A stretch of 44,484 bases of DNA from the NCBI GenBank assembly GCA_003160115.1, contig PLQL01000023.1, positions 27,081 to 71,564 of the forward strand, in the 5' to 3' direction. Position numbers and translations under genes: made by a program. This stretch comes from Acidimicrobiaceae bacterium. Its GTDB lineage: Bacteria > Actinomycetota > Acidimicrobiia > Acidimicrobiales > RAAP-2. Under the pieces are notes generated by a model that saw only the letters and a program-made list of their open reading frames with translations, did no database searches and was not told where the DNA came from. Positions within the stretch are counted from its first letter, which is position 1. Each line of letters begins with the position of its first letter. Positions 1-44,484 of the stretch are shown here, piece after piece.

Positions 1-566
1 AGTGCGAGCACGATGAAGGTGAACGCGTCGATCGCGTAGCACGAAGAGATGCCAACGTCGGCGATCAACTCGCCCGCCAGTGCCGCACCGATGAAGGGGC
101 CAAGATTCATGACGATCTGATTCAACGAGTAGGCCGCGATGAGCTGTTCGCCACCGACCATCTTGGGAATCGCCGCGCTGCGGATCGGTCCAGTGAAACC
201 CCCCGCACCGGCCGAGAAGGCCGCGAGCACCATGAGGAGCAAGATGTTGCCGTGCAGCCAGAACGCGTTGAGGGCGAGTGCAGCACTAAGGACCGCCGAA
301 CAGAGCGAACCGAGTACGAGCAGCGTCCTCTTGTCGAAGCGGTCACCCATCGCCCCACCCCACAGCGCACCCGCGATGAGACACGGAAGTTGGAACAGGC
401 TGGCGAGACCGACCCAGAGACTCGAGTGCGTCTTCTGGTACACCTCGAAGGGGATCGCGACCAGCGTGAGGTTACTGCCGAGTAGCGAAACAAGTTGGCC
501 GGTGAACAAGAGCCGGAAGTTTCGGTTCTCTCGAAGTGGCCGAACGTCGACCAGGAGCCTTGGCAC
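1..566 (-). CDS. MFS exporter, N-terminal part (cut by window edge)
   Basis: Membrane transporter of the major facilitator superfamily, seen only as its first ~188 residues because the gene continues past base 1. The protein opens with a cytoplasmic stretch (RENRNFRLLFTGQLVSLLGS) typical of EntS/MFS_3-type exporters. The MFS loop 2-3 signature follows TM2 as GGAMGDRFDKRTLLVLG, then further hydrophobic helices and a GFTGPIRSAAIPKMV segment typical of the family. I place the start at the GTG at 566; there is no good Shine-Dalgarno sequence, so the start is uncertain. The substrate cannot be told from sequence. It is divergent from the dehydrogenase operon, with a 56-bp gap. Confidence 0.85.
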   Translation of the reverse strand, partial: MPRLLVDVRPLRENRNFRLLFTGQLVSLLGSNLTLVAIPFEVYQKTHSSLWVGLASLFQLPCLIAGALWGGAMGDRFDKRTLLVLGSLCSAVLSAALALNAFWLHGNILLLMVLAAFSAGAGGFTGPIRSAAIPKMVGGEQLIAAYSLNQIVMNLGPFIGAALAGELIADVGISSCYAIDAFTFIVLA

Positions 567-622
567 CCATTCATAGTAGGAGGGTAAGGTGGCAGGGGGG
601 GCTAGTCGTCTAAGGAGAGTCG

Positions 623-1690
623 ATGATCGACGAAGAACTGGTCCAGTTGTTATCGCCCGAAGGTGAGCGAGTTGAGCACCCCGAGTATCAGAGCACGTTG
701 AGCGGCGATGAGATCTTCGGACTGTACCGGGACATGGCGATTATCCGTCGACTCTGTAACGAGTCGACGTCCTTACAACGTCAAGGTCAACTCGCCCTCT
801 GGGCACCGATCCAGGGTCAAGAGGCGGCACAGATCGGTGCGGGTCGAGCGATGGCTCCCACGGACTTCTCCTTTCCCACCTACCGTGAGCACGGCATCGC
901 GTGGTGCCGCGGGATTCCCCCGGAGAACATGCTGCGCCTCTTTCGTGCCGTGAGCAACGGCGGCTGGGATCCCCAGAAGTACCGTCACTCGGTACCGACG
1001 ATTGTCCTCGGTAATCAGGCACTTCACGCCGTGGGTTACGCCATGGGCATCCAGCGTGACGGTGCCGAAGAGGCCGCGATTACCTTCTTCGGCGACGGCG
1101 CCTCGAGTCAGGGTGACACGCTTGAGGCCTTCGTCTGGGCCGCTTCGTTCAATGCCCCCATTGTCTTCTTCTGTCAGAACAATCAGTGGGGGATCTCGAC
1201 GCCCTCGTCACTGCAGTCCAAGGTACCCCTCTACCGGCGTGCGGAGGGTTTCGGTTTCCCGGGCGTGCGCGTGGACGGCAACGACGTGCTGGCCGTCTAC
1301 GAAGTCACCAAGCGAGCCCTCGAGAGCGCCAGGGTCGGTGGAGGTCCCACGCTGATCGAGGCGTACACCTACCGGATGGGTGCGCACACGACGTCCGATG
1401 ACCCGACTCGTTACCGCATCGACGCTGAAGTCGAAGTCTGGAAGCATCGAGATCCCGTTGAGCGCGTCAAAGCGTTGTTGGCGCGCGAGTACGAGATCAA
1501 GTCCTCGGCGTTTGACGAGGTTGGCGCGGAGGCGGATGTAATGGCGCTCAAGCTACGCGAGGACGTACTCGCCATGAGTCGCCCCGATCCGATAACCATG
1601 TTCGACAACGCCTACGCCACTGAGCACCCGCTCGTCGAAGAGGGACGACGAGAGATGATCGAACTCGGCATTAGCGCAGGCAGTCACTGA
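623..1690 (+). CDS. pdhA: 2-oxoacid dehydrogenase E1 alpha subunit (PdhA/BkdA type)
   Basis: Thiamine-diphosphate-dependent alpha subunit of the E1 decarboxylase of a pyruvate or branched-chain 2-oxoacid dehydrogenase complex. The 355-residue length is normal. The TPP motif runs from GDG (157-159) to N187 in the QNNQWGIS block. The phosphorylation-loop-like YRMGAHTTSDDPTRYR lies around 250-265. An AAGGAG site precedes the ATG. From memory it resembles the mycobacterial PdhA/BkdA protein, which acts on branched-chain keto acids. Actinobacteria commonly use AceE for pyruvate, so a branched-chain role is likely but not proven. Its stop overlaps the next start (TGATG), implying translational coupling with E1 beta. 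Confidence 0.93.
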   Translation: MIDEELVQLLSPEGERVEHPEYQSTLSGDEIFGLYRDMAIIRRLCNESTSLQRQGQLALWAPIQGQEAAQIGAGRAMAPTDFSFPTYREHGIAWCRGIPPENMLRLFRAVSNGGWDPQKYRHSVPTIVLGNQALHAVGYAMGIQRDGAEEAAITFFGDGASSQGDTLEAFVWAASFNAPIVFFCQNNQWGISTPSSLQSKVPLYRRAEGFGFPGVRVDGNDVLAVYEVTKRALESARVGGGPTLIEAYTYRMGAHTTSDDPTRYRIDAEVEVWKHRDPVERVKALLAREYEIKSSAFDEVGAEADVMALKLREDVLAMSRPDPITMFDNAYATEHPLVEEGRREMIELGISAGSH

Positions 1691-2676
1691 TGGCCACTAC
1701 GACCATGACCATGGCCAAGGCGCTCAACGAAGGGCTGCGCCGCGCGCTTGAGAAGGACAAGAAGGTGCTGCTGATGGGAGAGGACATCGGCAAGTTGGGC
1801 GGCGTCTTTCGCATCACCGACGGATTGCAGAAGGACTTCGGCGAGGACCGCGTCATCGACGCGCCCCTGGCGGAATCGGCGATCGTAGGTACCGCCGTCG
1901 GACTGGCGATTCGCGGGTACCGAACGGTGTGCGAGATGCAGTTCGATGGCTTCGTGTACCCCGCGTTCGACCAGATCGTCTCGCAGGTCGCTAAGCTTCG
2001 CAAACGTTCCGACGGCGCCTACACCATGGGTCTGGTCATCCGGCTGCCGTTTCAAGGTGGCATTGGAGCCATCGAGCACCACTCGGAGAGTCCCGAGGCC
2101 TACTTCGCCCAGACTGGCGGGCTGCGAGTGGTGTCGTGTTCCACGCCCAATGACGCGTACTGGATGATCCAACAGGCCATCGAGCACGACGACCCGATTA
2201 TCTTCTGTGAACCCAAGAGTCGTTACTGGGAGAAGGGCGAGGTCGACCTCGACCAGGCGCCCCACGGCCTCTTTGAGACAGTGGTCCGCCGCGAGGGCAG
2301 CGACGTCACCGTCATTGGCTACGGCTCGACCTTAAAGACGATTCTGCGTGCCGCGGACACCGCGGCAACCGAAGGTGTGTCCATTGAAGTGATCGACGCG
2401 CGTTCGATCTCGCCGCTTGACCTCGATCCAATGGTCAGGTCCGTCGAGAAGACGGGCCGGTTCGTCACCGTTCACGAGGCACCTCATATGGCGTCGATCG
2501 GTTCAGAGATTGTCGCGGAACTGACGCAACGGTGCTTCTACTCACTTCGCGCACCGGGGATTCGCGTGAGTGGTTATCACGTGCCGTATCCGCCGACGCG
2601 GATTGAAGAGGACTACCGACCAACCGTTGACCGAGTCCTCGACGCCGTTGACCGAGTGATGGGATTCGAAAATTGA
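1690..2676 (+). CDS. pdhB: 2-oxoacid dehydrogenase E1 beta subunit
   Basis: Beta subunit that forms the alpha2beta2 E1 heterotetramer with the preceding product and helps bind TPP and dock E2. The 328 residues fit the family. Characteristic blocks are MGEDIGKLGGVFRITDGL, the APLAESAIVGTAVGLA segment, the EMQFDGFVYPAFDQIVSQ stretch, the EHHSESPEAYF loop and a transketolase C-terminal domain with VIDARSISPLD and TVHEAPHM. The ATG lies inside the E1 alpha stop region. Its own end overlaps the TTG start of the E2 gene (TTGA), so the three genes read as one coupled transcript. Confidence 0.93.
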   Translation: MATTTMTMAKALNEGLRRALEKDKKVLLMGEDIGKLGGVFRITDGLQKDFGEDRVIDAPLAESAIVGTAVGLAIRGYRTVCEMQFDGFVYPAFDQIVSQVAKLRKRSDGAYTMGLVIRLPFQGGIGAIEHHSESPEAYFAQTGGLRVVSCSTPNDAYWMIQQAIEHDDPIIFCEPKSRYWEKGEVDLDQAPHGLFETVVRREGSDVTVIGYGSTLKTILRAADTAATEGVSIEVIDARSISPLDLDPMVRSVEKTGRFVTVHEAPHMASIGSEIVAELTQRCFYSLRAPGIRVSGYHVPYPPTRIEEDYRPTVDRVLDAVDRVMGFEN

Positions 2677-4055
2677 GCGACGAGATCTTCCTTTTACCCG
2701 ACGTCGGCGAAGGTCTTGTCGAGGCTGAGATTGTCGCGTGGAAGGTGAAAGAGGGTGACGTCGTCACGCTCAACCAGCCACTCGTGGACATCGAGACCGC
2801 CAAGGCAACCGTCGAACTACCGAGTCCCTATGCGGGTGTCGTGTTGAAATTGCACGGCAACGTGGGCGACGTGATGGAGGTCCATAAGCCACTCATCACT
2901 TTTGACGTCGGCGGTGACGCTAGCGCGCCGGCCAGTGCCGCGCCGGCCAGTGCCGCGCCGTCCACGCCGAGTGCGCCCGATCCCGAGGCACCCACGGGTG
3001 CCGGTCGAGAGGCAGTCCTCGTGGGATACGGCGTGGCGAACGAGGACGGGCTCGCGACCCGCACGCATCGACGCAAGGGTTCGCCACCAGTGTCGCCACC
3101 GGCGCCCATTGCCCAGACCACGAGGCCGGGGCTGGCACCGCGTAGTACCCCGCCGGTGCGCCTGTACGCCAAGCAACACGGACTGGACCTGGCGACCTTG
3201 ACCGGTTCGGGGCGCGACGGGCTCATTACCCGACGCGACGTTGAACAGGCCCTGAAGCCTGATTCGACACCCAGGCCCGCGTCGACGCCGGTCACCGGAC
3301 CCACGACCACGTCGCACTTCGTAGGTCGCGACATCGAGTCGTGGTCGACGGGACCCAAGGAGGAACGGATTCCGGTCAAGGGCGTGCTGCGCTCGATGTC
3401 CGAAGCGATGGTCCAGAGTGCTTTCAGTGCGCCGCACGCCGCAGTGTGGGTGCGCGTGGACGCGACCAGGACCGTCGAACTACTGGCGGGCCTGAAGAAG
3501 CACCCCAACTTGGCGAACGTTCGCCTGTCACCGCTCACGATCGTCGCGCTCGCGCTCTGTGACGCGGCCCGTCACTTTCCTGGTCTCAACTCGAGTTTCG
3601 ACGCCGCGAACAGCGAAGTGATCGTCCGTCGAAGCGTCAATCTGGGAATCGCCGCTGATACGCCGCGTGGACTGATCGTGCCCAACATCAAGGGTGCCGA
3701 CGAACTGGACTTGGTGGGCATGGCGACCGCACTGAACGTGCTGGTCGACAAGGCCCGCAATGGTACGACGACCCCCAACGAGATGATTGGGACGACGCTC
3801 ACCATCACCAACGTGGGTCCCTTCGGGGTCGATGCGGCGATGCCGATTCTGCCTCCGGGTACTGGGGCAATTCTCGCGGTGGGTCAGATCGCGAAGTCAC
3901 CGTGGGTGATCGATGATGAGATCGTCGTGCGACACGTGGTCGAACTCGCGCTGGCCTTTGATCACCGTCAGATCGATGGGGCGATGGCGTCAAGGGTGCT
4001 GAGTCACGTCGGCGCTTACCTCGGCGATCCCGCGACCGCGATGATCGCGGGTTAG
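2673..4055 (+). CDS. pdhC: 2-oxoacid dehydrogenase E2, lipoyl acyltransferase
   Basis: Dihydrolipoamide acyltransferase core of the complex; it moves the acyl group from E1-bound lipoate to CoA. One N-terminal lipoyl domain (1-80) carries the lipoyl lysine K44 in DIETAKA. An Ala/Pro linker contains two perfect 15-bp DNA repeats (2925-2954). An E1/E3-binding domain lies around 160-195 (PPVRLYAKQHGLDL) and the catalytic domain fills the C-terminal half, with the DHRQIDG active site (H431, D435). The TTG start overlaps the E1 beta stop and gives the expected lipoyl N-terminus. No E3 (lipoamide dehydrogenase) gene is nearby, so E3 must be shared and encoded elsewhere. Confidence 0.93.
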   Translation: MSDEIFLLPDVGEGLVEAEIVAWKVKEGDVVTLNQPLVDIETAKATVELPSPYAGVVLKLHGNVGDVMEVHKPLITFDVGGDASAPASAAPASAAPSTPSAPDPEAPTGAGREAVLVGYGVANEDGLATRTHRRKGSPPVSPPAPIAQTTRPGLAPRSTPPVRLYAKQHGLDLATLTGSGRDGLITRRDVEQALKPDSTPRPASTPVTGPTTTSHFVGRDIESWSTGPKEERIPVKGVLRSMSEAMVQSAFSAPHAAVWVRVDATRTVELLAGLKKHPNLANVRLSPLTIVALALCDAARHFPGLNSSFDAANSEVIVRRSVNLGIAADTPRGLIVPNIKGADELDLVGMATALNVLVDKARNGTTTPNEMIGTTLTITNVGPFGVDAAMPILPPGTGAILAVGQIAKSPWVIDDEIVVRHVVELALAFDHRQIDGAMASRVLSHVGAYLGDPATAMIAG

Positions 4056-4061
4056 TGTCTT

Positions 4062-4505
4062 CTACTTCAGCGCGCTGAGGGCGCGCTCGGCGTGAACGTT
4101 CATGTTCGTCTCGCTGGCAATCACTTCGAGAACGCGGTGGTCCTGACCGATGACGAACGTGGTGCGTTTCACCTTGAGCAAGTCCAAGGCTCGTTTGACA
4201 CCGAATGTCTTTGCGACCTTCCCGCCCACGTCAGCGAGCAGGGGGTAATCGAGGTTGTTGGCGGAGGTGAACTTCGCTTGCTTTTCGACGGCGTCCATAG
4301 AGATGCCGACTCGTTGCGCTCCCTTGGCGGCGAACTCGCTCGCCAGGTCGCGAAAGTGACAGGACTCCTTGGTGCAACCGCTGGTCATCGCCGCGGGATA
4401 GAAGAAGAGGACTACCGGGCCTTTGGCGAGGAATGAGTCGAGCGAACGAGGTTGACCGTCTTGGTCTTCCAGGGTGAAGTCGGGGACAAGGTCGCCTTTT
4501 TGCAT
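4062..4505 (-). CDS. bcp: Thioredoxin-dependent peroxiredoxin, PrxQ/BCP family
   Basis: Cytoplasmic thiol peroxidase that reduces H2O2 and organic peroxides using thioredoxin. The 147 residues and the SGCTKESCHFRD motif are diagnostic: peroxidatic C44 and resolving C49 are five residues apart, as in the PrxQ subgroup. The usual TPGCT is TSGCT here. The gene starts 9 bp after the response-regulator stop on the same strand, suggesting one transcript. It converges on the E2 gene with only 6 bp between the stops. A GC-rich inverted repeat (4069-4087) lies in its last codons. Confidence 0.93.
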   Translation of the reverse strand: MQKGDLVPDFTLEDQDGQPRSLDSFLAKGPVVLFFYPAAMTSGCTKESCHFRDLASEFAAKGAQRVGISMDAVEKQAKFTSANNLDYPLLADVGGKVAKTFGVKRALDLLKVKRTTFVIGQDHRVLEVIASETNMNVHAERALSALK

Positions 4506-4514
4506 AGTCCGAGA

Positions 4515-5177
4515 CTAGGGGTCCAGGCGAAAACCCACACCTCGAATGGTGATCAGATGGCGCGGCGCCGAGGGATCGTCCTCGATCTTCTGGCGCAGCC
4601 GCTTGACGTGGGTGTCCAGGGTGCGGGTATCGGAGAGCTCCAAACCCCACCACAAGGTGTCCAGGCACACTTCGCGGGTCACCACCTGGCCGAGGCGCGA
4701 AGCGAAGAGGGCTAGGAGGTCGAACTCTTTGCGGCTCAGTTCGATGTCGATGCCTCGACGGGTCACCGTGCGACGCACGAAATCTATCCGTAGGTCGCCA
4801 AAGGTGATGATCTCGTCCTCGTTGGCCGCCAAAGGGCGACGCAGCACTGCGCGCATTCGTGCAACCAATTCTCGTAGTCGGTAGGGTTTGGTAACGTAAT
4901 CCGCCGCACCAATCTCCAGGCCGAGCACGATGTCGACTTCACTGGTGCGCGCCGACACCATGATCACCGGTATGCGTGAGGTGTCGTAGATCTCGCGACA
5001 GTAGTCAATGCCCGAACCATCGGGCAACATGACGTCCAACAACACTAGGTCGGGTTTGGTCGAAGACATCAACTCGCGCGCCTGGGTGATCGTGCTGGCG
5101 GCCATGACGATGAATCCTTCGACGCTGAGGCCGATGTTGAGCGCGTCCTGATAACTCTCCTCGTCCTCAACGACCAT
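4515..5177 (-). CDS. OmpR/PhoB-family response regulator, RegX3-like
   Basis: DNA-binding response regulator with an N-terminal receiver domain (acceptor D48 in LLDVMLPDGSG; acidic pair in VVEDEE; KPYRLREL lysine loop) and a C-terminal winged helix (SRKEFDLLALFASRLGQVVTRE ... THVKRLRQKIEDD ... RGVGFRL). I start it at the ATG at 5177, which gives 220 residues and a normal receiver N-terminus, with GAAGGA upstream; the frame stays open upstream to a GTG at 5249. The nearest relatives I recognise are RegX3-type regulators. No histidine kinase gene is adjacent, so it is an orphan here. The downstream PrxQ gene is probably cotranscribed. Confidence 0.9.
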   Translation of the reverse strand: MVVEDEESYQDALNIGLSVEGFIVMAASTITQARELMSSTKPDLVLLDVMLPDGSGIDYCREIYDTSRIPVIMVSARTSEVDIVLGLEIGAADYVTKPYRLRELVARMRAVLRRPLAANEDEIITFGDLRIDFVRRTVTRRGIDIELSRKEFDLLALFASRLGQVVTREVCLDTLWWGLELSDTRTLDTHVKRLRQKIEDDPSAPRHLITIRGVGFRLDP

Positions 5178-5419
5178 GACGACGCTGCGTCCTTCGGGAT
5201 CAACCACGGCGAAACCAATCCGAACGCCGATTAAGTCGCGAAGTGGCACGCGACGTAGTCGTCAGGGGAGGGAGAGTGCGTTCACGTGCCATGTGGACAA
5301 CGTAAGAAGACTGGGTTACCGCAAGGTGAAAGTCGTGCTATCGCAAGGTGGTAATTACATGAAACCTTTCGCTGTGCTGATCGCGCTCACGAGGCAGGTT
5401 TCGAGGGGGACTTGCTTTC

Positions 5420-6871
5420 TCAGGAAGCGTGGTCGGTGAAACCGAGATAGTTCCCTGACGCCGTCTCGTAACTACCGACCGCGTCGCACACGCCGGTCTT
5501 TTGGCAGTCCACGGCGTAGACGCCGCCGGCCTGACCCACCGTCGAGGCCCCCGAAGGCAACGTAATCCGGGTGCCCGCCGACCAGGCGTTATTCGTCTCG
5601 TTAATCAAGAGCGCCTGGTAGTTGCCCGACGAATCCTGGTAGGCGGCTCCGGCGGTGCATTTGCCCACTGAGATGCACGAAAGGGCGACCACGCCACCGT
5701 TCTTGCCCGCCTGGACCGCACCGGAGGGCAACGCCAACTCGGTCGACGCTTGCCAGTGGCCGCTCACCTCGTTGACCAGAAAACCCTGGGTATTTCCACT
5801 CTTGTCCTGGTACTGACCACCTGACGCGCAGTCGCCCGGCGATGGACACGCCACGCCGCCGAAGCCGTAGAGCAGCACCTGCGGGTTCGCGGCCGCGTTC
5901 GCGGGGAGTACGACTTCGCTCGCGCGTCCCCACGCGCCGTTGGTCTCATTGTCGACGAGCATCTCGACACCGCCGCCCGGCACGTTATAGGTGCCCGCTG
6001 CGGCGCAGTTACCTGCGTTCGCGCACGTGAGTTCGCTGAGGATCGCCCCCGCGTACGCACTCGCGTTCGCGGGTAGAGCGAGCGACGCTCCCGCGCGCCA
6101 GATGCCTGCTACTTCGTTGGCGACGAGCGCGTGGGTCACGTTGTTCTTATCGATGTACGAGCCCGCCGCACTGCAGTCACCGGCACGCGAGCACGAGACC
6201 TGGCTGAGTTCGCCGAACGGATTGAAGTTCGCGCCGACGGGCAACGTGATCTCCTGTGCACTGGTCCAGTGTCCTGCGACTTCGTTCGCCACGAAAGGTT
6301 CCTGGACGAGGTTCGCGCCGGCGCCGACACTGTAGGCGCCCACGGCGCTGCAGTTACCCGCCGACGCGCACGAGATGGAGTGCAGGTCCGAAACCTGAGA
6401 ACTCTTGACCGCGTTCGCGGGAAGAACGATCTCGCTGGCCCTCTGCCAGACGCCGTCAACCTCGTCGACGACAAAACTCCATTGGTTCAGGGAAGAATCG
6501 CCGTAAGTTCCCACGGCGCTGCAGTCGATGGCTGCGCCGCACGAGACGTCGTAGACCGAGACGCCGTAGGTGACATCGGCGTTGGCGGGCGGCGTGACCT
6601 TGGTGGGATCACGCCACACGCCGCTCACATCGTTCAAGAGAAGTCCGTAACTGTTACCACTCGAATCTTGGTCGATACCCGCCGCGGCGCAGTCACCCGG
6701 GGCCGGACACGACAGCACCGACAAGTTGCCGTTGTAGAGACCGGTGGCGCCACTCGGCAGATCGGCGTTCTTGGCCGCTTGCCACGTCGGGTTCACACTC
6801 GCGCCCGCCGACGTGCTCGACACGATCGTGAGTGTAAGGGCGACGAAGAGGGTGACGCGCTTGAACTTCAT
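5420..6871 (-). CDS. Secreted protein with eight ~55-residue Cys-pair repeats
   Basis: Predicted exported protein of 483 residues with a clear signal peptide (MKFKRVTLFVALTLTIVSS, likely cleaved after SAGA). The mature part is almost entirely eight tandem repeats of about 50-60 residues. Each has the pattern SCxxxGxCxAxGxYxDxxG, then a hydrophobic FLVNEVxGxW segment and a basic/acidic LPxxA segment. The two cysteines in each repeat probably form a disulfide. The architecture suggests a beta-propeller- or solenoid-like surface protein; I know of no assigned function for this repeat. The start at 6871 is chosen because CGGAG lies before it and the signal peptide begins there; an upstream in-frame start at 6910 would hide the signal. 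Confidence 0.85.
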   Translation of the reverse strand: MKFKRVTLFVALTLTIVSSTSAGASVNPTWQAAKNADLPSGATGLYNGNLSVLSCPAPGDCAAAGIDQDSSGNSYGLLLNDVSGVWRDPTKVTPPANADVTYGVSVYDVSCGAAIDCSAVGTYGDSSLNQWSFVVDEVDGVWQRASEIVLPANAVKSSQVSDLHSISCASAGNCSAVGAYSVGAGANLVQEPFVANEVAGHWTSAQEITLPVGANFNPFGELSQVSCSRAGDCSAAGSYIDKNNVTHALVANEVAGIWRAGASLALPANASAYAGAILSELTCANAGNCAAAGTYNVPGGGVEMLVDNETNGAWGRASEVVLPANAAANPQVLLYGFGGVACPSPGDCASGGQYQDKSGNTQGFLVNEVSGHWQASTELALPSGAVQAGKNGGVVALSCISVGKCTAGAAYQDSSGNYQALLINETNNAWSAGTRITLPSGASTVGQAGGVYAVDCQKTGVCDAVGSYETASGNYLGFTDHAS

Positions 6872-7071
6872 TGGTTGCTCCGCTATCTGGCTCAGAAGGT
6901 GACGACTCACTTTTCCGGGTAGTGCTGATCGTCCGGCCTCGTGTCACCTAAGTATAAGGAACTAAGAATCCTCACCTCGTAGAACGCCAGTCGTAGTGGC
7001 GAACTTTATGGCTTTCTTACGAGCCCAGAGTCAGAGTTGCCTACTGGTGGACGTTGTGCTTCAGATGGTCG

Positions 7072-7725
7072 CTATGGCTCATTGACGGGGGGCGCTGGCG
7101 GCTGGGTCTCAATTTGGCCAATACCTGAAGCGAGCATCACGGAGTTGGGAACCCTGAGGATGCCATCTTCGGTGCGCACCGTGACGTAGGTCAGGCCGAT
7201 TCCGAGTACGTCCACGTCGATGATGCCAAGTGTGCCCGACCGAATACGAACTCGTTCGCCGACGACGAAAGGGCGAGCGAACAAGAGAACGAGTGCGGCG
7301 AAAATGTTCGCGAGGCTCTGTTGGGCGGCAATGCCGATGATCACGCCCGCGACCCCCGCGCCGATCAATAGATGCTGTAAGGAGACGCCGAGCACCCCAA
7401 AGAGCGCGAGGAGCAAGATGACGTAGCCCACTCCGGTGGCAACGAGGCGCACGATTGCTCCCGCCGCGGGGTAGGAGTGGTGCGTGATCGAACGGCCGAC
7501 GGTGGTGGTTAGCTTTCGAATGGCGAGCGAACCCGCTACGAGCAGAACCAGGGCACACAACCAGGCAATGACGACCAGGTGGGTCGCGTCGCTGTGTATC
7601 TTGCCGAACTCGGTGCCCACGACGAGTCCGGCGACCGCGACCGCCAGCATGAGTGCGCCGACGCACCAGTCGCGTCCCCGCACCGGAGCGTTCATATCGA
7701 GACTTCGGCGTACCATGTGATTCAA
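7072..7725 (-). CDS. Small-conductance mechanosensitive channel (MscS family), short
   Basis: Membrane channel that opens under tension to release osmolytes. About four hydrophobic helices are visible, the last being the pore-lining TM3 equivalent GVAGVIIGIAAQQSLANIFA. This is followed by the MscS beta domain (FARPFVVGERVRIRSGTLGIIDV ... TVRTEDGILRVPNSVML). The protein ends soon after, at 217 residues, so the C-terminal alpha/beta cage of E. coli MscS is missing, as in many minimal actinobacterial homologues. The start is uncertain: TTG at 7725 or ATG at 7716, neither with a good ribosome binding site. Confidence 0.88.
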   Translation of the reverse strand: MNHMVRRSLDMNAPVRGRDWCVGALMLAVAVAGLVVGTEFGKIHSDATHLVVIAWLCALVLLVAGSLAIRKLTTTVGRSITHHSYPAAGAIVRLVATGVGYVILLLALFGVLGVSLQHLLIGAGVAGVIIGIAAQQSLANIFAALVLLFARPFVVGERVRIRSGTLGIIDVDVLGIGLTYVTVRTEDGILRVPNSVMLASGIGQIETQPPAPPVNEP

Positions 7726-7770
7726 CTGTACTGAGTCGATCTCGTCGTTTTGACTACAGGTTGGACGGGA

Positions 7771-9438
7771 CTAGGCAGCAGGACCGTTGTGAGCGGCGTT
7801 GCAGGCTCGCGGGTCGTAGGGTTCGAGCGGCTGGTTGGTCGGTGTAGGCGCTGAGTAAAGATCGGACGCCGTTGACCTCGTTGTCGTCGTGGTCGCCACG
7901 GGGGCGCCAGACTTCTTCTTCAAGGTCGTCGTCGTGCGCTTAATCGTGCTCAGTACGCCGATCCCGTTGCCCGTCTGGACGGTGACCAGTGCACCGGGTG
8001 TGACCTCGCTTGGGTCGTAGCCCAAAATGGCGGGTCCACTCAGTTGGTTGAGGACTTTCTCGGCCGCGGCGAGATTCGGGCTGTTCCAGTTAGCGCTGGC
8101 GGGCGGCGGTGGACCCCCGTAGAAGACCGTCGTCTCGTTGGCGATCCCATTGGGGGGGCGGCTGCCGATCGATTGGACCTCGAAGCCCTTCTTCGTAAGA
8201 GCGGTGGCGATCGTGGCGGCCTGACCAGCGATGTTCGTGCCGTTCTCCACGCTGACCTTGAAGCTCTTCGCCTCGGGGAGGGTGTCGTAATTGAATGAGT
8301 TCTGGTTGGCGCCCACCTGGAAGATCGTCTTGAGGGTCGCTTGTCCCGTGGGTTGTACAGGGAACTCCACGTCACCGTAGTGGTAACCCTGGTAGAGAAG
8401 TGAACCGTTCTGCACTTCCACGACCGGATACGTCAGTTGGGGGATGTTCGCAATGTTGGCCGTCGCGAAGTCCCGCGCCAGGGTGATCATGTGATTCTCC
8501 GAGAAGTTCTGGTCAACCTGCAAGCTGCCGATCACCGAGGAGACGATCGACTGGTCGGTGAACGGATTGCCTAGACCTCGTGAAGCGACTTTGGAAGCGA
8601 GAACCCGCAGGAACTCGTGCGTACGTCGGATTCGCGCGATGTCGCTTTGCGCTTCTTGCGGCCACGTACGGAAATCATGATTCTTCGGGTTGTTCTGGAT
8701 CTGCAGGTGTCGGGCGCGCACCACCTGGAGGGCGTGGTAGCCGTCGAGCAGGCGACAGCCGGGGTGTGGGATGTTAAGACCGGACTCCGCGTCGAATATC
8801 GGTACGGGGAAGTACATGTAGACGCCGCCCAGTGCGTTCACGACGCTCGCGAATGTATCGAAATTCAATTCGACGTAATGATTGATCGGTATCGCGAAGT
8901 CTTCTTCGATCGCGGCGGCCAGCTGGCTGGGTCCCTCGTAAAGAGCGGCGTCAATTTTGTTGGCTCCAGATTGGCGGGCGTTCGGGACGAAGAGGTCGCG
9001 CGGTACCGACAGCAGAGCGAGTTGACGCGTGGCGGGGTTGACGTGCACGATCATGACGATGTCGCTGTTGATGCCGTTCACGCCGTCCTGGCAAAGTCCG
9101 TAGGCCTTGTTCTGGACCTTCAGCGCACATCGATTGGTGGAGCCGACGAGCAGGATATTCTCGGGCCCGTTCGCGCTCTGGATGTTGCTCACGTGAATGT
9201 GGTTGATCTTCGAGCCGAGGTAGAAGTAGTCGGCGACTACCCCCAGGACCAGTACCAGGACCAAGCCGAGCACGCTGAAGACGACGAGTCGTCCCCAACG
9301 CACGCGGTGCCGTCGTCCGTTGGGCGCACCACCCCGGGCCGAGGATTTCGAGGAGAACCGACGGTCTATGGCGGCGCCCAACGCCTCGAGGCGTTCACTA
9401 TTCGCCATCCGCTTTGGCGGAGGGCTCTGAGATGCCAC
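7771..9438 (-). CDS. LytR-CpsA-Psr (LCP) family glycopolymer ligase
   Basis: Membrane-anchored phosphotransferase that attaches lipid-linked glycopolymers to peptidoglycan. An Arg-rich cytoplasmic tail is followed by one transmembrane helix (about 50-72) and the extracytoplasmic LCP domain (about 105-290). The LCP domain shows NSDIVMIVHVNP, LLSVPRDLFV, NKIDAALYEG, VELNFDTFASVVNALGGV and the Arg motif ARIRRTHEFLRVLA. A LytR_C domain follows (FKVSVENGTNIAGQAATIATAL, about 395-485), then a Thr-rich tail. The GTG start has AAGGAGA six bases upstream. It is divergent from osmC. In actinobacteria such proteins attach arabinogalactan or related polymers; the substrate here is unknown. Confidence 0.93.
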   Translation of the reverse strand: MASQSPPPKRMANSERLEALGAAIDRRFSSKSSARGGAPNGRRHRVRWGRLVVFSVLGLVLVLVLGVVADYFYLGSKINHIHVSNIQSANGPENILLVGSTNRCALKVQNKAYGLCQDGVNGINSDIVMIVHVNPATRQLALLSVPRDLFVPNARQSGANKIDAALYEGPSQLAAAIEEDFAIPINHYVELNFDTFASVVNALGGVYMYFPVPIFDAESGLNIPHPGCRLLDGYHALQVVRARHLQIQNNPKNHDFRTWPQEAQSDIARIRRTHEFLRVLASKVASRGLGNPFTDQSIVSSVIGSLQVDQNFSENHMITLARDFATANIANIPQLTYPVVEVQNGSLLYQGYHYGDVEFPVQPTGQATLKTIFQVGANQNSFNYDTLPEAKSFKVSVENGTNIAGQAATIATALTKKGFEVQSIGSRPPNGIANETTVFYGGPPPPASANWNSPNLAAAEKVLNQLSGPAILGYDPSEVTPGALVTVQTGNGIGVLSTIKRTTTTLKKKSGAPVATTTTTRSTASDLYSAPTPTNQPLEPYDPRACNAAHNGPAA

Positions 9439-9678
9439 GTTGATTCTCCTTGGGGCCTCACGTCATATGAAGGGCCGTGAAGTCGCACGCAACGACGTCA
9501 TCGCGTGAGTACTGGTTAACGGTCAAGTTTAGAGGAAATGGCGACCAGCACCGCTTCGCTTTGAAAGCAAGGTTTTGGCGCAACCAGGACCAACTTCGAG
9601 GAGTACCCGCGACGCGGCGCTGCCGCCTGGCGCAAGTGACGCGCACGTACACTGAGCGAGACCAACCGAGGAGGAAAG

Positions 9679-10116
9679 TTGCCAAAACGAAGCGCACACA
9701 CAAGTTGGACCGGCGGTCTGCAGGATGGTTCGGGACACGTCACGTTGAGCAGTAGCGGTGCCGGGCAATACGACGTGTCGTTTCCCAAGCGAGCCGCGGA
9801 GGAAGCGGACGGTACCACGAGTCCCGAAGAGTTGATCGCCGCTGCACACTCGTCTTGTTACGCCATGCAGCTCTCCGCGCTTATCGCTCGCGCGGACGCG
9901 ACTCCTAAGAGTCTCGAGGTCGACGCGACGGTGACACTCGATCCGGACCCCGCGGGAGGCTTTCGAATTTCGACGATTGCCCTCGTGGTTCGTGGCGTCG
10001 TCGACGGTCTCGACGACGACGGGTTCAAGAAGGTCGCGAACGAAGCCAAGGCGCAATGTCCCGTGAGCAAGGCGCTGACGGGTACGAGCATCACGCTTGA
10101 CGCCGCACTCGCTTAG
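9679..10116 (+). CDS. OsmC/Ohr-family peroxidase
   Basis: Small thiol peroxidase of the OsmC family (145 residues) acting on organic hydroperoxides. The two catalytic cysteines are C60 in AAHSSCYAMQLS and C127 in AKAQCPVSKAL, at the expected spacing, and the glutamate-containing TSPEELIAAAHS block is intact. The TTG start is supported by GAGGAGGAAAG just upstream. Its stop overlaps the end of the convergent P-type ATPase gene by 4 bp. The VSKAL ending places it nearer OsmC than Ohr. Confidence 0.93.
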   Translation: MPKRSAHTSWTGGLQDGSGHVTLSSSGAGQYDVSFPKRAAEEADGTTSPEELIAAAHSSCYAMQLSALIARADATPKSLEVDATVTLDPDPAGGFRISTIALVVRGVVDGLDDDGFKKVANEAKAQCPVSKALTGTSITLDAALA

Positions 10117-12812
10117 CGACTCTTCCGACTCGTTTTTCTAGTTCGAGCGAAGCTCGGCACCTCGTGAGCGACAAAGCGCGACGCGCGCCGCCGGAGCTGG
10201 TGGTCTCTGCGTTGGGCGGGGGACTTGTGATGAGGTTTCTGACCGGCCCGGCTTGTCCGACTGGCGCGGTAGAACTCGACTTTGGCGAGCTCTACGAGGA
10301 GCAAGTAGAACGCCACCATGCCAAAGAGCCAGAAGAAGAAGATGGCCGGCAAGGGGGTGAAGCCGAGAAGGTGAGCCAACGGGGTGTAGGGAAGGACGGC
10401 GCCCACCAAGGCGGCGCCCGTGGGTACCAGCATCATGGAGCGGCTTGGCCGACTCGTAAAGAACGGCACTTTACGAGTTCGGATGATGTAGATGATAAGC
10501 GTCTGAGTGGCGATGGATTCGACGAACCAACCGGTGCGAAATTCGACGTGGTGAGCGTGTAGCACCGAAATCATTACCCAGAAGGTCACGAAGTCGAAAA
10601 TCGAACTGATCGGCCCGAAGATAGACATGAATCGACGGATGAACTTCATGTCCCAGGCTGCGGGCCGGGCCAGCGACTCCGCGTCCACGTTGTCGTAGGG
10701 AATTACCAACTGACCGGTGTTGTAGAGCAGGTTGTTGAGCAGGATCTGAGAAGGCAGCATTGGTAGGAACGTGAACAGGGCGGAAGCTCCCGCGGCACTG
10801 AACATGTTGCCGAAGTTCGACGACGTCGACATCAACACGTATTTCATGGTGTTCGCGAAGATCCGTCGTCCCTCGGTGACGCCCTCGGCGAGCACGCCGA
10901 GGTCCTTGTCGAGTAACACGACGTCAGCCGCGTCCTTGGCGACGTCGGTGCCCGAGTCAACGGAAATACCCACGTCGGCGTGATGCAGGGCGACCGCGTC
11001 GTTCACGCCGTCGCCCATGTAGGCGACATCCTTACCGGTTCGGCGCGCGATCTTGATGATTCGTGATTTCTGGTCCGGGTTGATCCTCGCGAAGATGGTC
11101 GTGTGCGTGATCGATTCGGCCAGAGCGTCGTCGTCGAGCTTCTCGATGTCTGGACCATTCAAGAGCCCCAGACTCACCAGTCCTATTTCAGTGCATACTT
11201 TGGTCGCCACGAGGCCGTTGTCGCCCGTAATGATCTTCACTTCCACGCCCAGGGCCTGGAGTTTCTTCAATGAGTCCTCGGCGTCAGCCTTGACGCGGTC
11301 GGCGAACGTGAGCAATCCTTCGAAGGTCAAGCCCGTCTCGTCGGATGCCGCCAGGGTTGCCGCAGCGTCGTGCGTACGTGTAGCGATGGCGATGACGCGG
11401 TCGCCTTGGGAGAAAAGTGACTCCAAGAGCGTGCGCGTGGCGTCGCTCACATTCGAGCAGCGTTCGAGAACGACTTCTGGAGCTCCCTTCGTGATCATCG
11501 TCGAGGTCTTCGCTTTATCTTCGACGAGTACTGAGACGAGTTGGCGCTCATGATCGAAGGGCAGTATGGCCCTGCGGGTGAATTGGGCCACCTCAGGCAC
11601 CAGTTCACTTTGATCGGTCCCCTTCAAAGAAAGCCAAAGCGATTGGTCAAGGGCGTTGCCGTCGACGGGTCCGTCTGGACCCATGGTCGATTCGTTGCAG
11701 AGTAGGCCGAGAAGCAGGGGTCGCTCGGCCGGGGCGCCCGTGGGGTCCAGGCTGTGCTCGAAGGTGATCGTGCCCTCGGTGAGCGTGCCGGTCTTGTCGG
11801 TGAAGAGGATTTCGATGTTTCCGAGGTCTTCGATCGCGACCAGCCGTTTGATCAGGACCTTCTTCTTGGCGAGGGCTTTGGAGCCCGACGAGAGGCTGAT
11901 GGTGACGATAGCGGGCATCATTTCTGGCGCGATGCCCACCGCGATGGCGAGTGAGAACAACAGCGCTTCGATGAGTGGTCGCGCGAGCAGGACATTGAAG
12001 AGAAAGACGACGGCAGTGAGTATCGCCGCCACGATGAACAAGAACCTTGAGAACCTCGACAGACCCGTCTCGAATGCGGTCTTGCTCGGTTGCTCGCCGA
12101 GGCCAGCCGCTATCTTGCCAAAGGCGGTGCGGGGGCCGGTTTCGACCACGATGCCGGTGCCCGATCCTTGGTGGACGATGGTGCCCATGTACGCGCAGTT
12201 GGTGAGTCCCTGGCTCGCCGCGTCGGCGAGCGGGTCGGCGTCCTTGGCGGCGGGAAGAGACTCGCCGGTCAACACACTTTCGTCGCACTCGAGTTCCGCG
12301 ACGTCACTCAGACGCACGTCCGCTGGCACGATTGCTCCGATGCGAAGTTCCACAACGTCGCCTGGCACGAGACCTGACACTGGGACGTTAAGAACACGGC
12401 CGTCTCGGCGAACTTGGGCATTCTGGCTTATCTTCGATCGCAAGCTGGCCATGGCCACTTCGGCGGCGTATTCGTTGAAGAAACCGAGGCCGACGCTGAG
12501 CGCCACGATGACCGCGATGATGATGGCGTTGGTGCCCCCGCCGGTCAGTCCTGAAACCAGGGCCGCGCCGAGTAGCAAGAGCAAGATTGGGTTTCGAATC
12601 TGTCGGAAGAGAACAGTGCCGGCATGAACCTTGTGAGTGGTCAGTATGTTGGGCCCGTACTGAGCTAGACGCGTCGTCGCTTCACTCGACGTCAGGCCGC
12701 CCACTTCGCTGTGGAGCAGTTGGAATGCCTCTTGGCAGGCTATCGTCGCCGATTTTTCGAGATCGAGGTCAGGCGCACTCGACGTTGTTGTCACGGACCC
12801 AGTCTGGTACAA
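10113..12812 (-). CDS. Mg2+-type (MgtA/MgtB-like) P-type ATPase
   Basis: Cation-transporting P-type ATPase, probably Mg2+ uptake. Key motifs are LTGES (181-185, actuator), phosphorylation D339 in LFTDKTGTLTEG, and GDGVNDAVALHHADVGI in the hinge. The TM4 sequence GIAPEMMPAIVTISLSSGSK is characteristic of the MgtA group and unlike Ca2+ or Na+/K+ pumps. At up to 899 residues it is about normal length. The last ~45 residues form an Arg/Lys/Ser-rich tail reaching into the end of osmC; I know of no function for it. The start could be the TTG at 12812 or the GTG at 12794; neither has a clear ribosome binding site. A small SHOCT gene lies just upstream on the same strand. Confidence 0.92.
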   Translation of the reverse strand: MYQTGSVTTTSSAPDLDLEKSATIACQEAFQLLHSEVGGLTSSEATTRLAQYGPNILTTHKVHAGTVLFRQIRNPILLLLLGAALVSGLTGGGTNAIIIAVIVALSVGLGFFNEYAAEVAMASLRSKISQNAQVRRDGRVLNVPVSGLVPGDVVELRIGAIVPADVRLSDVAELECDESVLTGESLPAAKDADPLADAASQGLTNCAYMGTIVHQGSGTGIVVETGPRTAFGKIAAGLGEQPSKTAFETGLSRFSRFLFIVAAILTAVVFLFNVLLARPLIEALLFSLAIAVGIAPEMMPAIVTISLSSGSKALAKKKVLIKRLVAIEDLGNIEILFTDKTGTLTEGTITFEHSLDPTGAPAERPLLLGLLCNESTMGPDGPVDGNALDQSLWLSLKGTDQSELVPEVAQFTRRAILPFDHERQLVSVLVEDKAKTSTMITKGAPEVVLERCSNVSDATRTLLESLFSQGDRVIAIATRTHDAAATLAASDETGLTFEGLLTFADRVKADAEDSLKKLQALGVEVKIITGDNGLVATKVCTEIGLVSLGLLNGPDIEKLDDDALAESITHTTIFARINPDQKSRIIKIARRTGKDVAYMGDGVNDAVALHHADVGISVDSGTDVAKDAADVVLLDKDLGVLAEGVTEGRRIFANTMKYVLMSTSSNFGNMFSAAGASALFTFLPMLPSQILLNNLLYNTGQLVIPYDNVDAESLARPAAWDMKFIRRFMSIFGPISSIFDFVTFWVMISVLHAHHVEFRTGWFVESIATQTLIIYIIRTRKVPFFTSRPSRSMMLVPTGAALVGAVLPYTPLAHLLGFTPLPAIFFFWLFGMVAFYLLLVELAKVEFYRASRTSRAGQKPHHKSPAQRRDHQLRRRASRFVAHEVPSFARTRKTSRKSR

Positions 12813-12856
12813 CCAGAGCGCCCACGACTACTTCGACACGGTGAAGTCAATGCAAC

Positions 12857-13150
12857 TTAGGAGTGATCTCGTAAGATGTCGCGCTTGACCTTGAACTCAT
12901 CGGCGTCGATCTCACCTCGGGCAAAGCGTTCTTCGAGGATGCGTTGTGCCTCGGGATTCGCGTGAGGAGCGTGATCTCTCGATCCATGCGGTCCCGGACC
13001 GTGATGGAGGCGATCGTGACGGTGCGAGAACGCACTAATTGCCCAAACGATGACCAAGACGGTGAGCACCAAAAGGAGCAGCAGGAAAATACCGTGTCCC
13101 GCCCCGGAACCTCTTTCGAACCCCGGACCATATCTGATTGGTGGCATCAC
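12857..13150 (-). CDS. Small membrane protein with C-terminal SHOCT domain
   Basis: A 97-residue protein with one transmembrane helix (IFLLLLLVLTVLVIVWAISAF), a His/Pro-rich linker and a C-terminal SHOCT module (AQRILEERFARGEIDADEFK). SHOCT modules are short oligomerisation-type domains at protein ends, usually with no enzymatic role. GGAAAGGAAG lies before the GTG-ATG start pair (13150/13147). It sits 44 bp or more upstream of the Mg2+ ATPase on the same strand, so the two may be cotranscribed. Function unknown. Confidence 0.85.
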   Translation of the reverse strand: MMPPIRYGPGFERGSGAGHGIFLLLLLVLTVLVIVWAISAFSHRHDRLHHGPGPHGSRDHAPHANPEAQRILEERFARGEIDADEFKVKRDILRDHS

Positions 13151-13324
13151 GTCACTTCCTTTCCTTCTACTGCAGTTCTAGACGCTCTCGCCCGAGGCGT
13201 CACCGGTCGTGGATAACAATTGGCTAAAAGTCTCGACGTAAGGTACGACCGAGTCGTGGCAACCGAGATATTCGAAGTCGAAGAAGGCGTTCATCAGGTT
13301 CGTTGGTTCTGTGGTCGAGACCGT

Positions 13325-14755
13325 CTACTTCGTGCCCGCGCGAAGGAGATTCAGCGCTCCCCGGACGACGCCCAGTGCCATCAGCGTGGCGGACGACGGA
13401 ATGTTCCTCTTCGGATTGGCGAGCATCAATATCACGACGCAGGTCTTTCCTGAACTATCGCGCGCCAGATAGCCCAGCGTGAGTACGCCGGGCTCGGAGC
13501 CACCCTTGAACCACACGCGTGGCCAGGTGGCCGACTTCAACTCGATGCCGCCGTTGTTGGTGCTCAGGATTGTGTTGATCGGACCGAGACCGCTCTCGGA
13601 TTCGAGCGACGTGAGGCCCGCAAAGGCGTGACAAATATCGTCGGGCGCCGCAAACCACTCGATGGTGTTGATGTCGTGAGGAAAGTTGGAAGAAGTAATC
13701 GAACTATCCGCGATCTTGTCGACGGTCGACGAGAGATAGGCAAGGCGCTGCGTGGGTGACAACGAAAGGTAATGGTTGGCGAGCGAAGGGTAATCGTGCC
13801 ACTTGAGGACGAAGAACTCGGCCACGCTGAGGAACGGTTGATCAAGCGAGGAGTGCGTCGACCATGCGCGTACTTGAGCCTCGACCGCGTCACGACCCAC
13901 GAGGGCGAGCAACATGTCCGCGGCGGTGTTGTCGCTCACCGAGATCATCTTGATCGCGGCTTGTTCGACGCTAAGCGAGGTTCCAACGGGATCGTTCTGC
14001 AGGACTCCGCTACCGCCAACTTTAATCGACGCCGTTAGAGTCAACTTCTGATTCCAAGAGATCGTGTGGCTCCTCACCGCGTTGGCGAGTGCACCGAGGA
14101 CGAAGAGTTTGAACATCGAGCCAAGCGGCCGCGGGTTGTTCGCGCTCACGGCGTGGACCGGGGTGCACGTACCGTTCGTGTTGAGCTTGGCCGCGAGAAA
14201 GCTCGAACTGGGGGCCATCTTGGCGAGGTCCTTGTCCACCTGGGTCCACGAGGTGACTTTGGGGATCGGAATGGGTTTGGCCAACGAGAAGTACAGTTCC
14301 GAAATCAAACCCTTCGTGTCCACGGCGAGTTGTGCATCGAAGGTGATTGCCCCGATCCTTATCGTCGCCTTCAGGGCGGTCGGAGTCACCGTGGGCAGAC
14401 TGAGCAGTGTCACCTTCGAACCAGTTGAACCGAGGCTTGCGAACGCGGCGTTCAAGGGTGACACGGGTTCTGCCGCGATGAAGCTCGCATCGAAGTGTGC
14501 CGCTTCCTCCTTACCCGACAAAGGAAGGATCGCGCTGATGCCGAGCAACCATGCAAGTTGCTTGCCGACTGGCGAATTCGGCGCCGAGACCGATGCGACG
14601 CCACCAGCGGACTCGAGCCCAGTGTTCCCTTTGCCACTCGCACTCGCCGGCATTGTGAGCAATGAGGCTGCCAAAAGACCGGTGACAACGCCTGCAAGAA
14701 TGTCTCGGTGTCGACGAAAGGTTGGTGAAACGTCAACGCAAAGCTTCTTTGTCAT
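13325..14755 (-). CDS. Secreted class A beta-lactamase-like serine hydrolase
   Basis: Exported 476-residue protein with an Arg-containing signal region (FRRHRDILAGVVTGLLAASLLTMPASASG), an N-terminal domain of unknown role (about 60-190) and a C-terminal penicillin-recognising domain. Active-site motifs are SxxK (S213-M-F-K216), SDN (274-276) and a KGG triad (around 417) in place of KTG. The glutamate-containing omega loop of true beta-lactamases is not obvious, so a D,D-peptidase-like or non-lactamase role is possible. The start at 14755 is chosen for its GAGGTG site and signal peptide; the longer in-frame reading adds an Arg-rich stretch that looks non-coding. Confidence 0.85.
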   Translation of the reverse strand: MTKKLCVDVSPTFRRHRDILAGVVTGLLAASLLTMPASASGKGNTGLESAGGVASVSAPNSPVGKQLAWLLGISAILPLSGKEEAAHFDASFIAAEPVSPLNAAFASLGSTGSKVTLLSLPTVTPTALKATIRIGAITFDAQLAVDTKGLISELYFSLAKPIPIPKVTSWTQVDKDLAKMAPSSSFLAAKLNTNGTCTPVHAVSANNPRPLGSMFKLFVLGALANAVRSHTISWNQKLTLTASIKVGGSGVLQNDPVGTSLSVEQAAIKMISVSDNTAADMLLALVGRDAVEAQVRAWSTHSSLDQPFLSVAEFFVLKWHDYPSLANHYLSLSPTQRLAYLSSTVDKIADSSITSSNFPHDINTIEWFAAPDDICHAFAGLTSLESESGLGPINTILSTNNGGIELKSATWPRVWFKGGSEPGVLTLGYLARDSSGKTCVVILMLANPKRNIPSSATLMALGVVRGALNLLRAGTK

Positions 14756-14911
14756 GGCACCTCGCGGTCGACGCTGAACGGCTATCCCTTCAAGGGCAGC
14801 ATAGGACGGCCCTGGCCTTAACGGAAAAGGAGATCTCCGCGTCGCGCGAGGGCGTGGACGATTTCTTCGGATTCCCTCTACGAACGACGAAGGCGCTCGT
14901 AACATGTCGCC

Positions 14912-15382
14912 ATGGCGACATTCTCAACCTGTCTTTGGTTCGACGGCAACGCTGATGAGGCCGTAGCTTTCTATCTCTCGTTCTTCCCCAATTCGCGTCG
15001 GCTCTCGAGTCTCGATTATGGCCCCGACATGCCCTACCAAGAGGGGACGACCTTGGTCGTGCACTTCGAACTAGACGGGCGGCCGTTCCTGGCGCTGAAC
15101 GCGGGTCCGCAGTACGAGTTCAACCCGGCGATCTCGTTGGTCCTCACTTGCACCACGCAAGAGGAAATTGACTTTTACTGGAACCACCTCCTGGACGGCG
15201 GAAGTCCAGTGCAGTGTGGTTGGCTCGTGGACCGATTCGGGGTTTCCTGGCAGGTGGTCCCGGTTCAACTCGACGCATTGATGAGCAGTTCCGATGTCGA
15301 CGCCGCCAATCGAGTGGCCCAGGCGATGATGAAGATGGTGAAACTGGACATAGCCCAACTCGAAGCCGCAGTTGCGAGTTGA
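14912..15382 (+). CDS. PhnB-like VOC superfamily protein
   Basis: A 156-residue protein of the vicinal-oxygen-chelate fold, PhnB/3-dmu-9_3-mt subgroup. Typical blocks are CLWFDGNADEAVAFYLSFFPNS, VVHFELDGRPFLALNAGP, ISLVLTCTTQEEIDFYW and a C-terminal GVSWQVVPVQL. Members are often annotated as glyoxalase-like or demethylubiquinone methyltransferase, but their biochemical role is generally unknown. The ATG has only a weak upstream ribosome binding site. It is divergent from the serine hydrolase gene. Confidence 0.9.
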   Translation: MATFSTCLWFDGNADEAVAFYLSFFPNSRRLSSLDYGPDMPYQEGTTLVVHFELDGRPFLALNAGPQYEFNPAISLVLTCTTQEEIDFYWNHLLDGGSPVQCGWLVDRFGVSWQVVPVQLDALMSSSDVDAANRVAQAMMKMVKLDIAQLEAAVAS

Positions 15383-15397
15383 TCGGGCGCCGGCGAC

Positions 15398-15952
15398 TTA
15401 GCCGACGAGTCGCAAAGTGTTGTGGTCGGTGTGCGAGAAGGGTTCGTCGAACTCGTTCATTCGCAACACGGTGACTTCGTCGTAGGACCACGTGTCGCCG
15501 TTTGTCGTGACGTTGAGCACGTAGCTCCGACTACTGGCGTTCTTCGCCAAGTACTTGTTCTCACCGATGCTGTATTGGGGGTCATCGAGTGACGCCTTCA
15601 AGGTGAAACTCGTCGCGTCAGTGCCCGCGGTTCCTCCAGCGAGCACCACGATGCCGCGAGGTACGACGAAGCCCTTCATCACTTCGCCCGTCGCGGCGTC
15701 CCAGAGCCAGTAACCCACTTCGGTGTGAAACGGGTTCTCCTCGTCCCAGCGCCACATCGCGCTCTTGTAGTCGAGTCCGTAGAGGCTCTGGCTACCGTTG
15801 TCCACGGGCCCGAAGGGCTTCATCGTGCACTTCTCACGGTAGGGACTGCCGAGTACCTCGCCCTTGGAGTGCGAGAACGCCGTATCGAGACCGCCCGAAT
15901 CGCTCTCCCATTCGCCGATAAGTCCGCTGAGGGGTCCCCATTCATTTGACAT
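15398..15952 (-). CDS. Heme-binding-type beta-barrel (FABP/nitrobindin-like) protein
   Basis: A 184-residue lipocalin/FABP-like beta-barrel related to nitrobindin and DUF1794-type proteins. Recognisable blocks are GPLSGLIGEWESDSGG, PFHTEVGYWLWDAATGEVM, VPRGIVVLAGG and a C-terminal FSHTDHNTLRLVG. In nitrobindins a C-terminal histidine ligates heme; the two histidines in SHTDHN are candidates, but heme binding here is inference. I start at the ATG at 15952; an open frame continues upstream to 16120 but lacks a barrel-like N-terminus. It is convergent with the VOC gene. Confidence 0.85.
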   Translation of the reverse strand: MSNEWGPLSGLIGEWESDSGGLDTAFSHSKGEVLGSPYREKCTMKPFGPVDNGSQSLYGLDYKSAMWRWDEENPFHTEVGYWLWDAATGEVMKGFVVPRGIVVLAGGTAGTDATSFTLKASLDDPQYSIGENKYLAKNASSRSYVLNVTTNGDTWSYDEVTVLRMNEFDEPFSHTDHNTLRLVG

Positions 15953-16145
15953 TGACTGATCCAATCGTTTGAAAGTCTTTCGAATTGCATCATATTGACT
16001 CTTGGTGGGCAGAAGGCGACGTGAGTCCCAAAATCGATCACTGGACTGGTGAATCCCTGTCGTCGGTTGTCCCTCGGCCAGTTTTGGCGAACCGGCCACG
16101 GGTGCTGACCCGCACGCCATTTCGCACCTGGTTTAAGGTGAGGCC

Positions 16146-17369
16146 GTGCAAAGCCAATCGCTTCGGGTTGACGAGGTGCTCCGCGATTTGGATGAGTTGC
16201 GCCGTCGAGACCCCGATGTCCACGGTGGGCGCCTCTTTGGACTGGTCTATCCCTCGGGACGCGACGACATCGAGGAATTGATCCACGCCGTGTATGAGCG
16301 CTATCTCTTTTCAAACGCGCTTAATCCATTGCGTTTCGCCGCGCAGGCGGGCATGGAGCGTGAGGTGATTGCGATGGCCGGTGATCTGGTACACCGCAGA
16401 GCGACTGAGAACCACGGGGGCGCCATGACGTCGGGGGGCACTGAATCGATTCTGATGTCGATGCTGGTGAATCGGGAGCGAGCACGCGCGAAGGGGATCG
16501 ATCGCCCGCAGATACTTGCGCCCTGGTCCGCGCATCCGGCGTACGCGAAAGCGGCGCATTACTTCGACATGGACTTCGTACCCATACCCCTCGACGGGGC
16601 CTACCGAGCCGACGTCGCCAAGGCTCAAGAACTGATGACCGACCGCACGTGTGTCGTAGTGGCTTCGGCGTACTCGTACCCGCACGGGATAATGGATCCG
16701 GTCGAGGAACTGGCTGCTCTGGCTCAAGAACACGGTGCGGCCTGTCACGTGGATGCCTGCATCGGTGGGTTCGTGCTTCCCTTCATGGAGATGCTCGGGC
16801 GAGACGTACCACCGTGGGATTTTCGCGTCGAAGGGGTTACCGAGATCTCGATGGATGTCCATAAATACGGCTACGTCCCCAAGGGTGCGTCGTTGATCCT
16901 GCACCGCGACGATGATTGGCTGTGGTATCAGACCTTCTTCTACGACCAGTGGGGATCGGGTCTCTACGCCACGCCGGCGATCGCGGGCGCTCGTGCCGCC
17001 GCGCCGATCATCGCCGCGTGGGCGGTGATGAAACATCTCGGCGTCGAGGGCTACATGGAAATAGTGAGCGAGTTGCTCGTGACCGTTGCCCACGTGCGCG
17101 AGGGAATCGCCGCTATCAGTGGCATCGACGTCGTGGGCGAACCTATTGGCCCGCTGCTCGCCTTGCGTAGCGACACCATCGACCTCTACGCGGTCGCGGA
17201 CGTGATGGATGAAAAGGGATGGCACCTCAATCGCAACACCGAGCCTTACGGTCTGCACTTGATGCTCTCGCCCGCCCACCGTCACGTGGTCGACGAGTTA
17301 CTCGACGATCTCACCTTCGCCGTGTCGCACCACGGCAACAGTCAGGGTAAGCCAGCTCGCTACGCCTGA
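16146..17369 (+). CDS. PLP-dependent group II decarboxylase / S1P-lyase-like enzyme
   Basis: Fold type I PLP enzyme, 407 residues, of the pyridoxal-dependent decarboxylase family nearest the sphingosine-1-phosphate-lyase/glutamate-decarboxylase branch. Visible are the phosphate-binding TSGGTESILM (95-104), the ring-stacking/aspartate block HVDACIGGFVLPF (D203) and the internal aldimine K240 in SMDVHKYGYVPKGAS. The GTG start has AAGGTGAGG upstream. The substrate (amino acid or phosphorylated amino alcohol) cannot be decided from sequence. Confidence 0.9.
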   Translation: MQSQSLRVDEVLRDLDELRRRDPDVHGGRLFGLVYPSGRDDIEELIHAVYERYLFSNALNPLRFAAQAGMEREVIAMAGDLVHRRATENHGGAMTSGGTESILMSMLVNRERARAKGIDRPQILAPWSAHPAYAKAAHYFDMDFVPIPLDGAYRADVAKAQELMTDRTCVVVASAYSYPHGIMDPVEELAALAQEHGAACHVDACIGGFVLPFMEMLGRDVPPWDFRVEGVTEISMDVHKYGYVPKGASLILHRDDDWLWYQTFFYDQWGSGLYATPAIAGARAAAPIIAAWAVMKHLGVEGYMEIVSELLVTVAHVREGIAAISGIDVVGEPIGPLLALRSDTIDLYAVADVMDEKGWHLNRNTEPYGLHLMLSPAHRHVVDELLDDLTFAVSHHGNSQGKPARYA

Positions 17370-17402
17370 CGAAGGGAGTGGTCGTCAGGCGTAGCGGCGG
17401 CG

Positions 17403-18701
17403 TTACTGGGCCGGTCCCGAAGAAAGGGTGAGGGATAGCGATTCTGCGGCTCCGCTCTGGTCGACGTAGTCGACCTGGACCACGTCACCGGGCTTGAGCG
17501 ATTGCAAGAGCGTCTCGAGTCCGATCGTCGTAGCGATGCTCTGGCCGTTTACCGAGGTGATCACGTCACCGGTAACCAGCGCCGTTGCAGCGGCGGGGCT
17601 GGCCGGTATGACGCCTTCGACTGCGACACCGCTCGTGGCGGTGGGGCTGCCGGCGTTGTACTGACTCGCTTGATTCGCGGGGACGATCTCGACGCCCATG
17701 AAGGCAGTCCCACCGACGTGTACTGAGGTGGTTGCATCTCCATTCTCAATCGAAGTAGCGATCGAGAGTGCGGTGTTGATCGGAATCGCGTAGGCCTGGG
17801 TGACGTTGGGGGCGAAGTTCTGGAAACCAAATCCACCGCCCATCGCGGCCGCGGCGGTGTCAATCCCGATGACCTTGCCCTTCGAATTCACGAGTGGGCC
17901 ACCGGAGTCGCCGGGTTGGATGTCAACGTTCATCTCGATCATTCCGTTCAGGTTCTCTGAACCGGCGGCCGCTTCTGAGTCACTCGCGGTGAGCGACTGG
18001 TTCAAGGCCAAGACGGAACCGGCGGCGTAACTGGGTGTGCCACCGATGCCACCCGCGTTACCCACGCCCACGACCTGTTCGCCCCTAGTCACCTTGCGCG
18101 AGTTTCCGAGTGAGACAGTCGCGAGGCCTGAAGCGTTCTTCAGTTGGAGTAGGGCGACGTCCTTGCTGATGTCGTAACCCACCACCGTGGCCGTGTACAC
18201 CTTGTTGTTGTTCACGTCGCGCGCAGTGATGGACGTGGCGCCTTGAATCACGTGGTTGTTCGTAAGCACGAGACCATTGGACGTGAGCACCATACCCGTA
18301 CCGGCGGCTTGGCTGCCTTGGTAAGAAAGACTCGTGTTGATATCGACGAGACCCTTGTCGACTGACTGGGCGATCTTGGCCGCGGCGGCACTACTTGTAG
18401 ATGATTGGGATCCACCTGACGAGCCATTTGGAGTCGTCGTCGAAGGATACGTGAAGTTGCCGAATCCCGGGAAGAGTGAATTGGAGTTCGACGTCGTTGG
18501 CGAAGTGATGCGGGTCTGAGTCGAGGTGAAAACGTAGTGTCCGAAGACGAAGCCCATGCCCGCGAGGGCGACGACCAGTATGAAGGCGGCGGCCAGGTTG
18601 AGGCTGACGCGGCCGCGTCGAGTGACCGCGATGATGTGTTCGTCCCTCGTGGGCCCGTCCAGGACGGGTTCTTCGTTGGAATCGTTCGAGGTAGGTTCCA
18701 T
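17403..18701 (-). CDS. HtrA/DegP-like membrane-anchored serine protease with PDZ domain
   Basis: Trypsin-like protease of the HtrA family (432 residues): a short cytoplasmic N-terminus, one transmembrane helix (about 32-54), a Ser/Thr/Gly-rich linker, the protease domain and a C-terminal PDZ domain (about 335-425). The catalytic triad is H150 (LTNNHV), D181 (ISKDVALLQL) and S266 (IQPGDSGGPL). The active site would lie outside the cytoplasm, as for actinobacterial HtrA/PepD-type proteases involved in envelope protein quality control. The ATG has AAGGAG seven bases upstream. Confidence 0.95.
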   Translation of the reverse strand: MEPTSNDSNEEPVLDGPTRDEHIIAVTRRGRVSLNLAAAFILVVALAGMGFVFGHYVFTSTQTRITSPTTSNSNSLFPGFGNFTYPSTTTPNGSSGGSQSSTSSAAAAKIAQSVDKGLVDINTSLSYQGSQAAGTGMVLTSNGLVLTNNHVIQGATSITARDVNNNKVYTATVVGYDISKDVALLQLKNASGLATVSLGNSRKVTRGEQVVGVGNAGGIGGTPSYAAGSVLALNQSLTASDSEAAAGSENLNGMIEMNVDIQPGDSGGPLVNSKGKVIGIDTAAAAMGGGFGFQNFAPNVTQAYAIPINTALSIATSIENGDATTSVHVGGTAFMGVEIVPANQASQYNAGSPTATSGVAVEGVIPASPAAATALVTGDVITSVNGQSIATTIGLETLLQSLKPGDVVQVDYVDQSGAAESLSLTLSSGPAQ

Positions 18702-19061
18702 GGTTTACTCCTTGGTGAATCCTGGGTTACTACGTCGATTATGGGTGCCAACTTTGAGGACGACCTTGGGCGCCAATAAGAAGGTCATAAATTCTGCCGA
18801 CGGCACGCGCACCGGTGGCGGTGTTCGTTCGGGACTTCCACGAGCATATGGACCTTCGGCGACCTGGGTACCAATGATCTGAGGGTCTGAATCAATGAAA
18901 TGTTCGACCTGGCGACCACGTGGCAACGTACGGTCGTCACGCGCATCGATGAGGACTTCAGTGCTGACTCCCGTTGGTGCGTTGTTGAAAGCCGGCTCAT
19001 CAGTGCGAGCCGATGCACGTGTGCCGACGAAACCAACGTCGACGGATTCTCGTAGCGTACC
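18702..19061. other. Gap with a startless open frame
   Basis: No confident gene. On the minus strand one frame is open from about 19058 down to a stop at 18705, which overlaps the HtrA ribosome binding site. It reads like protein (VDVGFVGTRASARTDEPAFN ... QIIGTQVAEGPYARGSP). The only usual start in it is a TTG at 18926, without a ribosome binding site. It may be a short hypothetical gene (73 codons from TTG), a decayed gene or chance. Confidence 0.3.
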
Positions 19062-19595
19062 TCACACTTCCTCATTCACTGCAGGCCTGGTATCGCGGTG
19101 ATAGCGAAGTCCGATATTGAAAGTCCGCGCGACTGATTCGACCAATGCGAACGCGATGAGGCCGGTGAGGGCGTAGGTGGCGACGTCATTGTGCAATTTG
19201 GCGATCGAGCTCTCGATGATCCGTAGCACTAGTAGAACCGACAAAAGTCCGTACTCGAGTGTGCTGCGGCGAAAGACCACGCTCTTGTAGGGCTTGACGG
19301 CGCGCACGTACATCGTGCGAGCTCGCACGACGCCTAGGGGGACTCCTGCGGTCCCGCCGACGATAGCGATCACGAGACGACCGACGTCGCTTGTGATGAG
19401 TCCCCACAGGACCGAACCGACGAAAAGCACGGCGAGAACGGGATCGAGCCAGGTGATGAGGATCGGTCGTTGACGCTCTCCCTTATTGAGATTCGCGACC
19501 CTCGATTGACGCACACCCCGACGTCCCAGGATGGTCATGAAGATGACGAGAGCTAGAACGACGTAGTCGACACCCGCATTGGAGGAGTTGCTCAT
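19062..19595 (-). CDS. Hypothetical multi-pass membrane protein
   Basis: A 177-residue protein with about four or five hydrophobic segments (YVVLALVIFMTILG, LDPVLAVLFVGSVLWGLI, LVIAIVGGTAGVPLGVV, YGLLSVLLVLRII, YALTGLIAFALVESVA). It has a positively charged loop after the first segment (RRGVRQSR). I do not recognise the family with certainty; CcdC/DUF1453-like proteins have a similar layout. No partner gene is evident. Confidence 0.7.
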   Translation of the reverse strand: MSNSSNAGVDYVVLALVIFMTILGRRGVRQSRVANLNKGERQRPILITWLDPVLAVLFVGSVLWGLITSDVGRLVIAIVGGTAGVPLGVVRARTMYVRAVKPYKSVVFRRSTLEYGLLSVLLVLRIIESSIAKLHNDVATYALTGLIAFALVESVARTFNIGLRYHRDTRPAVNEEV

Positions 19596-19654
19596 CGAAC
19601 TACGAGTCTTGCAGAACGATCGACGTCAACCAGCACTCGTGGGTGTCGGAGTCC

Positions 19655-19966
19655 CTAGACCTCTCTACCTTCGTCCGTGGCTTCCTTCACGGCAGCAGCG
19701 TAGCCGGCGGTGGTCAACATACGACGAAGGTCCACCACGGTCTGGACGTCGATGTCCTTGTTGCGTGGTCGGGTAAAGACCTGATCCTCAGTGCCCACGA
19801 TGATGTGGTATTTGCCTTCGGTGGTCTCTTCTACCGTGCCCACCGCGTTCAAGAGTGACAGCACCGCCTTCCAGTCGATGTTGTGGCTCGTGGGGTGCTG
19901 AAAGATGGCCACCAAGGTGTCACGATGGTGATTGTTCAGGTGAACTGCGTCTGAGGGTTCATTCAT
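19655..19966 (-). CDS. HicA-like (YcfA-related) small protein without antitoxin partner
   Basis: A 103-residue protein resembling the HicA/YcfA family of small dsRBD-like mRNA interferases: HHRDTLVAIFQHPTSHNIDWKAVLSLLNAVG, then a strand region ending in HIIVGTEDQVFTRPRNKDID and a C-terminal helix with VVDLRRMLTTAGY. Such stand-alone members are often misnamed hexulose-6-phosphate synthase. The catalytic histidine of HicA (in a GSH motif) is not clearly present, and no HicB gene is adjacent, so toxin activity is doubtful. AGGAAGGA lies upstream of the ATG. Confidence 0.75.
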   Translation of the reverse strand: MNEPSDAVHLNNHHRDTLVAIFQHPTSHNIDWKAVLSLLNAVGTVEETTEGKYHIIVGTEDQVFTRPRNKDIDVQTVVDLRRMLTTAGYAAAVKEATDEGREV

Positions 19967-20065
19967 GTAAGTCCTTCCTCTACGTCACCCTAGTGACCTC
20001 ACGACACTCCCGACGGTTCGATCCATCGAATCGCTATTTCGTCGTGCTTGTGGGATGCTTCAGTG

Positions 20066-20299
20066 ATGGGCGAAGCCGGAAACAAACCGAGGAAGTTTCG
20101 CTTACGCATGGCCAAGGTGCCAAAGGGCGCCGAGCCGAACGACATTCATCTCGCTGGGTTGACGAACAGTGGTGGCGGTACCTACGGATCACGTGTCGAT
20201 CACGAAGCGGCGCACGGACGTTCGGAGAATCTCGGGCGTGTCGGAAAGTTCGTTCTCTGGTGCTTGGGTCGTCGTCCACGCGAGAAATCAACGGAGTAA
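20066..20299 (+). CDS. Possible small basic hypothetical protein
   Basis: A 77-codon frame beginning MGEAGNKPRKFRLRMAKVPK and ending LGRRPREKSTE. Its composition is more protein-like than the competing frames here, but the ribosome binding site is poor and I recognise no family. Without it, the ~395-bp stretch between the HicA-like gene and the PsiE gene is empty. Confidence 0.35.
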   Translation: MGEAGNKPRKFRLRMAKVPKGAEPNDIHLAGLTNSGGGTYGSRVDHEAAHGRSENLGRVGKFVLWCLGRRPREKSTE

Positions 20300-20361
20300 C
20301 GGTTTATCCGAACTCGCCGGGGCGTCGAAATTTGCACGGGGCTCGGGGCTAGCGTTGTCTC

Positions 20362-20844
20362 ATGGCCACCAAGAGCACTGATCAGAAAGCCAAGACCGCT
20401 CCCGCTGACGTGCTCGTGCATTGGGCGATTATCGCTATCGAGTACGCTATTGTCGCCAGTTTGCTCCTCGTCGCCGGAATCGTGCTCGTACGTACGGTCG
20501 TTGATTTTTTCGATCACTGGAACGCGTTCCCGCAATCGGTGGTCGGGGCGATTGACGGAATTCTGGTCGTCATCATCCTCTTGGACATCGCTCACACGGT
20601 GTTCGGCCAACTACGAGCATCGCTCTTCCCGGTTCGACCATTTCTCGTCATTGGCATCCTCGCTGGAGTGCGGGACATCCTCAGTTCGTCGGCGCACCTC
20701 ACGCTGAGCACGTCACTCAAGCAGTCGAACTTCAACGACACGCTGGTGTCGCTCGGCGTCGGGGTCGGGGTTGTCGTGTTCCTACTGCTGGGGCTGCTCT
20801 TACTGCGTCACAGCGAGCAACGCGAGGAGAAGACTCGCCCGTAG
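20362..20844 (+). CDS. PsiE-family phosphate-starvation-inducible membrane protein
   Basis: A 160-residue membrane protein with four hydrophobic helices: IIAIEYAIVASLLLVAGIVL, a second around VVGAIDGILVVIILLDIA, a third in PFLVIGILAGVRDILSSS, and a C-terminal VSLGVGVGVVVFLLLGLLL. This layout, the RTVVDFFDHW loop and the VRDIL motif match the PsiE family. The molecular function of PsiE is unknown. It converges with arsM, with 31 bp between the stops; arsenate is a phosphate analogue, but any functional link is speculation. Confidence 0.8.
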   Translation: MATKSTDQKAKTAPADVLVHWAIIAIEYAIVASLLLVAGIVLVRTVVDFFDHWNAFPQSVVGAIDGILVVIILLDIAHTVFGQLRASLFPVRPFLVIGILAGVRDILSSSAHLTLSTSLKQSNFNDTLVSLGVGVGVVVFLLLGLLLLRHSEQREEKTRP

Positions 20845-20875
20845 CCCTGGCTCTGTGCGCGCTCGGTCCTGAGTG

Positions 20876-21688
20876 CTACTTGCGCGCCCGGATGAACGCG
20901 TTGGCGACCGCTCCGTCGAGTTGGTCGAACGCCTCGCGCGTATTGACCTCAGGCGGTACCGCCATGGACTGCGCCCATTGTTCGAGGGTTGCTCGGTCGT
21001 GGATGACGGTTGGTTGGATCTCGATGTCGGTGAAACCAGCCGACGCCAACTTTGCCTCGTAGTCGATGTCCACGAGCGCACCCGCCACACAGCCAGTCCA
21101 CAACGCCGCGAGTTTCGCTAATACCTTGGGAAGGGGACGGCGCAAGATGACGTCCGAGACGGCGAACTGGCCACCTGGTCGCAACACGCGGTACGCCTCG
21201 CGCAGCACTTGATCCTTGTCAACCGACAGATTGATGACGCAGTTGGAGATGATCACGTCCACCGACTCGTCAGCGAGGGGAATGTCTTCGATCATGCCGA
21301 GGAGGAACTCCACGTTGTCGGCACCAGCTTCGGCTTGGTTGCGCCGGGCGAGAGCGAGCATCTCGGGAGTCATGTCGAGTCCGTAGACCTTGCCGGAGGG
21401 TCCGACCCGACGCGCGGACAACAGCACGTCGATGCCACCGCCCGAACCTAGATCCAATACGACCTGGCCCTCCTCGAGGTTCGCCAGCATCGTGGGATTC
21501 CCGCAACCCAGGGACGCCGCCACGGCATCTGGGGGCAGGTCGCCCACTTGGCTGTCGTAGAGCGACGAGCCGAAACCCTCACCCACGTTGACGTCGGCGT
21601 CACCTCCGCCGCGTTGGACAGCGATTGCGGCCCAAGCGTAACGTTCGCGCACCGCGTCGCGGATTGATTCTTCGCCTCTATCGGTCAT
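20876..21688 (-). CDS. arsM: Arsenite S-adenosylmethionine methyltransferase
   Basis: SAM-dependent enzyme that methylates arsenite to mono-, di- and trimethyl species. The SAM motif VLDLGSGGGIDVLLSA is followed by LDMTPEMLALA. The three conserved arsenic-binding cysteines are present: C62 in SLGCGNPT, C150 in SNCVINLS and C200 in TGCVAGAL. The ATG at 21688 has AGGGG upstream; a GTG two codons earlier is also possible. It is the last gene of the minus-strand ars operon, 46 bp after arsC. Confidence 0.95.
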   Translation of the reverse strand: MTDRGEESIRDAVRERYAWAAIAVQRGGGDADVNVGEGFGSSLYDSQVGDLPPDAVAASLGCGNPTMLANLEEGQVVLDLGSGGGIDVLLSARRVGPSGKVYGLDMTPEMLALARRNQAEAGADNVEFLLGMIEDIPLADESVDVIISNCVINLSVDKDQVLREAYRVLRPGGQFAVSDVILRRPLPKVLAKLAALWTGCVAGALVDIDYEAKLASAGFTDIEIQPTVIHDRATLEQWAQSMAVPPEVNTREAFDQLDGAVANAFIRARK

Positions 21689-21734
21689 GGGCACTCCCCT
21701 TCCTCTCTTTCGAATACTGATCGACGGGCCGTGT

Positions 21735-22154
21735 TCACGTGGGCTCGGATCGTCCGCCCGCGAGTTCAGCCAGAAGCGAGGTCACCCGTTCACGGATCTC
21801 GTCGCGAATTCGGCGCACGACCTCGAGATCCTTGCCTTTGGGGTCATCGAGTTCCCAGTCGACGTAGCGCGTGCCCGGATACATCGGGCACGCGTCACCG
21901 CAGCCCATCGTCACCACGACATCGGCGCTACGTCCCATCTCGTCGGTGAGCTTCTTGGGCGATTCGTCGGCAATATCTATGCCAACCTCGGCCATCGCGG
22001 CGACGACCGCCGGATTCAAACGCTCGCCAGGCGTGGAACCGGCGGAGTGCACGAGGACTTGACCGGCTCCGAGCGTGCGGGCGAAACCGGCCGCCATCTG
22101 CGATCGACCAGCGTTGTGTACGCACAAGAACAGGATCTCGGGGCGAGAGGTCAC
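21735..22154 (-). CDS. arsC: Arsenate reductase, LMW-phosphatase type
   Basis: Reduces arsenate to arsenite before export or methylation. The 139-residue protein has the low-molecular-weight phosphatase P-loop CVHNAGRSQMAAG with nucleophile C11, and C85/C89 in TMGCGDACP, where thioredoxin- or mycothiol-linked ArsC proteins carry redox cysteines. ADESPKKLTDEM is also typical. In actinobacteria the electron donor may be mycothiol or thioredoxin; the sequence alone does not decide. It overlaps the end of acr3 by 4 bp. Confidence 0.94.
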   Translation of the reverse strand: MTSRPEILFLCVHNAGRSQMAAGFARTLGAGQVLVHSAGSTPGERLNPAVVAAMAEVGIDIADESPKKLTDEMGRSADVVVTMGCGDACPMYPGTRYVDWELDDPKGKDLEVVRRIRDEIRERVTSLLAELAGGRSEPT

Positions 22155-23257
22155 AGTTGCACCGTGTTTGAGATCGGGAAGAAGCGTCGTTTGGCCCAGA
22201 GTGAAACGTAGACCAGACCAACGAGGACGGGCACTTCGATCAGGGGCCCGACCACGCCAGCGAGGGCTTCCCCGCTGGTTACCCCGAAGACTCCGATCGC
22301 CACCGCGATTGCCAATTCGAAGTTGTTGCCGGCTGCGGTGAATGCCAGCGTCGCCGTGCGGTCATAGGGCAAACCGAGCGATCGACCGAGGGCAAATGAA
22401 CCGAACCACATGATTGCGAAGTAGCAAAGGAGCGGAAGTGCGATGCGCGCCACTGCGCCGGGACGCGAGGTGATCGTATGACCTTGCAGGGCAAAGAGGA
22501 TAATGACCGTATAGAGCAGACCATAAAGCGCAAAGGGCCCAAGCCTCGGTAGGAACTTCGTCTCGTACCAGTCTCGTCCTTTAAGCCGTTCAGCCCACGT
22601 GCGGGTGAGGTAACCCGCAATGAGAGGTACGCCAAGGAAGATCCCCACGGTTTCGGCAATCTTAAATACGGACAGGTTTAAGTCTTGGCTATTGAGACCG
22701 AGCCATCCGGGTAGGACCTTTAAGTAGAAGTAACCAAGGAAAGCGAAGGCGAAGATTTGAAAGAGTGAGTTGAGCGCCACGAGGACTGCGGCGGCTTCAC
22801 GGCTTCCCCCAGAGAGGTCGTTCCAGATGAGCACCATTGCAATGCAGCGAGCGAGACCAACGATTATCAGACCAGTTCGATAGGTGGGCAGATTTGGAAG
22901 CAGTAACCACGCGAACGTGAACATGACTGCAGGACCTACGAGCCAGTTAAGGACAAGTGACGTGACGAGTAATTTTCGGTCACGGGTTACAGTGTCGATT
23001 CGGTCGTAGCGGACTTTCGCCAACACTGGGTACATCATCACCAAGAGCCCAAGGAAAATGGGGAGCGACGTGCCCGATGTCACTTGTATCGCATTGAGAT
23101 GTGAGCCGAGACTTGGAATCGACCGTCCCATGCCGATGCCAATGATCATGGCAAGACCCAACCACAATGGTAGAAACCGGTCGAGAAGCGAAAGTCGCGT
23201 GATCACCGAGGCGAGGTTGATTGAATCTTCTCGCTGCGCAGTTTGGGACTCGCTCAT
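22151..23257 (-). CDS. acr3: Arsenite efflux permease, Acr3 family
   Basis: Membrane permease of the BART superfamily exporting As(III). About ten hydrophobic helices are visible. The TM4 cysteine block LARCIAMVLIWNDLSGG is diagnostic of Acr3, with the conserved catalytic cysteine in RCIAMV. Near the C-terminus AAGNNFELAIAVAIGVFG gives the family's broken-helix NNFELA motif. The start at 23257 gives 368 residues and a natural N-terminus; the longer frame overlaps arsI and is rejected. It lies 31 bp after arsI and is coupled to arsC. Confidence 0.94.
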   Translation of the reverse strand: MSESQTAQREDSINLASVITRLSLLDRFLPLWLGLAMIIGIGMGRSIPSLGSHLNAIQVTSGTSLPIFLGLLVMMYPVLAKVRYDRIDTVTRDRKLLVTSLVLNWLVGPAVMFTFAWLLLPNLPTYRTGLIIVGLARCIAMVLIWNDLSGGSREAAAVLVALNSLFQIFAFAFLGYFYLKVLPGWLGLNSQDLNLSVFKIAETVGIFLGVPLIAGYLTRTWAERLKGRDWYETKFLPRLGPFALYGLLYTVIILFALQGHTITSRPGAVARIALPLLCYFAIMWFGSFALGRSLGLPYDRTATLAFTAAGNNFELAIAVAIGVFGVTSGEALAGVVGPLIEVPVLVGLVYVSLWAKRRFFPISNTVQL

Positions 23258-23288
23258 GGCTCGGTGCTCAAATTGAGTTCGGTGTACG

Positions 23289-23744
23289 TCAGCAACACGA
23301 TGTGGATCCAATAGTGAGAGTTGCATCTTCATCAGTGTCCGACGCGCAGCACGAGCCATCGCCAGACAGTTCGTGGTCGCTCGCGTCGGCGAGGACCGTG
23401 TAGACCTCCCAGCGCTGTTTATCCGGCCCCTGTACCCACACCTTGTCTTGCAGGGCGTGGCAACAAGTGGTGCCGACTTCAACGTCGGTGACCATACCTT
23501 GATCAGCCAAGTACTTTGTCGCCGTCACCACTTCGTCGGTCGAGAAAACCTCAACGCCGAGGTGATTAATGGTTCCGCCGATGCCGGGGTTCTCGAAGAG
23601 AACGAGTTTGAGCGGCGGTTCTTCGATCGCGAAGTTGGCATAACCAGGACGAATCTTGGCCGGCTCGGTCTTGAAGAACGATGTGTAAAACGCGACTGCT
23701 TCGTCGAGATCAGACACATTGAGCGCTAGTTGTAGTCGGGACAC
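23289..23744 (-). CDS. arsI: ArsI/CadI C-As bond lyase (VOC family)
   Basis: VOC-fold Fe(II) dioxygenase family that cleaves the C-As bond of trivalent organoarsenicals; the mycobacterial CadI belongs here and, from memory, is very similar over the first 120 residues. Candidate metal ligands are Q5, H61 and E113. The substrate-binding thiol pair is C94-C95 in GTTCCHALQDKVWV. The C-terminal tail is cysteine-rich (GSCCAS ... STSCC). The GTG start has AAGGAG upstream. It is the first gene of the ars operon and divergent from arsR. Confidence 0.92.
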   Translation of the reverse strand: MSRLQLALNVSDLDEAVAFYTSFFKTEPAKIRPGYANFAIEEPPLKLVLFENPGIGGTINHLGVEVFSTDEVVTATKYLADQGMVTDVEVGTTCCHALQDKVWVQGPDKQRWEVYTVLADASDHELSGDGSCCASDTDEDATLTIGSTSCC

Positions 23745-23758
23745 CGTGGCTCCTTAGA

Positions 23759-23808
23759 TTGATGATTATCGATGAGACAATAGCGTACACATTGATGACT
23801 GTCAATGA
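23759..23808. promoter_or_regulatory. Two ArsR-type operator candidates in the arsR/arsI gap
   Basis: Two related 17-bp sites, TTGATGATTATCGATGA (23759-23775) and TTGATGACTGTCAATGA (23792-23808), agree at 14 of 17 positions and start 33 bp apart, about three helical turns. The second contains the inverted repeat ATTGA-N6-TCAAT, the usual half-site form for ArsR/SmtB repressors. Their position between the divergent starts suits joint repression of arsR and arsIBCM-type genes. Seen directly; ArsR binding is inference. Confidence 0.7.
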
Positions 23809-23820
23809 TAGAATTTATAT

Positions 23821-24165
23821 ATGTCGAACTCCAAGTTGACGTTGATTGACGACGCCGTCCTACGGTGCTGCAGCCCGCTGGCGGGGGGCGCCTTGTCAGA
23901 AGCCGAAGCGGACGATCTGGCTCAGATTTTCGCGGCTTTAAGCGACCCCGTGCGGCTGCGCATGCTCTCGTTGATTGCAACAGAGGACGAGGTCTGTAGT
24001 TGCAATCTTGAAGAGCCACTTGCCAAAAGTCAACCCACGATCTCTCATCACACCCGGATTCTCGTTGAAGCTGGACTGATTACTGGTGAGAAGCGAGGGC
24101 GCTGGGTGTGGTGGCACGTCGTGCCCGAACGCTTAAGGCAGGTCGCGCGAATCCTCGGCGACTGA
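23821..24165 (+). CDS. arsR: ArsR-family metalloregulator
   Basis: Winged-helix repressor of 114 residues that would sense As(III) and control the ars genes. The helix-turn-helix is LAKSQPTISHHTRILVEAGLI, preceded by ALSDPVRLRMLSLIA. Cysteine pairs C16-C17 near the N-terminus and C59/C61 in EVCSCNLEE are candidate arsenite ligands, a placement seen in some actinobacterial ArsR proteins and different from the E. coli CVC site in the recognition helix. It is divergent from arsI across a 76-bp gap that carries two operator-like sites. Confidence 0.93.
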   Translation: MSNSKLTLIDDAVLRCCSPLAGGALSEAEADDLAQIFAALSDPVRLRMLSLIATEDEVCSCNLEEPLAKSQPTISHHTRILVEAGLITGEKRGRWVWWHVVPERLRQVARILGD

Positions 24166-24340
24166 TAACTCGGCGCGACGGGACCAGGAGAATAGCGACA
24201 TGGTCGTCCCGGGCTCGTTCGTTTATCGGGTTGAGGTGACTGAACATGGGAGGGCTAGAGCCTTCGGATGACGCGGCGTCTCTTCGAGGCAGCGGATTTG
24301 ATTTCGACTGTGACCGCGCAGAGGAGGATTCTGTTTTCTC

Positions 24341-24691
24341 TTGATCAGTATTATCGTGGTGCGTGTGAGTAGTGGCAAAAGCGAGATTCGAAAGATTCAC
24401 CTTGGTCTGGTGCTCGCCGAACTCGTGTGCCTTTCCGCTTTCATAATCGAAATCTCAAGGGCTCTCGGTGGGAATGATCTCTCGTGGGCGTACGTTTTTG
24501 AGTGGCCGTTCTTCGGGGCCTATGCGTTGTACATGTGGCGAAAACTTCTGGCGAGCGAGCGTTCTGAGCAAAATGACCAAAGGTCAGTCGCTGAAGTGCC
24601 AGACGATCCGGAGTTGATCGCCTGGAACGCCTACCTTGCGCAAGTGCACGCCGCAGAGTACGAGAAGGATTCGAAGAACCCCCCCGAGTAG
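24341..24691 (+). CDS. Hypothetical protein with two membrane helices
   Basis: A 116-residue protein with two hydrophobic segments (LGLVLAELVCLSAFIIEISRAL and a second around WAYVFEWPFFGAYALYMW), then a charged tail rich in Glu/Gln. I recognise no family. The start is uncertain: the TTG at 24341 lies 13 bp after AGGAGG, and GTG codons at 24356, 24359 and 24365 are alternatives. Confidence 0.55.
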   Translation: MISIIVVRVSSGKSEIRKIHLGLVLAELVCLSAFIIEISRALGGNDLSWAYVFEWPFFGAYALYMWRKLLASERSEQNDQRSVAEVPDDPELIAWNAYLAQVHAAEYEKDSKNPPE

Positions 24692-24828
24692 TAAACGACG
24701 TCGTTGGGCTTCAACTCCGCCGACGCAGGGTGTGGGGATTCCTGCCTATGGCCAAGTGGTTCTTATCACGACCCGCGCGGTGAACGCGCTCGCGCCGCGA
24801 ATGCATCGATCGCCAATGAATCTCAGGA

Positions 24829-25161
24829 TTAAAGCTTGAAGCCACCGTCAGGCGTTGTGTCATCCTTGGGAGGCTCGGGTGATGAATCGCCGGCGTCATC
24901 CGAACTCGAGGCAGCAATCGGTCCGAAATCTGCCTCGTACGTTTTGAGTTCGCCAATCAGACGGTCGATCTCGCCCGCGGTGTCCCCGGTTGCACTGCCG
25001 TTCTTCTGTGCGTAGAAGGCGGCGCCGAGGTCGCGCAATAAGCCGTCAGCGCGTCGCTTTGCTTGCGCGTCGGCGAGCTTGGCCTGGCCGGCCTTGCCCG
25101 CTTCCTGCGCCTTTTGAGCGAGTTGCGCGGCTTGCGCCTTCATCTTGTCTACGAGAGCCAT
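24829..25161 (-). CDS. Small Ala/Lys-rich coiled-coil protein
   Basis: A 110-residue protein starting MALVDKMKAQAAQLAQKAQE, a predicted amphipathic helix or coiled coil, then a short RRADGLLRDLGAAFYAQ block and an acidic Ser/Asp/Pro tail. Similar small proteins are common in actinobacteria, with no function known to me. It lies 19 bp downstream of the AIM24 gene on the same strand, so the two are probably cotranscribed. Confidence 0.75.
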   Translation of the reverse strand: MALVDKMKAQAAQLAQKAQEAGKAGQAKLADAQAKRRADGLLRDLGAAFYAQKNGSATGDTAGEIDRLIGELKTYEADFGPIAASSSDDAGDSSPEPPKDDTTPDGGFKL

Positions 25162-25180
25162 TTCTGTTTTCCCACTTTCT

Positions 25181-25987
25181 CTATTGAAGCTTGCTTAGTA
25201 AACCTTCGCGACCAGAGCCCGGACCGCTCTCCGAACTTCTCTCGTCGTCCTCGAATTCCTGGTGCAGTGTCGCTTGCAACAGCACCGGTCCATCACCGCT
25301 GAGGGTGACCAGATTGATTCCACTACCGCCAAAGACTGCGGTCATGAGCGTCGCGGCATTGAAGGCGCCCACCATCTCGACACCGAAGGTGACGGTGTCC
25401 GCGAACGCCACGACGGCTCCCCCATGCACCTGAATCTTTCCTCCGTAGGCAGCGGGATTCAACTCCATGATTGTCCCGCCACCTCCAATAACGAGAGTTC
25501 CCTCACCAGTGAAGTGCTCGAGAATGAAACCATTGCGAGAACGACGACCTTGATTGAAACCATTGAACGAGATGTCGTATTTCAGGCTCGACTCTGCGCA
25601 CACGAACGCTCGACTCTCAGTGAACCATCCGACCTTGCCATCGAGTTCAAGAACGCGGATCTGACCTGGTAACTCACCGGCGAAAGTAACAAGTCCCGAA
25701 CCCCCTGACGGGCTGAACCACTGGAACGCCAAACTCTGTCCGGCGAGCGCACGTTTCCCTACTTCGGTTGCGGTCGCCAGCGCTGCTTTAAGCATGCTGC
25801 CGCCCTGCTTTGCCTTTTTGTTGGCGTCGTCAGCTGCTCCGCCGGGGGTCGAGAGTCGGGTCTCAAGTTTGACGTTTGTCGTCTTCCAGCGAAACTTCTT
25901 TGCGTCGGCGAACACTGACTGGCTGTCGTCAAGTTGACAGGTCAGGTGCTGGGCAAACTCACCCGTGATTTTAGTTGCAATTGTCAT
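25181..25987 (-). CDS. AIM24-family protein
   Basis: A 268-residue protein of the AIM24 (TRAP-like beta-sandwich) family. The middle and C-terminus carry the Gly-rich strands expected of the fold (GEGTLVIGGGGTIMELN, GGKIQVHGGAVVAF, SGINLVTLSGDGPVLLQA). Bacterial members have no defined biochemical role. The start at 25987 is chosen for its GAGGTGG site; an upstream in-frame start at 26041 lacks one. Confidence 0.85.
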   Translation of the reverse strand: MTIATKITGEFAQHLTCQLDDSQSVFADAKKFRWKTTNVKLETRLSTPGGAADDANKKAKQGGSMLKAALATATEVGKRALAGQSLAFQWFSPSGGSGLVTFAGELPGQIRVLELDGKVGWFTESRAFVCAESSLKYDISFNGFNQGRRSRNGFILEHFTGEGTLVIGGGGTIMELNPAAYGGKIQVHGGAVVAFADTVTFGVEMVGAFNAATLMTAVFGGSGINLVTLSGDGPVLLQATLHQEFEDDERSSESGPGSGREGLLSKLQ

Positions 25988-26162
25988 AGTCCACCTCGGA
26001 ATCGAAGAATAGCCGTGGCGGACCCGTCGTGCATAGTGCAACTGGTGACGTGGGGCGACGCCAATGTTGCCGTGGAGAAATCAGAAAAGAAGGTCGTCGC
26101 CGAATGGCGAGAAGCACGAAAGAACTGAACTGCGTTCTTCGCGAGCTAACTGATGATGGACT

Positions 26163-27671
26163 TCAGTCGACCTGTGAATCTAGGAGACTTGGAACGAGCG
26201 GCTGGCCCTTTGAGTGGCCAGTTTTAGTCCGTGGCTCGGGTGGCAGAATCTCGGCTGACAACCGGGCACTCTGCTCCAAGGTCAGTCCCCGTGTTTCACG
26301 TCCGAAGATTGTGAATATCACCATGGCAAGCAACGCCACTGAGCCAACGAGTGCGTAGGCCGCTCCTGCGCCATCGTGGGCGAGCAGAACAGGAATGAAC
26401 GACGGTCCAATGACACCCGATATCAATCGACCGAAGCCCTCAGTGGTCGCTACGCCCCAGGCACGAATCTCCGTTGGGTAACTCTCTGCGGTGTAGGTCT
26501 TGACGGCGGGATCGGCGGCGATGCCAAAGAACGACATCAAACATCCCAGAACAAGGATTGGCAAGGCTCCGCGAACAAAACCGAAGGCGAGGGCCGCGAT
26601 GCCAGCAGTAACTGTGAAGCCGATTATGACCGGCTTACGTCCCCAACGTTCGACTACCCAAGCTTCGAGAAACTTACCCGGAATTGACACTCCGACGATT
26701 ACGGCGGTGAAAGCGAATGCGGATGTCAGCGAATAGCCCATACTCGTAACCGCCGTGGGCATGAACGTCTGAATCGAATAGAAGATGAAGAACGTTCCGC
26801 CGAAAGTCACCCACAAGGTCATTGATCGCTTCAGGTACGGGCGATGAAAGACGGCTCCAAGTGGATGGAGCGGTGCAGCTTTCACCGTGGGTTCGTCTGC
26901 GGCAATCGGCGCGAGCGGACTTCCGGTGGATCGAACAGCTCGAGTCTCTATCGAAGCGAGCACCGCCTCACTTTCAAGCCACCGACCCTTTGATTCGAGC
27001 CATCGAGGCGATTCAGGCAGGAAGCGCAACGCGAGTAGTGCGAAGAGAATAGGGATGCCGCCGAGGTAAAACATGATTCGCCAGCCGTTCGGATTCTCGA
27101 CGTTCGGAATCAGCACCAGTGCCAACAATGGCGAGAGAAAGTAGCCCACGGAAAGGCACGCGTCGGCCCAACCGGTGTAGCGGCCTCGTCGATCGTGGGG
27201 GCAGAGCTCGCAGGCGTAAATATAGGGAATCGGGAACACTGCCCCCATTGCCATGCCGTCGAGAATTCGTAGCGTGAGAAGGCTGTCGATGCCGTGCACC
27301 CAGCCGGTGGAAAACGTGAGTATGGCATACGCGGTCGTGCCAACGATTAGTACTTTCTTTCGACCAAAGCGATCTGCCAGCCTGCCGGCGGGCACGATGC
27401 CTATCACGATGCCGATGTTTGCGGCGATCGCGACAAAGGACTTCATTGATGTTGAAAGAGCGAATTGCTGGGTTAGTGAAGGAAGGACTGATCCGGTCAG
27501 CCCAATGTCGTAGGACTCAATGAGCCAACTTAGGAACAGAAGTCCCATGACTCCAGCGAGCCATCGCGAAGGCGGCAATCGGTCCAGCCGCGCGGCCGCG
27601 CGCGGGCGATTGGTCGGAGGTGTCGGCGGGTCAAGGAGGGCAGAAGAACCACCGTGAAACCAATTTGCCAT
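26163..27671 (-). CDS. MFS transporter, sugar-porter/metabolite:H+ symporter type
   Basis: A 502-residue, twelve-helix permease. Family signatures are the loop 2-3 motif AGRLADRFGRKKVLI, PESPRWLESKGRW after TM6, and a second-half equivalent around VVERWGRKPVII. The N-terminal IESYDIGLTGSVLPSL aligns with sugar-porter and AAHS carriers. The substrate is unknown (sugar, organic or aromatic acid). The ATG at 27671 is preceded by AAAGGAG; a longer frame to 27740 runs through a hairpin and is unlikely. A strong palindrome lies 23 bp upstream. Confidence 0.9.
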   Translation of the reverse strand: MANWFHGGSSALLDPPTPPTNRPRAAARLDRLPPSRWLAGVMGLLFLSWLIESYDIGLTGSVLPSLTQQFALSTSMKSFVAIAANIGIVIGIVPAGRLADRFGRKKVLIVGTTAYAILTFSTGWVHGIDSLLTLRILDGMAMGAVFPIPYIYACELCPHDRRGRYTGWADACLSVGYFLSPLLALVLIPNVENPNGWRIMFYLGGIPILFALLALRFLPESPRWLESKGRWLESEAVLASIETRAVRSTGSPLAPIAADEPTVKAAPLHPLGAVFHRPYLKRSMTLWVTFGGTFFIFYSIQTFMPTAVTSMGYSLTSAFAFTAVIVGVSIPGKFLEAWVVERWGRKPVIIGFTVTAGIAALAFGFVRGALPILVLGCLMSFFGIAADPAVKTYTAESYPTEIRAWGVATTEGFGRLISGVIGPSFIPVLLAHDGAGAAYALVGSVALLAMVIFTIFGRETRGLTLEQSARLSAEILPPEPRTKTGHSKGQPLVPSLLDSQVD

Positions 27672-28072
27672 GAGGGTTGCTCCTTTTCGCCCGGGCAGAA
27701 AAATTATTTTCTGCCAGGGGACTGGAGCAGCGATTATCAAGGTGGGCGTACAGCCTTAACACAATTTATGCTACTACCAAGTCTGTAGGCGCGAAGTTGA
27801 ACTCGTCACTCGTGACGCCTTCCTCTCGTGAGCGCGAGGGTTAGCTGACGTTGAGTGTCCTTCGCGAAGAAACTCTTGGTGAACATTCATCACAATTTTC
27901 AGACAACTGTCAGGAACCAACTCATATCAGCGAATGAAGGTCTGTTCATTGTCGTATCACTGCTGATTCACCGTGACTTTGATGGTTTCGCGAGTTCACG
28001 TGCACAGGAATTTGACGCAGCCGGTAGGTTGTTTATGCCGCGTGAGGTCCTTCGCGGCGTAACTAAGGGGAT
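27672..28072. other. Intergenic region between divergent MFS and SGNH genes
   Basis: About 400 bp with no convincing gene. It holds the promoters of both divergent genes and the palindrome listed separately. A 78-codon plus-strand frame (27855-28091) overlaps the SGNH start and looks non-coding. Confidence 0.6.
27694..27715. promoter_or_regulatory. Perfect 9-bp inverted repeat upstream of the MFS gene
   Basis: GGCAGAAAA and TTTTCTGCC are exact reverse complements separated by ATTA. The site ends 23 bp upstream of the MFS start codon, where it could be a repressor operator or a 5'-UTR hairpin. No T-run follows on either strand that would suggest a terminator. Confidence 0.6.
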
Positions 28073-28972
28073 GTGTTGTCGAAGTACGTAGTTCGTAGGT
28101 TCTTCATCGCGGGTACCGTGATGATTGCCCTGGCTGTCCCATTCGCCAGCATTGGGGGCGCCGCCAGCACGACGAGTCCCGAGCCCACGTCCACCTTCTA
28201 TCTCGACCTTGGTGGTTCTGGTTCGGTGGGAGTGCAACCAACGGCCGCGGAGCCCCACGGCCAGCCCACGACCAACGGTTACGCAAACTTCCTTGTGACG
28301 ATGCAAGCCGCGGCGGGACATAACTATCAGCTCACCCAACTCGGTTGTCCTGGTGAAACAACGGCGATGGCCTTGAACGGAGGAGATCGTTGCTACGTCG
28401 CCCCGACGTCACAGTTAGCTGCAGCGACCTCGTTCCTGTCTCAAAACAGTGGCGAGAGCGGTCTCGTGACGGTGGATCTCGGATTCAACAACGTGGTGGG
28501 GTGTCTTAGGCAGGCGTCAGACGTAACTTCGTGCGTCTTGCAAGGACTCGCGCTCATTCGCCAACAACTGCCACTCTTCTTGACTTCACTTAAAACGGCC
28601 GCGGGACCCGGCGTGACATTCGTGGGCGTCGGTCATTACGACCCCTTCCTGGCTGATGCTCTGCAAGGGTCCTCGGGGATCGAGATGGCCAAGACAAGTC
28701 TCTGGGCGATCAGCGCGCTCAACCGCACACTTCTCGGCATCTACCAAGGCGCCGGAATCCCAATGGCTAATGTTGCGCAAGCCTTCTCACTACACACCAG
28801 GACGCCGATGGCACTTGCTGGTAGTGGCATGGTGGCGGCCAACGTAGCCAACACCTGTCTGATGACGTGGATGTGTCAGCCCGCTCCTTATGGGCCGAAC
28901 CTCCACCCCAACAATGCGGGCTACCTCGCAATCGCCAACGCCATCGCAGCCAAGATTGGCGCAACTTCCTAG
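28073..28972 (+). CDS. Secreted SGNH-hydrolase-like protein
   Basis: Exported 299-residue protein with a signal peptide (RRFFIAGTVMIALAVPFA). SGNH blocks: block I reads LGGSGSVG, keeping the serine (S49) but with Gly in place of Asp of GDSL; block III is VDLGFNN; block V is LHPNNAGY (H278). Six cysteines are conserved with the paralogue on the other side of the acyltransferase module (GCPGET, RCY, VGCLR, TSCVL, TCLMTWMC), suggesting disulfides. A role as an extracytoplasmic esterase or acyl transferase is inferred. GTG (28073) or TTG (28076) may be the start; AAGGGG is upstream. Confidence 0.82.
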   Translation: MLSKYVVRRFFIAGTVMIALAVPFASIGGAASTTSPEPTSTFYLDLGGSGSVGVQPTAAEPHGQPTTNGYANFLVTMQAAAGHNYQLTQLGCPGETTAMALNGGDRCYVAPTSQLAAATSFLSQNSGESGLVTVDLGFNNVVGCLRQASDVTSCVLQGLALIRQQLPLFLTSLKTAAGPGVTFVGVGHYDPFLADALQGSSGIEMAKTSLWAISALNRTLLGIYQGAGIPMANVAQAFSLHTRTPMALAGSGMVAANVANTCLMTWMCQPAPYGPNLHPNNAGYLAIANAIAAKIGATS

Positions 28973-29053
28973 ATCGTCGCCTCACGTCCGATTGTGTCGG
29001 TGACGTGAATCATTGATGCGACGATGGTCCCCAATGGTGAGGTATTCAGCCGA

Positions 29054-30328
29054 TCAATCTGGCGAGAGATCCATTGGTCCGTCGCCCTTCCCATAGTCGG
29101 GCAACCCGGTTGGCTGTCGACGCGCAGGTATGAGTGAACGCCACGATTGACGACTTCTCCCGGCGACGGCTTTCGCGAGGGGTGTACGGGCCACAAGGGC
29201 CGTGAAGAAGTAACCCATGAAGTACACCAAGAGGAGGGCTATGGGGACCGCCACCATCCACGGCAGATGTAGCCCACTAGCGTTGCGCAGTCGCAGGAGG
29301 AAGGGTATCCAGAGCATTTGCGAAAGATACACACCATAGGAATTGTCTGAACCGGATCGCACCACCGCTCGCGTGCGAAGGCTTCGGCGCGGAGCGGTTA
29401 AGTACACCCCTAGGAGATACACGCACAAGATCGCTCCGATATTGAAGGGCAGAATCGTTGGTGAGTAGATGTTGATTCCCGTGCGTAGGTAGCGAGGGAG
29501 CCAGGGGTATCGCCCTAGGTAGCTGAGTACCTCGGCGCCAACAGCGCTGAGGAACGTGAAAATGTAGATAGGGCGCGCATGAGTGCAGATCCATTCATGG
29601 ATAGCGTCGAGATGAACTGCCACGATCATTCCACCAATGATGTAGACGGGATAGGAAGTGATAAGTCGGGTCTGCAGGATTCCGGGAATGCTCACGCCAA
29701 AGTGAGGTCCGCTTACGAGGACCCCGAAGGCGATTTGCCATAGCACTACGACGATCATCAACTGCGCGTGCCACCGTGCGAACCTCCTTATGAACATGAT
29801 GAGGAGGGGAAACAATACGTAAAACTCCATGATGACCATGAGGTAGTAGAGATGGTAATAGCCCGTCTCTAGGAGATGAAGGAAATATTTCAGTGCCGCC
29901 CCACTCCACACGTCAGTCTTGTGGAACGAGTAGAACGGGAGCACTTTCGTGTTGGTCACTGATGTATAGAAGAAGTAGATGACTGTCCACGCCAGATACG
30001 GTACGCCCACCGATATGAATCGACGCTTGAAATAGCTGACCAGTTCGACTTTCTTCGCGTTGTTGTAACTGTACGTGAGCATGCACGCCGAAACAAAGAG
30101 GAACGCGTCACGCGAGAATCGAGTGAGCATTATGAGACCTACGACCGCCGAACTAGTGGCGAGCGGCGCAAAGAAGATCAGCGTATGTGTGGATATAACG
30201 GCCGCTTGTTTGACCGGGCGCATCGCGTCAATGTGGTCGAGGCGCTTTCGGGTCCCGGTCGCGGGTTGGGTGAGCGCGTCTTCCGGGGTACTCAGGCTAA
30301 CTTCACTTGCCACGATGGGAGCTTTCAC
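29054..30328 (-). CDS. Membrane acyltransferase, acyltransferase-3 (OafA-like) family
   Basis: Polytopic membrane protein of 424 residues with about ten helices and the N-terminal AT3 signature LDHIDAMRPVKQAAVISTHT (R37, H48). Members transfer acyl groups, usually from acyl-CoA, across or at the membrane to sugars or lipids of the envelope. A typical FVSACMLTYSY and an internal YYHLYYLMVIMEFYVLFPL segment are visible. It starts 19 bp after the ligase gene, forming a three-gene minus-strand operon with it and the second SGNH gene. The GTG start lacks a strong ribosome binding site. Confidence 0.88.
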   Translation of the reverse strand: MKAPIVASEVSLSTPEDALTQPATGTRKRLDHIDAMRPVKQAAVISTHTLIFFAPLATSSAVVGLIMLTRFSRDAFLFVSACMLTYSYNNAKKVELVSYFKRRFISVGVPYLAWTVIYFFYTSVTNTKVLPFYSFHKTDVWSGAALKYFLHLLETGYYHLYYLMVIMEFYVLFPLLIMFIRRFARWHAQLMIVVVLWQIAFGVLVSGPHFGVSIPGILQTRLITSYPVYIIGGMIVAVHLDAIHEWICTHARPIYIFTFLSAVGAEVLSYLGRYPWLPRYLRTGINIYSPTILPFNIGAILCVYLLGVYLTAPRRSLRTRAVVRSGSDNSYGVYLSQMLWIPFLLRLRNASGLHLPWMVAVPIALLLVYFMGYFFTALVARTPLAKAVAGRSRQSWRSLIPARRQPTGLPDYGKGDGPMDLSPD

Positions 30329-30347
30329 TACTCATGGTGCGTGATCA

Positions 30348-31907
30348 CTAGAGCTCTTTTTCGAAGAGAACTTTAAGGTCCTTCGCATCGAGACGGTTCT
30401 TCTGGACCTTGCCGGTCGCGTGGATAGGCATGTTCTCGACGATGAGTAGGCGTGCTGGACGGCGGGTGCGGGCAACTGAGAGTACGAGTGCGTTTTCGAT
30501 CTCGGCCGCTCGTTGGGCAAAATCAGCCGGCGATGTCGATGAACTAAGACCATCGAGTTGAACGTACGCAATGGGCACCTGACCGAAAGTCTCGTCGGCT
30601 TCACCCACTACCGCGGCGAAGTCCACACCCTGCACGCCCAAGATGACATCCTCAATCTCTCGAGGAAATATCTTCTCACCACTTCGGTTGATCACGTCGT
30701 CGCTACGTCCTACGAGGAAGAGGTAGCCGTCTTCGTCGAGGTAGCCGAGATCACCGGTCTCGAGCCACCCCTGGGCATCGAATCGATCCTCGTAGCCGTG
30801 GCCTTCGTAACTTCGGATTACCGACGGGCCCTTGACCTGGACGTTGCCCACGCCGGCGTGGAGCATTCCACTTTCTGCGACGTTGGAATCCGGAATTACA
30901 CGAACCTCTACGCCAACGGCTGGCCCAACTGATCCTGGCTTGCGCAGGCCGTCAACTGGGTTTGCGCAGATCTGACTTGCCGCCTCAGTCATACCGTAGG
31001 ACTCGACGACCTGGATTCCCGTGGCGTGTTCGAATTCGTCGAGCACCGCGGTTGACAGGGGCGCTGAGGCGGATCGTATGAATCGTATTCGCGCTGGTAC
31101 CGACTCACCCGGACGAATCTCAACGAGTCGCGAAATGATCGCCGGGACGGCGTTGATCCACGTCACCTCGAGACGATCAATCAACGGCCAAAAATCGGTT
31201 CGATGAAATCCATCGTCAATGACCAGCGAGGCGCCGGCCACGAGCGAGGCGAGGACTGCCACGACTTCGGCGTTGATGTGCCACAGCGGCAGCGGGTTGA
31301 AACCTCGGTCCGATGTCGTCAGTCCGCTGTGATGCGCCACGAGTTGCGCGGCACAGAGTAACTGTGCGCTGGGAAGCGCGGTTACCTTTGGCGTTCCCGA
31401 CGTTCCCGATGTCGCCAATATGACCCCACCGTCCGATCCTTCTGGGTGATGGCCCCGTTGAAGTTCCCCGGTAACGGCGAGTGACTTCGCCGATACATTA
31501 ATCCATGCGCTTCGTGAGAGCGCCGGCGCCGCACGGTCGCTCACGATGGCACGAAGGTCGAGATTCCTCGCTCGATCATCGAGGCGCGGACCACTTGCGT
31601 ACGAAAGGTTGGGATCGAGTGGTGCCACCCAGATGCCCGAGCAGATTAGCGATACAAACGTCGCCGCGAACACCAGGGGATCGAAGATCAACAGTCCAAC
31701 GCGGTCGCCACACTCAAGACCGAGTGAGGTGTTGGCAAGACGCCATTCATCCATCTGCTCCTTGAGTTTCACGAAAGACACCGTTGAGCCCGAACGCAAG
31801 GCAAGAATCCATGGTGCGTCCTTCAGAGTGTCGGCGTACTCGTCGACAATGTTGCGAAGCGTTTCTTCTTTTGTGTCGGTTTGAACGACTCCGGCGATGC
31901 TCGTCAT
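30348..31907 (-). CDS. AMP-dependent acyl-CoA synthetase/ligase
   Basis: ANL-superfamily adenylating enzyme of 519 residues. Motifs are LATSGTSGTPKV (164-175, phosphate loop), ESYGMTEAAS, ETGDLGYLDEDGYLFLVGR, the hinge NRSGEKIFPREIED and C-terminal K500 in ATGKVQKNRL. It activates a carboxylic acid as acyl-AMP and probably transfers it to CoA; a carrier-protein acceptor cannot be excluded but none is encoded nearby. GAGGAAGTGG precedes the ATG, and only 3 bp separate it from the upstream SGNH stop. It would supply the acyl donor for the adjacent acyltransferase (inference). Confidence 0.92.
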   Translation of the reverse strand: MTSIAGVVQTDTKEETLRNIVDEYADTLKDAPWILALRSGSTVSFVKLKEQMDEWRLANTSLGLECGDRVGLLIFDPLVFAATFVSLICSGIWVAPLDPNLSYASGPRLDDRARNLDLRAIVSDRAAPALSRSAWINVSAKSLAVTGELQRGHHPEGSDGGVILATSGTSGTPKVTALPSAQLLCAAQLVAHHSGLTTSDRGFNPLPLWHINAEVVAVLASLVAGASLVIDDGFHRTDFWPLIDRLEVTWINAVPAIISRLVEIRPGESVPARIRFIRSASAPLSTAVLDEFEHATGIQVVESYGMTEAASQICANPVDGLRKPGSVGPAVGVEVRVIPDSNVAESGMLHAGVGNVQVKGPSVIRSYEGHGYEDRFDAQGWLETGDLGYLDEDGYLFLVGRSDDVINRSGEKIFPREIEDVILGVQGVDFAAVVGEADETFGQVPIAYVQLDGLSSSTSPADFAQRAAEIENALVLSVARTRRPARLLIVENMPIHATGKVQKNRLDAKDLKVLFEKEL

Positions 31908-31910
31908 TAT

Positions 31911-32819
31911 TTACCACTTCCTCGGTAATTGGGCTTCTATGGTGCTAGCAATGGTTCGATAGCCAGCATCGTTGGGATGGTCGTCGGGACCAAAGGGCGG
32001 CTTGTTGCATTCCCACGTGAGCGAACATGCTTCGGCGACGTTCGTCGGGACGGGACCGACGGCGATTAGGTTTGAAGACGTGGTGACTGCGGACTTGTAC
32101 GTCATCGCAACGTCCGCCACCGGTATTCCGGCCGCGCGGTAATCATTGACGAGGACGGCGTTCAATTGATTGAAGGCGACGAGCGTCTCATTCGCGTTCA
32201 ATCGTCCCTGGGCACCGTTTAGGTAGTCACCGAGGAACGGATCGCTGTATTCGAGACCAACGTAGTGGACTTTCGGACCCGCCGTCGCCTTGATTTGTCG
32301 AAGGATCGAGGGCAAATATTCGTGAACGAGGTTGACGCCCGAAGTCGCACACGATGGTTCGAATACCGTGACCAACATGCACGGTCGAATGTCGTTAAAT
32401 CCAAGGTCAATCGTGACTAAGCCAATGCGATTTTCGTTCACTCGAAGAAAGGCTTTGGCAATCGAGAGTTGGGTGTTGGGCAGCGTGTAGCAGGCGTCCT
32501 TGAACTGTCCAAGAATTGACCGGACCGTTTCACCGGGACAACCAATCTCACGAAGCTTAAGTGTCACGTCCTTGGCTGCTTCGAAGGTCACGAGATCGTT
32601 CGAGTAACCATCGTTGGTGCGGTGACCGTTGTGCCCCACGATTCCCGTGGGTTGGAAACCGAGCGACGCCGAAGCACCCATATCGAGATAGAAACCAGAG
32701 ACGGGCGTAGGGACCGGTTTTCGATCGAATGGATGCCACGGGCCCAGTTTGGTAAAAGCCAGCACCGACGCGATAATCACGATGCCGCCCGCGCTCAAGA
32801 GTACGACTCGTCGAAACAC
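31911..32819 (-). CDS. Membrane-anchored SGNH-hydrolase-like protein
   Basis: Paralogue (302 residues) of the SGNH protein at the other end of the module. An uncleaved-looking N-terminal helix (VVLLSAGGIVIIASVLAF) anchors an extracytoplasmic domain. Block I is MGASASLG (S50, with Ala replacing the GDSL Asp), block III VTIDLGFND, block V DDHPNDAGY (H281). The same six cysteines occur in the same order (GCPGET, ACY, RPCML, PSCAT, ACSLTWEC). The GTG start has GGAGG five bases upstream. It is the first gene of the acylation operon. Confidence 0.85.
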   Translation of the reverse strand: MFRRVVLLSAGGIVIIASVLAFTKLGPWHPFDRKPVPTPVSGFYLDMGASASLGFQPTGIVGHNGHRTNDGYSNDLVTFEAAKDVTLKLREIGCPGETVRSILGQFKDACYTLPNTQLSIAKAFLRVNENRIGLVTIDLGFNDIRPCMLVTVFEPSCATSGVNLVHEYLPSILRQIKATAGPKVHYVGLEYSDPFLGDYLNGAQGRLNANETLVAFNQLNAVLVNDYRAAGIPVADVAMTYKSAVTTSSNLIAVGPVPTNVAEACSLTWECNKPPFGPDDHPNDAGYRTIASTIEAQLPRKW

Positions 32820-33457
32820 GGTCTGCCTCCATTGCTGGTTATGAACGACGCGGCCTGAACTTCGCGTTGCGCCCCAGAGCTGCGCTCAAGCATGTAGTGA
32901 CTCTCACTTGCGACAGAATCTTCCGCGTGGGGTTTGAGGTGCGAGTTCAATTGCGAAACCGGCCCTCAAGTTCAAGTCCAGAATGAGTGACAAGAACGCC
33001 AGAGAATCTGCGACTGCACCGAACGCTTCTCACCAGATCACCCGCATATCGACCGCACCGACAGGTTGTCAGTGCGCGTGGAAGCGAGGTTCAGACGTCC
33101 AAACAGGATTCTACCACCGTGCAATTTCTGTCGTTCCGGGGTTGCGGGGCAACTCGCCAACTACATTTTGGTGTGACTCTTCAACGATGTCGCTGGACCG
33201 GGTCGTTGACGAAACGCGAGATTTTGACTTCCAGGGACATGTGAGGAAATGTTTTCCCCTCCGGTAAGGGTCGCTAAGAAATCTGAGGTGAATTTGTCTT
33301 CTCATTCGTGGCAGATCCGAACTTTTGTGGTCTTTCACGGTGACTCGCGTCAGTGAGGAGTGGTCGCCGTTATCGTTGGCGAGAACCGCGATAGCAAGGC
33401 GATGCTCCTCGCTTCTACCAGGAGTGATCTATCAACCACTAACTCATTGGAATCTCT
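32820..33457. other. 638-bp gap, no gene seen
   Basis: I find no convincing coding frame, RNA gene or strong repeat. It separates the acylation operon from a small membrane-protein gene and probably holds both promoters. Confidence 0.5.
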
Positions 33458-34036
33458 ATGACAGAAGGATCGGAAAAGGGAGCTCCGCTGAATCAGGACG
33501 TCCCCGAGGTGAGCGCAGGCGTTGAGAATACTTCAGACAATCGTCATGTTGCGTCACTGCGCGGTGCCGAAGCGGTAAACGTTGGCAAGACGTCGATTCG
33601 GGTGGCCGGGACTGTTTTTGTAGTTGTTTGTGCGGTTGTCCTCGTCGCGGGCGTCGTATCCGCCTCCAGCAGCAATGCCCGAATCAGCCGCATGAAATCA
33701 CGTGGAATCCCCGTAGTCGTTCGGGTCACGGGTTGTTTCGGAAATATCGGGGGCAGCGGGAGTAATGGCGCCGGCTTCACGTGTCATGGCGCCTACTCCG
33801 TAGATGGAGTCAAGTACCGCGAAGTGATTGGATCGATGAGCACTTTTGTGTCGTCGGGCACTCCGGTACGCTGCTTCGCTGACCCTTCACACCACAATTC
33901 GATTGAATTAGCTGATGCGGTCAAGACTTCAAGGACTTCTCTCACGGCATACTTTGTTCTAGGCGCTCTTGCAGTCGTACTACTTGCCGTGGCGTTGGCT
34001 CTGCGTCGGGCGGCTCGGAGAAACCCACTGAAGTGA
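33458..34036 (+). CDS. Hypothetical membrane protein, DUF3592-like
   Basis: A 192-residue protein with a disordered N-terminus, two hydrophobic helices (VAGTVFVVVCAVVLVAGVVS and AYFVLGALAVVLLAVALAL) and a beta-rich extracytoplasmic domain between them (IPVVVRVTGCFGN, HGAYSVDGVKYREVI, GTPVRCFADPSHHNS). The GVKYREV and V-x-C-x-x-DP layout resembles DUF3592 proteins. No function is known. Confidence 0.72.
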   Translation: MTEGSEKGAPLNQDVPEVSAGVENTSDNRHVASLRGAEAVNVGKTSIRVAGTVFVVVCAVVLVAGVVSASSSNARISRMKSRGIPVVVRVTGCFGNIGGSGSNGAGFTCHGAYSVDGVKYREVIGSMSTFVSSGTPVRCFADPSHHNSIELADAVKTSRTSLTAYFVLGALAVVLLAVALALRRAARRNPLK

Positions 34037-34320
34037 CGCTTCGAGTGCTAAGTCGTCATGAGCGCGGCCGCTGCGCGCTGCTGGAAGGAATATTTGGTTT
34101 ACACAGACGTCGGCGACCATCGGCACGACTGCGTCGAGCGGGTGCGTGGGCGGCAATGTCGCACAATCGTAGTGTTGCAAAACATTCTCTGCCACTAAAT
34201 CGGTAGGGAGCCCTCGCCTCCGTCGCTGACGCGGTAGTTCCAACAAAGCAACGGAGCCAATGGGACAGTACGCTGCCTAATTTCTCAATGTCAATTTCTG
34301 GACCTCGAGGCTTATTCCGC

Positions 34321-35088
34321 TTATCGTTCTTCGAGACAATCGGGCTCCGTCGCCACGATCCAAGCGAACAACGGCTGGGCGCTGTACCAACCAGCCAGAG
34401 GTGAACCAATTTCTGCATGGACGTCGTGGGCGATTTGATCGGGGATTTCGACGGGATTACCAGCGGCCATGGCGAGTAACTCCGCTTGGCACGTTCGCTC
34501 CATAGTGGTGAACCAGAACACTGCCTCGTCGACCGATTGGCCCACCGTGATTAAGCCGTGGTTCGCAAGGATTGCGGCTTTGTAGTCTCCGAGTGCGGCG
34601 GCAATTCGTTTGCCCTCTTCGGGATCATTGGCCACGCCACCAAAATCGAAGTACACGCCGTGGTCTTCGAAGAAGATGCACGCATCCTGGGTCAAAGGCC
34701 GAAGTGATCGATGCAGGGACGCAAACGCTTTGCCGTGCACGGAGTGCGAGTGAGCAGCCGCAATAACGTCGGGACGCGCCGCGTGAACTTGTGAGTGAAT
34801 GGCGAAGGCAGCGGGATTCACTGGCCATGAACCCTCCAGCACGGTTCCCGCGTGGTCGACCAGGAGAAGGTCGCGCACGCGAATCTGCTTAAAACTCATA
34901 CCGAACGGGTTGACCCAGAAGCGATCAGAATGCTCCGGGTCGCGAGCGGTGATGTGTCCTGCAACTCCCTCGTCAAAGCCAAGTCTGCCGAAGATACGAA
35001 ACGCTGCTGCCAGGCGTTGCTTTCGGTGCCGCCGCTCTTCGTCGAGAGAACGCTCCTCAAACGGATTGAGTGGAACGCGATCAGTCAT
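34321..35088 (-). CDS. Class II aldolase/adducin-family protein
   Basis: A 255-residue zinc-dependent aldolase-fold protein, related to fuculose-phosphate aldolase. Candidate metal ligands are H113 and H115 in AAHSHSVHG and H177 in ILANHGLI, and HITARDPEHSDRFWVNPFG is the typical N-terminal block. Many members act on unknown sugar phosphates or are non-catalytic, so the substrate is open. The ATG at 35088 has AAAGGGGGG upstream; an open frame extends to 35151. Confidence 0.9.
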   Translation of the reverse strand: MTDRVPLNPFEERSLDEERRHRKQRLAAAFRIFGRLGFDEGVAGHITARDPEHSDRFWVNPFGMSFKQIRVRDLLLVDHAGTVLEGSWPVNPAAFAIHSQVHAARPDVIAAAHSHSVHGKAFASLHRSLRPLTQDACIFFEDHGVYFDFGGVANDPEEGKRIAAALGDYKAAILANHGLITVGQSVDEAVFWFTTMERTCQAELLAMAAGNPVEIPDQIAHDVHAEIGSPLAGWYSAQPLFAWIVATEPDCLEER

Positions 35089-35348
35089 GAGAATCCCCCC
35101 TTTACGGCGCTGCCTTCCCGCATCGACAACATACCGATATTTTACGGGCATTCGTGGATAAGTTTCAGGCTCGAAAACTCCAAAGATCTAAAGAAAAGTG
35201 GCGACTGGAGTGACTCATGTTACGGTCGACGAAGCAATTTTTTGTGGCCACGATCTATTCGAGGGTCAGCTCTGGCGTGCGGGGACACTGCAAGCAACCT
35301 CGACGTTTAATCAGATCAGGTTGAGATTTGCCCTATAGGATCAGTCGC

Positions 35349-35759
35349 GTGACGGGTCCAACGCCGTACATTCACTTCCGAGGACAGGCGCGTGACGCGT
35401 TGACGTTTTACGCCAGCGTGTTCGGGGGTGCGACCCAATTGCATTCATTCGCTGAATTCAGCCGTACTGATGGCCCGGCTGACGCCATCGCACACGGCTA
35501 CTTGGTAAATTCGCCAGTTTCCCTCTACGCCGCAGACGTGGGCGGTGAGGAGCCGGCGTTTCATGCCGAGGGGCTCATGCTGTCCCTGCTCGGAACTTCC
35601 GAACCCGCGACACTTCGTCAATGGTTCGCGCGCCTGTCTGAAGGTGGCGAGGTCGTTGACGACCTTCAGCATCGGCCGTGGGGAGCGTTCGACGGCCAGG
35701 TCATTGATCGTTATGGGCTCCACTGGCTGATCGGCTTTGAGGAGGACACCAGCAAGTAG
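35349..35759 (+). CDS. PhnB-like VOC superfamily protein
   Basis: A 136-residue protein of the VOC fold, PhnB branch: TPYIHFRGQARDALTFYASVFGG, then ADAIAHGYLVNSPVSLYAAD, LMLSLLGTSEPATLRQWF and the C-terminal QVIDRYGLHWLIGF. It is a different subtype from the VOC gene near 15 kb. I prefer the GTG at 35349 (AGGATC eight bases upstream) to the TTG at 35328. Function unknown. Confidence 0.85.
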   Translation: MTGPTPYIHFRGQARDALTFYASVFGGATQLHSFAEFSRTDGPADAIAHGYLVNSPVSLYAADVGGEEPAFHAEGLMLSLLGTSEPATLRQWFARLSEGGEVVDDLQHRPWGAFDGQVIDRYGLHWLIGFEEDTSK

Positions 35760-36102
35760 GGCGAATTCCGTGCGTCTGAACGCAATTGGCCTACTTCATG
35801 CGGGCGGGCGATGGGAAAGAAGGTGCATTCCGAGTTCTGATGTTGATAATCCAGGTTGGTTCATCAAGCAGGACAAGCGGACAAGGGTGACAGAATCTCG
35901 ACGGTCGCATGGTCGCGCCTCGACGGCGAGGTCGTCGTATTTTCGAAGCCCCGTTAGAGCACAGCGCCATATCTTGATCACGTAACTGACGTTGATTAAA
36001 GGTTAAATGCATCGAACAACGAGATTAGAATCTGCGTGCCCAGCCACGAAAGCTGACGTACGGCCGAAAACTGCGAATTCGTCAGTCTGGGTCCTCGGGG
36101 AA
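35760..36102. other. 343-bp gap, no gene seen
   Basis: Short frames exist on both strands but none looks like a protein. The region separates two unrelated genes facing each other. Confidence 0.5.
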
Positions 36103-37902
36103 TCAGCTTGACGACATGCCTCCGCCAAGCAGGGCCGGAAGACCGGTGTTGCGCATTCGCATGAGAACCCGATGCGTGACCTTGACGGCGTCGGGGTGGA
36201 GTCCACCGTTGGAAAGAACCCGTGACTCCCACGCGGCAGCACGGCTTTCGAAGGTCTTCGCGTCGTCAAGTTGAAGGCAATCGAGTCGGTCCTCGTTGAT
36301 GTCGACCGTAATGGTGTCACCGTCTTCTATGAGGGCGATGGGTCCTCCGAGTAGTGCTTCTGGTGCGACGTGACCGATGACCAATCCGACGGAACCACCC
36401 GAGAACCGAGCGTCCGTCATCAAGGCAATCGTGATGCCACGTTTGCGGCACAAGGAGGTGATCTTCGACGTGGGGTCGAGCATCTCAGGCATTCCTGGCG
36501 CACCGCGTGGCCCTTCGTAGCGAATCACCACCATGTCGTTGTCATGAAACTCATCGGGCCGTTCGTCGAGTGCGTCAATCAATGACCGCTCCCCGTTGAA
36601 CACGCGTGCCCTCCCAGTGAAAACCCCGTCAGCGATTCCGCTTTCGATACCGGCGAGTTTCAAAATGGCGCCTCCGTCCGGGGCCAGATTCCCGCGCAGC
36701 AATCGAAGCCCACCGGTGCTCTTGAATGGTTGGGCGACTGAGTAGATCACTTCGTGATCAGCGGGCGGGGGAGCCAAGCGATCAATCTGCTGAGCGAGTG
36801 TCTCGCCGGTACAGGTGATGGCACTGCCGTCGAGGAAACCGGCCATCATTAACTCGTTTACGACCGTAGGAAGTCCGCCAGCGCCGTCAACGTCGACCAT
36901 GGAGTACGTCCCGAACGGACGCATGTTGACAATGACGGGCAAGTGATGAGACAAAGCATTGAATTCGTCCTGGCTGAGGACGTCCTTCCACAAGTCGATT
37001 CCTGCGGCACGGGCGATCTCAACACTGTGCAGCATGACGTTGGTCGAACCACCCATGGCCATCGTGACGATAAGGGCGTTGCGAAGCGAAGTGGGCGTGA
37101 CGATATCTCGTGGGCGAATGTCGCGGATGGTCATCGTCACGAGACAGTCGACGAGTTCATCTGGGAACTGCTCGAGACGACGGGGATCGTCCGAGGGTGG
37201 AGCGATCATGTGGAGTGGCTCGAGACCTACAACACCAATGAATGTCTGCATGGTGTTGTAGGTGAACATGCCTCCACAACTACCCTGGCCCGGACACGCG
37301 TGAAGCGTGACCTCGGTCCGGGCTTGTTCGTCGGGGTTCGTGGCGAACTGAAAAGCCGTCACCAGGTCAATACGATCACCGGTCCGTGGATTAATGCCGG
37401 GCTTGATTGATCCATCAGAAAGAATCACCCCGGGAACATTGTGCTCAAGGAGCGCCGCCACCGTGCCGACCGGCGGCTTGTCGCAGGCGACGACCGCAAT
37501 CATTCCTTCGATTTGATTCGCGGCGAGGTGCGTAGAAGCCGCGTCGTTCACGAGCTCTCGTCCGATGAGAGAAAAGCGCATTTCTGGAGTGCCGTTGAGT
37601 TGCCCATCGGACACGCCAATGGTGAAGGCAGGAGGAATGAGCCGGTTTGCTCGGTCGTCCTGTTTGATTCGACGCGACATGGAAGCCTGCACGGCGTGCA
37701 CCTTTTCCTGGACTCCCAGGTAACACTGGCTGTCGCCCAGGTTGCCGAGTACGGCCCACACGGGTCCGTGGATCTTAGCGACATCCTGACCCAAGAAGTT
37801 GGCAGTGCCGACGCGCTGCACGTCACGTCCGGGGTTCGGAAAAGTCGCACCGGAGGTTCCGCGCACGTCCACTCTTGAAGAAGAATTTTCGGGTTGGGTC
37901 AT
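36103..37902 (-). CDS. IlvD/Edd-family Fe-S dehydratase
   Basis: A 599-residue dehydratase of the family including dihydroxy-acid dehydratase (IlvD), 6-phosphogluconate dehydratase and sugar-acid dehydratases. Fe-S ligand candidates are C60 (GDSQC), C140 (VACDKPP) and C209 (CPGQGSCGGMF). The blocks FGGSTN-like MAMGGSTNVML, GPRGAPGMPEML and DARFSGGSVGLVIGHVAPEA are conserved. Block one differs from true IlvD (NEITPCN) and GMHFSL is PEMRFSL, so a sugar-acid or other substrate is as likely as valine/isoleucine synthesis. No other ilv gene is nearby. The ATG lacks a clear ribosome binding site. Confidence 0.87.
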   Translation of the reverse strand: MTQPENSSSRVDVRGTSGATFPNPGRDVQRVGTANFLGQDVAKIHGPVWAVLGNLGDSQCYLGVQEKVHAVQASMSRRIKQDDRANRLIPPAFTIGVSDGQLNGTPEMRFSLIGRELVNDAASTHLAANQIEGMIAVVACDKPPVGTVAALLEHNVPGVILSDGSIKPGINPRTGDRIDLVTAFQFATNPDEQARTEVTLHACPGQGSCGGMFTYNTMQTFIGVVGLEPLHMIAPPSDDPRRLEQFPDELVDCLVTMTIRDIRPRDIVTPTSLRNALIVTMAMGGSTNVMLHSVEIARAAGIDLWKDVLSQDEFNALSHHLPVIVNMRPFGTYSMVDVDGAGGLPTVVNELMMAGFLDGSAITCTGETLAQQIDRLAPPPADHEVIYSVAQPFKSTGGLRLLRGNLAPDGGAILKLAGIESGIADGVFTGRARVFNGERSLIDALDERPDEFHDNDMVVIRYEGPRGAPGMPEMLDPTSKITSLCRKRGITIALMTDARFSGGSVGLVIGHVAPEALLGGPIALIEDGDTITVDINEDRLDCLQLDDAKTFESRAAAWESRVLSNGGLHPDAVKVTHRVLMRMRNTGLPALLGGGMSSS

Positions 37903-37995
37903 TTTGAAAGTGTACCGACCTGGCGTAGAGCTCTTCAGGTCCCGATGAACCTCTGATGTCGTTGGGACCAGGTGACGACGATCGAACCTACGTTC

Positions 37996-38559
37996 TTAGC
38001 TCGCGGTGACGATCTTGAGTTCGACGAACAACGCTCGGATGAGTTGCGCTAGATCTTGCTCGTTGGCTTCACCGATCCAGCGTGCAAAGGCAATCTTTAG
38101 AACTGCGATCCCCGCCTCAGCGCTCAGACTCGCGCTGGGTTCTGCGACACCGCGCTGACGCAATGCGCCGGCCATCGCTGAGACGAGTGACGCGAGCTTG
38201 ATCAACTCCCGCTCCTGGAGTTCGGTGTTCGTAGCGATGACGGTCTGGCGCAACAAGACGCCTTCGCGCTGCTCCTGGAACACGGCCCCGGCTGCCTGAA
38301 TGGCCGCACTGATTGCAACGATTGGTGCATCTGACTCGGGGGCATCGGCGACGGTGCTCACGAGGAGTTCCTGCAATGCGCCAGCACCCCAGAACAGCAC
38401 CTCGCGCTTGTCGGCAAAGTAACGGAAAAACGTCCGCTCCGTTAGCCCTGCCAATTCGGCGATCTCGGCCACCGTCGTTTGATCAAAACCTTGGCCGACG
38501 TAAAGCTCGAGTGCCGCTTGCATGAGCCGACCGCGTGCGTTTGGCTCCCACCGGCTCAT
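37996..38559 (-). CDS. TetR-family transcriptional regulator
   Basis: A 187-residue regulator with an N-terminal helix-turn-helix (RGRLMQAALELYVGQGFDQT ... TVAEIAELAGLTERTFFRYFADKREVLF) and an unrelated ligand-binding C-terminus. The ATG at 38559 gives the usual short arm before the first helix. It is divergent from an epimerase gene; two operator-like sites lie between them, so autoregulation and control of the epimerase are likely. Confidence 0.92.
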   Translation of the reverse strand: MSRWEPNARGRLMQAALELYVGQGFDQTTVAEIAELAGLTERTFFRYFADKREVLFWGAGALQELLVSTVADAPESDAPIVAISAAIQAAGAVFQEQREGVLLRQTVIATNTELQERELIKLASLVSAMAGALRQRGVAEPSASLSAEAGIAVLKIAFARWIGEANEQDLAQLIRALFVELKIVTAS

Positions 38560-38576
38560 GCCTTGATGGTACCTGA

Positions 38577-38624
38577 TGACAGTAAGTGACATCGTGTGCT
38601 AAGGTCATGTCAGTGAATGACATC
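38577..38624. promoter_or_regulatory. Two operator-like sites between tetR and the epimerase gene
   Basis: TGACAGTAAGTGACATC (38577-38593) and TGTCAGTGAATGACATC (38608-38624) agree at 14 of 17 positions and are 31 bp apart, about three turns. The second is an inverted repeat, TGTCA-N5-TGACA. The arrangement fits two TetR dimer sites controlling both divergent promoters. Binding is inferred. Confidence 0.65.
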
Positions 38625-38676
38625 ACTCCCTGGTCGCTTAACCGTAGGCGAAAGGGCAATCGCTTGGAGGTTACCT

Positions 38677-39612
38677 ATGCGTGTTCTTGTTACCGGAGCG
38701 TCTGGCTGGATTGGCTCTGCCGTGGTCCCAGAACTTCTTGGCGCGGGCCATCAGGTCATCGGGCTCGCACGTTCGGATGACTCGGCCGTCGCTCTGATCG
38801 CCGCCGGTGCCGAGGTGCATCGTGGCTCCCTGGACGACCTCGACAGTCTGCGCAGTGCCGCTGATGAGTCAGACGGTGTGATTCACCTCGCCTTTAAGCA
38901 CGACCTCGCCTTCACCGGTAACTTCCAGGCGGCTGCCGATGCCGATCGGCGCGCCGTCGAAGTCTTTGGCGAAGCTCTCGCGGGTTCGGATCATCCCCTC
39001 GTCATCGCCTCGGGAACCCTCGGGCTCGCACCAGGTCGGGTGGCAACCGAACTTGATGGACACTATGACGATCCGTCGGCGCCCATTTTCGACGAGGGCC
39101 CGAGCATTCGATGGGCCACAGCGGAGTACGTACTCTCCCTCGCTTCACGAGGTGTTCGTTCGTCTGTCATGCGTCTGCCTCCGACCAATCACGGCGACGG
39201 CGACCATGGTTTTATCGCGACAATTGTTGCCATCGCACGCGACAAGGGCGTCTCTGGTTACATCGGTGACGGTTCAAATCGCTGGCCAACGGTGCACCGA
39301 CTCGATTCCGCACGGCTCTTTCATCTGGCGCTGGAGGGGGCACCGACGGGTTCAACGTTGCACGCCGTCGCCGAAGAAGGTGTTCCAATTCGTGACGTCG
39401 CCGAAGTCATCGGTCGACACCTCGACCTCCCCGTAGTCTCGATCTCACCCGAAGACGCGGACCAGCATTTCACGTGGCTAGCCCGCTTCCTCGCAGCCGA
39501 TAGTCCGGCCTCGAGCGCGCGAACTCGCGAGATGCTGGGATGGCAGCCGACCCAGCCCGGGCTCATTGACGATCTCGAGCAAGGTCACTACTTCGACAAG
39601 CCATCCGCGTAA
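38677..39612 (+). CDS. NAD(P)-dependent epimerase/dehydratase-like SDR
   Basis: A 311-residue extended short-chain dehydrogenase. The Rossmann glycine motif is VTGASGWIGSAVV near the N-terminus, followed by GLARSDDSA, which lacks the acidic residue of strict NAD binders and so suggests NADP. A DGVIHLAFKHD segment and a catalytic region with SGTLGLAPG and a WATAEYVLSLA segment (YxxxK-like Lys absent) follow; the canonical YxxxK is not obvious. GGAGGTTACCT precedes the ATG. Probable target of the divergent TetR regulator; substrate unknown. Confidence 0.87.
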   Translation: MRVLVTGASGWIGSAVVPELLGAGHQVIGLARSDDSAVALIAAGAEVHRGSLDDLDSLRSAADESDGVIHLAFKHDLAFTGNFQAAADADRRAVEVFGEALAGSDHPLVIASGTLGLAPGRVATELDGHYDDPSAPIFDEGPSIRWATAEYVLSLASRGVRSSVMRLPPTNHGDGDHGFIATIVAIARDKGVSGYIGDGSNRWPTVHRLDSARLFHLALEGAPTGSTLHAVAEEGVPIRDVAEVIGRHLDLPVVSISPEDADQHFTWLARFLAADSPASSARTREMLGWQPTQPGLIDDLEQGHYFDKPSA

Positions 39613-39691
39613 TCGCATCGAACCGTGGAAGGGCGGCGCACCGGGGTTGGAGCGACAAAATCGGCACGGATCGAGCGCTCGCTGAAGCGCA

Positions 39692-39747
39692 GTTGAAGCG
39701 GGCGGTGAAAATCGAACTCGCGATCTCAACTTGGGAAGTGGATGAAC
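39692..39747 (-). repeat. Degenerate tRNA-Gly 3'-end copy (candidate attL of element 1)
   Basis: Aligned without gaps to 42878-42933, it matches at 49 of 56 positions. It covers the reverse complement of a tRNA-Gly from acceptor 3' strand through the anticodon loop, plus about eight bases beyond (GGATG-AC) that are shared with the 42.9-kb copy. It cannot fold as a tRNA, since the 5' half is missing. Such 3'-end duplications are what tyrosine integrases leave when they use a tRNA gene as attB. Confidence 0.7.
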
Positions 39748-39813
39748 CTTCAAAACATGGATGCAAGAAACCATGATCAATGAGCATTAACTAGGACGAT
39801 TTGGTGCGCCGAT

Positions 39814-39830
39814 TGGGCTTTGGATACTAC
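39814..39830. repeat. Degenerate arm-type repeat near element 1 left end
   Basis: TGGGCTTTGGATACTAC resembles TGGGCTCTGG...ACACTAC at 42760-42780 if a 4-base gap is allowed. It begins 75 bases after the core. Weak alone, but its position is similar to that of the clear repeats at the other ends. Confidence 0.3.
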
Positions 39831-40048
39831 GAAGTTCGGAGGTAGCTGCGCCACTTGGAAACTTGGATCGTCGAATCGGCACTGGGCCACGCCGACCTGG
39901 TAGCTATATGTACAGGAAAAGAAAAAGAAAATCGTCGCGGTTAATTCGACGGCGGTCCAACCTTCGGCGCGCCAGAGGATTTCGGTTCACACCAAACCCA
40001 GCGCGCTGCGAAGAAGTTGTTAGGGGCACAAGCGTTGATTCGCCCAGC

Positions 40049-41017
40049 TCAGCTTACGGTGATGATGACTTTCCCTCGCGCATGACCTTCTTCCACGTAA
40101 CTCACTGCCGCTGGCGTCTCACGCAGCGGGTAAGTCCGATCGATGAGAGGAGCGACGTCGCCTGACAGCACGAGCGTGGACAACGTCTCAAGGTTCTCCG
40201 GCGTGACCACCGCCATGACGCTTCGAATCTGCTGGCGAACGAGGGGTGAGACAACTACCGCTTTCAATGACAGCGCTATTGGTCGAAACCACTTCCCACT
40301 TCCTCCACCCGCGACGACGAGCGTTCCCCGCGGCTTCAGTGCGCGACGAAGGTCGCTGAGGGTTCGATTCCCAATCGTGTCCACGACCACGTCATATCGC
40401 CGGGACCGCCGAGCGAAATCATCATGCGAATAGTCGATGACCTCGGCGGCGCCGATTGACTTCACTAATTCAACATTCCTCGTGCTACACACGCCGGTCA
40501 CCTCGGCACCGAGTGACTTCGCGATCTGAACTGCGAAGGAGCCAACACCTCCGGAGGCGCCGTTGACGAGGACCGACATTCCTGATTCGACCTGTCCCTT
40601 GTCTCGAACGGCCAAGAGGGCGGTGTTTCCAGCGCAGGGAAGAGACGCCGCTGACTCGAAAGTCAAAGCGTCGGGCTTGGATACGAGGCGCTTCTCATCT
40701 GCGGCGGAATATTCGGCGAAGGCTCCCCTGGCGAGACCGAAGACTTTGTCACCGGGTTCGAACCGCGTGACCTTCGCGCCGACGGCGATAACGGTGCCCG
40801 CTGCATCGATACCCACCTCCGGGTTCTTCGGACGCCGAAAGCCAGCACTTACTCGCAACAGGTAGGGCTCGCCGCGGACCAGGTGCCAGTCGTACGGGTT
40901 GACGGAACTCGTGTGCACCTCCATGAGGACATCGCTGTCTCCTACCTCCGGCGTCGGAATCTCATCGAACGAGAGGCTCTCACCTGGTCCGTATACAGTT
41001 CTCCGAATTGCCTTCAT
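40049..41017 (-). CDS. Zinc-independent MDR oxidoreductase (quinone-oxidoreductase-like)
   Basis: A 322-residue NAD(P)-dependent medium-chain dehydrogenase/reductase. The catalytic-domain block is VHTSSVNPYDWHLVRG, followed by NPEVGIDAAGTVIAVG and the Rossmann motif NGASGGVGSFAVQIAKSLGA. The Cys/His zinc ligands of alcohol dehydrogenases are absent, as in quinone reductases. GAAGGG lies before the ATG-ATG pair (41020/41017). It is divergent from a TetR gene across a palindrome, a standard arrangement for stress- or xenobiotic-responsive reductases. Confidence 0.9.
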   Translation of the reverse strand: MKAIRRTVYGPGESLSFDEIPTPEVGDSDVLMEVHTSSVNPYDWHLVRGEPYLLRVSAGFRRPKNPEVGIDAAGTVIAVGAKVTRFEPGDKVFGLARGAFAEYSAADEKRLVSKPDALTFESAASLPCAGNTALLAVRDKGQVESGMSVLVNGASGGVGSFAVQIAKSLGAEVTGVCSTRNVELVKSIGAAEVIDYSHDDFARRSRRYDVVVDTIGNRTLSDLRRALKPRGTLVVAGGGSGKWFRPIALSLKAVVVSPLVRQQIRSVMAVVTPENLETLSTLVLSGDVAPLIDRTYPLRETPAAVSYVEEGHARGKVIITVS

Positions 41018-41061
41018 CATTGATCCCTTCACCATGGAGGAGGATTTCTTTACGCCGTATC

Positions 41062-41093
41062 CTTACATCGTATACTAATTCATACTGTGTAAG
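41062..41093. promoter_or_regulatory. TetR operator candidate, 32-bp imperfect palindrome
   Basis: CTTACATCGTAT and ATACTGTGTAAG face each other around an 8-base spacer; 10 of 12 positions pair. The site ends just before the tetR ATG and lies between the divergent oxidoreductase and tetR starts, so the regulator probably represses both. Binding is inferred. Confidence 0.75.
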
Positions 41094-41094
41094 T

Positions 41095-41790
41095 ATGTCA
41101 AGTGTGCCACGCCAGCCACGAACACATCGAACGAGGACCCCGCTCAGCAGGGACCGGATTCTGCGGACCGCCCTCGACATGGCGGACAGCATGGGACTTG
41201 ATTCCCTGACCATGCGTGCACTCGGACAAGCTCTCGGTGTCGAGGCGATGTCGCTCTATAACTACGTAGAGGACAAGGACGATATCCTCAGCGGAATCGT
41301 GGACCTCGTGCTCAACGAGATTGATCTCGTGCCCGCCGCCAGTGACTGGCGATCGGACGTGCGAGCGACGGCGGTGTCAACTCATGAGGCTCTGCTTCGT
41401 CATCCTTGGGCGACCCGGCTCGTTCTCGCACCGACTTCAGTTCGCATGGTCTCCGCGCGAATGGGTTACATCGAGTCGATCCTCGCGAGACTCCGTAATG
41501 CTGGGTTCACGCCCGAGGCGGCTTCGAGGGGCTACCACGCACTCGATAGCCACATTCTTGGATTCACGATCTGGCAACTCGGTCACGCCCTCCCTGCAGA
41601 CTCCCCCCCCGACTTCATCGACACCCTGATGCGTCAGCTCAATCCCGACACCTTCCCTTACCTCGTCGAGCACGCCGCAGTGCATATGAATACGCCAGAG
41701 GGTGAGGAAGAGAGTGAGTTCGAGTTTGGCCTTGACCTCATCCTCGACGGACTTGAGAGATACGTGAACTCGACATGGAACCGGTCTTGA
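41095..41790 (+). CDS. TetR-family regulator (TetR_C class)
   Basis: A 231-residue repressor. The N-terminal helix-turn-helix region is SRDRILRTALDMADSMGLDS ... LTMRALGQALGVEAMSLYNYVEDKDDIL; the LYNYV form is typical of the TetR/TetR_C subgroup. The C-terminal domain holds HPWATRLVLAP and a HILGFTIWQLGHAL helix. The ATG at 41095 is favoured over longer frames because it follows the palindrome and gives the usual arm length. Confidence 0.92.
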   Translation: MSSVPRQPRTHRTRTPLSRDRILRTALDMADSMGLDSLTMRALGQALGVEAMSLYNYVEDKDDILSGIVDLVLNEIDLVPAASDWRSDVRATAVSTHEALLRHPWATRLVLAPTSVRMVSARMGYIESILARLRNAGFTPEAASRGYHALDSHILGFTIWQLGHALPADSPPDFIDTLMRQLNPDTFPYLVEHAAVHMNTPEGEEESEFEFGLDLILDGLERYVNSTWNRS

Positions 41791-41854
41791 CTGGAAAAGG
41801 ACCAACCCGGGTTCTCGTCGAGATCCAACTGTGCCAGTAGCGTGCGACTTGGCG

Positions 41855-41875
41855 CATAACTATGTTTTGCTTATG
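41855..41875. promoter_or_regulatory. Short inverted repeat before the MazE-like antitoxin
   Basis: CATAA and TTATG are inverted around 11 bases, ending 2 bp before the antitoxin ATG. Toxin-antitoxin promoters usually carry such antitoxin-binding sites; this one is short and could be chance. Confidence 0.35.
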
Positions 41876-41877
41876 GC

Positions 41878-42114
41878 ATGGTTAGGACACGGGTGAGCAC
41901 GACGGTGGATGGCGAACTCTTGGAAGAGGCTCGGCGCCTACGAGCGAACGTGAACGACGCCACGCTGTTTGACGAAGCTCTCATCGCTCTCGTCGCTCGT
42001 AATCGTGCACGTGAGATCGACAGTGCTCACGCTGGGTACGGCGAATTCCCAATCGATGATTCCGACGAATGGGGCAACCTCGCCGAGTTTCGTGCTGGCG
42101 TAGCTGCCTCGTGA
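41878..42114 (+). CDS. MazE-like (ribbon-helix-helix) antitoxin
   Basis: A 78-residue protein beginning MVRTRVSTTVDGELLEEARR, a ribbon-helix-helix DNA-binding start, followed by a helix (TLFDEALIALVARNRAREID) and an acidic C-terminus (FPIDDSDEWGNLAEFRAG) of the kind that wraps and inhibits MazF toxins. Its stop overlaps the toxin ATG by one base (TGATG), the usual coupling of such modules. Confidence 0.88.
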   Translation: MVRTRVSTTVDGELLEEARRLRANVNDATLFDEALIALVARNRAREIDSAHAGYGEFPIDDSDEWGNLAEFRAGVAAS

Positions 42115-42440
42115 TGCCAACGCCCCTGAGGGGTGAAATGTGGTGGTGCGAGGTACCGGAGATTCAACGAAGACCGGTCGTTGTGATGTCGCACGATGCG
42201 GCAATTCTGAGATTGCAGCGCACGTTGATCGCCCCTTGCACGACGACGATTCGTAATCTCCCAAGCGAAGTCATCCTCGAGCCCGGCGAGGATCCAATTG
42301 GTCGCCGCTGTGGAGTCAACCTCGATTCGGTCGAAAGCGTCTCGATCTCGATTCTCGCGGAAAGAATCGGACGCTTAAGCGACGGACGGATGCGTGAGAT
42401 CTGCGCTGCCTTAGATGTTGCGGTTAGTTGTGGAGAATGA
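42114..42440 (+). CDS. MazF/PemK-family endoribonuclease toxin
   Basis: A 108-residue toxin of the MazF fold. TPLRGEMWWCEVPEIQRRPV is the typical first strand and RRP motif. VVVMSHDAAI, LIAPCTTTIRNLPSEVILEPG and the GVNLDSVESVSISILAERIGRLS region continue the family pattern, ending with MREICAALDVAV. It would cleave single-stranded mRNA until bound by the preceding antitoxin. I start it at the coupled ATG; the frame stays open upstream within the antitoxin gene. Confidence 0.9.
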   Translation: MPTPLRGEMWWCEVPEIQRRPVVVMSHDAAILRLQRTLIAPCTTTIRNLPSEVILEPGEDPIGRRCGVNLDSVESVSISILAERIGRLSDGRMREICAALDVAVSCGE

Positions 42441-42759
42441 GTACCTTGTCACGAATTGACGACACACTCTAGAAGTGAGTAGCCGAATCGTACGGTTCGG
42501 TTCTCTTGACATTGACTTCCTCTAGCGAGATCCGGTCGTTGGTCGCGAAGTATCTCTTGGCGAGGATGAGGGACAGCCGGCGAGCAACGCAGTACTTCTT
42601 TCGAAGTTCGATTTCGATCGTTGGTGGCGTCCTCAGGCGAGTTTGCTGAGTGCACTCGTGCTTAAGAGTTTCGGAAAGAACTCGCGTTTCATTTGGCAAC
42701 GGTGGATGACTTGCTGTCTTCGTCAGGCATTCGAAGATTCATTAAACTCAGGAAGATTT

Positions 42760-42781
42760 TGGGCTCTGGGTGGACACTACT
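42760..42781. repeat. Degenerate arm-type repeat, right end of element 1
   Basis: Matches 44309-44330 at 18 of 22 positions (core of the match GTGG-CACTACT). It lies 99 bases before the 42.88-kb core, while its counterpart lies 109 bases before the 44.44-kb core. This supports reading 42.76-42.93 kb as a right-end junction homologous to 44.31-44.48 kb. Confidence 0.6.
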
Positions 42782-42879
42782 GACCTAAACAACGAACCCA
42801 AAAAGACGAAAATAACGTTGGACTCCGATTTAGCCACAACGCGTTTATTCCCTTTCATCAGGGTTGATATCTACTCCGT

Positions 42880-42925
42880 TGGAGCGGGCGACGAGAATCG
42901 AACTCGCGTTCTCAACTTGGGAAGC
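42880..42925 (-). repeat. tRNA-Gly 3'-end copy (shared att junction of elements 1 and 2)
   Basis: Differs by a single base from the tRNA-Gly sequence 44439-44484 over 46 bases, covering encoded CCA, acceptor strand, T arm, variable loop and anticodon loop. After the loop it continues with GGATGTAC, which does not rebuild the tRNA 5' half, so this is a partial copy. Similarity also extends outward: TCATCAGG occurs about 25 bases before both cores. Confidence 0.85.
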
Positions 42926-43008
42926 GGATGTACGCGCGAGATTAACGTTCAATTTATACCTGATCAAGGGTCATATTTCTTCGATATTGAACTGACCGAA
43001 TTCATCGC

Positions 43009-43028
43009 GGGCACTCCATGGGCACTCC
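43009..43028. repeat. Two GGGCACTCC repeats, left inner end of element 2
   Basis: GGGCACTCC at 43009-43017 and 43020-43028, 11 bp apart, begin 84 bases inside the 42.88-kb core. The same nonamer, same orientation and same 11-bp period recurs at the right end. Position and spacing suit integrase arm-type binding sites. Confidence 0.65.
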
Positions 43029-43202
43029 TTGTAATCCAAACGCATCGTTGAAGGTGGAACCTACGGCGGCGGAAGTAGGTTTCCTACCTTTGCGTTCGAG
43101 TACGTCGGCTTAACTCGAGCCGGTGACGGAAAGGCGATCCTTGTAACAGTGCCCTGACTGCTCGGGTTCGTCTTCGGCTACGTGATGTTCAGGAAGTTGG
43201 TT

Positions 43203-43724
43203 TCACTCACCGATCAACGACCGACGGGCGTCTTTCAAGAGAAGAACCAAATGTAGATCGTCAGTGGGACTCGGCTGCAATTCCGGAATGAGGTGGAGAT
43301 AAAAGGCGCGCGCAACTTCGCTCTCCGCATGAATTAATAGCCCCCGACAACCAATGTCGTCGCTCAGCGTGAGTAGACGACTGACGACGTCAACCAAGAG
43401 ACCGGAACCCAACCCCTTACCGACATGTCCAGAGTCGACGCCGAGTCGAGCGAGAAGTGCCACAGGTTGTGGATACCGGCCAGCACCCTTCTTCAGCCGA
43501 TCCGGTGCTGCCGCGAGATCTAGTTGGGCCATACACCACGCGTAGTAGGCGATGACAGTCGAATTGTCCTCTGTGGTGACCACGAATACCCGAGTCGTGC
43601 CCGTCGACATTGACTGTTTCGCGTATCGACGAAGCCACTGAGTCTGTTCCGTTGAAGCGCAATTGAACTTGTCGACATTGTCTGTCGTCAGAATTGGGCG
43701 AGGTGGTCGATACAGAGGGCTCAC
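43203..43724 (-). CDS. tacT: GNAT toxin, TacT family
   Basis: A 173-residue acetyltransferase toxin that acetylates the amino group of charged tRNAs and blocks translation. The family pattern is clear: CASTEQTQWLRRYAKQSM, TTRVFVVT, VIAYYAWCMAQLDL, LLARLGVDSGH, the acetyl-CoA motif VGKGLGSGLL (101-110) and HAESEVARAFYLH with the catalytic tyrosine Y142. It overlaps the antitoxin stop by 4 bp. It is one of only two evident genes between the 42.88- and 44.44-kb att copies. The exact tRNA target is unknown. Confidence 0.92.
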   Translation of the reverse strand: MSPLYRPPRPILTTDNVDKFNCASTEQTQWLRRYAKQSMSTGTTRVFVVTTEDNSTVIAYYAWCMAQLDLAAAPDRLKKGAGRYPQPVALLARLGVDSGHVGKGLGSGLLVDVVSRLLTLSDDIGCRGLLIHAESEVARAFYLHLIPELQPSPTDDLHLVLLLKDARRSLIGE

Positions 43725-44002
43725 TCGGTGAACGGCGAAGGTCGATTCATGAGGCGACGCAAACTATCTAGCTCGCGCGCGGGCAGATTGTTCATTTTGT
43801 CCCAATGTTTCGCCGCTTCGCTCGAGAGTACGAAGTGGTCACGATCGGCCAAGACCTGGCGCGAGGCATCCACCAGGTTTGTGACGACAAAGGAAGTGAG
43901 GTCGGTCCCGACCTCCTCGGCCGCACGATTGATTAGATTGCGTTCTTCGAGGGTTGTCCTGACCTCGAGTCGCTTGTCCCTGGTTCGGATGGAGGTCGCC
44001 AT
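43721..44002 (-). CDS. tacA: DUF1778 ribbon-helix-helix antitoxin, TacA family
   Basis: A 93-residue antitoxin: ribbon-helix-helix N-terminus (RDKRLEVRTTLEERNLINRA), DLTSFVVTNLVDASRQVL helix and a C-terminal toxin-binding arm (FVLSSEAAKHWDKMNNLPAR). It represses its own operon and neutralises TacT. GGGGAGAA precedes the ATG. A direct repeat upstream is a likely operator. Confidence 0.93.
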   Translation of the reverse strand: MATSIRTRDKRLEVRTTLEERNLINRAAEEVGTDLTSFVVTNLVDASRQVLADRDHFVLSSEAAKHWDKMNNLPARELDSLRRLMNRPSPFTE

Positions 44003-44023
44003 TGTTCTCCCCTGTCATTCTCG

Positions 44024-44044
44024 TTGTACGGCCATTGTACGGCC
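44024..44044. promoter_or_regulatory. Direct-repeat operator candidate upstream of tacA
   Basis: TTGTACGGCC occurs twice (44024-44033 and 44035-44044), one helical turn apart, 22 bp upstream of the tacA start. Each contains the palindrome GTAC. Ribbon-helix-helix antitoxins typically bind such spaced repeats cooperatively; binding here is inferred. Confidence 0.65.
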
Positions 44045-44309
44045 TCGATGAGTCGTTGTCAAGCAAGACTTGAATCACAACGGTTCTAAGTATCATGAGA
44101 TTGATTGAAAGAGCCCGTCTTAGTTAGCAGTGGACATTGGCGACGGAACAACTATCTCGAAGCATTGCTCTCGGGTGCTCTCAGCTGAGTTTGCTGAGAG
44201 TCGAACGCGCATAATTTGCTCAAAACGAATTCGACATTCAAGCGACAGTGTCGACTCACTTGTTTCGTTGGTCAAGCTCGCGATGGATCTCTCAACCGAA
44301 AACGAAACT

Positions 44310-44340
44310 GGGCACTCCGTGGGCACTACTTGGGCACTCT
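44310..44340. repeat. Three GGGCACT repeats, right inner end of element 2
   Basis: GGGCACTCC, GGGCACTAC and GGGCACTCT at 44310, 44321 and 44332, each 11 bp apart, end about 100 bases before the tRNA-Gly 3' end. The first matches the two copies at 43009-43028 exactly. Candidate arm-type sites of the integrase that moved the element. Confidence 0.65.
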
Positions 44341-44362
44341 GAGTTCAAAAATGAACTCAGAG
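44337..44362. repeat. Perfect 11-bp hairpin downstream of tRNA-Gly
   Basis: CTCTGAGTTCA and TGAACTCAGAG are exact complements around a four-A loop. It lies 76 bp beyond the tRNA 3' end in its direction of transcription. No T-run follows in either direction, so a terminator is only one possibility; it directly abuts the GGGCACT repeats. Confidence 0.6.
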
Positions 44363-44438
44363 GAATCGAATTAAAGTATCTGTCCTTGTTTGCCCGTTGA
44401 GCATTAACCATCACTCATCAGGATGGTTATTATTTTCT

Positions 44439-44484
44439 TGGAGCGGGCGACGAGAATCGAACTCGCGTTCTCAGCTTGGGAAGC
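44439..44484 (-). tRNA. tRNA-Gly(CCC), 3' part (cut by window edge)
   Basis: Read on the minus strand, the sequence gives the anticodon loop TTCCCAA (anticodon CCC, from 44478-44480), 3' anticodon stem GCTGA, a short variable loop, the T arm GCGAGTTCGATTCTCGT, acceptor strand CGCCCGC, discriminator T and an encoded CCA. U73 and the CCC anticodon identify glycine. The 5' half lies beyond the window. This gene is the likely attB of the accessory region. Confidence 0.85.

Follow-up and report, generated by a model that had tools for sequence, protein, structure and literature searches.

The general kind of structure described here is already known from ssrA islands, CIME accretion, tandem AICEs and islands marked by tRNA-Lys repeats. 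CIMEs, as treated in work on ICESt1-type accretion, possess attL and attR sites, carry no integration or transfer genes, and form stacks at the 3' end of the gene that serves as target (PMC5704250). In Dehalococcoides the islands at ssrA are arranged in tandem and fenced by copies of the 3' end of the RNA gene; 15 of the 31 are without an integration module and were termed possible cis-mobilizable elements (PMC3146451). For AICEs such as pSAM2, tandem arrangements at tRNA-Lys and tRNA-Arg genes have been reported (PMC3218068), and the additive islands of Methylophilaceae, marked by 20-nt tRNA-Lys repeats, range in size from 330 bp to 42 kb and are varied in content (PMC10872708). CALINs consist of integron cassettes without an integrase of their own, which are moved by one encoded elsewhere (PMC11389934).

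We examined a stretch of 44,484 nucleotides (referred to as the window) from an Acidimicrobiaceae bacterium, at the right edge of which a toxin-antitoxin (TA) pair, tacAT, lies between two copies of the 3' end of a tRNA-Gly gene. Its likeness to CIME accretion consists in att-bounded, machinery-less units stacked at the 3' end of the target (PMC5704250); the units described here, however, can be as small as 0.6-2 kb, holding a single gene or TA pair, and have typed arm-like sites at fixed registers. For ICESt1-type elements, accretion has in addition been demonstrated by transfer. The Dehalococcoides islands involve the serine recombinase DsiB and tmRNA (PMC3146451), whereas the target here is tRNA-Gly and the integrases found at tRNA-Gly(CCC) belong to the tyrosine integrase family (PF00589). 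Elements of the genus share with AICEs (PMC3218068) the integrase family, RepSA, an FtsK-type protein and a tRNA 3' end as target, but the tacAT unit itself has no AICE gene at all, neither an integrase of its own nor RepSA nor an FtsK-type transfer protein. Recurring tRNA tails are also a feature of the Methylophilaceae islands, for which the available portion of the account mentions neither arm sites nor TA-only units (PMC10872708), and cassettes that lack an integrase and depend on a helper elsewhere are what CALINs have in common with the locus (PMC11389934). A literature search for tRNA genomic islands with an integrase and toxin-antitoxin genes in Acidimicrobi- taxa returned no report, and among the papers surveyed, mainly by title and the opening of the abstract, no tRNA-bounded TA-only element was found, nor any TA-only unit with matched arm sites.

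The tacAT unit is bounded by the cores at 42880 and 44439, which form part of 47-nt direct repeats (42879-42925 and 44438-44484) that agree at 46 of 47 positions (98%) and are spaced 1559 bp apart. An earlier note, made from the letters alone, had pointed to this repeat of the tRNA-Gly 3' end in the same orientation with one mismatch, and the comparison bears it out. The boundary that it placed at the anticodon loop is likewise confirmed, as the 28 nt following the 42880 core resemble the tRNA 5' half about as closely as random 28-mers do (7.3 +/- 2.3 identities; Table 1). The single mismatch of this core falls within the likely crossover region. Between the cores tacA and tacT are the sole genes, as had been claimed: a gene for a TacA-type antitoxin is followed, with an overlap of 4 bases, by one for a predicted GNAT toxin, whose closest solved relative is 7f37 and whose 15 matches also include 7ak7 and 5fvj. 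This is the arrangement of TacAT pairs, and the proteins themselves are ordinary. TacT family toxins acetylate aminoacyl-tRNA. The GGGCACT repeats described inside both ends of the unit were located at 43009-43031 and 44310-44343. A tblastn search that used 15 local-family integrases as queries, at E up to 1, found no integrase in the unit, in agreement with the earlier note, and the predicted genes of the unit include no conjugation genes and no remnant ICE/IME gene. The unit thus has the composition of a CIME, namely two bounding att sites without integrase and conjugation genes between them. DNA resembling tacAT occurs at six other loci, in congeners or at order level; the stretches examined there, some of which lie on short contigs, contained no core with up to 10 mismatches.

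Table 1. Cores, arm-like sites and cargo genes of the array at the right edge of the window.
Feature	Position	Strand	Details
3' 46 nt of tRNA-Gly(CCC), or further core copy	44439..44484	-	0 mismatches; identical to 3' half of full ARAGORN-called tRNA-Gly(ccc) in congeners; contig terminus
Three GT-type arm-like sites	44310..44338	-	GGGCACT on +; +101/+112/+123 from core, tRNA orientation
tacA, antitoxin, 93 aa	43721..44002	-	PF08681 TacA1 1.2e-15; 7zg5 chain C 6.5e-4
tacT, predicted GNAT toxin, up to 173 aa	43203..43724	-	PF00583 4e-4; 7f37 6.2e-23 and 14 other solved sequences
Two GT-type arm-like sites	43009..43026	-	-100/-89 from 42880 core; register common to other copies
Second core (att) copy	42880..42925	-	1 mismatch; 5' side vs tRNA 5' half 9/28
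PemK/MazF-type toxin gene, unit 39694-42880	42138..42440	+	PF02452 2.8e-14, frame read from 42114
Small antitoxin-like gene, 78 aa, unit 39694-42880	41878..42114	+	no family match of its own
TetR-family regulator, unit 39694-42880	41092..41790	+	PF02909 9.7e-19, PF00440 1.1e-5
Alcohol dehydrogenase-like gene, unit 39694-42880	40049..41035	-	PF13602 5.7e-25, PF00107 2e-17
Third core copy	39694..39739	-	7 mismatches
Fourth core copy, degenerate	37964..38009	-	15 mismatches; reversed-window control begins at 20
IlvD/Edd-type dehydratase gene (by resemblance), cargo of 1956-bp unit 36008-37964	36103..37902	-	
Fifth core copy, degenerate	36008..36053	-	16 mismatches

Scanning the window with a 46-nt core identified five cores on the same strand (Table 1). 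When the sequence was reversed as a control, the best match in the window had 20 mismatches, and 1,096,616 bases of reversed loci contained none with 16 or fewer. The tacAT unit is therefore not the lone element that it had been taken for, but the tRNA-proximal member of an array that comprises at least four; its description as a minimal, integrase-less, att-bounded (CIME-like) element stands, and its terminal repeats lie at registers that such sites occupy in the genus. The next unit outward carries an alcohol dehydrogenase gene, a TetR regulator gene and a PemK/MazF-type toxin pair, and a homologue of its 78-aa antitoxin-like gene (L043:4602-4838) has a sub-threshold match to VapB_antitoxin (0.019). 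The third unit (37964-39694) contains a TetR-like and an epimerase-like gene, as judged from translations. The outermost unit has a counterpart in G017 that is also 1956 bp long and is flanked by two better-kept cores (window 36087-38001 versus L028:13328-15242, 83.9% identity over 1916 bp). Core decay is monotone with distance across the five copies of the window; for the arrays taken together, the idea that decay follows rank or distance relative to the tRNA was rejected (rho -0.18 for 25 copies; rho 0.14, P = 0.47 for 31 copies). Elsewhere in the window, positions 20876-24165 appear, from the translations, to encode an arsenic gene set (methyltransferase, ArsC-like, ACR3-like, glyoxalase-like and ArsR-like proteins).

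The window extends to the right-hand terminus of contig C32 (71564 bp) in a host assembly of 1.9 Mb, 39 contigs and 86.1% completeness, and this is why tRNA-Gly is represented there only by its 3' 46 nt. ARAGORN called no tRNA in the window. The tRNA-Gly gene that the earlier note placed at this edge is accordingly present as to these 46 bases and absent as a whole gene, its 5' half being the end of contig C31 (118228 bp) of the same genome, downstream of a dcd-like gene. C31 breaks off 14 nt into the 3' half of the tRNA, and the ends of C31 and C32 have 14 core bases in common. The junction of the two contigs is very likely the tRNA-Gly gene itself, and additional units may lie between them. 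Among 20 hand-picked loci, contig ends at a core or within 50 bp of one are frequent (window 44484, L046, L079, L080, L116, L121, L122 and L125), as if assemblies were broken at unresolved copies, so that arrays in cells may exceed their assembled length.

Beside cores of the genus we found paired NNGCCC sites, 10-12 bp apart (about 11), confined to narrow bands. Such pairs were counted 71 times at +70 to +129 downstream of 114 copies, and once at other positions within 290 bp; on the upstream side of 75 partial copies there were 28 at -120 to -81 and 3 outside that band; the 5' flanks of 43 full tRNAs, which served as a control, contained none. Given their fixed distances from cores and their absence from the control flank, the pairs look as integrase arm sites would. 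The two leading letters vary among elements (GT, GC, AT, CT, TT, AC), and the GGGCACT repeats of the window are of the GT type, present at both ends of the tacAT unit, where they resemble the sites of AICEs at tRNA-Gly(CCC). The right end of the unit has the common register; the arms at its left end are shifted, the usual positions elsewhere being +84/85, +95 and +116 (compare Table 1). Where both ends of an interval could be typed, they were of the same type in 10 of 12 cases (permutation mean 4.1, P = 2e-4) under a lenient rule that lets mixed ends match if one type is shared, and unlike in the remaining 2. Recognised arms are absent at many core copies, and short mazEF units have none; a second set of sites, unlike these, also exists.

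A 33-nt part of the core, with up to 3 mismatches allowed, occurs in 75 of the 99 genomes of the genus, the control pattern giving zero matches, and 46 of the 99 have at least two copies when full tRNAs are counted in. A phage was considered as carrier and rejected, as a 38-nt core pattern had 0 exact matches in viral contigs. The cargo at this tRNA differs between genomes: the earlier note would have given up its interpretation if all relatives carried tacAT here, but in G089 and G015 something other than tacAT stands at this tRNA. The order in G089 is a dcd-like gene, the tRNA, a 4.17-kb unit with phosphonate-type genes (judged from translations), a remnant core and a TetR/epimerase pair that is 77.0% identical to that of the window over 1549 bp; in G015 a 660-bp mazEF unit stands at tRNA-Gly. 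A mazEF block that includes its core recurs in G009, G015, G086, G045 and G095 at 80-89% identity, and the mazEF genes of the window match it at 74-77%, the adjacent core not being included. Other shared pieces are a DUF4143 ATPase unit common to G028 and G119 and hipBA-type DNA found beside cores in G027 and G045 (92.7% over 1770 bp; HipA_C 1.6e-43). A series of short units beside the tRNA in G028 includes this ATPase as well as a Phd/ParE pair (1.9e-14, 5e-15) and several other small pairs of genes. GT sites, at one end or at both, mark six integrase-less intervals that differ in cargo (window, 1559 bp; L078, 1675 bp; L027, 1828 bp; L033, 1837 bp; L083, 3435 bp; L077, 4959 bp), and none of the six has a match to local integrases at E below 0.05. 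The right end of L078 is like that of the window (76% over 146 bp), while its cargo is different.

The idea that the arrays consist mainly of TA cassettes was rejected. In a set of 106 predicted proteins from 38 intervals of up to 6.5 kb (with TacT read from a longer start, and omitting TA genes missed by the simple gene caller, such as HigB in L042), none of 127 Pfam families had more than 4 members, so TA pairs are not the rule. Among the 18 intervals of up to 2.4 kb, 10 measure at most 1.6 kb, and 5 of these 10 contain a supported TA pair: the tacAT unit, three mazEF units (one by a PemK match at 3.1e-16, two by 87-89% DNA identity only) and L027 7323-7928 (MazE_antitoxin 6.1e-9, with a partner gene that has no match). 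Two other pairs in L027 are TA-like by layout alone, with no match to a TA family, and 3 of the 10 intervals hold other genes. The comparison set from the 5' side of full tRNAs, covering 106 of 217 proteins (the first part of the list, with several edge-cut genes omitted and some kept), yielded DCD (18), Fe-S domains (18) and ammonium transporter (11).

An integrase-bearing element with the same core and arms, which the earlier note had suggested looking for, is present in G045 (L131), where four GT sites come after tRNA-Gly(CCC), and with them an integrase (2.3e-11) and RepSA (1.6e-89). An AICE-like set with CT arms occupies tRNA-Gly(CCC) in G030 (L031) and comprises the complete AICE trio of FtsK/SpoIIIE (7.5e-18), RepSA (1.3e-97) and integrase (6.4e-14), together with HTH_17 (9.8e-11). 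Relatives of the G045 integrase in G091 and G094 (75% over 308 residues, the translation of one being interrupted by a stop) occur with four GT sites at tRNA-Gly(TCC) (L122 2913-4305 and L124 5459-6865, in G094 and G091, respectively), and would represent a switch of target with the arm type kept. RepSA scores above cut-off in 32 of the 99 genomes and is absent from the host assembly. The host does encode an integrase of the pSAM2-like family, on contig C12 (4435 bp), in a frame interrupted by two N; it matches at 62.8% over 331 residues the integrase of G041, which stands at tRNA-Gly(CCC). Its first 62 residues are nearest to the GT-type enzyme of G045 (0.74, versus 0.72 for an AT type), and the remainder is nearest to the GC types (0.72, versus 0.55 for G045). 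No core with up to 14 mismatches was found in the 3936 bases of C12 examined. We regard this integrase as a candidate helper and nothing beyond that. At another locus, L153 5484-9428 (G007:C39), the stretch on the 5' side of a full tRNA-Gly, between it and a mechanosensitive-channel-like gene, contains small TA-like pairs along with a mazE-like gene and part of an integrase (62.7% over 185 residues to that of L117).

We consider it probable that the tacAT segment is non-autonomous, a unit of CIME type stacked with others in an accretion array at an integration hot spot, and that a pSAM2-like integrase mobilises it in trans. This reading draws on the five same-strand cores and their empty control, on arm-like pairs in narrow bands that the flanks of full tRNAs lack, on GT sites at both ends of the unit and matched types in most typed intervals, on integrases accompanied by RepSA at tRNA-Gly(CCC) in elements with GT and CT arms together with the C12 integrase of the host, and on the different cargo of L078, G089 and G015. 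In this view a tyrosine integrase of the pSAM2-like (AICE) family, which uses this tRNA in the genus, would act in trans on the 3' end of tRNA-Gly, bringing units in by site-specific recombination, and it could release them in the same way; in this host the C12 enzyme is a candidate for that part, and TacAT would penalise cells that lose the excised circle. Arm-site binding, excision, the choice of helper and the stabilising role of TacAT are inferences, and the support for mobilisation in trans by an AICE integrase, which would make the unit more than a relic, is circumstantial. What counts against this reading is that RepSA is missing from the host and a core from the part of C12 examined, that the N-domain of the C12 integrase leans only slightly to the GT type, that decay shows no gradient across arrays, and that many copies are arm-less and two intervals have unlike ends even under the lenient rule.

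Three further points against mobilisation in trans, the shifted left arms, the core mismatch in the likely crossover region and the arm-less mazEF units, would fit if the segment were instead a fossil: an AICE at tRNA-Gly stripped down to a deletion-resistant TA pair, its ends now inert. The mazEF units resemble such remnants, and the strong decay of the outer cores also fits. We judge this origin rather unlikely, though deserving of real weight, since GT sites have been retained at both ends while the outer cores decayed, six integrase-less intervals with GT sites carry different cargo, and the right end recurs in L078. An array could also be built with no integrase at all, by homologous recombination between the repeated tRNA tails, and this would account for arm-less units and for shared blocks that cross a core into the next unit, as in the DUF4143 ATPase unit (L027/L166, 92.3% over 1722 bp); arm-like sites at fixed registers, matched end types and integrases beside the tRNA would be unexpected, which makes this origin very improbable. 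That the extra copies, oriented as the tRNA is, are decayed genes from tandem tRNA duplication is hardly credible, since among 124 distinct core copies (44 in full tRNAs and 80 partial, from 50 genomes) the 28 nt past the core show 3-14 identities to the tRNA 5' half in 77 partial copies (9 and 8 of 28 in those of the window) and 26-28 in full tRNAs, with no intermediates. This bimodal distribution excludes decayed duplicates for the copies examined, including the 42880 copy, for which the earlier note had named such an origin as a refutation of its reading, and sets the boundary at the anticodon loop.

If mobilisation in trans is correct, TA-only units of 0.6-2 kb are inserted at a tRNA gene by the integrases of other elements, and TA pairs need no carrier of their own to spread and accumulate, a point relevant to the long-standing question of why they are so numerous in chromosomes. 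The tacAT unit may in this sense be a hitchhiker moved by the enzyme of another element, and with arm-like sites that fall into types, sequence comparison and a simple excision assay can test which helper goes with which hitchhiker. Integrons have attC sites and the IntI integrase. A genus-wide system of an integron-like kind is a speculative extension that we would sooner doubt than accept: tRNA-Gly 3' ends would serve as cassette sites, and AICE integrases, with N domains that recognise a two-base arm code, would act in trans to capture, stack and shuffle a family of integrase-less mini-elements, of which the six intervals with GT sites are examples. TA-only units would then be the smallest, selfish form, comparable to MITEs but dependent on a tyrosine integrase. 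Such arrays would differ from CALINs in having tRNA 3' ends for attC and an AICE-type integrase for IntI, and the sites at this locus are indeed tRNA-Gly 3' ends rather than attC-type sites.

Two smaller motifs were also observed. A partly palindromic 19-nt repeat (CTCAG..TTTGCTGAG, 89%) is present at 42632-42650 and 44180-44198, about 230-260 bp inside the tacAT unit and the next unit outward. A TGATCAGG-like motif, possibly the site of another recombination protein, lies about 35-40 bp before the distal core in several element right ends (window, L122, L078, L027 and L077).
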